A DNA stretch of 34,950 nt from Acidimicrobiaceae bacterium (GTDB taxonomy: Bacteria > Actinomycetota > Acidimicrobiia > Acidimicrobiales > Bog-793): positions 36,622 to 71,571 of the forward strand of contig PMVZ01000242.1 in assembly GCA_003166375.1 (NCBI GenBank), read 5' to 3'. The notes under the pieces were generated by a model. That model saw only the letters and a program-made list of their open reading frames with translations. It was not told where the DNA came from and did not search any database. The translations under genes were made by a program, and so were the position numbers. How positions within the stretch are numbered: the first letter of the stretch is position 1; each line of letters begins with the position of its first letter. Shown here piece after piece: positions 1-34,950 of the stretch.

Positions 1-1181
1 AAAGAGGTGTGAGTCGTCAGGGTCGAGAACAGCCCCATTCCGATGGTCATGAAGGCAGTGCCGAGGATCGGGAAGATCTTGTACCGTCCGATCCGAGCGA
101 TGATCTGGCCGCTCCCGATCGAGGCCGTGAACAAGCCGGCCATGATGGGCAGCAGCATGAGCCCGGAGGTCGTAGGCGACACTCCCCGGACGACCTGGAG
201 GTACACGGGCAGGTAGATGATCGCGCCGAACATCGCGACGCCGACGATGAAACCCGCGGCGTTCGACACGGAGAAGACTCGCTTGCGGAACAGCCTGAGC
301 GGGACGATCGGCTCGGATGCATAGTGCTCACGTACGAGGAATCCGGCAACGAAGCTGATGCCGATCACGACCATTCCGATGATCTGCGGCGACATCCACG
401 CGTAGCCCTGTGGAGAGCCTCCGAGGGTCGTGACCAGCAACAGGGCGGACACGCCGACGAGCAGGAGCACAGAGCCGAGGTAGTCGATCTTGTGCCGGGT
501 GCGCACGGCCCGGTCGCGCAACACAATGCTCGTGACAACGAGGGCGATCGCACCGATGGGCAGGTTGACGTAGAAAATCCAGCGCCATGAGGCGTGATCG
601 ACGAGGAAGCCTCCGACAAGCGGTCCGGCGATGCTCGCGATTCCGAATACCGCACCGAAGTAGCCCTGGTAGCGGCCACGTTCGGCAGGCGACACCACGT
701 CGCCCACGATTGCCATGGCGAGCACGATGAGCCCGCCGGCCCCGAGGCCCTGTACTGCTCGGAACGCGATCAGTTGGTCCATGTTCTGGCTGAGACCCGC
801 CAGGACGGATCCGGCGAGGAAGATGACGATCGCGAACTGGAAGATCCGTTTGCGGCCGTAGAGGTCGGAGATCTTCCCGTAGAGAGGGGCACTCACGGTC
901 GAAGTCAGGAGATAGGCCGTTACGACCCAGGTCAGGCGGTTGAGGGAGTGGAAGTCGCCAACGATGGTCGGCAGTGCCGTGCTGACGATGGACTGGTCGA
1001 GCGCGGCGAGCAGCATTCCGAGCATCAGCCCGGAGAACACCACGAGGATCTGGCGGTGGCTCATGGCTCCGCCTGAGCTCTCCTGGTTCGCTGCCGCGCC
1101 GGTCATCCCCGCTTTCTGGTCAACGGCCGCCTGGTGACCCCTGCGCTGTTCGGTGCCGAGGATGTTGTCGGTTGTCGTCAT
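1..1181 (-). CDS. MFS multidrug efflux transporter, DHA2 (EmrB/QacA) family, partial
   Basis: This is an inner-membrane drug:H+ antiporter of the 14-helix DHA2 type. About 393 residues are present and the C-terminus lies beyond base 1. After a polar leader of about 40 residues comes a first helix ending in [18 protein letters not shown], which contains the family's D-x-S-I-V-x-x-A-L-P signature. The loop 2-3 motif [13 protein letters not shown] and motif C-like [16 protein letters not shown] follow, then [12 protein letters not shown], typical of EmrB/QacA pumps. The ATG at 1181 overlaps the stop of the upstream marR gene (ATGA), and GGAAAG just before it is the ribosome site, so the two genes are probably translationally coupled. 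Co-transcription with a MarR repressor suggests induction by a small toxic compound. The substrate cannot be read from the sequence. Confidence 0.93.
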
Positions 1182-1759
1182 CTTTCCAGCTCCCCCCGGG
1201 TTGCCAGCTCCCCCCGGGCATCGTCCTGTGCAGCTGTTTCACGGCAGGTGAGTGTCTCACTCGCGATGGCGGCAGCGTCGAGCATCTCCATGGTCGCGAC
1301 GAGCTGCGCGAGCTGATAGTCGGAGAGGGCCACGAGAAGGTTCGCTGTCTTGCGGCAGGCTGTCGCGTGCAGCTTGGTCACCAGCGACTCGCCCGTGTCG
1401 CTCAGCGCCAAGCGGACGACGCGGCGGTCCGAAGGGTCGTCACAGCGAACGACGAGACCCTGGCGGACGAGGCGATCGACGACCGCTGTAGCTGCGCTCT
1501 CCCCGACGTCGAGTTCCTTGGCGAGCTCGCGCATTGTCACCGACTGACCTCGGAGGTACGTCAACACGCTGAGCTGATGGCCGGTGATGGCATGAAGCTC
1601 GTCGCGCAGCTCTCGGTGCAACAGGGCGCTGAAGCGCTTTTGCATCTGGGGCTGGAGCTCGCAGTACCGGTCGACCAGAACCTCGCGAGACGAGAGCTTC
1701 GGTGCACCAGTCGTCTCTGCGCCCGACGGGTGCGGCGTTGCTTGCGCGATCGTCATCAT
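1178..1759 (-). CDS. MarR family transcriptional regulator
   Basis: This winged-helix regulator (193 aa from the chosen start) probably represses its own operon, which includes the downstream efflux pump. Residues roughly 30-140 give the MarR fold. [14 protein letters not shown] and [20 protein letters not shown] form the helix-turn-helix, [12 protein letters not shown] the recognition region, and [16 protein letters not shown] the wing with the characteristic D-x-R-D/S-x-R-R pattern. The frame stays open upstream to 1846, but ATG at 1759 (or the adjacent ATG at 1756) is preferred because GGAGG lies about 8 nt upstream. The last codons carry a duplicated Arg-Gly-Glu-Leu, from a 15-bp DNA repeat that also supplies the purine-rich site used by the next gene. 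A 32-bp palindrome lies about 50 bp upstream of the start. Confidence 0.92.
1186..1218. repeat. Short tandem direct repeat at the marR 3' end
   Basis: Two identical 15-base copies (1186-1200 and 1204-1218) are separated by 3 bases. On the coding (minus) strand each copy holds GGGGGGAG. The copy nearer the MFS start lies just upstream of its GGAAAG ribosome site. The repeat encodes the doubled RGEL in the MarR C-terminus. Confidence 0.8.
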
Positions 1760-1807
1760 GAATGGAGGCCTCCGGCTGAGTTCCGTAACGTCACGCGGAG
1801 TAGAACA

Positions 1808-1839
1808 TTTCAACTGATGGAATATTCCAGCAGATGAAA
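1808..1839. promoter_or_regulatory. Long inverted repeat, probable MarR operator
   Basis: The site is a 32-bp inverted repeat centred between 1823 and 1824. Fourteen of 16 base pairs match; the mismatches are 1813/1834 and 1817/1830. Its core TGGAATATTCCA (1818-1829) is a perfect palindrome. It lies in the gap between the qor stop and the marR start and covers the spacer and -10 of the proposed marR promoter, as expected for an autorepressor site. The uninterrupted AT-rich centre without a loop argues against a terminator. Confidence 0.75.
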
Positions 1840-1846
1840 GCGTCAA
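1819..1846 (-). promoter_or_regulatory. Proposed promoter of the marR-MFS operon
   Basis: On the minus strand TTGACG (1846-1841) and TATTCC (1824-1819) are separated by 16 bp. The -35 overlaps the last codons of the upstream oxidoreductase gene, and the -10 lies inside the palindrome. The start codon follows about 60 bp later with a GGAGG ribosome site. Confidence 0.5.
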
Positions 1847-2787
1847 CCGGCGATGTCGAGGACTATCTTGCCGAGCTTGCCTCCTGCGGCAAAGCGTGCG
1901 TACGCCGCCTCCACGTCATCCAGCGCGAATACCTCCTCGACGGGGACGCGAACCCGGTGCGCCGCGACCAGTGGCAGGACCTGTCGTTCGACGAGGCGCG
2001 CGGCACCGGCCTTGTCCTCGAATGGACGAGCCCGCAACGTGGAGCCGTGAATGCGTGCGCGACGGCTCATGAGCTGAAGCAGGTCGAGCTCGCCGCGTGC
2101 ACCTGCGCCGATGCCGATGATCGCGAGACGCCCTCCGATGGCAAGCGAGTCGAGGTTGGTCTTGAGGTTCGGCGCCCCGATGGGTTCCAAGATCACGTCG
2201 TAAGGGCCGCGTGCAGCCGCATCGGCCGGGTCGACCGCCATTGCGCCGAAAGCTTCCAGAGCTTCGCGTAGGTGAGCGGCACGCACGCTCGCGACGACCG
2301 TGGCGCCTGCCACGAGCGCAAGCTGGACTCCGGCGATGCCGACCCCGCCTGCGGCACCGTTCACCAGGACCCGCTCACCCGGTCTGAGCCCGCACTGGGT
2401 GAACAGGGCGTCATGCGCGACCGTGAACGCCTCCGGGAACCCACCGGCCTCCACCAAATCGAGCGCGTCAGGCACTGGCAGGGCGGTGCGTTCGTGGACC
2501 ACAGCCAGCTCCGCTTGGGCTCCGCCTCCCACCACGGCCATGACCCGATCTCCCACGACGAAGCGCTCGACGCCAGGGCCAATTGCCCTCACAGCGCCTG
2601 CGAGCTCGAGGCCCGGGATGTCTGCAGGCGAACCCGGCGGAGCCGGGTACAGACCGGCCCGTTGCAGCAGGTCGGCGGCATTCACGCCCGCGGCTCGGAC
2701 ACCGACAAGCAGTTCGCCGGTCCCCGGGACCGGGTCGGGCCGTTCTCTCACGACGACTGAGCCTGCCTTGACGACGACGGCGCGCAT
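1843..2787 (-). CDS. NADPH:quinone reductase-like MDR-family oxidoreductase
   Basis: This 314-residue protein belongs to the zinc-independent branch of the medium-chain dehydrogenase/reductases (quinone oxidoreductase/crotonyl-CoA reductase-like). The N-terminal GroES-like domain carries GVNAADLLQRAGLYP and PGLELAGAV. The nucleotide-binding Rossmann domain has NGAAGGVGIAGVQLA (AxxGGVG class, usually NADPH). The C-terminus ends in the usual AAYARFAAGGKLGKIVLDI. The catalytic and structural zinc ligands of true alcohol dehydrogenases are missing, consistent with the Qor subgroup. No ribosome site precedes the ATG, but TACGCT ends 7 nt upstream, suggesting a leaderless mRNA. The marR-MFS operon follows in the same direction with its own promoter; a joint role in handling a reactive compound is only inference. 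Confidence 0.88.
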   Translation of the reverse strand: MRAVVVKAGSVVVRERPDPVPGTGELLVGVRAAGVNAADLLQRAGLYPAPPGSPADIPGLELAGAVRAIGPGVERFVVGDRVMAVVGGGAQAELAVVHERTALPVPDALDLVEAGGFPEAFTVAHDALFTQCGLRPGERVLVNGAAGGVGIAGVQLALVAGATVVASVRAAHLREALEAFGAMAVDPADAAARGPYDVILEPIGAPNLKTNLDSLAIGGRLAIIGIGAGARGELDLLQLMSRRARIHGSTLRARPFEDKAGAARLVERQVLPLVAAHRVRVPVEEVFALDDVEAAYARFAAGGKLGKIVLDIAG

Positions 2788-2794
2788 TGCAGGA

Positions 2795-2800
2795 AGCGTA
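2795..2800 (-). promoter_or_regulatory. -10 box (TACGCT), leaderless-type
   Basis: TACGCT on the minus strand ends 7 nt before the qor-like ATG. No Shine-Dalgarno sequence lies between them. It fits the TAnnnT spacing seen at many other genes in the window. Confidence 0.5.
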
Positions 2801-2861
2801 CGCGTAAGTACCGCTCACCTGCGGCAGCACAGCTGGGGAGGAGCCTCCCGAGACTAGGGAG

Positions 2862-4058
2862 TCAAGGCCTGCCGGCGCCGAAAGCACCAGGCGGTATCGG
2901 CGTGTCCATCACGTTGGTGCCCGTCTCCTCTGCTTGCGCGACCATGCCGTCTCCGATGTACATGACCACGTGGTAGAGAAGGTACGAGTCGCCGTAGAAG
3001 ATGAGGTCACCCGGCTGAAGGTCGGCCATCGAGACGTGCTCGATCTCGTAGTACTGCTCCGTTGCCCCGTGAGCTAGCGAGACACCGGCTTGCGCCCACG
3101 CCCACATTGTCAGTCCCGAGCAGTCGAACCCCGCTCCCTGTGTGGCACCTCCCCAGACATAGGGGACGCCGCGCTGGCTCTGAGCGGCGTTCACTGCGAT
3201 CTGACCTGCGCTGTCACCAGATACCGGCGCTGCAGGCGAAGGCGCAGGAGTGGGAACAGGCGTCGGAGGGGCATACGACTGCTGCTGCTGCTGTTGTTGT
3301 TGGGCGGCGGCTGCGGCGGCTGCGGCCTTCTCCAAGGCGGCGGCATAAGCAGCGGCCTTGGCCTGTTCGACCGCTGCCACAGCGGCTGCGAGCTGGCCCT
3401 TTACGTTGGCTTCCTCGCTGGTCAATTTGGCGGTGATGACCTGGGCTTGCGCGAGATCGTCGGCAATCGCACTCTCGTTGGCCTTTGCAGTCAGCTCGGT
3501 GCGGTTGAGAACGGCCCGATCGATCGACAGCGCTCGCTGGTTGATCAGCACTGTGGTCTCGGACTCGCTCAGATTGCCGGACGCGGCCTGGATGTAGGCC
3601 TGCTGCATGCCGGCGGTCTGTTGGGTGCCGTTGAACAGCACGGAAAAGCTCTGTGAAGCGCCTCCGGTGACGTAGGCCTCGATCGCAACCTCGCGAAGGT
3701 GGGACCGGTCCTGGTCGAGCGCCTTCTCGGTCCGGCCGATCGCTGTTGTCGCGTTGGCGACTTGCTGCGCGAGCGACGCGACACGAGCCTTCGCCTGAAG
3801 GTAGCTCTCGTCGAGGATGGTCAGCCTGACGTTGGCGGCTTGAATTTCGGCGGCGATGTACCGAGCACGCTGTTGCAAGGTGGCTACTTGGTCGGCACCA
3901 GCAGGTGCACCCGCAAGAACAAGCGGCGTGCCGACTCCTGCTAGCAACATCGCGGAGAGAGCTAGTGAAACCGCCGCGCGTCGGCGCCGCGCTCTTGGCG
4001 CATCCGGCGCGACGACCAGCACAGCCTCAACAATGAGGCGCCCAGGAGCAGGTCTCAC
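2862..4058 (-). CDS. Secreted NlpC/P60 peptidoglycan endopeptidase with N-terminal coiled coil
   Basis: This 398-aa cell-wall hydrolase probably cleaves stem-peptide bonds (RipA/CwlO-like architecture). Residues 1-55 hold a basic stretch and a hydrophobic export segment ending near AGAPAGADQ. Residues about 56-255 are a long coiled coil rich in Ala, Gln and Glu, ending in an Ala run and eight Gln. A Pro/Thr linker (YAPPTPVPTPAPSP) precedes the NlpC/P60 domain (about 285-398). That domain has catalytic Cys313 in FDCSGL and His363 in YHVVMY. GTG at 4058 is chosen because TTGCAT-N17-TAGGTT lies just upstream and no good ribosome site is seen. It diverges from fumC across a repeat-rich region. 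In this class the coiled coil typically restrains the hydrolase until a division partner releases it; that is family knowledge, not seen here. Confidence 0.9.
   Translation of the reverse strand: MRPAPGRLIVEAVLVVAPDAPRARRRRAAVSLALSAMLLAGVGTPLVLAGAPAGADQVATLQQRARYIAAEIQAANVRLTILDESYLQAKARVASLAQQVANATTAIGRTEKALDQDRSHLREVAIEAYVTGGASQSFSVLFNGTQQTAGMQQAYIQAASGNLSESETTVLINQRALSIDRAVLNRTELTAKANESAIADDLAQAQVITAKLTSEEANVKGQLAAAVAAVEQAKAAAYAAALEKAAAAAAAAQQQQQQQQSYAPPTPVPTPAPSPAAPVSGDSAGQIAVNAAQSQRGVPYVWGGATQGAGFDCSGLTMWAWAQAGVSLAHGATEQYYEIEHVSMADLQPGDLIFYGDSYLLYHVVMYIGDGMVAQAEETGTNVMDTPIPPGAFGAGRP
3282..3303. repeat. In-frame CAG/CAA-type microsatellite
   Basis: Eight consecutive glutamine codons (four CAG-type, four CAA-type when read on the minus strand) follow an alanine run in the NlpC/P60 coiled coil. 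The triplet period keeps the frame if the number of units changes. Confidence 0.85.
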
Positions 4059-4067
4059 AGTGCTCGC

Positions 4068-4096
4068 AACCTAACCTGCTATGCAAGGCCATGCAA
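4068..4096 (-). promoter_or_regulatory. Promoter of the NlpC/P60 gene
   Basis: TTGCAT (4096-4091), a 17-bp spacer and TAGGTT (4073-4068) form a sigma70-type promoter on the minus strand. The -10 ends 9 nt before the GTG start, so the transcript would have almost no leader. Confidence 0.6.
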
Positions 4097-4124
4097 GCTC
4101 GCGGCGTCCCACCTGCGATGCAAG
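4081..4124. repeat. Three direct copies of CTTGCAT
   Basis: CTTGCAT on the minus strand (ATGCAAG on plus) occurs at 4081-4087, 4091-4097 and 4118-4124. The middle copy contains the proposed -35 of the NlpC/P60 gene. The others flank it at 10 and 27 bp. Confidence 0.7.
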
Positions 4125-4146
4125 CCTTTCGGGCCAGAAAATGGAC

Positions 4147-4185
4147 GTTACAGCGTCGTTACGATAGCTCTTACTGAACTGTTAC
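4147..4185. promoter_or_regulatory. Helically phased GTTAC direct repeats between nlpC and fumC
   Basis: GTTAC begins at 4147, 4158 and 4181, and CTTAC at 4170, giving spacings of 11, 12 and 11 bp. A weaker GTTCT follows at 4193. Direct repeats with an 11-bp period are typical of OmpR-family regulators such as MtrA and GlnR in actinobacteria. The last full copy overlaps the expected -35 of fumC, an activator-like position. Confidence 0.55.
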
Positions 4186-4203
4186 GGCTGTCGTTCTGAC
4201 AGC

Positions 4204-4209
4204 TACGTT
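4204..4209 (+). promoter_or_regulatory. -10 box of fumC (TACGTT)
   Basis: TACGTT ends 6 nt before the fumC ATG and no ribosome site is present. The -35 region 17 bp upstream is a GTTAC repeat rather than a TTGACA-like sequence. Confidence 0.5.
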
Positions 4210-4215
4210 GACTCT

Positions 4216-5637
4216 ATGACTGTTATGGGAGATTCAGACGGTGGCGGCGACTCTTTTGTCGGGTATCGCATCGAGCACGATTCGATGGGTGAGATCCGGG
4301 TACCGCAGAGTGCGCGATGGGGAGCACAGACACAGCGCGCGGTAGAGAACTTCCCGATCTCGGGCCAGACCGTGGAGCCGGCGCTTCTCGTCGCTCTGGC
4401 GATGATCAAGGGCGCGGCCGCGACGGTGAACGCCGAAATGGGGACGATCGGCGCGGATGTCGCGACGGCGATCACCGAAGCGGCTGAAGAAGTGGCAGCT
4501 GGGCGCCATTTGGACCAGTTCCCGATCGACGTTTTCCAGACGGGGTCGGGGACCTCCACGAACATGAACATGAACGAAGTGCTGGCGAATCTTGCCAGTG
4601 AGCGGCTCGGGCGTGAGGTCCGCCCCAACAATGAGCCCAACGCGTCACAGTCGACCAATGACGTGTTCCCTTCAGCGATCCACCTGGCGGCCGCCCGCGG
4701 GATCCTAGGCGACCTGGTTCCTGCCCTTGTTCATTTGGCCTCGAGCCTGCGCTTGAAACAGGACGAGTTCGGGAACGTCGTGAAGTCAGGCCGCACTCAC
4801 CTGATGGATGCGACGCCCGTGACACTCGGCCAGGAGTTTGGCGGATACGCGGCGGCGGTCGAGTACGGCGTGGAGCGCCTCGAATCTGTGCTGCCACGGG
4901 TGGCGGAACTGCCGCTCGGCGGGACGGCCGTCGGGACAGGGCTGAACGCGAAGGCAGGCTTCGCGCAGAGGGTGATCGAGCGCCTCGCATCAGCCACCGG
5001 TCTGCCCCTCATCGAGGCCCGCGACCACTTCGAGGCCCAGGGCTCGAGAGATGCCCTGGTCGAGGCCTCTGGCGCGCTCCGGACGATCGCAGTATCGCTC
5101 TACAAGATCTCGAACGACCTTCGATGGATGTCCTCAGGCCCGCGATGCGGTCTTGGCGAGATCCACCTGCCGGATCTCCAGCCGGGATCGTCGATCATGC
5201 CGGGCAAGGTGAACCCGGTGGTCCCTGAGGCTGTCTGCCAGGTCATCGCGCAGGTCGTGGGCAATGACGCCGCGGTCGGATTCGGAGGTGCCGCAGGCAA
5301 TTTCGAGCTCAACGTGATGATGCCGGTGATCGGCAGCAATCTTCTCGAGTCCATCCGCCTGCTTTCGGCAGTGAGCCTTGCGCTGGCGGACAAGTGCGTC
5401 GCCGGCATCGTCGCCGATGAGGAGCAGTGCCGCTCCTACGCGCTCTCGTCCCCGTCGATCGCCACGGCGCTCAACCCCTACATCGGCTACGAGCAGGCAT
5501 CCAAAGTGGTGAAGACGGCGGTCGCCGGAGGAAAGGACCTGCGAACCGTCGTGCTGGAGATGGGGCTGCTCACCGAGGAGGAGGTAGATCGGGCTCTGGA
5601 CGTGCTGGCCATGACCAAGGGCGGGATCGTCGGCTGA
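4216..5637 (+). CDS. fumC: Class II fumarate hydratase
   Basis: This 473-aa cytoplasmic enzyme of the TCA cycle interconverts fumarate and L-malate. It belongs to the iron-free, homotetrameric aspartase/fumarase superfamily. Family signatures appear in order: [19 protein letters not shown] near the N-terminus, [50 protein letters not shown] with the catalytic His region, and the mobile signature loop [11 protein letters not shown] at about residues 325-335. Length is normal for FumC. The annotated start adds a few non-conserved residues; a second in-frame ATG lies at 4225. The ATG at 4216 fits a TACGTT box 6 nt upstream. It is divergent from the NlpC/P60 gene. Confidence 0.97.
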
Positions 5638-5702
5638 GCGCGATCGGTCAAATCAGCTCCCCAGATCCAGGCTTCCTTGGCGCTACGCGGGCGCCGCGAC
5701 GG

Positions 5703-5708
5703 TAACGT
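5703..5708 (+). promoter_or_regulatory. -10 box (TAACGT), leaderless-type
   Basis: TAACGT ends 8 nt before the ATG at 5717, with no Shine-Dalgarno sequence between. An almost identical arrangement precedes the gene at 15372. Confidence 0.5.
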
Positions 5709-5716
5709 CCCTCGGG

Positions 5717-6511
5717 ATGCACCCCATCGAGCGCCTGCGGTGGATTGCCCGGGACCATGACGAGGCGCCCACGACGCTGGCCGTCGAGGCGGCATGGGCA
5801 ATCTCTGAGCTCGCGCTCGACGACCCACCCGCGGTCGTGACTGCCTGCCGGCGGCTGGTCGAGTTTCACGTCACGGCTGGGCCGCTCTGGTGGGTGGCCG
5901 CAACAGTGCTTGTCGCTTCTGATCCTGACCAGGCGGCTCGACGAGCGGTCAACGAGCTCTACTCGGATCCGACGGCCGAGCTGCTGGCGGCTGGGTTGGT
6001 TGAACGTCTTTTCGGCGACGAGCCCATCGTCGTTGCGTGTCCCGCCGAGACAGTGCTGGAGGCATGTTCGCATCGGCCATCGGCAGTTGTCCGCGTGGTC
6101 GGCTCCTTGCCCGGGCTCCGCGCCGAGGTTCGCAGGTTCGGTGCCTTGGTCTCGGAGGCCAGTGGCTGGGAGTTCGACGAAGCAGAACAGGCCGTGGAGG
6201 GCGCTGCAGTGGTGCTCGTGGAAGCGCTTGCGGCCGGTTCCCGTGGTGTGCTGGTCAAAGCGGCGGCTGCCCCGCTTGCCCAGGCCGCTCATGACGCCTC
6301 GGTCCCCCTCTGGGGAGTTGCAGGCGTTGGCCGCGTGCTGCACGACCGGCTGCTCGGCGAGGTCATGCGGCGGGCCGGAGACGATATCGAGCTGATAGAA
6401 CCGGGTGCTCTCGATCTGGTGGCCGGTCCGTCGGGCCTCGAGAGCCCGTTAGGGGCCCTTGGTCGGCTCGGGTGCCCGCCGGCGCCCGAGCTGCTCGTTC
6501 GTGCGGGGTGA
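5717..6511 (+). CDS. eIF-2B alpha/beta/delta-like (IF-2B fold) protein
   Basis: This 264-residue protein starts MHPIERLRWIAR. Its second half resembles the IF-2B/MtnA/ribose-1,5-bisphosphate isomerase fold. I see the pattern of a buried strand naming a hazard-like acidic residue (VVLVEALAAGSRGVLVK), an alanine-rich helix (AAAPLAQAAHDASVPLWGVAGVGRVLHDRL) and a C-terminal EPGALDLVAGPSGLE resembling the Y/E-x-x-P-x-x-hV-T/A-G segment of the family. Actinobacteria carry single-copy proteins of this kind with no assigned role. The catalytic Cys/Asp pair of MtnA is not evident, so enzymatic function is unclear. It stands alone between fumC and a convergent MFS gene. The family assignment is by pattern only. 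Confidence 0.6.
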   Translation: MHPIERLRWIARDHDEAPTTLAVEAAWAISELALDDPPAVVTACRRLVEFHVTAGPLWWVAATVLVASDPDQAARRAVNELYSDPTAELLAAGLVERLFGDEPIVVACPAETVLEACSHRPSAVVRVVGSLPGLRAEVRRFGALVSEASGWEFDEAEQAVEGAAVVLVEALAAGSRGVLVKAAAAPLAQAAHDASVPLWGVAGVGRVLHDRLLGEVMRRAGDDIELIEPGALDLVAGPSGLESPLGALGRLGCPPAPELLVRAG

Positions 6512-6555
6512 TCTGCCCTCAGAGCGCTTCAGGATGGCGCGCCGACCGCGTGGCC

Positions 6556-7848
6556 TCAGACCTGGGACCGGCTTTCGAGCGCGTTGTCCTGTGCCGGCGT
6601 GAGCGCGCGACCCAACCACTCCGCACCGAGGGCCGCTGCGCCGCAACAGGCAACGAAGAAGCCCAGCAAGAAAAGGCCCAAGCCGGCTCCGATCGCCGCT
6701 CCGGAGATTGCGGGGCTCACGATGTTGGCCACTGTCATGCACATTGCGGACGCGGCGAAGTAACGCCCTCGCAGCGGCGGCGGGGCAAGGTCGTTCACGA
6801 GCGGGCCGCTGACGGGGCTCAAGAACACTTCGCCCACGGCGAACACGACCAAGGTGGCGATGACGAGCGCCCGGGCGGCGCTGGACCCCGGCACCAGACC
6901 GGCGCACGCGAGCACGACCCAGCAAGCAGCAAACGCGGCTGCCACCATCTTGAGCGCAGTCGTGCGCTTCGTCCGGCTGACGATTCGCAGGGCCAGCGGC
7001 TGCGCCAGCACGATGAACGCGGTGTTGGCCGCGAACGAGGCCGCGATCGTGCCGGGACCAGCCTTGGCCACCGAAGTGGCGAACGCTACGAAGCCGGTGT
7101 TGAGTGCGGCGTAGCCGGCGATCATGAGGATGGTTGTTGCCACGAGGTATCGACGGAACAAGCCGTCGCCCAGCACAGTCCGGTATCCACTCCGGCGTGC
7201 CTGGTCGCGTGAGCCGGCCCCGGCCTCACCCTCTTTCGCCAATGCCGGCGCAGCGGCGTGGCGCGTCGAGCGAAAAGCGCTCCGCGGCAGCAACGAGAGC
7301 GCCGTGACGACGATGAGATTGGAAGCTCCGTCGGCGAGGTAGACCGCGACAAAGGTGCCCGGCTGACGGACGTGGACGACGAGCCCGCCGACGATTGCGC
7401 CGATGCCGAGGCCCAGGTTCAGGAGCTGGAAATTGCGGGCGAAGGCCAAGCGGCTGATCTTGTCGTCGTCGACCATCACTCCCAAAAGAGCGTTCCAGGT
7501 CGGCCAAGCAGCGGCCTGGCCGAGCCCGAACACGAACATGGCAGGCAGGGCGGTCAACACGCCGTGCACCGTCGCGAGGGCGGCGATGCCGAGACCCTCC
7601 ACGATCATGGCCACGAGCACCACTTCCCGGGCGCCGACGCGGTCGACGAGGGCACCGGCCAAGGGGCTCACGGGCAGGGCAAGGACTGCGACGCCCCCGA
7701 TCAGAAGGCCCGAGATCCCGAGGGGGATGTGTCGTACCTGGTGCAGATAGATGACGAGAAACGGAAGTGTCAGCCCGCCTCCGATCGCCGACACGAAGCT
7801 CGCAGCGAGCAGGACGCGGAGCGTCCCTGGAAGACGACTGGCGGGCAT
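6556..7848 (-). CDS. MFS transporter, 12-helix DHA1-like
   Basis: This is a 430-residue inner-membrane major facilitator. Helix 1 is in LLAASFVSAIGGGLTLPFLVIYL, and the loop 2-3 motif A-like GALVDRVGAREVVL is present. A hydrophilic central loop (KEGEAGAGSRDQARRS region) joins two six-helix halves. The second half includes a long helix pair rich in Ala, Gly and Val. The ATG at 7848 is selected because MPASRLPG leads directly into helix 1 and GAGG lies about 9 nt upstream; the longer open frame toward 8706 only overlaps the divergent hydrolase gene in antisense. It is divergent from the dienelactone hydrolase gene and may share a control region. The substrate is unknown. Confidence 0.85.
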   Translation of the reverse strand: MPASRLPGTLRVLLAASFVSAIGGGLTLPFLVIYLHQVRHIPLGISGLLIGGVAVLALPVSPLAGALVDRVGAREVVLVAMIVEGLGIAALATVHGVLTALPAMFVFGLGQAAAWPTWNALLGVMVDDDKISRLAFARNFQLLNLGLGIGAIVGGLVVHVRQPGTFVAVYLADGASNLIVVTALSLLPRSAFRSTRHAAAPALAKEGEAGAGSRDQARRSGYRTVLGDGLFRRYLVATTILMIAGYAALNTGFVAFATSVAKAGPGTIAASFAANTAFIVLAQPLALRIVSRTKRTTALKMVAAAFAACWVVLACAGLVPGSSAARALVIATLVVFAVGEVFLSPVSGPLVNDLAPPPLRGRYFAASAMCMTVANIVSPAISGAAIGAGLGLFLLGFFVACCGAAALGAEWLGRALTPAQDNALESRSQV

Positions 7849-7903
7849 CGGGTCAATCCTCGCGCTCTCGCGCCGATTCCTTAACCGGCTGCACGGCGGG
7901 GAG

Positions 7904-7909
7904 TAGCTT
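7904..7909 (+). promoter_or_regulatory. -10 box (TAGCTT), leaderless-type
   Basis: TAGCTT ends 8 nt before the ATG of the dienelactone hydrolase gene. TTAACC lies 17 bp upstream as a weak -35. There is no ribosome site. Confidence 0.45.
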
Positions 7910-7917
7910 CGCTGGCA

Positions 7918-8601
7918 ATGGGATCGATGATCGAGTTTCCTAGCAACGGTTCGACCGACGTGGGATACCTGGCCTTGCCCGCCGGCGGGAGCGGACCGGG
8001 AGTCGTCGTGATCCAGGAGTGGTGGGGCCTTGTCGACCACATCAAGGATGTGTGCGATCGCTTCGCAGCCGAAGGCTTCGTGGCACTGGCACCTGACCTG
8101 TACCACGGCGCGAAGGTCACCGAGCCGGACGCGGCCGCGAACCTGATGATGGCGCTGCAATTGGACCGGGTGGGACGGGACATGGGCGGTGCCGTCGACG
8201 AGGTTGCCACGCGATCGAGTGGCAGCGGAGTCGGAGTCGTCGGGTTCTGCATGGGCGGCGGCCTGGCTTTGATGCTCGCATCGCAGCGTCCGGACAAGGT
8301 GAGAGCTGTCGTGCCCTTTTACGGTGTCCTGCCTTGGGAGGGCGCGCAGCCCGACTACCCGGCGCTGACCGGCGCGGTCCTCGGCCACTTCGCTGGGAAG
8401 GATGAATCGGCGGACCCTGAAACTGCCAGGGCGCTCGTGCGTACCCTGAGGAGCGCGGGCAACGACGATGTGGACATCCACATCTACCCGCAAGCTGATC
8501 ATGCCTTCTTCAACGACACGCGTCCAGAGGTCTATGACGCCGAGGCATCGGCGCTCGCCTGGCAACGCACCACAGAGTTCCTTCGTTCCCGCATCGCTTG
8601 A
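7918..8601 (+). CDS. Dienelactone hydrolase family protein
   Basis: This 227-aa alpha/beta hydrolase belongs to the DLH family, which opens enol-lactones or related esters in the cytoplasm. The catalytic set is visible: Glu34 in VIQEWWG, nucleophile Cys111 in the elbow GFCMGG, Asp162 in FAGKDE and His195 in ADHAFFND. Cys replaces the Ser of ordinary esterases, as is standard for DLH. Length matches the family. ATG at 7918 is preferred over the in-frame ATG at 7927 because of the upstream TAGCTT box. The next gene (DUF885) starts within or just past its stop codon, so the two are probably co-transcribed. No aromatic-degradation genes surround it, so a chlorocatechol role is not supported and the substrate is unknown. 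Confidence 0.93.
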   Translation: MGSMIEFPSNGSTDVGYLALPAGGSGPGVVVIQEWWGLVDHIKDVCDRFAAEGFVALAPDLYHGAKVTEPDAAANLMMALQLDRVGRDMGGAVDEVATRSSGSGVGVVGFCMGGGLALMLASQRPDKVRAVVPFYGVLPWEGAQPDYPALTGAVLGHFAGKDESADPETARALVRTLRSAGNDDVDIHIYPQADHAFFNDTRPEVYDAEASALAWQRTTEFLRSRIA

Positions 8602-8609
8602 GCTCTGGA

Positions 8610-9881
8610 ATGACGCCCGACGTCGTCGAGCGCTACCTCGCTCTCGCCTTGGCGATGGATCGCCACGTGAGCGGGCTCGTGGACGCCTACTACGGGCCCA
8701 AGGCAATTGCAGCCCGCGTCGCCGCCGCGCCGATCACGCCACCGGAGCACCTTGTGGCCGAGGCGAGGGCGCTTTTGGCGGCCCTCGATGCAGGTGAGCC
8801 GCTCGGCGATCCGGACGAACGAGCGGTTCCGGGTCACCGCCGGCTCGAGGCTGTGCCCGATGCGGGCAGGGACGCGGCGCGGCGCCACTACCTGCGTGCC
8901 CAGGCGATCGGCCTCCTCACCACCGCGCGCAAGCTCGCCGGTGAACCGATCGCCTACGCCGACGAAGTCGAGTCCTGTTACGGCGTGCGGCCACGCAGAT
9001 TCGAGCAAGATGTTTTCGAGGCGGCACACCGCCGCCTCGACGAGGTGGTGCCGGGCAAGGGACCGCTCCTGGGTCGCTACGTGGCTTGGCGCGAGTCGCA
9101 GGCGGTGCCCCTCGACCGGCTGGAGGCGGCGATCGCCTCGCTCGCCGAGGATCTCCGGGACCGGACCCGGCTCATGTTCGGTCTGCCTGAGGGCGAGCGC
9201 GTCCACTTCGCGCTTGTCAACGGCAAGCCGTGGAGCGGCTTCAACTACTTCCTGGGAGGGTCACGGTCGAGGGTCGAGATCAACACCGACCTTCCGGTCC
9301 TCTCTACTTCTCTAGGTCCTCTCGTGGCACACGAGGCTTATCCCGGTCATCACACCGAACACGTCCGCAAAGAGGCGGGCCTGTTCCGCTGCCACCGATG
9401 CTGGGAAGAGTCGATCGTTGTCATCGGAACACCGCGCAACCTGGTTTCCGAGGGACTCGCTGATCTTGGGTTCGAGGTCGTGATGGGCCCCCGTCGAGAG
9501 GCCGTGGTAGCCGAGCACCTGACCCCACTCGGGATCTCCTACGACCCGGACTTGGTCGCGATCGTGAGACAGGCGGGAGAGGCGCTCACAGGCGTGCGTG
9601 CGAATGCGGCCTTTCGCCTGTGGGAGGACGGGGCCGATCCCGACACCGTCATCGATGAGGTGGCCCGTTTCGAGCTGACTTCGAGGGCGAGGGCGCAGAA
9701 GAGGGTCGAGTTCCTCCTGCATCCGACCTGGAGGGCGTACATCTCCTGCTATGTCGAGGGCTTGCCGTTGTGCCGGGCATTCGTGGCAGGTGATCCTGCC
9801 AGATTCGCCCGGCTCGTTACCGAACAGCTCACGCCTCGAGACCTGATCGACCAGTCGCCTGGGACCGTCCGACGTGCCTGA
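8610..9881 (+). CDS. DUF885 family protein, putative metallopeptidase-like
   Basis: This protein of about 423 residues is mostly helical and belongs to the DUF885 family. Its clearest feature is HEAYPGHH at residues 241-248, an HE-x4-HH zinc-binding-type motif, followed by a second conserved region, SEGLADLGFEV, likely to supply a further ligand. No signal peptide is seen, so it should act in the cytoplasm. ATG at 8610 is chosen; an in-frame TTG at 8598 overlapping the upstream stop is an alternative. Its end overlaps the next gene by 8 bp, making a tight dlh - DUF885 - fpg-like unit. DUF885 proteins are generally annotated as uncharacterised or as carboxypeptidase-like; the specific substrate cannot be inferred. 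Confidence 0.85.
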   Translation: MTPDVVERYLALALAMDRHVSGLVDAYYGPKAIAARVAAAPITPPEHLVAEARALLAALDAGEPLGDPDERAVPGHRRLEAVPDAGRDAARRHYLRAQAIGLLTTARKLAGEPIAYADEVESCYGVRPRRFEQDVFEAAHRRLDEVVPGKGPLLGRYVAWRESQAVPLDRLEAAIASLAEDLRDRTRLMFGLPEGERVHFALVNGKPWSGFNYFLGGSRSRVEINTDLPVLSTSLGPLVAHEAYPGHHTEHVRKEAGLFRCHRCWEESIVVIGTPRNLVSEGLADLGFEVVMGPRREAVVAEHLTPLGISYDPDLVAIVRQAGEALTGVRANAAFRLWEDGADPDTVIDEVARFELTSRARAQKRVEFLLHPTWRAYISCYVEGLPLCRAFVAGDPARFARLVTEQLTPRDLIDQSPGTVRRA

Positions 9882-10713
9882 GCTTCCCCAGATGCAGGCA
9901 CTTGCCGAGCGTCTGGACGCCGCGGTCGGCGGAGCGGTGATCGCGCAGGTCGAGATGCTGGGCTTCTCAGGTTTGAAGACGGTTGTGCCTCCGGACCAAG
10001 GCCTCGAGGGCGAGGAGCTGATCGGGGTGGGGCGCAGAGGCAAGTACCTCGTGCTGAGCCTCTCCTCTAGTCGCCGCGTCCTGGTTCACCTGTCTCAGGC
10101 AGGTCGTCTGGACATCGAAGTGCCACCGAAGCACACCAAGCCGAGAGGCGCCGTTGTTCGCTTCGTCTTGGGGAACGGCACAGGTGTGCTCGTTCGCGAG
10201 CACGGCCACGAGCGCAAGGCCGGTTGGTGGGTGCTGGCCGCGGGCGACGAGGGACCTCTGGACGGCCTCGGCCCAGAGCCCCAGGAGAAGGCGTTCGAGG
10301 ACCTGCTGCGCACGAGCCAGGACACGCGGCATCTTCACACGCTCCTGCGGGACCAGAGATTTGTTGCGGGCATCGGCCGGGGCTACGCGGACGACGCGCT
10401 GAACCGCGCCGGCTTGTCGCCTTTCTCGGCCCTCAATTCGTTGAGCCAGTCGGACCGTACGCGTTTGGTGGCCGAGGTCAGGTCAGTCCTGTCCGAAGCG
10501 ATAGCCTCGGAGCGCCAGCGAACGGGGGGCCTGTCGGAGCCCAAGCTCGGCACCGCCTTTGCAGTGCACAATCGGGTTGGCCAACCCTGCCCGGTCTGCG
10601 GTGAGCCTCTGCTCAGGGTCTCCTACGAGTCGCACGAGGTCGTCTACTGCAAACGCTGTCAGACCAAGGGCCGCCTTCTTGCGGATCGCCGTTTGTCGCG
10701 CCTGTTGAAGTGA
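9874..10713 (+). CDS. Divergent Fpg/Nei-family DNA glycosylase homologue
   Basis: This 279-aa protein shares the fold of formamidopyrimidine-DNA glycosylase. Pro2 (the Schiff-base nucleophile after Met removal) and Glu3 are intact in MPELP, Lys57 is present in GRRGKY, and a C-terminal zinc finger has Cys239/242 and Cys259/262. Several DNA-contacting positions differ from canonical MutM: HLSQAGR replaces HLRMSGQ/HLGMTGR (the void-filling Met is lost), and GIGRGYADD replaces GIGNIYADE. The canonical mutM lies at 34058 in the same window, so this is a paralogue with a likely different lesion preference or a non-excising role. It starts at GTG 9874, overlapping the DUF885 stop, so translation is probably coupled. 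Confidence 0.85.
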   Translation: MPELPQMQALAERLDAAVGGAVIAQVEMLGFSGLKTVVPPDQGLEGEELIGVGRRGKYLVLSLSSSRRVLVHLSQAGRLDIEVPPKHTKPRGAVVRFVLGNGTGVLVREHGHERKAGWWVLAAGDEGPLDGLGPEPQEKAFEDLLRTSQDTRHLHTLLRDQRFVAGIGRGYADDALNRAGLSPFSALNSLSQSDRTRLVAEVRSVLSEAIASERQRTGGLSEPKLGTAFAVHNRVGQPCPVCGEPLLRVSYESHEVVYCKRCQTKGRLLADRRLSRLLK

Positions 10714-10751
10714 TCTCGGCTGGAGCGACGCTCTGGTCGAAGTGGCCGAGA
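10714..10751. terminator. Candidate bidirectional hairpin between convergent genes
   Basis: TCTCGGC (10714-10720) pairs perfectly with GCCGAGA (10745-10751). The 24-nt loop contains a smaller CGAC/GTCG stem. It sits between the convergent fpg-like and methyltransferase genes. There is no T-tract, so termination is only a suggestion from position. Confidence 0.35.
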
Positions 10752-10794
10752 CGGCATAGAACCTCGAGATCGAGGACAAGCTGTGCAGGCAAAG

Positions 10795-11469
10795 CTAGCG
10801 ATGGTGCGGGGCCTTCTCCGGGGCGAAGCGACGGCCTATGACCGTGACGAGCGGCGGCAGCACGACGGAGGCGTCCCCCGGTTCCACCTCGGTGAGCTCC
10901 TCGAGATAGGTCGCCACCGGTCCCGGCCCGGCACCCGCGGGAGCCTCGGCCCAAGCATCGACGAGCTCGAGGCCGACCTCGCGGACCATCCCGGGAAGGA
11001 GGGCTCCGACGTCCGGGTGCCTCGCCACGGGCATCGACATCGCCACGCCGTCGATCCGTCCCGCCGATGTGATCGGCTCCTGCGCGAGCAGATAGCCCCC
11101 GATCCTGAGTGACGCGACCATCCGCCGCAGGACTGCACGGGGCTCGAGGACGTGCATCAACAAGAAACGGCAGTAGGCGAGGTCGACGCTCTCCGGCAAT
11201 GTCAGGTCCTCGCCGGCCTGGGTGATGGCGATGACCTGGGCCCCTCCGGCGGCGGCGGCCGCCGCAGCAACCTCGTCCCGGGCTCGGGGATCGCTGTCGA
11301 CGGCGTATACGCGTCCCGCGCGCCCCACGAGCTCCGCGAAGGCCACCGAGACGTCACCGGAGCCGGCACCGACGTCCACGCACCGCCACCCGGTCTCGAG
11401 GCCCAGGCGTTCGAGTGCGGTTGCAAGCGGTCGCCGGTAAAGGTCGTTGCGCAACCCGAGCTCGGTCAT
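10795..11469 (-). CDS. Class I SAM-dependent methyltransferase
   Basis: This protein of about 224 residues has a Rossmann methyltransferase core. Motif I, VDVGAGSGDVS, is at residues 31-41, with an acidic residue at the end of strand 2 (VYAVDSDPRA). Motif IV is LAYCRFLLMHV, and VLRRMVASLRIGGYLLAQEP is motif V/VI of UbiE/type-11-like enzymes. A C-terminal strand pair completes the fold. The frame is open to an ATG at 11511, but ATG at 11469 is preferred because TACCGT ends exactly 7 nt upstream, the same layout as other genes here. The methyl acceptor is unknown. It is divergent from the small protein at 11532 and convergent with the fpg-like gene. Confidence 0.85.
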   Translation of the reverse strand: MTELGLRNDLYRRPLATALERLGLETGWRCVDVGAGSGDVSVAFAELVGRAGRVYAVDSDPRARDEVAAAAAAAGGAQVIAITQAGEDLTLPESVDLAYCRFLLMHVLEPRAVLRRMVASLRIGGYLLAQEPITSAGRIDGVAMSMPVARHPDVGALLPGMVREVGLELVDAWAEAPAGAGPGPVATYLEELTEVEPGDASVVLPPLVTVIGRRFAPEKAPHHR

Positions 11470-11476
11470 CGCGACG

Positions 11477-11482
11477 ACGGTA
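11477..11482 (-). promoter_or_regulatory. -10 box (TACCGT) of the methyltransferase gene
   Basis: TACCGT on the minus strand ends 7 nt before ATG 11469. This decides that start over the longer alternative at 11511. Confidence 0.45.
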
Positions 11483-11518
11483 CTCAAAGTTCGCTGATCC
11501 GCGGGCACCATGCCGGGC

Positions 11519-11524
11519 TACCGT
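11519..11524 (+). promoter_or_regulatory. -10 box (TACCGT), leaderless-type
   Basis: TACCGT ends 7 nt before GTG 11532, with no Shine-Dalgarno sequence. The same hexamer and spacing occur on the opposite strand for the divergent methyltransferase. Confidence 0.5.
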
Positions 11525-11531
11525 TGGCTGC

Positions 11532-11969
11532 GTGAGAGTGACGATGATGTTGTGTGACGCGGCGCAGGTGGCAGACGGGAAGCTCTTCATTCTCGGTGGA
11601 GGTTGGAGCCTCATCGGACCGGATCCGATGCCATCTGCGATTGCCATCAAAGTGGACGTGGGGTGGAACGAGGCGACTCGGCCGCACCACTGGGAGCTTT
11701 TCCTGATGGACGAGGACGGGCGCCCGGTCATCGTCGAGGGCGCCGATGGTCCCCAGCCGATCGAGGTGCGAGGAGACTTCGAGGTGGGGCGGCCCGAAGG
11801 CGTGCCGGAGGGAAGCCCGGTCGACGTGGCTGTCGCGGTCAACTTCAGCCCGCTCCCGCTCGCGTACAACACCCGTTTCACCTGGCGTCTCACCATCGAC
11901 GGGGAGAGCGAGAACGACTGGCAGCTCGCCTTTTCCACAAGGTCGCCGCGGGAGCTGCCCGGGGAATGA
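11532..11969 (+). CDS. Conserved hypothetical protein, DUF6941-like
   Basis: This 145-aa cytoplasmic protein has no signal or membrane segment. The N-terminus MRVTMMLCDAAQVADGKLFILGGGW resembles a family of small actinobacterial proteins of unknown role (DUF6941-like). These begin with an mLCDaA-like motif and a glycine turn, then strand-rich sequence ending in a conserved W-R-L-x-I-D-G. I recognise the pattern but cannot name a function. GTG 11532 is chosen for the upstream TACCGT box; ATG 11544 or 11547 are alternatives. It is transcribed away from the methyltransferase gene. The following gene has its own promoter. Confidence 0.7.
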   Translation: MRVTMMLCDAAQVADGKLFILGGGWSLIGPDPMPSAIAIKVDVGWNEATRPHHWELFLMDEDGRPVIVEGADGPQPIEVRGDFEVGRPEGVPEGSPVDVAVAVNFSPLPLAYNTRFTWRLTIDGESENDWQLAFSTRSPRELPGE

Positions 11970-12036
11970 CCGGGTCAGAGAAGCCCTCCGGCGAGAACGT
12001 GGACTGAGGGGTCCGGCCAGCTCGGGGCGTCGTTTC

Positions 12037-12065
12037 TTGGTCTTGTCGTCGCGCAGCACTAGCCT
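12037..12065 (+). promoter_or_regulatory. Promoter upstream of the RmlC-like gene
   Basis: TTGGTC (12037-12042), a 17-bp spacer and TAGCCT (12060-12065) match a sigma70-type promoter. The predicted transcript has a leader of about 45 nt carrying AGGAGG before TTG 12116. Confidence 0.6.
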
Positions 12066-12115
12066 GCCGGAGGCCGATCCGCAGAGTCTCAGAATCGATG
12101 GAAGGAGGGCGACCG

Positions 12116-12667
12116 TTGCCGAGACTGGAAACGTCCACGTTGATCGCGGACGTCATGATCGTGATTCCGGACATCTACGGCGACAGCCGTGGACGGTTCA
12201 TCGAGACGTACCGAAGGAACTGGTTCCCCCTCGGCCGCGAGATGGTTCAAGGCAACCGCTCGGACCGTCAGCAGGGCGCCGTCGTCGGTCTTCACTACCA
12301 CTTCCATCAGTCCGACTACTGGTATGTGACCCGGGGTCGGGCTCGTGTCGTCCTGCACGACCTCCGGGTCGGCTCGCCGACGGACGGGGCGACCGAGATC
12401 CTCGAGATCGGCGAGCACGACGACCGCGGGTTGTTCATCCCCCCTGGCGTCGGCCATGGATTCGCGGCGGTCACGGATCTGACGCTCACGTACCTCGTCG
12501 ACTCCTACTACAACCCCACTGACGAGCTCGGCGTTGCCTGGGACGATCCCGAGCTGGGGGCGGATTGGGGCGTCGCCGATCCGGTCGTGTCAGCACGCGA
12601 CCGGGCGAACCCGCACCGTCAGGAGATCCCAGACCATCTTCGCCCGCGCTATGGTCTGAGAACCTGA
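12116..12667 (+). CDS. RmlC-like dTDP-sugar 3,5-epimerase/cupin
   Basis: This protein of about 183 residues has the jelly-roll fold of dTDP-4-dehydrorhamnose 3,5-epimerase. Matching features are the N-terminal IPDIYGDSRGRFIETYR, the catalytic-His region VVGLHYHFHQSDYW, and FIPPGVGHGFAAVTD followed by DSYYNPTDELGVAWDDPELG, all in RmlC order. The TTG at 12116 is preferred over ATG 12098 because AGGAGG lies 7 nt upstream of the TTG and would fall inside the coding sequence if the ATG were used. No other nucleotide-sugar genes (rmlA, B, D) or glycosyltransferases are in the window, so the substrate may not be dTDP-rhamnose precursor. Role in cell-wall glycan synthesis is inference. Confidence 0.8.
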   Translation: MPRLETSTLIADVMIVIPDIYGDSRGRFIETYRRNWFPLGREMVQGNRSDRQQGAVVGLHYHFHQSDYWYVTRGRARVVLHDLRVGSPTDGATEILEIGEHDDRGLFIPPGVGHGFAAVTDLTLTYLVDSYYNPTDELGVAWDDPELGADWGVADPVVSARDRANPHRQEIPDHLRPRYGLRT

Positions 12668-12758
12668 TCGGCGTTCGCTCCTCGGAGGCGCGCGACGTCG
12701 TGGTCTCGGCATTCGGCTTGAATGGGAGTGTGCGTAGCCAGTTGCGGAGTTGAGGAGC

Positions 12759-13775
12759 GTGGTAGCGCTCGTCATTGTCGTCCTTGCGGTGCTCGTCGTT
12801 GCTGCGATCGTCTGGGCTCGCGTCGTCTCGGCCAGGTCAGCTACCAAGTCCGTCGAGACCTACGAGCGCGCGCTCGGCGTGCTCGGAGAAGTCTCGAAAC
12901 GCACCGAGTCCACCGGGTTCCGCATCCTTCCCCATGAGGAGACCGGCCGGCCTCATGTCGGCAGGCGCATCGATGAAGCGGGCGGGGAGGCCCCCGTGGC
13001 CCAGCGGGATGCCCGCTCGCCCGGCCAGGGCCAGTTGGCCTCTTCGCGACTGCCGCCTGCCGGCGAGCCCAAGCTTCGTTTTTCCGGTCCAAACAGGCCT
13101 CCGGGCCGCGGGCCGGCGGCAGACCAGCAAACCGGCGGTCCAGAGCACGACGACCAAGAAGCCGGCGCGCCGCCAGACGCTTCCGCCCGCGCACGTGCGA
13201 CACACGCCCGCGCACGGGTGCCCAACGCGGCCGAGGCTCGCGCTCGCGGAGAGGCATACAAGTCACCAGCCGATCGGCATCGCCAGGTCCTGGTGCGACG
13301 GGCCGCGACCGGTGCGACAGCAGCTGTGGCGATCGCGGCAGTCGTTGCCGCCGCGATCTCCCTGAGCGGCGGTGGCGGGCGTCACGCGACTCCCCCGACG
13401 TCGACCACTCGCATCGGCGGTGGCGGGCATGCCACGAGCACCACGACCACGACGACGCTCCCGACGAGCCTGGAGCCCACGTCCGTATCGTCTTCCAACG
13501 TCGCGTTCACTGTGCCGTCGGGCAACTACACACTGGCGTTCCAGGCCGCAGGCGGGGCCTGCTGGGTTGGGATCGAGCACACCACCGCGGGGCCGTGGCT
13601 ATTTGCCGAGACGTTGAGCGCCGGCCAGTCGGCGACCTACAAGGGATCGGGTGCCCTCGTCATGACACTTGGCGCTCCGGGTTACATCGGCCTCACCGTG
13701 AACGGACTGGTGGCAGATCTCCCGAAGGGGGTCGGTCGGCCCTACAACGTGGAGCTCACGCCGGCCGCGGGCTGA
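12759..13775 (+). CDS. Two-helix membrane protein with RodZ-type C-terminal (DUF4115) domain
   Basis: The protein has about 338 residues. It opens with a hydrophobic helix (VALVIVVLAVLVVAAIVWARV). A long Pro/Arg/Gly-rich, probably disordered segment follows to about residue 180. A second helix (ATGATAAVAIAAVVAAAISL) and a Thr-rich linker lead to a C-terminal domain. That domain, from about residue 245, matches the RodZ C-terminal DUF4115 pattern: CWVGIEH, ETLSAGQSATYKG, VMTLGAPGYIGLTVNG. The HTH domain that anchors RodZ to MreB is absent. GTG 12759 is chosen because GGAG lies 9 nt upstream; TTG 12750 is an alternative. It sits just before the SUF operon with no clear functional link. A cell-envelope role is suggested only by the domain. 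Confidence 0.7.
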   Translation: MVALVIVVLAVLVVAAIVWARVVSARSATKSVETYERALGVLGEVSKRTESTGFRILPHEETGRPHVGRRIDEAGGEAPVAQRDARSPGQGQLASSRLPPAGEPKLRFSGPNRPPGRGPAADQQTGGPEHDDQEAGAPPDASARARATHARARVPNAAEARARGEAYKSPADRHRQVLVRRAATGATAAVAIAAVVAAAISLSGGGGRHATPPTSTTRIGGGGHATSTTTTTTLPTSLEPTSVSSSNVAFTVPSGNYTLAFQAAGGACWVGIEHTTAGPWLFAETLSAGQSATYKGSGALVMTLGAPGYIGLTVNGLVADLPKGVGRPYNVELTPAAG

Positions 13776-13859
13776 GGCGTCTTCAGCCGCACTCGCCAAG
13801 CGACAGCCGGCGGCCATGCAACGGCTGCGCGGCGCGTAGGCGTGTCAGTCCGGAGTTGT

Positions 13860-13892
13860 TACTATGTCCGTAGGAGAAACTCCCAGGAGAGG
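13860..13892 (+). promoter_or_regulatory. -10 box and ribosome site of the suf operon
   Basis: TACTAT (13860-13865) is the best -10 in the 125-bp gap before sufB; no good -35 pairs with it. AGGAGAGG (13885-13892) lies 8 nt before the sufB ATG. The leader would be about 30 nt, unlike the leaderless genes nearby. Confidence 0.5.
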
Positions 13893-13900
13893 AACGCCTG

Positions 13901-15301
13901 ATGGCCATCACGGAGCTGGATCTCGGCAAGTACCAGCTCGGCTGGAGCGACGTCGAGGATTACGTCTTCAAGCCGCGCAAGGGGCTGTCAGAGGAGATCG
14001 TCCGGGAGATGTCCGCCATGAAGGGCGAGCCGGGCTGGATGCTCGACTTCCGGCTCTCCTCGCTGCGCCGCTTCGAGCGCAAGCCGATGGTGCGCTGGTT
14101 CGCCGAAAAGATGCCCGACCTGGACTTCGACGACATCTACTACTACATCAAGCCCACCGATGCGCAGGTCAACGACTGGGACAAGCTGCCCGAGTCGGTG
14201 AAGAACACCTGGGACAAGCTCGGCATCCCGCAAGCCGAGCGCAAGTACCTGGCCGGGGTCACCGCCCAGTACGAGTCGGAGGTCGTGTACCACCGCAATC
14301 GCGAGGACCTTGCGCGGCTCGGCGTGCTCTTCACCGACATGGACACCGCGGTTCGCGAGCACACCGAGATCGTCCGCAAGTGGTTCGGCAAGATCATCCC
14401 GCCGGGCGACAACAAGTTCGCGGCCCTCAACTCGGCCGTCTGGTCGGGGGGGTCCTTCATCTATGTACCGCCCGGTGTGACCGTGGACATGCCCCTTCAG
14501 GCGTACTTCCGGATCAACGCCGAGAACATGGGCCAGTTCGAGCGAACCCTGATAATCGCGGACGAGGGTGCCCAGGTTCACTATGTCGAAGGTTGCTCGG
14601 CGCCGGTCTACTCGTCGGACTCGCTTCACTCGGCGGTCGTCGAGCTCGTGGCGCTGCCAGGCAGCCGGATCACCTACACCACGATCCAGAACTGGTCCAC
14701 GAACGTCTACAACCTCGTCACCAAGCGAGCCCGGGCCGAAGCCGAGGCCCACGTCGAGTGGATCGACGGGAACATCGGCTCACGGCTCACGATGAAGTAC
14801 CCGTCGGTGTACCTGATGGGGCCGAAGGCGTCGGGCGAGGTCCTCTCCGTGGCTTACGCGGGGGCGGGCCAGATCCTCGACACTGGGGCGAAGATGTTCC
14901 ACTGCGCGCCCGAGACCAGTTCCACGATCGTCTCGAAGTCGATCTCGAAGGACGGCGGCCATGCCACCTACCGAGGCAAGGTGCACGTCGACGAAGGCGC
15001 CAGGAGGGCAAAGTCGTTCGTTCGCTGCGATGCGCTCATCCTGGACGAAGACTCGGTCTCGGAGACAAAGCCCTACATGGAGGTCTGTGAGCGTGACGCC
15101 GAGATCGGCCACGAGGCGACCGTGTCCAAGATCGGTGATGACCAGCTCTTCTACCTGATGAGCCGCGGCCTGAGCGAGACTCAGGCGATGGGCATGATCG
15201 TGAACGGGTTCATCGAGCCGATCACCCGCACACTGCCGATGGAGTACGCGGTCGAATGGAGCCGTCTGATCGAGCTCCAGATGGACGGCTCGGTCGGCTG
15301 A
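13901..15301 (+). CDS. sufB: Fe-S cluster assembly scaffold protein SufB
   Basis: This 466-aa cytoplasmic protein builds nascent Fe-S clusters with SufC and SufD. It starts with the standard N-terminal region (YQLGWSDVEDYVFKPRKGLSEEIV). The parallel beta-helix core contains GGSFIYVPPGVTVDMPLQAYFRIN, GCSAPVYSSDSLHSAVVELVA and ITYTTIQNWSTNVYNLVTKRA. Cys376 in FVRCDALIL corresponds to the conserved cysteine linked to cluster assembly, and the C-terminus holds GHEATVSKIGDDQLFYLMSRGL. Unlike mycobacterial SufB, no intein interrupts it. It is first in the operon with a strong ribosome site. No sufR regulator precedes it, so any iron or oxidative-stress control must lie elsewhere. Confidence 0.97.
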   Translation: MAITELDLGKYQLGWSDVEDYVFKPRKGLSEEIVREMSAMKGEPGWMLDFRLSSLRRFERKPMVRWFAEKMPDLDFDDIYYYIKPTDAQVNDWDKLPESVKNTWDKLGIPQAERKYLAGVTAQYESEVVYHRNREDLARLGVLFTDMDTAVREHTEIVRKWFGKIIPPGDNKFAALNSAVWSGGSFIYVPPGVTVDMPLQAYFRINAENMGQFERTLIIADEGAQVHYVEGCSAPVYSSDSLHSAVVELVALPGSRITYTTIQNWSTNVYNLVTKRARAEAEAHVEWIDGNIGSRLTMKYPSVYLMGPKASGEVLSVAYAGAGQILDTGAKMFHCAPETSSTIVSKSISKDGGHATYRGKVHVDEGARRAKSFVRCDALILDEDSVSETKPYMEVCERDAEIGHEATVSKIGDDQLFYLMSRGLSETQAMGMIVNGFIEPITRTLPMEYAVEWSRLIELQMDGSVG

Positions 15302-15357
15302 GGTCCTTGAGCGGCCTGCCGCCAAGGCCTGCCGACGTTTCGAGCGTTGTGGCGAGG

Positions 15358-15363
15358 TAACGT
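15358..15363 (+). promoter_or_regulatory. -10 box (TAACGT), leaderless-type, inside the suf cluster
   Basis: TAACGT ends 8 nt before ATG 15372. It implies an internal promoter after sufB, giving the small Cys protein, sufD and downstream genes an extra transcript. Confidence 0.45.
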
Positions 15364-15371
15364 CCATCCCC

Positions 15372-15758
15372 ATGCCGATGAGGGAGGACTGTCGCCACTA
15401 CCAGAGCCGCACTTACGCGAGCGGAGAGGTCGCGAGATTCTGCGTGCTCGACATGGCACCGGACGCGCCGTGGCGGTGCCCGGACAACTGCCCCGTCTAC
15501 GAGCGGCGCCTTGCTGACGCAGGCTGGACTCACGGCAAGCTCGTCGAACCACCCCTCGAGCCGGAGCCGCCCGACGTGCCCGCCGCGGACGCTGCCGACC
15601 TGCTCGAGAACGCCGAAGAGATCATTTCCGCGGTGGCTCCCGACGCAATCACCGAAGCCCGCAAGCGAGAGCGCAAGGAGGAGCGGCGCTCGGGCTCCGG
15701 CGGTGGTTTCGGTCCCCGTGGCTGGTTCAAGCGCAAGGGCTCCCCGCCCACCCGGTGA
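15372..15758 (+). CDS. Small four-cysteine protein within the SUF operon
   Basis: I do not recognise a named family. The 128-aa protein has two parts. Residues 1-46 hold four cysteines, Cys7, Cys24, Cys36 and Cys40, in MREDCRHYQSRTYASGEVA followed by FCVLDMAPDAPWRCPDNCPVYE, a spacing able to bind a metal or an Fe-S cluster. The rest is acidic, then strongly basic (RKRERKEERR), ending in a Gly/Arg tail with KRKG. It lies between sufB and sufD in the same orientation, with 70 bp before and 32 bp after, so a role in Fe-S metabolism is inferred from position only. ATG 15372 fits a TAACGT box 8 nt upstream; ATG 15378 is possible. It is probably soluble and cytoplasmic. Confidence 0.75.
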   Translation: MPMREDCRHYQSRTYASGEVARFCVLDMAPDAPWRCPDNCPVYERRLADAGWTHGKLVEPPLEPEPPDVPAADAADLLENAEEIISAVAPDAITEARKRERKEERRSGSGGGFGPRGWFKRKGSPPTR

Positions 15759-15769
15759 CGGGTGTCCGG

Positions 15770-15775
15770 TAGCCT
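15770..15775 (+). promoter_or_regulatory. Weak -10-like box (TAGCCT) before sufD
   Basis: TAGCCT ends 15 nt before the sufD ATG, with no clear -35. The same hexamer is the -10 of the RmlC-like gene. No ribosome site is visible before sufD. Confidence 0.25.
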
Positions 15776-15790
15776 CCTGCCCAGATCACG

Positions 15791-17143
15791 ATGCAATTAC
15801 CCGTTTCCTACAGCGCTCGAGCCGCGCGGTCTCTCGGCGGCCCGGAGTGGCTCGCCCAGCGGCGTCTCGACGGGCTGGACAAGTTTGCTGCCAGCCCGCC
15901 GCCGGTAGTCGACGAGGACCTCTGGCGTTACAGCCGGATATCCGAGCTCGACCTCGAGCAGTATGTGCCGAGCGGGACCGGTGCCACGGCCGGGCTGCGG
16001 CCGAGGCTCGAAGCTGACGCGTGGCCACAGTCGGCCGCCCTTTTGGAGCACGTCGGCGAGCGTTCCGGTCTCGCCGTTGTCGTCGACGGCGCCCTGGTCT
16101 CCTTCGAGCTGTCCGCCGCGGCGAGCGCCAGCGGGACGGTTCTCGGCAGCGTCCTCGACAACCCCCGGGGTTCGGAGGTCCTCGACCAGGTGACGAGGCT
16201 GAACTCAGCGACCGGGAAGGAAGAGCACGAGCCCGACGTGTTCGATCATCTTGCCGACGCTTTTCTCCGCGATGCGGTTGTGCTCTCGGTTCCCGCCCGG
16301 GCGCGCGTCGATCATCCGATCGTCATCGTGCACCTGCTCGGTTCGCGCGGAGCCGACGAGGTGGCTCAGGCTGTCTCCGCGCGTACCGTGATCGAGCTCG
16401 GCGAGGCGGCCGAAGCGACCGTGATCGAGATCTTCGTCTCGGGCGACGGCGCGCTTTTCGTGGTGCCGATCGTCGATATCGCCGTCGGGGATGCAGCGCT
16501 CTTGTCCTACAACGCCATCCAGCAGCTCGGTGCCGGAGCCTGGCAGCTCGGGCATCAGCGGATGCGCGCAGGTCGGGACTCGAGGCTCCGCACGTTCACG
16601 GCCTCGCTCGGCGGCGAGTACGCACGTTTCCGCACCGAGTCCGTACTGGCGGGTCAGGGCGGCAGTGCCGAGCTCCTGGCCGCCTACCTAGGCGACGGGA
16701 CCCAGATGCACGACTTCCGCACGCTCCAGGAGCATGGAGCGCCGCGCACCAAGAGCGACCTTGTCTTCAAGGGCGCCGTCGGGGGCACGGCGCGCTCGGT
16801 GTACTCGGGGCTCATCAGGATGCGGCACGGTGCAAAGGGCGCCGACGCCTTCCAGACGAACCGGAATCTCGTGCTCAGCGACGGCGCACACGCGGACTCG
16901 GTTCCCAACCTCGACATCGAGGAGAACGACGTCCGGTGCTCGCATGCGTCAGCCGTCGGCCAAATCGACCGTGAGCAGCGCTTCTACCTCGAGTCTCGGG
17001 GCGTCCCGCCCGCCGTTGCCGAGCGACTGATCCTGCTGGGCTTCTTCGAGGACCTCTGGGTGCGCATCGCAGCCCCGGGCGTTCGCGCCCATCTCGCCGC
17101 GGCGGTCGCAGCGCGACTGGACGGTGTCACCGGTGGGAGCTGA
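15791..17143 (+). CDS. sufD: Fe-S cluster assembly protein SufD
   Basis: This 450-aa partner of SufB in the SufBC2D scaffold complex is involved in iron entry and cluster formation. The N-terminal helical part has the SufD pattern PEWLAQRRLDGLDKFAASPPPVVDEDLWRYSRI. The beta-helix core includes VGDAALLSYNAIQQLG and LGGEYARFRTESVLAGQGGSAEL. The C-terminal core has GAPRTKSDLVFKGAVGGTARSVYSGLIRM and QTNRNLVLSDGAHADSVPNLDIEENDVRCSHASAVGQID, where His/Cys near the end match SufB/SufD ligands. It ends with the usual ESRGVPPAVAERLILLGFFED. The stop is 4 bp before the Rieske gene's GTG. Length is typical. Confidence 0.95.
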   Translation: MQLPVSYSARAARSLGGPEWLAQRRLDGLDKFAASPPPVVDEDLWRYSRISELDLEQYVPSGTGATAGLRPRLEADAWPQSAALLEHVGERSGLAVVVDGALVSFELSAAASASGTVLGSVLDNPRGSEVLDQVTRLNSATGKEEHEPDVFDHLADAFLRDAVVLSVPARARVDHPIVIVHLLGSRGADEVAQAVSARTVIELGEAAEATVIEIFVSGDGALFVVPIVDIAVGDAALLSYNAIQQLGAGAWQLGHQRMRAGRDSRLRTFTASLGGEYARFRTESVLAGQGGSAELLAAYLGDGTQMHDFRTLQEHGAPRTKSDLVFKGAVGGTARSVYSGLIRMRHGAKGADAFQTNRNLVLSDGAHADSVPNLDIEENDVRCSHASAVGQIDREQRFYLESRGVPPAVAERLILLGFFEDLWVRIAAPGVRAHLAAAVAARLDGVTGGS

Positions 17144-17147
17144 TCCC

Positions 17148-17459
17148 GTGCGGGTTCGACTGTGCGCGACCGGCGACCTCGAGGTGGGTCAGGTTCGCCG
17201 GTTCGAGATCGAGGGAGGAGCGATCGCGCTCGTTCATTGCGATTCCGGTTTCAGGGCGCTCGTCGACGTCTGCAGCCATGAGGACTACCCGCTCTCGGAG
17301 GGCGAGGTCCTCCCCGACGTGTGCGAGATCGAGTGCCTCCGGCACGGGAGCACGTTCTCCCTGTTAGACGGCTCGCCACAGAGCCTGCCCGCCACGCAGT
17401 CGGTCAAGGTCGTGCCGATCGAGGTCGACTCCGGTGACGTCTTCGCGGTGATCAATTGA
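17148..17459 (+). CDS. Rieske-type [2Fe-2S] ferredoxin
   Basis: This 103-aa soluble Rieske protein has Cys42-x-His44 and Cys63-x2-His66 (DVCSHEDYPLSEGEVL and ECLRHGSTFSLLDG). These supply the two Cys and two His ligands of a [2Fe-2S] cluster. The sequence resembles the ferredoxin components of non-heme dioxygenases. In many actinobacteria such a gene lies between sufD and sufC, as here, so it is likely an electron donor or cluster acceptor in SUF rather than part of a dioxygenase. GTG 17148 is chosen because GGGAG lies 8 nt upstream; GTG 17124 would overlap sufD. The stop overlaps the sufC start (TTGA). Confidence 0.92.
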   Translation: MRVRLCATGDLEVGQVRRFEIEGGAIALVHCDSGFRALVDVCSHEDYPLSEGEVLPDVCEIECLRHGSTFSLLDGSPQSLPATQSVKVVPIEVDSGDVFAVIN

Positions 17460-18292
17460 CGGCCAGCGTGCTCAAGATCTCGGGTCTTCACGCCGGGGTC
17501 GACTCCCGCCAGATCCTGCGGGGCATCGACCTCGAGGTGCGCAGCGGGGAGATCCATGCGGTCATGGGCCCGAACGGCTCAGGCAAGAGCACCCTCGCGC
17601 ACGTCCTGATGGGTCGCCCCGGGTACGAGGTCACGAGCGGGAGCGTGACGCTCGACGGCGTCGAGCTGCTCGGCTTGGAGCCCTTTGCACGGGCGCGAGC
17701 GGGACTCTTCCTGACGTTCCAGTACCCGATCGAGGTGCCCGGCGTGCCGCTCGCGTCGGCGCTCACCGAGTCGCTCGTCGCAGCGGGCCGAATCACAGAA
17801 GCCGAAGCCGGGGCACTTGGAGCCCGTCTCTCCGAAGAGGCCGCCGAGCTCGGGATCTCGCCGGAGATCCTGGCGCGCCCGATGAACGTCGACCTCTCCG
17901 GTGGCGAGGCAAAGCGCAACGAGACCCTCCAACTAGCGATCCTCCGGCCACGGATCGCGATCCTCGACGAGCTCGACTCCGGCCTCGACGTCGATGCGCT
18001 CGGTCAAGTGGCGAGGCGCATCGAGCGCGCAACGCGCGAGGGCGATCCCCCCCTTGGCGTGATCGCGATCACCCATTACCGCCGTTTGCTCGCTGAGCTG
18101 CCCGCCCAACGCGTCCACGTGCTGTCGGAGGGCCGGATTGTCGCGAGCGGAGGACCTGAGCTCGCCGAGGAGCTCGAGCGGACCGGCTACGCCGCCTACC
18201 GGGAGGATGCCGCAGCGCCCGGAGAGGCGGGACTCGGTGACGCCGGGCTCGGTGAGCTGGGCCTCGGCGAGACGTTTCCCGGCGGCTTGTAA
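17456..18292 (+). CDS. sufC: Fe-S assembly ATPase SufC
   Basis: This 278-residue ABC-type ATPase powers the SufBC2D scaffold. Walker A GPNGSGKST is at 38-46, the Q-loop at LTFQYPIEVPGVP, the signature LSGGEAKRNE at 147-155, Walker B IAILDELDSGLDVD at 167-180 and the H-loop His207 in IAITHY. The SufC-typical MNVDLSGGEAKRNE is exact. It starts at TTG overlapping the ferredoxin stop; GTG 17468 is an alternative. The last 25 residues are an added tail of imperfect repeats (GEAGLGDAGLGELGLGE) not usual for SufC. sufS and sufU, which normally follow, are missing here: the next gene is convergent. The cysteine desulfurase must therefore be elsewhere or outside this locus. Confidence 0.96.
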   Translation: MTASVLKISGLHAGVDSRQILRGIDLEVRSGEIHAVMGPNGSGKSTLAHVLMGRPGYEVTSGSVTLDGVELLGLEPFARARAGLFLTFQYPIEVPGVPLASALTESLVAAGRITEAEAGALGARLSEEAAELGISPEILARPMNVDLSGGEAKRNETLQLAILRPRIAILDELDSGLDVDALGQVARRIERATREGDPPLGVIAITHYRRLLAELPAQRVHVLSEGRIVASGGPELAEELERTGYAAYREDAAAPGEAGLGDAGLGELGLGETFPGGL

Positions 18293-18371
18293 AGGCGCGG
18301 GCTCGAACCCGGTCACCCGGCGAGAGGCCGCGCGCCAGCAAGCGCCGGCGACCGATTTGACTACGGTCTGA

Positions 18372-18608
18372 TCAGAGGTTGACGACGGGGCAGGTCAGTG
18401 TGCGCGTGATGCCCTCGATGAGCTGCACCCGACTGACGACTATCTTGCCCAGGTCGTCGACCGTCTCGGCTTCGGCTTGGACTATTACGTCGTAGGGGCC
18501 TGTCACGTCCTCTGCTTGCACGACCCCGGGGATCTCCGCCACCTTCGTTGCGACCGTGGCCGCCTTGCCAACTTCTGTCTGGATCAGCACGTAGGCACGA
18601 ACTCCCAC
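18372..18608 (-). CDS. Lrp/AsnC ligand-binding (RAM) domain-only protein
   Basis: This 78-aa protein consists only of the small-molecule-binding RAM domain of Lrp/AsnC regulators: VGVRAYVLIQTEVGKAATVATKVAEIPGVVQAEDVTGPYDVIVQAEAE-type beta-alpha-beta-beta-alpha-beta order. The DNA-binding HTH domain is missing. The GTG start at 18608 has an excellent GAGGAGG ribosome site 6 nt upstream, so the domain is an intentional stand-alone protein and not a fragment of a longer frame; the longer open frame upstream is antisense to the MFS gene. Such proteins form dimers and higher rings and may sense amino acids, or modulate full-length Lrp. It is divergent from the MFS transporter at 18684, and its partner is unknown. 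Confidence 0.88.
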   Translation of the reverse strand: MGVRAYVLIQTEVGKAATVATKVAEIPGVVQAEDVTGPYDVIVQAEAETVDDLGKIVVSRVQLIEGITRTLTCPVVNL

Positions 18609-18636
18609 TTGTGGCCTCCTCGTTCGGTGTTGGCGC

Positions 18637-18642
18637 ATCGTA
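18637..18642 (-). promoter_or_regulatory. -10 box (TACGAT) of the RAM-domain gene
   Basis: TACGAT on the minus strand lies 28 bp before GTG 18608, leaving room for the GAGGAGG ribosome site in a short leader. Confidence 0.4.
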
Positions 18643-18671
18643 GCGGCGTCTCGAACCGATGGGCCGACACG

Positions 18672-18677
18672 TACCAT
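18672..18677 (+). promoter_or_regulatory. -10 box (TACCAT), leaderless-type
   Basis: TACCAT ends 6 nt before GTG 18684, with no ribosome site. It faces away from the TACGAT box of the divergent RAM-domain gene 30 bp to the left. Confidence 0.5.
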
Positions 18678-18683
18678 GGCGAC

Positions 18684-20105
18684 GTGGACAGCTCCGCGCG
18701 TTGGGCTCGCTTCACCCGGCTCGTCCGCAGCGCAGTCCACGATCTTTTCGACCAGTCCCAGGCCTTCGGCAGGCTCGCGCTCGTCCACACCGTCTTCTCG
18801 GTGGGCACGACGCTGGTGACGATCTCGCTGGCGGGGACCTTGTTCTTCACGATCTCGCCGGAGGCCGCCAAGGGCAAGGTCGTGCTCTACCTGCTGCTCA
18901 CGATCACGCCGTTCGCCGTGGTCGCGCCGGCCCTCAGCCCGCTGCTCGACCGGGGCAGCTACGCAAGGCGCACGTCCATGGCGGTCGCGTCGGTTGGGAG
19001 CGCGGTCCTGGTCCTCATGATGGCCGCAGACATCAAAGGACTGCTCTTGTTCCCCGAGGCGTTCGGCGTCCTCGTGCTCTCGAAGCTGTACCTGGTGGCC
19101 AAGGCGGCGCTGGTGCCGTCCATGACCGAGACGGACGACGATCTCGCGAGTGCGAACGCAAAGCTTGCCGTGCTCGCCACTCTCGCCGGCTTTGTGAGCT
19201 CTCCTGTGGCGGTGGGCCTCCTGCAGCTCGGGGCACCCTGGGTGCTGCGGCTCGCGTGCGTCGTGTTCGTCTTCGGAGGGGTGGCTGCGATGCGGCTTCC
19301 GAAGACCGCTGACGCCGTCCTCACCAAGCCGGCGACAGCGACGCCCGATGGCCAGCCCATCTTGGGACCGCCCGTTCCCGACAAGGGGCGCCGGCCGCAA
19401 GCAGCGGGGCGACCGCTTTACGAGCGCCCGCCGACCTCCAACCGGGAGCGTCAGGTGCGGATCAACGTCGCCCGCGAGCGGCAGCGGCTGGGACTCCCCC
19501 TGTATGTCCCCGAAGTGGTGCTCTCGCTCGCGGCGATGTCGGTGATCAGGGGATCGGTCGGCTTCCTCACTTTTTTCCTGGCCTTCGCCTTACGTCATCT
19601 CCACGCCTCGACGTGGTGGTTCGGTCTTGTGCTCTTGACCAGCGCGGTTGGTTCGTTGCTCGGGTCGCTTCTCGTGCCCGTGCTGCGCAGGTACCTGTCC
19701 GAGCAGCAGCTGATCCTCTACTCGCTCGTGCTGTCGGCGCTCTTCGGCGTCATCGCCGCGGTTCTGGCTTCACTTTGGGCCCAGCCGCTGCTCACCTTCG
19801 CCATCGGCTTCGCAACCACGGCGGCCAAGCCTTCCTTCGACTCGATCGCACAGCGACACGTGCCCCCGGCACTGCTCGGGCGCGCCTTCGCCAGGTTCGA
19901 GACACAGCTTCAGCTGGTCTGGGTGCTGTGTGCACTGCTGGCTGTGGGTGTCGGGTTCTCCCTGCAGGCGGGCGACGTCTTGATAGGCGTGACCTGTGCC
20001 GTCGCTGCAGGGTTCCATGTCTCGATGCGCCGTGCCGTGACCCAGAGCCGTATCGCGCAGCGTCAAGCGGGCCGGGGCGAGCTTCCGGGCACGTCGCCGA
20101 ACTGA
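18684..20105 (+). CDS. MFS transporter with cytoplasmic central linker
   Basis: This 473-residue inner-membrane protein has about 12 helices in two halves. The N-terminal half contains LVHTVFSVGTTLVTISLAGTLFF, LLLTITPFAVVAPALSPLLDR (motif A-like PALSPLLDRG) and further helices. A central hydrophilic linker of about 70 residues (KGRRPQAAGRPLYERPPTSNRERQ) is basic and proline-rich. The C-terminal half starts near VVLSLAAMSVIRGSVGFLTFFLAF. GTG 18684 is chosen because TACCAT lies 6 nt upstream; the open frame continues toward 18477 but overlaps the divergent gene. The substrate is unknown. Pairing with a ligand-sensing RAM protein hints at an amino-acid or related compound, by context only. Confidence 0.82.
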   Translation: MDSSARWARFTRLVRSAVHDLFDQSQAFGRLALVHTVFSVGTTLVTISLAGTLFFTISPEAAKGKVVLYLLLTITPFAVVAPALSPLLDRGSYARRTSMAVASVGSAVLVLMMAADIKGLLLFPEAFGVLVLSKLYLVAKAALVPSMTETDDDLASANAKLAVLATLAGFVSSPVAVGLLQLGAPWVLRLACVVFVFGGVAAMRLPKTADAVLTKPATATPDGQPILGPPVPDKGRRPQAAGRPLYERPPTSNRERQVRINVARERQRLGLPLYVPEVVLSLAAMSVIRGSVGFLTFFLAFALRHLHASTWWFGLVLLTSAVGSLLGSLLVPVLRRYLSEQQLILYSLVLSALFGVIAAVLASLWAQPLLTFAIGFATTAAKPSFDSIAQRHVPPALLGRAFARFETQLQLVWVLCALLAVGVGFSLQAGDVLIGVTCAVAAGFHVSMRRAVTQSRIAQRQAGRGELPGTSPN

Positions 20106-20226
20106 GCCACGTCCGCCTTCGAGCAAGGCTGGTCATCCGCACCGGTGCCCCGTGCCGTACTCCTGTCGAGAGGCACCCGGGACGAGCTCGGGGCAGTTCC
20201 CACCGCAGGCGTGGCGATGTGACAAG

Positions 20227-20238
20227 CCGCAGTTGCGG
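20227..20238. repeat. Small inverted repeat in the gap before the Tat gene
   Basis: CCGCA and TGCGG form a 5-bp inverted repeat with a 2-base centre. The 171-bp gap 20106-20276 otherwise shows no promoter I can support. Confidence 0.4.
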
Positions 20239-20276
20239 TGCGGACGCAGGCACTCTTTGGACAAGGGGGGCAGCAG

Positions 20277-20567
20277 ATGGAAAGCATCACCCGACGGAGC
20301 TTTCTCAAGCGAGGTGGGACCGGGGTTGCAGCGGCGGGCGTCTTTGCCGCCGTCCCGTCGTTCCCTGGGCTGGCGTTGGCCTCACGCAGGCCCGCGACGG
20401 TTCACAACGACGGCGTCGCTGCACCCGCAGGGCGGGCCGCCACCGGGCCGCTTGTCGTGCACATCCCGGACCCGCGCAGCGGTGAAGTTCACCTGATGGT
20501 CGGCACCCGTGAAGTGGTCACCCGAGACTCGACTCTAGTCGCGCGGCTGTTGCGCGCGGCCGGTTGA
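20277..20567 (+). CDS. Small Tat-signal exported protein of unknown function
   Basis: This 96-aa protein has a textbook twin-arginine signal: TRRSFLK at residues 5-11, then a hydrophobic core (GVAAAGVFAAVPSFPGLA) and an ALA cleavage site near residue 35. Only about 60 residues remain after cleavage, ending VHIPDPRSGEVHLMVGTREVVTRDSTLVARLLRAAG, which contains no cofactor motif I recognise. ATG 20277 follows AGGGGGG at a good distance. The gene lies 95 bp ahead of a DUF4331 gene in the same direction. Similar pairs are, as far as I recall, found in other actinobacteria, so the two products may act together. Function unknown. Confidence 0.8.
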   Translation: MESITRRSFLKRGGTGVAAAGVFAAVPSFPGLALASRRPATVHNDGVAAPAGRAATGPLVVHIPDPRSGEVHLMVGTREVVTRDSTLVARLLRAAG

Positions 20568-20575
20568 GCCAAGTA

Positions 20576-20618
20576 CCGCCGCCAGGCGGACCCCGCCCGA
20601 GCATCGCCTCCAGGCGAT
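20576..20618. other. Two small hairpins between the Tat gene and the DUF4331 gene
   Basis: CCGCC/GGCGG (20576-20589) and ATCGCCT/AGGCGAT (20603-20618) are inverted repeats with short loops. They may attenuate transcription or stabilise the upstream mRNA, setting unequal levels of the two proteins. No T-tract follows. Confidence 0.4.
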
Positions 20619-20662
20619 CTCCCATGACCCGGTCCCGGACAAACAGTGAGGTGTAAGAAACG

Positions 20663-21586
20663 ATGTCTTCTCACCGAGAAGCTCCCGAGATCTCACGGGA
20701 CCCCGTAGCAGACAGCGCGGACCTCTATGCGTTCGTGAGCCCGGACAGCCCGAGCACTGTCACGAACATCGCGAACTACGTGCCCCTTCAACAGCCCGCC
20801 GGAGGCCCGAATTTCTATGAGTTCGGTGACGACGTGCTGTACGAGGTCCACATCGACAACGACGGCGATGCCCGAGCCGACATCACCTACCAGTTCCGGT
20901 TCAACACCGTGCTCACCAACACCGGTGCGAACGACCTGTTCCTCTACAACACCGGCCAGATCAAGCATCTGAGCGACAAGACCTGGAACCGCAAGCAGTT
21001 CTATTCGCTCACCCGCGTGGACAAGAACGGCTCGCACCTGCTGGCCAAGGACCTGGCGTGCCCACCGTGCAACGTCGGCAAGAACTCGATTCCCGACTAC
21101 GCCCCGCTCGCCGCTGAGGCGGTTCACCCACTCGGCTCGGGCGGCTACGTCTTCGCCGGCCAGCGTGCCGACGGCTTCTACGTCGACCTCGGGTCGATCT
21201 TCGACCTCGGCGACCTCCGGCCGTTTCAGGCGGACTTCCTCCTCAAGGGATCGGCGGTGGCAGGAGTCAACACCCTCGCCGGGCTGAACGTCCACAGCAT
21301 CGCCATCCAGGTCTCGATCGGAGATCTCACGCGCGACGGATCCAGGCCGACCCTCTACAGCGCCCCCGCCTCGACCATCGGGCTGTGGACCACGGCCAGC
21401 CGCCAGAAGACGCTGATCTACGGCAACCCGGCCACCCACGCGGGGCCGTGGATGCAGATCTCGCGCCTTGGCAACCCGCTCTTGAGCGCCTTCGGCCTCA
21501 CCTACCGGGACTTCTTCCCTTACCTCGGCGACGCGTGGGACGGCTACGACAACCCGTCAACCCAGAACCTCCCAGTTGCCGGCTGA
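20663..21586 (+). CDS. DUF4331 family protein, short form
   Basis: The 307-aa protein begins directly with the family hallmark SSHREAP and continues DPVADSADLYAFVSPDSPSTVTNIANYVPL, FYEFGDDVLYEVHIDNDGDARADITYQFRF, DLFLYNTG, YVFAGQRADGFYVDLGSIFDLGDLRPF, NVHSIAIQVSIGDLTRDG and ISRLGNPL. Other family members usually continue well beyond SRLGNPL; here the protein ends about 35 residues later with a Tyr/Asp-rich tail. No signal peptide is present although many homologues are exported. GAGGTG lies 9 nt before the ATG. The function of DUF4331 is unknown. It lies between a Tat-signal protein and a His-rich protein. Confidence 0.9.
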   Translation: MSSHREAPEISRDPVADSADLYAFVSPDSPSTVTNIANYVPLQQPAGGPNFYEFGDDVLYEVHIDNDGDARADITYQFRFNTVLTNTGANDLFLYNTGQIKHLSDKTWNRKQFYSLTRVDKNGSHLLAKDLACPPCNVGKNSIPDYAPLAAEAVHPLGSGGYVFAGQRADGFYVDLGSIFDLGDLRPFQADFLLKGSAVAGVNTLAGLNVHSIAIQVSIGDLTRDGSRPTLYSAPASTIGLWTTASRQKTLIYGNPATHAGPWMQISRLGNPLLSAFGLTYRDFFPYLGDAWDGYDNPSTQNLPVAG

Positions 21587-21590
21587 CGAG

Positions 21591-22001
21591 ATGGCTCCGA
21601 GTGGACCAAGGCCAGCGACGATGCGACAACACGTGCATTCCCACCTTGGCCCGGCCCACCACGCTCACCCCGGTGAAGTTCCATTGGCCGGGGAGGCACC
21701 CCGGCCGGCCGACCCGAGCCGTGCGGTGATGGTGGACGTCGGTGAGCACAGGGGCGCACTGGTATTGACGGCGCCCGCGGAGCGTGAGGGCTTCGAGGTC
21801 GAGATCCACCCCGCCTCGGACCCGTCACGGCACACGCACGTGTGGGTGCTGCCGCGCGTGGGACAGAGCGTCACGGTCTACGCGGCGGTGTTCCCGAGCC
21901 TGCCTGCGGGCGACTACGCGGTGCTCAAGCCGGACGGTTCGACCGGGATGATCGTCTCGGTGCCGGCCAACCAGTTGACGAGCGCCACCTGGGACCAATA
22001 G
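21591..22001 (+). CDS. Hypothetical protein with His-rich N-terminus
   Basis: This protein has about 136 residues. A His-rich segment (HVHSHLGPAHHAHPGE) is followed by a strand-rich domain: AVMVDVGEHRGALVLTAPAEREGFEVEIHP, THVWVLPR, VYAAVFPSLPAGDYAVLKPDG. That domain resembles small actinobacterial proteins I have no name for. The histidines could bind a transition metal, which is inference. The start is uncertain: ATG 21591 lies just after the DUF4331 stop, and ATG 21621 (starting MRQHVHSHLG) is about equally likely. It is the last gene of the cassette and converges on pckG, with only 21 bp between the stops. Confidence 0.65.
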   Translation: MAPSGPRPATMRQHVHSHLGPAHHAHPGEVPLAGEAPRPADPSRAVMVDVGEHRGALVLTAPAEREGFEVEIHPASDPSRHTHVWVLPRVGQSVTVYAAVFPSLPAGDYAVLKPDGSTGMIVSVPANQLTSATWDQ

Positions 22002-22022
22002 TGAGGACGGGGTTCGCCGACT

Positions 22023-23813
22023 TCAACCGAGGCGCTGGCGGAGCGCCTCGAGCTGGTCGGAGATGGCCTTCGGCAGCCGATCCTCGAACTGGGCGAAGTA
22101 CTCGACGATGGGGGGCAGCTCCGCCCGCCATTCGTCGCGGTCGACCCGCAGCAGCTCGGCCATGTCCTCCTCGGGGACGTCGAGGCCTTCGACGTCGATC
22201 GTGCCCGTGGCCGGAAGGTAGCCAATGGGTGTCTCGACGACTTCGCCGCGGCCCGCGCAGCGGTCGAAGACCCACTCGAGGACGCGGGAGTTATCGCCGA
22301 AGCCGGGCCACAAAAAGCGCCCGTCGGCGGACTTGCGGAACCAGTTGACATAGAAGACCCGGGGCAGCTTCGTCTTGTCCATCCGGTCCCCGAGCGACAG
22401 CCAGTGTGCCCAGTAGTCGCCCATGTTGTAGCCGCAGAACGGCAGCATCGCGAACGGGTCGCGTCTCAGCTCACCCACGGCCCCCGTCGCGGCGGCGGTT
22501 GTCTCCGAAGCCAGGATCGAGCCCAGGAACACACCGTGCGCCCAGCTGAAAGCCTCGTGGACGAGCGGGACGACCGATGCGCGCCTGCCACCGAACAGGA
22601 TGGCCGAGATGGGCACACCCTCGGGGTCCTCCCACTCGTCGGCGATCGCCGGATCCTGGCTGGCTGGGGCGGTGAAGCGTGAATTCGGGTGCGCGGCGGG
22701 CGTCGGGGACTCAGGTGTCCAGTCGTTGCCCCGCCAGTCGGTGCAATGGGCCGGCGGCTCCTCGGTGAGGCCCTCCCACCAGATGTCGCCGTCGTCGGTG
22801 AGCGCCGTGTTCGTGAAGATGGAATTGGCCGCCAATGTAAGCAGCGCATTCGGGTTGGTCACCATGTTCGTGCCCGGCGCCACCCCGAAGAAACCAGCCT
22901 CCGGATTGATGGCCCGGAGCATCCCGTCCGGTCCGATCTTCATCCAGCAGATGTCGTCCCCGATCGTTTGGACCTTCCAGCCCGGCATCGTCGGGACGAG
23001 CATGGCGAGATTCGTCTTGCCGCAGGCCGAAGGGAAGGCCCCGGTTACATAGCGCACCTCACCGGCAGGCGAGGTCAGCTTCAAGATCAGCATGTGCTCG
23101 GCGATCCAGCCCTCGTCGCGCCCGATCACCGACGCGATCCGCAGCGCAAAGCACTTCTTGCCCAACAGGGCATTGCCGCCGTAGCCGGAACCGAACGACC
23201 AGATCTCGCGGGTCTCGGGAAAGTGACTGATGTAGATCTGCTCAGGGTGGCAGGGCCACGCAACGTCGTGTTGGCCGGGGGCGAGAGGGACCCCGACCGA
23301 GTGCAGGCAGGGCACGAAGTCACCGTCGTCGCCCATCACCTCGAGCACTGCCGAGCCCATCCTCGTCATGATGCGCATGTTCACGACCACATACGGCGAG
23401 TCGGTGATCTCGACGCCGATGTGAGCGATCGAGGACCCGAGCGGGCCCATGGAGAAGGGCACGACGTACATGGTCCGGCCCCGCATCGCGCCCCCGAACA
23501 GGTCCCTCAACGTCGTGCGCATCTCGGCGGGGTCCACCCAGTTGTTGGTCGGGCCCGCATCCTGTGGACTGGCCGAGCAGACAAACGTACGGCTCTCGAT
23601 CCGGGCGACGTCGGCCGGGTCCGAGCGGGCCCAGTAGCTGTTCGGGCGCTTTGCGTCGGACAGCTTCGTGAACGTTCCCCGATCCACGAGAACTCGGCAC
23701 AGTCGTTCGTACTCGTCGGCCGAACCATCGCACCACTCGACCCGGTCGGGTTGCGTGAGCGCAGCGACATCGTCGACCCAGTCAAGGAGTTTGCGGTTGC
23801 GAGTCTCTGCCAT
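22023..23813 (-). CDS. pckG: Phosphoenolpyruvate carboxykinase (GTP)
   Basis: This 596-aa cytoplasmic enzyme converts oxaloacetate and GTP to PEP, GDP and CO2, the first committed step of gluconeogenesis. GTP-type signatures include the substrate loop [12 protein letters not shown], kinase-1a P-loop FPSACGKTN with the reactive Cys264, the kinase-2 metal site TIGDDICWM, and the nucleotide site region [18 protein letters not shown]. Length is normal for the GTP class and unlike the ATP class. ATG 23813 is supported by TTGGGA-N18-TACGAT ending 6 nt upstream and by the lack of a ribosome site. It diverges from thiL with a 98-bp shared promoter region. Confidence 0.97.
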
Positions 23814-23819
23814 TGAGCG

Positions 23820-23849
23820 ATCGTAGGCGACCGTACTTCGTGCTCCCAA
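23820..23849 (-). promoter_or_regulatory. Promoter of pckG
   Basis: On the minus strand TTGGGA (23849-23844), 18 bp and TACGAT (23825-23820) form a promoter. The -10 ends 6 nt before the ATG, so the mRNA is probably leaderless. Confidence 0.55.
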
Positions 23850-23897
23850 TTCGCCAGGGCGGGCTTGCGCGGTGGAACATGCCTCCCGCCTCCGAGG

Positions 23898-23903
23898 TAG
23901 CGT
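23898..23903 (+). promoter_or_regulatory. -10 box (TAGCGT) of thiL
   Basis: TAGCGT ends 8 nt before GTG 23912. It supports that start over upstream in-frame codons that reach back toward the pckG promoter. Confidence 0.5.
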
Positions 23904-23911
23904 CCGCAGTT

Positions 23912-24892
23912 GTGTCAGGTTCCAACGGCGAAATCGCGGCGATCGAGACCATCCGGCGCGGCTTGCCGCAACCACCCCAAGGTGAGACCTGGATCGGCGA
24001 CGACGCCGCGGTGGTCGCCGCGCCCGCGGGGGCATCCCTGCTTCTCGCAGCCGACGCCGTGGTCGAAGGCGTGCACTTCGACCTCGAGCTCGTCGACGCG
24101 GCGGACGTGGGCTGGAAGGCACTGGCCGTCAACGTGAGCGACATCGCTGCGATGGGTGGAAGACCCCTGCACGCACTCGTCACGGTCGTGGGGGCAAGCG
24201 CATCCATGATCGAGGGGCTGGTCCGCGGGCTCGCAGAGGCCGCGGCGGCCTACGAGTGCTCCATCGTCGGAGGAGACCTCTCCTCCGGCCCGTGCCTTGT
24301 CGTCTCCGTGGCCATCACCGGTACCGCGGGGGACCGGGAGGCGGTCCTTCGTTCCCACGCTCGCCCAGGTGACGTGCTGTTTGTCACGGGGGCCCTCGGC
24401 CGCTCTGCAGCGGGGCTCAGGACCTTGCGCGCCCAGGCAGGCCGTGGGGCGACGGCGCCGGCAGACCTCAGCGGGATGGCGCAGCCGGCCGGTTGCCCGG
24501 CGGCGTCTCCGGAGCTCGTCGCCGCCTACCGCCGACCGGTCGCACGCGTGGCCGAGGGAGTGGCGGCCTCGGCGAGCGGGGCGACGGCGATGATCGACAT
24601 CTCCGATGGGCTCGGGATCGATATCGACCGGCTCGCGACCGCTTCGCAAGTCGGAGTCGTGCTGGACGCGGTCCCGACGGCGGAGGGGGCGACTCGTGAC
24701 GAAGCGCTCGCCGGCGGCGAGGACTACGAGCTCGTCTTCGCCGCCGGCGACGCGGACGCTGTCGCGAGAGCTTTCGCAGCCGCGAAGCTGCGGCCGCCGA
24801 TCCGCATCGGTGCGTGCGTGGCAGACCCGACGCTGCGGCTCATCGGGGCCGAGCTCTTACCGGCTTCGGGGTGGGAGCACGGCCTGAGATGA
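23912..24892 (+). CDS. thiL: Thiamine-monophosphate kinase
   Basis: This 326-aa enzyme phosphorylates thiamine phosphate to thiamine diphosphate with ATP. It belongs to the PurM/AIR-synthase fold. Key motifs are WIGDDAAVV (GDDAA at 29-33), the aspartate-rich [34 protein letters not shown], and the C-terminal [16 protein letters not shown] and [10 protein letters not shown]. The chosen GTG gives a start just ahead of [13 protein letters not shown], normal for ThiL; a longer frame from 23813 is open but unconserved. It is convergent with rpmB across a hairpin-rich region. No other thiamine genes are present in the window. Confidence 0.93.
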
Positions 24893-24894
24893 GA

Positions 24895-24918
24895 GCGAGG
24901 CGCAGGTAGGCGCCTCGC
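24895..24918. terminator. Strong hairpin after thiL
   Basis: GCGAGGCGC (24895-24903) pairs perfectly over 9 bp with GCGCCTCGC (24910-24918) around a 6-nt loop, starting 3 bp after the thiL stop. A shorter GCGGG/CCCGC stem follows at 24923-24935. It lacks a T-tract, as is common in high-GC actinobacteria. Confidence 0.6.
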
Positions 24919-24938
24919 GTAGGCGGGGGTCCCGCGTA

Positions 24939-24955
24939 CCTGAGCGAGGCTCAGG
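24939..24955. terminator. Hairpin overlapping the rpmB stop
   Basis: CCTGAGC and GCTCAGG form a perfect 7-bp stem with a 3-nt loop. It spans the rpmB stop codon. With the two hairpins to its left it may act on both convergent transcripts. Confidence 0.45.
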
Positions 24956-25169
24956 TCGTGTGCCCGGCGAAGATCCGCCGCGGCGGCTTGACGATCCTGC
25001 CCGCACGGATGCACGAGGTGCACACGTTCAAGTGGGTCGGGGTCCCGTTCAGAAGAGCGCGAACGCGCTGGATGTTCGGGTCCCAGCGGCGCCTCGTGCG
25101 CCGATGGGAGTGGGACACGTTCATCCCGAAGTTCGGGTGCTTCCCACAGATCTCGCATACGGCTGCCAC
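24951..25169 (-). CDS. rpmB: 50S ribosomal protein L28 (zinc-binding form)
   Basis: This 72-aa L28 has two CxxC pairs (Cys5/Cys8 and Cys50/Cys53), the zinc-containing C+ variant. Matching features are the N-terminal [21 protein letters not shown] and the C-terminal [17 protein letters not shown] 25169 is the start, with GAGG about 11 nt upstream. In actinobacteria rpmB is often divergent from the DAK2-recG genes, as here. Bacteria with C+ and C- paralogues swap them under zinc limitation; only this C+ gene is visible in the window. Confidence 0.95.
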
Positions 25170-25216
25170 GTTGACGCGTTCCTCGAGAGAGAGTTCCTAC
25201 AAATGGACGAGGTGTG

Positions 25217-25222
25217 ACGTTA
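25217..25222 (-). promoter_or_regulatory. -10 box (TAACGT) of rpmB
   Basis: TAACGT on the minus strand lies 48 bp before the rpmB GTG. A small inverted repeat, CCATT/AATGG at 25227-25238, lies just upstream in the spacer region. Confidence 0.4.
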
Positions 25223-25293
25223 GCATCCATTGGAATGGCACCGTGCGAAACTGATCCGCGACCACCGGTAGCGCCGCGTCGCGTTGTGCACCG

Positions 25294-27099
25294 GTGACCG
25301 CTCGTCGCGCTCAAGCCGACCTCACTGCCGGTCTGACTCCCGAGCACCTCGTGATGGTGATGCATGCCTTCTCCGAGGGCTTGGAGCGGCACCGTGGCGT
25401 CGTGAACCGCCTCAATGTCTACCCGGTCCCCGACGGCGACACAGGCACGAACATGGCCCTCACGGTCGAGAGCGTCGTCAAGGCGCTGGACGGCCTGGAG
25501 CTGGAGACCGCTGACGGTGGCGCGATGGGCGCCGCTTGCCGGGCGATCGCGAGCGGGTCGCTCATGGGCGCACGGGGCAACTCGGGAGTCATCCTCTGTC
25601 AGATCCTCCGCGGCATCTCGGGCACGTTCGCTCCCTGCGAGATGGTTGGGGCACACGAGGCAGCCGTCGCCCTCGCAGAGGGCAGCGCCGCGGCGCGAGC
25701 AGGGGTCATGCGACCGGTCGAAGGCACGATGCTCACCGTCGCGGCCGACGCGGCCGCAGCGGCGTGGAAGGTGGACGAGAACGCCGGTGGGGGCCTGCTG
25801 GAGGTATTCGAGGCGGCGAGGGAAGCCGCGGTCTCGTCGCTCTGGCGTACTCCCTACCTGTTGCCGGTGCTCGCGCAGGCCGGTGTGGTCGACGCGGGCG
25901 GGGCAGGCCTCCTGTTGCTGTACGACGCCTTCCTGCACGTGATCGACGGCCGGCCCATCGCCGATCGCCTGCCCCTGCCTCCCGAGGTCGCCGACAAGAT
26001 CGCTGCCGGCTTTGCCGGTGACCACTCGACACCGAGCGCAGGCGGCTTCCCCGGCCATGGCCGTGGCGTCACCGGTCAAGGCTCGAATCACGACGGCCCG
26101 ATGGTCCGTCCCGGAGGCTCGGCCGGCGGCGAAGCCGCGGGCGACGCAGGCCCGCGTTACGAGGTCATGTACTTCCTCGAGGCTCCAGACGAGACGCTCG
26201 GGGCGTTCAAGAGCGTCTGGGCGGGCATCGGCGACTCGATCGTCGTCGTCGGCGGCGACGGCTTGTGGAACTGCCACATCCACACCGACGACATCGGCGC
26301 GGCGGTTGAAGCTGCGCTCGATGTAGGACGCCCACGCGACATACGAGTCACCGACCTTCTCGACCAGGTCGAGGAGGAGTCGTGGGTGCGCCGCGCGGTC
26401 GAGCTCGACGCCGACGCGGCACAGGGCGCCGAGGAGCCTGCGCCGGTGACCTCAGTCGTCGCCGTGGCTACAGGCGACGGGATCCGCCGCATCTTCTATT
26501 CGCTCGGTGTCCACCACATCGTGGCCGGGGGCCAGTCGATGAACCCGTCCACCGCGCAGATCCTCGAGGTCGTCGAGTCCGTGCCGGGTGCCGAGGTCGT
26601 CATCCTCCCCAACAACAAGAACATCGTGCCTGTGGCCCAACAGGCCTGCGAGCTCTCGGGCAAACCGGCGTTCGTCGTCAATACCCCCGGCATCCAGGAG
26701 GGCTTTGCCGCACTCCTCGAGTACGACCCCGAGGCCACCGCTGAGGTGAACGCGAGCGTCATGCAGGCGGCCGCCGGCAGGGTTCGCGCAGGGGAGGTGA
26801 CCCGGGCGGTTCGTACGAGCGACTCGGCGGCAGGCCGCATCGCGGCGGGGGACTGGATCGGGCTGTCGCGCAGCGGGATCGAGTCGGTTGCCACGACGCT
26901 CCCGGAGGCCACCTGCGGCCTCCTAGTCAAGCTGCTCGGTGATGGCGACGAGATCGTGACCTTGATCGAGGGCGCGGGCGCGACCGCGGCCGATACCCGA
27001 CGGGTCACCGAGTGGCTGCACGAGAACCGGCCGGGAATCTCCCTCGAACTGCACCACGGGGGCCAGCCGCTTTACCCGTACTTCGTCTCGGTCGAGTGA
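25294..27099 (+). CDS. DAK2 domain protein, FakA/YloV-like kinase
   Basis: The 601-aa protein is a DAK2 (L) domain fused to a DegV-like region, the FakA/YloV architecture. FakA phosphorylates fatty acids carried by FakB proteins for phospholipid synthesis. The nucleotide and metal site is NVYPVPDGDTGTNM (Asp47 and Asp49), then ASGSLMGARGNSGVILCQILRG, KPVEGTMLTV-like RPVEGTMLTV and VDAGGAGLLLLYD. A Gly-rich linker (about 250-285) leads to the C-terminal part with VNTPGIQEGFAAL. The GTG start is chosen from the conserved distance to the first motif; no strong ribosome site is seen. Its stop overlaps recG (GTGA). Whether it is a fatty-acid kinase here is family-level inference; no fakB is nearby. 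Confidence 0.88.
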   Translation: MTARRAQADLTAGLTPEHLVMVMHAFSEGLERHRGVVNRLNVYPVPDGDTGTNMALTVESVVKALDGLELETADGGAMGAACRAIASGSLMGARGNSGVILCQILRGISGTFAPCEMVGAHEAAVALAEGSAAARAGVMRPVEGTMLTVAADAAAAAWKVDENAGGGLLEVFEAAREAAVSSLWRTPYLLPVLAQAGVVDAGGAGLLLLYDAFLHVIDGRPIADRLPLPPEVADKIAAGFAGDHSTPSAGGFPGHGRGVTGQGSNHDGPMVRPGGSAGGEAAGDAGPRYEVMYFLEAPDETLGAFKSVWAGIGDSIVVVGGDGLWNCHIHTDDIGAAVEAALDVGRPRDIRVTDLLDQVEEESWVRRAVELDADAAQGAEEPAPVTSVVAVATGDGIRRIFYSLGVHHIVAGGQSMNPSTAQILEVVESVPGAEVVILPNNKNIVPVAQQACELSGKPAFVVNTPGIQEGFAALLEYDPEATAEVNASVMQAAAGRVRAGEVTRAVRTSDSAAGRIAAGDWIGLSRSGIESVATTLPEATCGLLVKLLGDGDEIVTLIEGAGATAADTRRVTEWLHENRPGISLELHHGGQPLYPYFVSVE

Positions 27100-29462
27100 G
27101 CGGGGCGGCTGGAGGCCGCAAGTTGCGGTTTCTCCAGGACAAGGGCGTGACCGAGCTGCGCAAGGTAAAGGCGCGAAAGGCCGCCGGCCTCGAGTCCATG
27201 GGCATCGAGAGCGTGCTGGACCTGCTCATGCACTACCCACGGCGCTACATCGACCGCCGGCACCAGTCCGAGATAGGGGTCCTCGCCGAGGACGAGGAGG
27301 CGATGGTCACCGCGATCGTGCGTCGCGTCTCCACGCGCCGTACGAGGGGCGGCAAGTCGATGGTACAGATCGTCGTTGAGGACGCGACGGGTCGCCTCAC
27401 GATCGTGTTCTTCAACCAGCCCTGGCGAGCGCACCTGGAGGTGGGCTCGGAGGTCGTCGTCTTCGGACGTACCGAGATCTACCGGGGCGGCTGCCAGATG
27501 ACCAACCCGGTCGTGGATCTCGTCGGCGACCAGACCGGCCGCATCGTGCCCGTGTACCCGCAGTCGGGCAAGGCCAAGATCGGCTCGTCCGAGATCGCCT
27601 CATATGTCGCCGAGGCGCTGGAACGCAGCGGGCCCCTGGCAGAGGTCCTGCCACCGCAGTTCATCGACGAGCTCGCCCTGGTCGGGCGGACGGAGGCGTT
27701 CCGGGGGATACACGCCCCCGAGAGCTTCGAGGAGAAAGACGCCGCCCGCCGCCGCCTCGCTTTCGACGAGCTGCTGAGGCTCCAGCTCATCCTTGTCATG
27801 AAGAAACGTGCCGCCGCGACCCAAGCTCCCGGGATCCCTCACGTCATCACACCGCCTTCGGGCAGGTCGGGCCTCGTCGAGGAATTCCTCGGGCGCCTGC
27901 CGTTCCAGCTGACCGCCGCCCAGGAGCGGGCGATCCGCGAGGTTGCAGCTGATCTTGCCGCTTCGCACCCGATGCACCGTCTCTTGCAGGGCGACGTCGG
28001 CGCCGGCAAGACGGTCGTGGCACTGGCGACTCTTCTGTACGGCGTGCAGGGCGGCCATCAGGGCGCCCTCATGGTCCCTACAGAAGTGCTCGCCGAGCAG
28101 CATTACCTCGCCGCTCGCAGCTTCCTGGCCGGGTTGGAGGTCGACGACAGCGCCCGCATAGCAGGCGCGCGCCCGCTCGAGGTCGCACTGCTCACGAACC
28201 GGACTACTGGCGGCGAGCGGGCTCGGATCCAAGCCGAGCTCGTGGACGGGAGCCTTGACCTCGTCGTGGGCACGCATGCCTTGTTGACCGACAACATCCG
28301 TTTCCGCTCGCTCGGGGTCGTGGTTATCGACGAGCAGCACCGATTCGGGGTCGAGCAGCGGGCGGCACTGAGGGAGAAGGGCCCGGCGACCATCGCCGGC
28401 GACGGTGTTCGCGAGGGTGAAGGTCCGACCGGGACTCCCGAGGCCGAGCAGGGCTCTCGGCATCCCGACGTGCTCGTCATGACCGCGACCCCGATCCCGC
28501 GAACCGCCGCGATGACCGTCTACGGCGATCTCGACCAGACCGTCCTCGACGAGCTGCCGGTCGGGCGGACTCCGGTGACCACCGCCTGGCTGAACGGGCC
28601 CGACGGGCACGCGGCTGCGTGGGAGCGGGTGCGCAAGGAGATCGCGGCCGGCCACCAGGCCTATGTCATCTGCCCGCTCGTAGGCGGTGGGCAGCCCGAG
28701 GACGAGGAGCCAGAAGCCCTGCAAGAGGCACGCGAGCCCGACTACTACGAGCCCGAGGACTACGAGAGCGACCCTTGTGACGGGGCCGGGCGGATCCGGG
28801 TCCCGATGCTGCCCATTGCCGGACTCGGTCTCGCGGCAGGCGAGACCCCCAAGCAACCACCGAAATCGGTGGTGGAGGAGCAGGCGCGGCTTTCCTCTGG
28901 AGAGCTCGCCGGGCTCGCGGTCGGGCTGCTCCACGGGCAGCTTGCATCTAAGGAGAAAGAAGCCACGATGGCCGCCTTCCGGCGCGGTGAGCTGCAGGTG
29001 CTCGTTGCGACGACGGTCATAGAGGTCGGTGTCGACGTGGCGAACGCGACCGTGATGGTGATCGAGGACGCGGACCGCTTCGGCATCGCCCAGCTCCATC
29101 AGCTCCGGGGCAGGGTCGGCCGCGGGACTGACAAGTCGTGGTGTTATCTCTTGGCGGAGGCCGTGACCGATGGGGCGGCAAGGCGCCTGCGTGCGCTCGA
29201 GGAGTCCAGTGACGGTTTCGAGCTTGCAGAGGTCGACCTCGAGCTTCGGGGTGAGGGCACCGTTTTCGGGATACGGCAAAAGGGCAGGAGCGATCTGCGC
29301 CTCGCGTCACTCCGCAGGGACAAGTCGCTGGTCCGGGCGGCCCGCCGGGTGGCCGAGGCAATCGTCGACGAGGACCCGGCCCTGGAGGCACACCCGCTGC
29401 TCGCAGACGAAGTCCACTTGTTCGTGGCCGAGGAGTCCGAGGAATTCGTCCTTAAGGGCTGA
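27096..29462 (+). CDS. recG: ATP-dependent DNA helicase RecG
   Basis: This 788-aa branched-DNA helicase rescues stalled forks and processes Holliday junctions. The N-terminal wedge domain has an OB-fold (MVTAIVRRVSTRRTRGGKSMVQIVVEDATG). Walker A GDVGAGKT is near residue 300, the DEQH box IDEQHRFGV near 412, motif III VMTATPIPRT, and motifs V/VI VLVATTVIEVGVDVANA and HQLRGRVGRG. GTG 27096 overlaps the DAK stop and gives a normal N-terminus. Two insertions depart from typical RecG: a Gly/Glu-rich stretch before the VMTATPIPRT motif and a strongly acidic, Tyr-containing stretch (about residues 530-590) after VICPLV. Confidence 0.95.
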   Translation: MSGAAGGRKLRFLQDKGVTELRKVKARKAAGLESMGIESVLDLLMHYPRRYIDRRHQSEIGVLAEDEEAMVTAIVRRVSTRRTRGGKSMVQIVVEDATGRLTIVFFNQPWRAHLEVGSEVVVFGRTEIYRGGCQMTNPVVDLVGDQTGRIVPVYPQSGKAKIGSSEIASYVAEALERSGPLAEVLPPQFIDELALVGRTEAFRGIHAPESFEEKDAARRRLAFDELLRLQLILVMKKRAAATQAPGIPHVITPPSGRSGLVEEFLGRLPFQLTAAQERAIREVAADLAASHPMHRLLQGDVGAGKTVVALATLLYGVQGGHQGALMVPTEVLAEQHYLAARSFLAGLEVDDSARIAGARPLEVALLTNRTTGGERARIQAELVDGSLDLVVGTHALLTDNIRFRSLGVVVIDEQHRFGVEQRAALREKGPATIAGDGVREGEGPTGTPEAEQGSRHPDVLVMTATPIPRTAAMTVYGDLDQTVLDELPVGRTPVTTAWLNGPDGHAAAWERVRKEIAAGHQAYVICPLVGGGQPEDEEPEALQEAREPDYYEPEDYESDPCDGAGRIRVPMLPIAGLGLAAGETPKQPPKSVVEEQARLSSGELAGLAVGLLHGQLASKEKEATMAAFRRGELQVLVATTVIEVGVDVANATVMVIEDADRFGIAQLHQLRGRVGRGTDKSWCYLLAEAVTDGAARRLRALEESSDGFELAEVDLELRGEGTVFGIRQKGRSDLRLASLRRDKSLVRAARRVAEAIVDEDPALEAHPLLADEVHLFVAEESEEFVLKG

Positions 29463-29516
29463 GCCGGCGACCGAGCACCCGTCCGACCCTTGAGCACTCG
29501 GCGGGCCCCGCGGTTC

Positions 29517-29522
29517 TACCGT
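29517..29522 (+). promoter_or_regulatory. -10 box (TACCGT) of rsmD
   Basis: TACCGT ends 6 nt before ATG 29529. It marks an internal promoter in the housekeeping block and favours this start over TTG 29490. Confidence 0.5.
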
Positions 29523-29528
29523 GGTGGC

Positions 29529-30101
29529 ATGCGTGTTATCGGAGGCACGGCGAGACAGCGCCGGCTCAGCGCTCCCGACTTGCCAGACCTGCGGCCGACG
29601 AGCGATCGGGTGCGCGAGGCGATCTTCGACATTCTCGCCAGCCTCGGGGCGGTCGAGGGCGCGTCGGTGCTCGACGCCTACGCCGGATCGGGTGCCCTCG
29701 GCATCGAGGCGCTGTCTCGTGGTGCCTCTTCGGTGTGCCTCGTCGAGGCCGACCGCCGCGCCATCGCCGCCATCCGCGCCAATCTCGACTCGACAGGTTT
29801 CGGCGCTTCGCCCGCGGTTCGCGTCGTGCGGGCGGACGTCTTCGAGTTCCTCGCCCGCGAGGCCGGCACGCGCTACGACCTCGCTCTCGTCGACCCGCCG
29901 TACTCCTTCGACGGCTGGCCGTCGCTGCTCGAATTGTTGGAAGCGGACCTTGGCGTCCTGGAGACGTCCGCTCCCGTCGCGCTCGGAGACAGGTTCCTGG
30001 TCCGCCGCGAGTACCGCTACGGCGGTACGCTCGTCACGCTGGTCGAAGCCCGCGGGCCCGGCCGTCATGACCCGAGAACCACCGAGAAGGACACCGTGTG
30101 A
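29529..30101 (+). CDS. rsmD: 16S rRNA (guanine(966)-N2)-methyltransferase
   Basis: This 190-aa SAM-dependent enzyme methylates G966 of 16S rRNA in the 30S subunit. It begins MRVIGGTARQRRL, the usual RsmD start. The rest shows RPTSDRVREAIFDIL, SAM motif I VLDAYAGSGALGIEAL (about residues 47-62), an acidic loop VEADRRA and the catalytic DPPY in LALVDPPY. The start is fixed by homology and by the TACCGT box. The stop overlaps the coaD GTG (GTGTGA), so translation of the pair is probably coupled. Confidence 0.95.
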   Translation: MRVIGGTARQRRLSAPDLPDLRPTSDRVREAIFDILASLGAVEGASVLDAYAGSGALGIEALSRGASSVCLVEADRRAIAAIRANLDSTGFGASPAVRVVRADVFEFLAREAGTRYDLALVDPPYSFDGWPSLLELLEADLGVLETSAPVALGDRFLVRREYRYGGTLVTLVEARGPGRHDPRTTEKDTV

Positions 30102-30574
30102 CCATCGCTTTGTTCCCCGGCTCGTTCGACCCGTTCCACAACGGGCACCTCGAGGTCGCGGAGCGCGCCTCGAGGCTGTTCGACGCGCTCGTGGTGGCTG
30201 TGGTCACGAACCCCCAAAAAGGTGAGCCGCTTTTCGACTTCTCAGAGCGCGAGGCGATGATCGCCGAGTCTCTGGCGCATCTGGACTCGGTCCGGATCGT
30301 GTCGATGTCGGTGCTGGTCGTCGAGGTCGCCCTCGAGGTCGGGGCCAACGTCATCGTCAAGGGCCTGCGAGCTGTGTCCGACTTTGAGAACGAGCTGCAG
30401 ATGGCGCAGATGAACCAGCACCTCTCGGGTATCGAGACGCTGTTCCTGCCGACGAGCTCGTCCCACTCGTTCGTCGCTTCGAGGCTCATCCGCGAAGTTG
30501 TCCGTTATGGCGGCGACGTGAGCGAGTTCGTGCCGCCCCCCGTTGCCCGCCGGATGAAGGAGCTGCGACCGTGA
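30098..30574 (+). CDS. coaD: Phosphopantetheine adenylyltransferase
   Basis: This 158-aa enzyme transfers AMP from ATP to 4'-phosphopantetheine, the penultimate step of CoA synthesis. The nucleotidyltransferase motif GSFDPFHNGH has the catalytic His14 and His17. NPQKGEPLFDFSEREAMI, IVKGLRAVSDFENELQMAQMN and the C-terminal TSSSHSFVASRLIREV (equivalent to the ISSSxxR motif) are all intact. Length is standard. GTG start overlaps the rsmD stop, and its own stop overlaps the next start (GTGA). Confidence 0.97.
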   Translation: MTIALFPGSFDPFHNGHLEVAERASRLFDALVVAVVTNPQKGEPLFDFSEREAMIAESLAHLDSVRIVSMSVLVVEVALEVGANVIVKGLRAVSDFENELQMAQMNQHLSGIETLFLPTSSSHSFVASRLIREVVRYGGDVSEFVPPPVARRMKELRP

Positions 30575-31176
30575 CCGACATCCACGACACCGAAGGCACC
30601 GAGCCCGGGGCCGGCACCCAACCAGTTGCCGAACCAGGCGGCGCCGAGGACCTCCTCGAGGAGCTCATCGAGATCATCACCTCCGCGAAGTCGATGCCGC
30701 TCTCGTCGTCCGCGATAGTCACCCGCGACGAGGTGCTCGACCTGCTCGAGGCGATCCGCGACGAGCTGCCCGAGGAGCTCCGACGGGCCCGTCGGCTGCT
30801 CAAGGACCATGAGGAGCTGCTGGCCGCCGCCAGACGGGAGGCGGCCGACATCGTCAGCGACGGGAGGGTCCAGTCCGAGCGCATGGTCCAACGGACAGAG
30901 ATCGTCCGCCAGGCCGAGCACCGGGCGGTGCGGATCGTCGAGGATGCCGAAGCCGAGGCGCGCCAGATGCGCCACGAGGCCGAGGACTACGTCGACCAGA
31001 AGCTCGCCGGCTTCGAGATCGTCCTCGACCGGACGCTCAAGACGGTGCGCGCCGGCCGCGAACGGCTTGCCTCGGTGCCGCCGCCCCAGCCCCAGCCCGG
31101 CGACGAGGCACAGGGCGAGCTCGGCGACGATGCCTGGCTCTCGGGTGAGGGGTTCTTCGACCAGGATCTCGAGTGA
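30571..31176 (+). CDS. DivIVA-like coiled-coil septal protein (SepIVA-like)
   Basis: This 201-aa soluble protein has a disordered acidic head, a short helix (EDLLEELIEIITSA) and a DEVLDLLEAIRDELPEELRRARRLLKD segment. A long charged coiled coil (about 70-155: EELLAAARREAADIV, EIVRQAEHRAVRIVEDAEAEARQM) and an acidic tail follow. The pattern and the position after coaD and before a DUF177 gene match mycobacterial Rv2927c/SepIVA, a DivIVA-like septum factor. That assignment is by synteny and architecture, not detailed alignment. It also resembles ATP synthase subunit B-like coiled coils, a common misannotation. It overlaps the genes on both sides by a GTGA junction. Confidence 0.75.
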   Translation: MTDIHDTEGTEPGAGTQPVAEPGGAEDLLEELIEIITSAKSMPLSSSAIVTRDEVLDLLEAIRDELPEELRRARRLLKDHEELLAAARREAADIVSDGRVQSERMVQRTEIVRQAEHRAVRIVEDAEAEARQMRHEAEDYVDQKLAGFEIVLDRTLKTVRAGRERLASVPPPQPQPGDEAQGELGDDAWLSGEGFFDQDLE

Positions 31177-31715
31177 CCAGGCTCGGCGGCCGAGGCGGGC
31201 CCTTCGTCGTCCCGGTGGCCGTGTTGCGCAAGCATCCAGGCACGCGGCGCCGGCTGCAGGTCTCCGGTCCGATCGCCGATCTCGATGTGAGCAGCTCCCG
31301 GGTGAAGGCGGGTTCCGCGGTCGATCTGGACGTGGTGCTCGAGTCCGTGCTCGGTGGCGTGGTCGTCACGGGCGCCGTCTCGGCCAGCTGGGAGGGCGAG
31401 TGCCGCCGGTGCCTCGAGACCGCCACCGGCCGCCTCGTCGCCCGGGTTCGCGAGGTCTACACCGACCACGCGGACTCCGAGATCGAGTACGCGATGACCG
31501 ACGACTGGCTCGACCTTGAGCCCCTTGCTCACGATGCCTGTATCCTCGAGCTGCCGCTCGCGCCGCTCTGTGGGCCCGATTGCCTCGGGCTCTGCCCCGA
31601 GTGCGGCGTGAACCGTAACCACGAGACCTGCATCTGCATGGAGAAGACCGACCCGCGGTGGGCCGGTCTTGCCGGGCTTGGTGCGCTCGACGCGATACCC
31701 GAGTGGAGAAAGTGA
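31173..31715 (+). CDS. YceD/DUF177 family protein
   Basis: This 180-aa protein is of the DUF177 (YceD) family, commonly found upstream of rpmF, as here, and implicated in 23S rRNA accumulation in other bacteria. The core shows [19 protein letters not shown] with a CxxC pair, the acidic region [20 protein letters not shown], and the C-terminal [28 protein letters not shown]. That gives several more cysteines likely to bind zinc, the actinobacterial/cyanobacterial YceD form. GTG 31173 overlaps the previous stop (GTGA). The rpmF start follows its stop by 2 bp. Confidence 0.93.
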
Positions 31716-31717
31716 CG

Positions 31718-31897
31718 ATGGCAGTCCCCAAGAAGAAGACCTCGAAGTCGAAGAGTCGAAGCCGGCGAGCGTCGGCCTGGACGCTGGAGGCGCCTTCGCG
31801 CAGCCTCTGCCCCCAGTGCAACCGGGCGAAGTTGCCGCACGTCGTTTGCCCGCACTGCGGGTGGTACAAGGGTCGCCAGGCGGTCGAGGTCAACTGA
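31718..31897 (+). CDS. rpmF: 50S ribosomal protein L32 (zinc ribbon form)
   Basis: This 59-aa L32 begins [19 protein letters not shown]4 zinc ribbon has Cys31/34 (LCPQC) and Cys44/47 (VCPHC) and ends in [15 protein letters not shown] 31718 has GGAG about 10 nt upstream. It lies between yceD and plsX, the usual order. plsX starts 6 bp after its stop. Confidence 0.97.
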
Positions 31898-31902
31898 CCG
31901 TC

Positions 31903-32925
31903 GTGGCGCCGACCACCAAAGCGGGTGCCGCGCCGCCACCTGTCGCCCTGCTGCCCGTCGCCGTCGACGCGATGGGCGGGGACCGCGCCCCGGCCGAGAT
32001 CGTTGCCGGAGCCCGGCGCGCTTTTGAGGAGCTCGGGATCCCCATCGTGCTCGTCGGTCCGACCGACGGCTCGCTCGGCGACACAGGTGGGCTCGAGGTG
32101 CTGCCCGCATTCGAGGTCATAGCGATGAACGACGACCCCGCCCAGAGTGTGCGGACCAAGAAGGACTCGACGCTGGTGCGCGCTGCGGAGGCGGTGCGTG
32201 ACGGGCGGGCATCGGCAATGGTGAGCGCCGGCAACACCGGAGCCACCATGGCCAGTGCCCTGTTGCGCATGGGCCGGCTGCCGGGCGTGGCCCGCCCGGC
32301 GATCGCGGCGCTCATCCCTGCGGTAAGTGGGCGCCCGGCGGTTCTCGTAGATGCCGGTGCCAATGCCGACTGCCGCGCCGAATGGCTGGTCCAGTTCGCC
32401 CAGATGGGGTCAGCCTTCATGACCCGGCGGTTCGCCATCCTCGCCCCGAAGGTCGCGCTGTTGTCCATTGGGGAGGAGCCCACGAAAGGCAACCAGCTCA
32501 CCAAGGAGGCGCACGCGCTGTTGGCGGCCGGGGTAGGAGTTGACTTCGTGGGGAACGTGGAGGGCCGGGACCTGCTCGACGGCAACGTCGATGTGATCGT
32601 GACCGACGGCTTCACCGGAAATGTCGCGCTGAAGTCGCTCGAGGGGGCACTGCGGGCCCTGCTCGATGTTCTCGGCCGCGTGATCAGCACCTCTCCGGAG
32701 ACGCGTGCCGCGGGAAACGTGCTCGGTCCTGAGCTACTTGTCTACGCGCAACGCCTCGACCCGGAGGAGACCGGCGGGGCGATGTTGCTCGGCGTGGACG
32801 GCGTATGTGTCATCAGCCACGGGAGCTCGTCGGCGAGGGCGATCTTGAACGCAGTGCGCGTCGCCCACGAAGCGGCGACCGGCGACTTGGTGGGATCGTT
32901 ACGCGAGGCAGTTGCGAAGACCTGA
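31903..32925 (+). CDS. plsX: Acyl-ACP:phosphate acyltransferase PlsX
   Basis: This 340-aa peripheral membrane enzyme makes acyl-phosphate from acyl-ACP, the first step of phospholipid synthesis in the PlsX/PlsY pathway. The N-terminus contains VAVDAMGGDRAPAEIVAGA. Other matches are SVRTKKDSTLVRAAEAVRDG, VSAGNTGATMASALL, LVDAGANADC, LSIGEEPTKGNQL, FVGNVEGRDLLDG, VDVIVTDGFTGNVALKSLEG and the C-terminal GGAMLLGVDGVCVISHGSS. GTG 31903 is chosen because the longer frame overlaps rpmF. A short N-terminal extension rich in Ala and Pro precedes the conserved core. Confidence 0.96.
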   Translation: MAPTTKAGAAPPPVALLPVAVDAMGGDRAPAEIVAGARRAFEELGIPIVLVGPTDGSLGDTGGLEVLPAFEVIAMNDDPAQSVRTKKDSTLVRAAEAVRDGRASAMVSAGNTGATMASALLRMGRLPGVARPAIAALIPAVSGRPAVLVDAGANADCRAEWLVQFAQMGSAFMTRRFAILAPKVALLSIGEEPTKGNQLTKEAHALLAAGVGVDFVGNVEGRDLLDGNVDVIVTDGFTGNVALKSLEGALRALLDVLGRVISTSPETRAAGNVLGPELLVYAQRLDPEETGGAMLLGVDGVCVISHGSSSARAILNAVRVAHEAATGDLVGSLREAVAKT

Positions 32926-32942
32926 GCGAACGCCTCGCGGGG

Positions 32943-32948
32943 TACCTT
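32943..32948 (+). promoter_or_regulatory. TACCTT box ahead of acpP (possible leaderless start)
   Basis: TACCTT ends 6 nt before GTG 32955, which is in frame with acpP without a stop between. It could yield a leaderless mRNA and an ACP with 31 extra residues. Confidence 0.35.
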
Positions 32949-33013
32949 GCATCTGTGACGGCGACTGCGCCCTCGAGGGCGGTGGACGACGAGCGATGTT
33001 GCTCGGCAGGCTT

Positions 33014-33042
33014 TAACATTGTGCGAGAGCAATACGAAGGAG
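33014..33042 (+). promoter_or_regulatory. -10 box and ribosome site of acpP
   Basis: TAACAT (33014-33019) is a -10 candidate. AAGGAG (33037-33042) lies 5 nt before GTG 33048 and is the strongest Shine-Dalgarno sequence in the block. It decides the acpP start. Confidence 0.55.
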
Positions 33043-33047
33043 CCCAG

Positions 33048-33335
33048 GTGGCCGAGACGACCGGTGCGATCATGAGCCGCGGCGAGGTACTCGACCTCGT
33101 CCGATCCCAGCTCGCGGAGATCCTCGAGATGGACATCTCGGAGATCAGTGAGTCCTCTTCGTTCGCCGATGATCTCAACGCGGACTCGCTCGCGCTGATC
33201 GAGCTGGTCGAGGCGCTCGAGGAGGAGCTCAGTGACCGGTTGCCGGGCTTCCGCATCGACGACGAGGATCTCGAGGATCTTCGTACCGTCCGCGACGCCG
33301 TGGACTATGTGAGCGCGAAGGTCGAGGCGGCCTGA
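33048..33335 (+). CDS. acpP: Acyl carrier protein
   Basis: This 95-aa acidic carrier protein serves fatty-acid synthesis. The phosphopantetheine attachment site is Ser47 in FADDLNADSLALIELVEALEE, the canonical D-S-L with an acidic helix II after it. Helix I is EVLDLVRSQLAEILEM and helix III RIDDEDLEDLRTVRDAV. The start at GTG 33048 gives a head of about 10 residues, slightly longer than in E. coli. An upstream in-frame GTG 32955 with a TACCTT box could produce an extended form. The coaD gene in this block supplies the CoA from which the prosthetic arm is taken. Confidence 0.95.
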   Translation: MAETTGAIMSRGEVLDLVRSQLAEILEMDISEISESSSFADDLNADSLALIELVEALEEELSDRLPGFRIDDEDLEDLRTVRDAVDYVSAKVEAA

Positions 33336-34057
33336 GCAATCCCACGGGCGAGCCTCAGCCAAAGAGCGGGAAGCTGAGCCGAGCGCTTCGCGAGTACCCC
33401 GTCGAGGGTGACCTGCTGCATCAGGCGCTGTCTCACCGGTCGTACTGCGCCGAGTGGGGCGGCCGGCCTTCCAACGAGCGCCTCGAGCTGCTCGGCGATG
33501 CAGTCCTGGGCCTTGTCGTCGCTGACCACCTGTACAGGGCCTTTCCGGACCTGTCCGAAGGAGATCTCGCGCGGCTTCGGGCGTCGGTCGTCAGCACCGA
33601 GGCGCTGGCGCCGGTTGCCGCGGAGCTCGGCGTGGGCGAGGCGGTCCTCCTCGGCAAGGGAGAGGAGACTTCGGGCGGTCGCTCCAAGGACTCGATCCTC
33701 GCCGACTGCCTCGAGGCGATAATCGCTGCGGTCTACCTCTCCCTAGGGCTTGCGGCCGCCACCCGTCTTGTCGTCGGCCTGCTGGAGGACACGATCGAGG
33801 CCATCGCCGAGGGCAGGCTCGGCGACCCGAAGAACTGGCTGCAGGAGCTGGCCGCGCAGCTCAACTTCGACTTCCCGTCGTACACGGTGACCGACAAGGG
33901 CCCGGACCACGCCAAGGTGTTCTTCGCGGAGGTGACCGTGGGCGGGGAGATCCTGGGTCGTGGCACGGGTACCTCGAAGAAGATCGCCGAGCGTGTCGCT
34001 GCCACCGCCGCGCTCGAGATCATCGAGGCCCGGCAGGGCGACGACCCCGCCACATAA
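33332..34057 (+). CDS. rnc: Ribonuclease III, apparent CTG start
   Basis: This dsRNA endonuclease (241 aa from the proposed start) processes rRNA precursors and structured mRNA. The catalytic domain shows ALSHRSY and the signature NERLELLGDAVLG (about residues 48-60), then DLSEGDLARLRASVVS and SKDSILADCLEAIIAAVYLS. The C-terminal dsRNA-binding domain shows NWLQELAAQLNFDFPSYTV and SKKIAERVAATAAL. The frame contains no ATG, GTG or TTG between the stop at 33233 and GTG 33632, which lies inside the protein. The best start is CTG 33332, overlapping the acpP stop (CTGA) with GAAGG and GAGG just upstream. The mutM GTG follows the stop codon immediately. Confidence 0.9.
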   Translation: MSNPTGEPQPKSGKLSRALREYPVEGDLLHQALSHRSYCAEWGGRPSNERLELLGDAVLGLVVADHLYRAFPDLSEGDLARLRASVVSTEALAPVAAELGVGEAVLLGKGEETSGGRSKDSILADCLEAIIAAVYLSLGLAAATRLVVGLLEDTIEAIAEGRLGDPKNWLQELAAQLNFDFPSYTVTDKGPDHAKVFFAEVTVGGEILGRGTGTSKKIAERVAATAALEIIEARQGDDPAT

Positions 34058-34897
34058 GTGCCCGAGCTTCCCGAAGTCGAGACGGTTCGCCGCGGGCTCG
34101 AGGGCGTGGTTGTCGGGCGCCGGATCGTCGAGGTCAAAGTGCTCGGGCGCCGGACCGTGCGGCGCCAGGCGCCGGCCGATCTCACGACCCGTCTCGTGGG
34201 GCGAACGTTCACCGCAGCAGGCCGCCGTGGCAAATTCCTCCTGTTGTCGCTCGATGATGACGCTGTGCTTGTCGTCCATCTGCGCATGAGCGGTCAGCTG
34301 CTTCACCTGAGCGGCACGCAACGCCCGCCAATTGCCGCGCACACCCATGTGATGGTGGGGCTCGGGGACGGGACGGAGCTGCGTTTCGTCGATCCGAGGA
34401 CCTTCGGGGAGTGGTTCGTCTCGTCCGACGTCGACAGTCGCGGCGTCCCGTCCGAGCTTGCGCATCTCGGACGCGACCCGCTGCTGGAGGGACTCCCGAC
34501 CGCCTACCTAGTGGCCCACTTCGCCGGTCGCCGAGTCCGGCTCAAGGGCCTGCTCACCGATCAGCGGATCGTCGCCGGCATCGGGAGCATCTACGCCGAC
34601 GAGATCTGTTTTCGCGCGAAGCTCAGGCCTGACCGCTCCGGCGGCTCGTTGAACGCTGGCGAGGTCGCCTCTCTCGCCAAGTCCGCCCGGGCCGTGCTCC
34701 GCGAGGCCGTGGCGTCGCGAGGGTCGTCGTTACGGGACCTGCGTTACCGTGACCTCGCGGGCGATTTGGGGTCCTATCAGGAACGTCACGCTGTCTACGA
34801 CAGGGCGGGGGAGCTGTGCCGGCGCTGTGGGAGCCGGGTCGTGCGGCTCAAGATCGGTGCACGGTCCGCGTACTTGTGCGAAGGCTGCCAGCTCTGA
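34058..34897 (+). CDS. mutM: Formamidopyrimidine-DNA glycosylase
   Basis: This 279-aa bifunctional glycosylase/AP lyase removes 8-oxoguanine and formamidopyrimidines. MPELPEVETVRRGL has catalytic Pro2 and Glu3. Lys59 (GRRGKF), void-filling Met78 (HLRMSGQ) and Arg114 (DPRTFG) are present. The H2TH region is DQRIVAGIGSIYADEI, where Ser replaces the usual Asn of GIGNIY. The zinc finger has Cys254/257 and Cys274/277 with the conserved GARSAYLC loop. It follows rnc without a gap, as in many actinobacteria (rnc-mutM-smc). It is the canonical member of the pair; the divergent homologue lies at 9874. Confidence 0.95.
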   Translation: MPELPEVETVRRGLEGVVVGRRIVEVKVLGRRTVRRQAPADLTTRLVGRTFTAAGRRGKFLLLSLDDDAVLVVHLRMSGQLLHLSGTQRPPIAAHTHVMVGLGDGTELRFVDPRTFGEWFVSSDVDSRGVPSELAHLGRDPLLEGLPTAYLVAHFAGRRVRLKGLLTDQRIVAGIGSIYADEICFRAKLRPDRSGGSLNAGEVASLAKSARAVLREAVASRGSSLRDLRYRDLAGDLGSYQERHAVYDRAGELCRRCGSRVVRLKIGARSAYLCEGCQL

Positions 34898-34910
34898 GGG
34901 CTGGGCGGCG

Positions 34911-34950
34911 GTGACGAGCCGAGGTGTTCGGCCAATCCCCGGGGTCCCGC
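34911..34950 (+). CDS. Possible start of the next gene, cut by the window edge
   Basis: A GTG at 34911 has GAGGG about 10 nt upstream and stays open to the end, giving 13 codons (MTSRGVRPIPGVP). This is too short to identify. In related genomes smc or an acylphosphatase gene often follows mutM. Confidence 0.2.
   Translation, partial: MTSRGVRPIPGVP

What the first reader, a model, noticed from the sequence alone, without database searches (positions are those of the whole stretch)
20277..22001. Three-gene cassette: tiny Tat protein, signal-less DUF4331 protein, His-rich protein
The first gene encodes a perfect Tat signal attached to only about 60 residues. The next encodes a DUF4331 protein that starts at the family hallmark SSHREAP with no signal of its own. 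The third is His-rich and uncharacterised. A hypothesis is that the small Tat protein carries the folded DUF4331 protein through the Tat pore as a hitchhiker, with the His-rich protein supplying or sensing a metal. No function is known for any of the three.
Basis: partly seen in the sequence, partly recalled or inferred. Interest (0 to 1): 0.6.

Follow-up and report, generated by a model that had tools for sequence, protein, structure and literature searches.

The report
Tat carrier cassette for DUF4331 protein
A tiny protein with an export tag, its tagless DUF4331 neighbour and a third small protein form a three-gene unit kept together in many soil and acid-loving bacteria, most likely so that the tagged protein carries the folded DUF4331 protein across the membrane, an arrangement that no paper found here describes.

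Summary
In detail: a 96-aa Tat protein (61 residues after the likely cleavage site), a signal-less DUF4331 protein starting Met-SSHREAP, and a 136-aa protein with a His-rich leader. The unit is real and widespread. In 198 genomes of the order, the first and third genes occur in the same 14 genomes, always beside DUF4331. In 80 named genomes with Met-SSHREAP DUF4331 (Actinobacteria, Chloroflexi, Dormibacterota), all 80 have both partners. In contrast, 43 of 43 other DUF4331 proteins carry their own signal ending exactly before SSHREAP, and none has either partner. So SSHREAP is the mature N-terminus, and one clade moved its export signal onto a separate Tat protein. Extra tatA or tatC genes sit beside the cassette in five loci from four lineages. 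A second, unrelated Tat protein is paired with another signal-less DUF4331. Best explanation: Tat hitchhiking, like MelC1/MelC2 but with unrelated proteins. New here: nearly every DUF4331 examined presents a free N-terminus with His at position 3, the ATCUN metal-site pattern, so metal loading before export is plausible but untested.

The parts
20277..20567 (+). P1: small Tat-signal protein (96 aa), proposed export carrier for DUF4331
   Evidence: relatives upstream of DUF4331 in 14/14 order genomes and 80/80 named loci, all on the same strand
20277..20381 (+). Tat signal (MESITRRSFLKRGG...GLALA, likely cleavage after Ala35)
   Evidence: TIGR01409 23.4 bits vs cut-off 16.7; twin-Arg motif in 77/80 relatives, 76 of them canonical
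20448..20564 (+). conserved ~39-residue C-terminal segment of P1 (PLVVHIPDPRSGEVHLMVGTREVVTRDSTLVARLLRAAG), proposed docking segment
   Evidence: alignment A1; conserved Gly, Gly, Asp and Leu in 80 relatives
20663..21586 (+). P2: DUF4331 protein (307 aa), no signal of its own
   Evidence: PF14224 E=1.3e-87; 14/14 cassette members start directly before SSHREAP
20666..20686 (+). SSHREAP: N-terminus after removal of the initiator Met, equal to the mature N-terminus of secreted relatives; His at position 3
   Evidence: 43/43 secreted relatives have a signal ending directly before [SA]SHREAP, Ala at -1 in 40; distant subfamilies start M|SHH, M|ADH, M|SDH, M|PDH
21059..21070 (+). CPPC motif of DUF4331
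   Evidence: nearly invariant in the cassette class
21478..21520 (+). junction of the ~165-residue in-frame deletion relative to all 13 other order cassettes (between RLGNPL and FPYLG)
   Evidence: alignment A3; only DUF4331 copy found in this genome
21591..22001 (+). P3: 136-aa accessory protein without signal
   Evidence: relatives next to DUF4331 in 14/14 and 80/80; inverted but still adjacent in 7 loci
21621..21677 (+). His-rich leader of P3
   Evidence: His-rich leaders in 34/80 relatives
21741..21995 (+). P3 beta-sandwich domain, eight strands, with a conserved His (residue 83)
   Evidence: AlphaFold2 model, pLDDT above 92 over residues 51-136; His83 invariant in 14 and about 91% in 80 relatives

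Best explanation
The three genes encode a Tat hitchhiker export unit. DUF4331 (P2) is made without a signal; its initiator Met is removed and it folds in the cytoplasm, giving an N-terminus Ser-Ser-His. The conserved C-terminal segment of P1 binds the folded P2, and the Tat signal of P1 takes the complex through the Tat translocase. In some species an extra TatA or TatAC encoded next door serves this cargo. P3, a signal-less beta-sandwich protein often with a His-rich leader, most likely works in the cytoplasm as an assembly factor (metal buffer or donor, or chaperone); it could instead be a third passenger. The likely reason for using Tat rather than the Sec route of sister proteins is that P2 must fold, and perhaps bind a metal, before export. 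Shown: the anatomy, the obligate linkage, the signal dichotomy, the shared mature N-terminus (by sequence) and the nearby tat genes. Inferred: binding, co-export, the role of P3 and the metal.
For: Same 14 of 198 order genomes for P1 and P3, all adjacent to DUF4331. 80/80 named loci carry both, with P1 always on the same strand (median gap 27 bp) and P3 adjacent even when inverted. No P1 without DUF4331: the six matches in 396 phylum genomes that reach the conserved C-terminal segment all lie just upstream of DUF4331; the weaker ones match mainly the Tat signal. Own-signal DUF4331: 43/43 have neither P1 nor P3, their signals end exactly before SSHREAP and none has a canonical Tat motif. Extra tat genes beside the cassette: TatA in G114 and G081, TatC in G078, TatAC in L077, TatA in L079, each in addition to tat genes elsewhere in the genome. 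A second, unrelated Tat protein lies directly downstream of signal-less M-ADHLDAP DUF4331. Distances of P1 and P2 correlate at r=0.83. Precedent: MelC2 lacks a signal and is secreted by hitchhiking on Tat protein MelC1 (PMC2758597).
Against: No direct localisation or binding evidence; no complex could be modelled. The own-signal/cassette split is one branch of the DUF4331 tree (support 100), so the perfect association reflects one transition plus long retention, not many independent events. Signal-less DUF4331 with no adjacent Tat partner exists in distant subfamilies (M-SHHLDSP), so DUF4331 can possibly stay in the cytoplasm. Most cassettes, including the window's, have no adjacent tat gene. 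One P1 (L079) lacks the twin Arg although a TatA lies beside it. The window's P2 lacks about 165 residues and may not fold.
Confidence: 0.7

Rival explanations
1. P1 is exported alone, or stays anchored by an uncleaved signal, while DUF4331 and P3 remain in the cytoplasm; the three form a signalling or stress unit split across the membrane.
For: DUF4331 has no signal; signal-less subfamilies without an adjacent Tat protein exist; ECF sigma or anti-sigma genes lie beside several cassettes; only 60 of 80 P1 proteins show an AxA motif in the expected range.
Against: Every own-signal sister DUF4331 in the sample is predicted to be exported with the same mature N-terminus, and extra tat genes next to cassettes make most sense if the cassette needs Tat capacity.
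Confidence: 0.15
2. P1 is not a carrier but a small Tat-exported subunit or anchor that joins DUF4331 outside, while DUF4331 leaves by another, non-classical route.
For: Strict co-occurrence would also fit a subunit.
Against: It needs an unknown second export route, and the loss of the DUF4331 signal coincides with the gain of P1 on the tree.
Confidence: 0.07
3. The window's copy is a non-functional remnant: an in-frame deletion removed a conserved third of DUF4331, so here the cassette is decaying, or the assembly collapsed. (This concerns the copy, not the system, and can hold together with the best explanation.)
For: About 165 residues are absent, including the GGDxAGFPNGRRVFDDV block that is mostly 90% or more conserved; long branch of 0.81 against a median of 0.29; the genome is a 397-contig assembly at 84% completeness.
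Against: The frame is open, P1 and P3 are intact, and the C-terminal family motif is kept.
Confidence: 0.35
4. P3 is a third passenger exported with P1 and P2 as a ternary complex, like PaoABC, rather than a cytoplasmic helper. (A variant of the best explanation.)
For: No signal on P3, strict linkage, and an eight-strand beta-sandwich of the kind common in secreted proteins; a ternary precedent exists (PMC4273604).
Against: Its His-rich leaders resemble those of cytoplasmic metal-storage helpers (general knowledge); its own strand and position vary.
Confidence: 0.35

Closest known systems
MelC1/MelC2 of Streptomyces (Tat caddie and tyrosinase)
   Same: Two-gene operon in Actinobacteria: a small Tat-signal helper gene directly upstream of a cargo gene whose product has no signal; the helper carries the cargo out and is needed for copper loading (PMC2758597).
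   Different: No sequence relation found: P1 and P3 match no MelC1 family in Pfam or NCBIfam, and the cargo is DUF4331. There is also a third conserved gene, and sister cargo proteins use their own signal.
PaoABC of E. coli (ternary Tat hitchhiker)
   Same: Signal-less subunits exported through one Tat-signal partner (PMC4273604).
   Different: PaoABC subunits form a cofactor enzyme; P1 has only about 60 residues beyond its signal and matches no family after it.
PhoD-TatAdCd of Bacillus subtilis
   Same: Dedicated tat genes lie beside the gene of their cargo (PMC3068169), as beside some cassettes.
   Different: PhoD carries its own signal; here the cargo has none, and most cassettes, including the window's, rely on tat genes elsewhere.
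CucA (Sec) and MncA (Tat) cupins of cyanobacteria
   Same: Related proteins, one using Sec and one using Tat so that it folds and takes its metal in the cytoplasm (PMC4192464).
   Different: MncA is itself the Tat substrate; no metal has been shown for DUF4331.
DUF4331 (Pfam PF14224)
   Same: Gene 2 is a clear sequence member.
   Different: The window copy is about 165 residues shorter, and the cassette class lacks the signal that all 43 own-signal members sampled have.

Membership tests
Tat hitchhiker complex | One partner has a functional-looking twin-arginine signal | tested here: met
   TIGR01409 above cut-off; RR motif in 77/80 relatives
Tat hitchhiker complex | The other partner has no signal of its own | tested here: met
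   14/14 and 80/80 have ATG, GTG or TTG directly before SSHREAP
Tat hitchhiker complex | The two proteins form a complex before export | not testable with these tools
   complex prediction not available; strict linkage and r=0.83 distance correlation only
Tat hitchhiker complex | The signal-less partner is found outside the cytoplasm in a Tat-dependent way | not testable with these tools
   no localisation data; no paper in the library names DUF4331
MelC1 family | Sequence match of the helper to the MelC1 family | tested here: not met
   no such Pfam or NCBIfam match for P1 or P3
DUF4331 (PF14224) | Score above the Pfam gathering cut-off | tested here: met
   295 bits vs 27
DUF4331 (PF14224) | Full-length domain | tested here: not met
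   positions 1-264 of 421 plus a C-terminal remnant; about 165 residues missing
ATCUN metal-site proteins | Free N-terminus with sequence X-X-His (definition: PMC7701195) | tested here: inconclusive
   sequence pattern met in own-signal, cassette and distant classes; N-terminal processing is inferred
ATCUN metal-site proteins | Binds Cu(II) or Ni(II) | not testable with these tools
   needs biochemistry
Dedicated Tat translocase with its cargo (PhoD-TatAdCd type) | tat genes next to the cargo gene | tested here: not met
   not in the window genome, whose only TatA and TatC matches lie on contig C366; met in five other cassette loci

The most novel reading that the evidence does not exclude
DUF4331 is a widespread family of exported metalloproteins whose hallmark is a processed N-terminus H2N-X-X-His that coordinates a metal. 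One clade moved its export signal onto a dedicated mini Tat carrier and recruited a His-rich beta-sandwich metallochaperone, so that the metal is chosen in the cytoplasm before export. This would be a complete three-part metal-loading and Tat-export system, in some species with its own translocase.
Probability: 0.25. Interest if true: 0.8.

Novelty: new variant of a known kind. Interest (0 to 1): 0.62.

Why it matters
Tat hitchhiking is known from a few cases. This would be a large, genetically simple one: a carrier of about 60 mature residues, strictly tied to one cargo family in many genomes, with sister cargo proteins that use their own signal as a natural control. It would make a direct test possible of how a minimal docking segment takes a folded protein through Tat, and of why a family switches export route. 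It also gives the first lead on what DUF4331, a domain without a described function, needs: a free N-terminus with His at position 3.

Tried and rejected
A P3 search of genome contigs with the single sequence found nothing, because its conserved stretches are short; family-wide evidence came from DUF4331 and profiles built here. P3 in plasmids: none. The DUF4331 structure model had mean pLDDT 53 and was not used. P3 fold search gave no PDB match at E<=0.001; among the nearest were carbohydrate-binding CBM41 domains at E about 0.02, too weak to name a function. No solved structure matches DUF4331 by sequence; one irrelevant weak match for P3. P1-DUF4331 fusions as direct proof: none seen. Other conserved neighbours: none beyond the three genes; genes shared by about 20 loci seem to be confined to close relatives of Actinoplanes. 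Upstream start for DUF4331 in the window: excluded by an in-frame stop. The His-rich leader as the defining feature of P3: rejected, because many relatives lack it. No paper found for DUF4331, PF14224, IPR025566 or SSHREAP.

Full report
What is there. The window is part of a 397-contig genome assembly. Three + strand genes form a self-contained unit between an MFS-like transporter gene (ends 20105) and a convergent PEP carboxykinase-like gene (stop at 22023). P1 (20277-20567) is a Tat-signal protein: MESITRRSFLKRGGTGVAAAGVFAAVPSFPGLALA|S..., with 61 residues after the likely cleavage site and a conserved 39-residue end. P2 (20663-21586) is DUF4331, E=1.3e-87, starting Met-SSHREAP. P3 (21591-22001) matches no Pfam or NCBIfam family; it has a His-rich leader and an eight-strand beta-sandwich modelled with high confidence.

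Conservation in the order. In 198 genomes of the order, DUF4331 occurs in 32, P1 in 14 and P3 in the same 14, always in the order P1-DUF4331-P3. All 14 cassette DUF4331 proteins start directly before SSHREAP, 13 with ATG and one with TTG.

Conservation beyond. A scan of named genomes with the cassette DUF4331 alignment returned the best 80 of 568 relatives: Streptomyces, Kitasatospora, Kribbella, Actinoplanes and relatives, Janibacter, Phycicoccus, Thermogemmatispora, Ktedonobacter-type Chloroflexi, Thermomicrobiales, Dormibacterota and others. Profiles built only from the 14 order members find P1 and P3 beside DUF4331 in 80 of 80. P1 is always on the same strand, median gap 27 bp; P3 is on the opposite strand in seven loci (L082, L083, L089, L093, L095, L102, L109) yet still adjacent. 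The search pattern contained MSSHREAP, so this set was chosen for a Met start, but not for neighbours.

The signal dichotomy. Among 56 DUF4331 loci sampled in the order and phylum that could be read, 43 have their own N-terminal signal and none of these has P1 or P3; 13 start with Met-SSHREAP and all have both. In all 43 the signal ends directly before [SA]SHREAP; Ala is at -1 in 40 and a small or allowed residue at -3 in 43; none has a canonical Tat motif. So SSHREAP is the mature N-terminus (inference from sequence). In the cassette class the signal has been replaced by a bare start codon, and a Tat signal has appeared on a neighbour. On a tree of 89 sequences the two classes are separated by one branch with support 100: one transition, then long retention. 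The perfect association must be read with that in mind.

Links to the Tat machinery. Extra tat genes lie beside the cassette in five loci: TatA upstream in G114, TatA downstream in G081 (same family as the window genome), TatC upstream in G078 (at a contig end), a complete second tatA-tatC pair in L077 (Dormibacterota) and an extra TatA in L079 (Solirubrobacterales). In each genome other tat genes lie elsewhere. G114 and G078 share a genus, so these are four lineages. In the flanks of the other named loci only one weak, probably spurious TatA match appeared. A comparable arrangement is known for PhoD and TatAdCd in Bacillus (PMC3068169). The window genome shows only one TatA and one TatC match, both away from the cassette.

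A second Tat partner. A distant signal-less DUF4331 (M-ADHLDAP) in one genus is followed 28 bp downstream by a 162-aa protein with the Tat signal NRRDFLK that is not a P1 relative beyond the signal. A 48% identical paralogue in the same genome also lies directly beside a DUF4331 match. In contrast, the M-SHHLDSP subfamily has no adjacent Tat protein, which weakens any rule that all signal-less DUF4331 must be exported.

The N-terminus. Distant subfamilies also put His at position 3 of the processed N-terminus: M|SHHLDSP, M|ADHLDAP, M|SDHIDSP, M|PDHIDSP and GFG|ADHLDAP. For the SDH and PDH cases the start codon is read as the L or V before it and was not checked further. This is the pattern of the ATCUN metal site, H2N-X-X-His (PMC7701195). 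For the larger classes the search regex required His at position 3, but only two loci with strong DUF4331 matches (L200, L201) failed it, and the distant set was read with a looser pattern; three of those twelve gave no match, one of which starts MSNH. Removal of Met before Ser or Ala is general knowledge. Metal binding is a hypothesis.

Mechanism. The data fit best with Tat hitchhiking: P1 binds folded DUF4331 and takes it through Tat, as MelC1 does for MelC2 (PMC2758597). The advantage over Sec may be folding and metal choice in the cytoplasm, as for MncA against CucA (PMC4192464). P3 may be a cytoplasmic helper; His-rich leaders occur in 34 of 80 relatives, and a conserved His sits in its core. 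ECF sigma or anti-sigma genes lie near several cassettes (identified by eye from sequence), which suggests control by an envelope signal (inference).

Caveat on this copy. The window's DUF4331 lacks about 165 residues that all 13 other order cassettes have, including the GGDxAGFPNGRRVFDDV block, and sits on a long branch. It could be a reduced, decaying or mis-assembled copy. The conclusions about the system rest on the relatives, not on this copy.

Verdict. Novelty: a new variant of a known kind, Tat hitchhiking with a dedicated mini carrier, for a domain on which no paper was found in the library.

Noticed in passing
window 20663-21586: DUF4331 here lacks about 165 residues in frame relative to all 13 other order cassettes; only copy found in this genome.
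   Followed up: partly
L221 2552-3037, L222 2928-3413 (G308, G233): A different 162-aa Tat protein lies directly downstream of a signal-less M-ADHLDAP DUF4331: a second, independent pairing.
   Followed up: partly
L219 3884-4891, L223 4540-5583, L224 4353-5453, L225 3959-4996: Signal-less DUF4331 (M-SHHLDSP, M-SNH) with no adjacent Tat protein; location and role unclear.
   Followed up: partly
L077, L079, L089, L091, L095, L100, L101, L115, L129, L133: ECF sigma and/or anti-sigma factor genes close to the cassette in several phyla, suggesting control by an envelope signal.
   Followed up: partly
L079 765-1319: P1 relative whose signal reads TRLSFIK, without the twin Arg, in a locus that has an extra TatA next door.
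   Followed up: no
L098, L103, L105, L106, L113, L117-L119, L122, L124, L138, L140-L142: In Actinoplanes relatives a gene resembling a lytic polysaccharide monooxygenase (signal then His) lies just upstream of P1; may only reflect kinship.
   Followed up: no
L002, L005, L007, L009, L173-L179: Several own-signal DUF4331 proteins end in a hydrophobic stretch followed by Arg/Lys, like surface-anchored proteins.
   Followed up: no
G104 contig C70: A second tatA/tatC cluster away from the cassette in a cassette genome.
   Followed up: no
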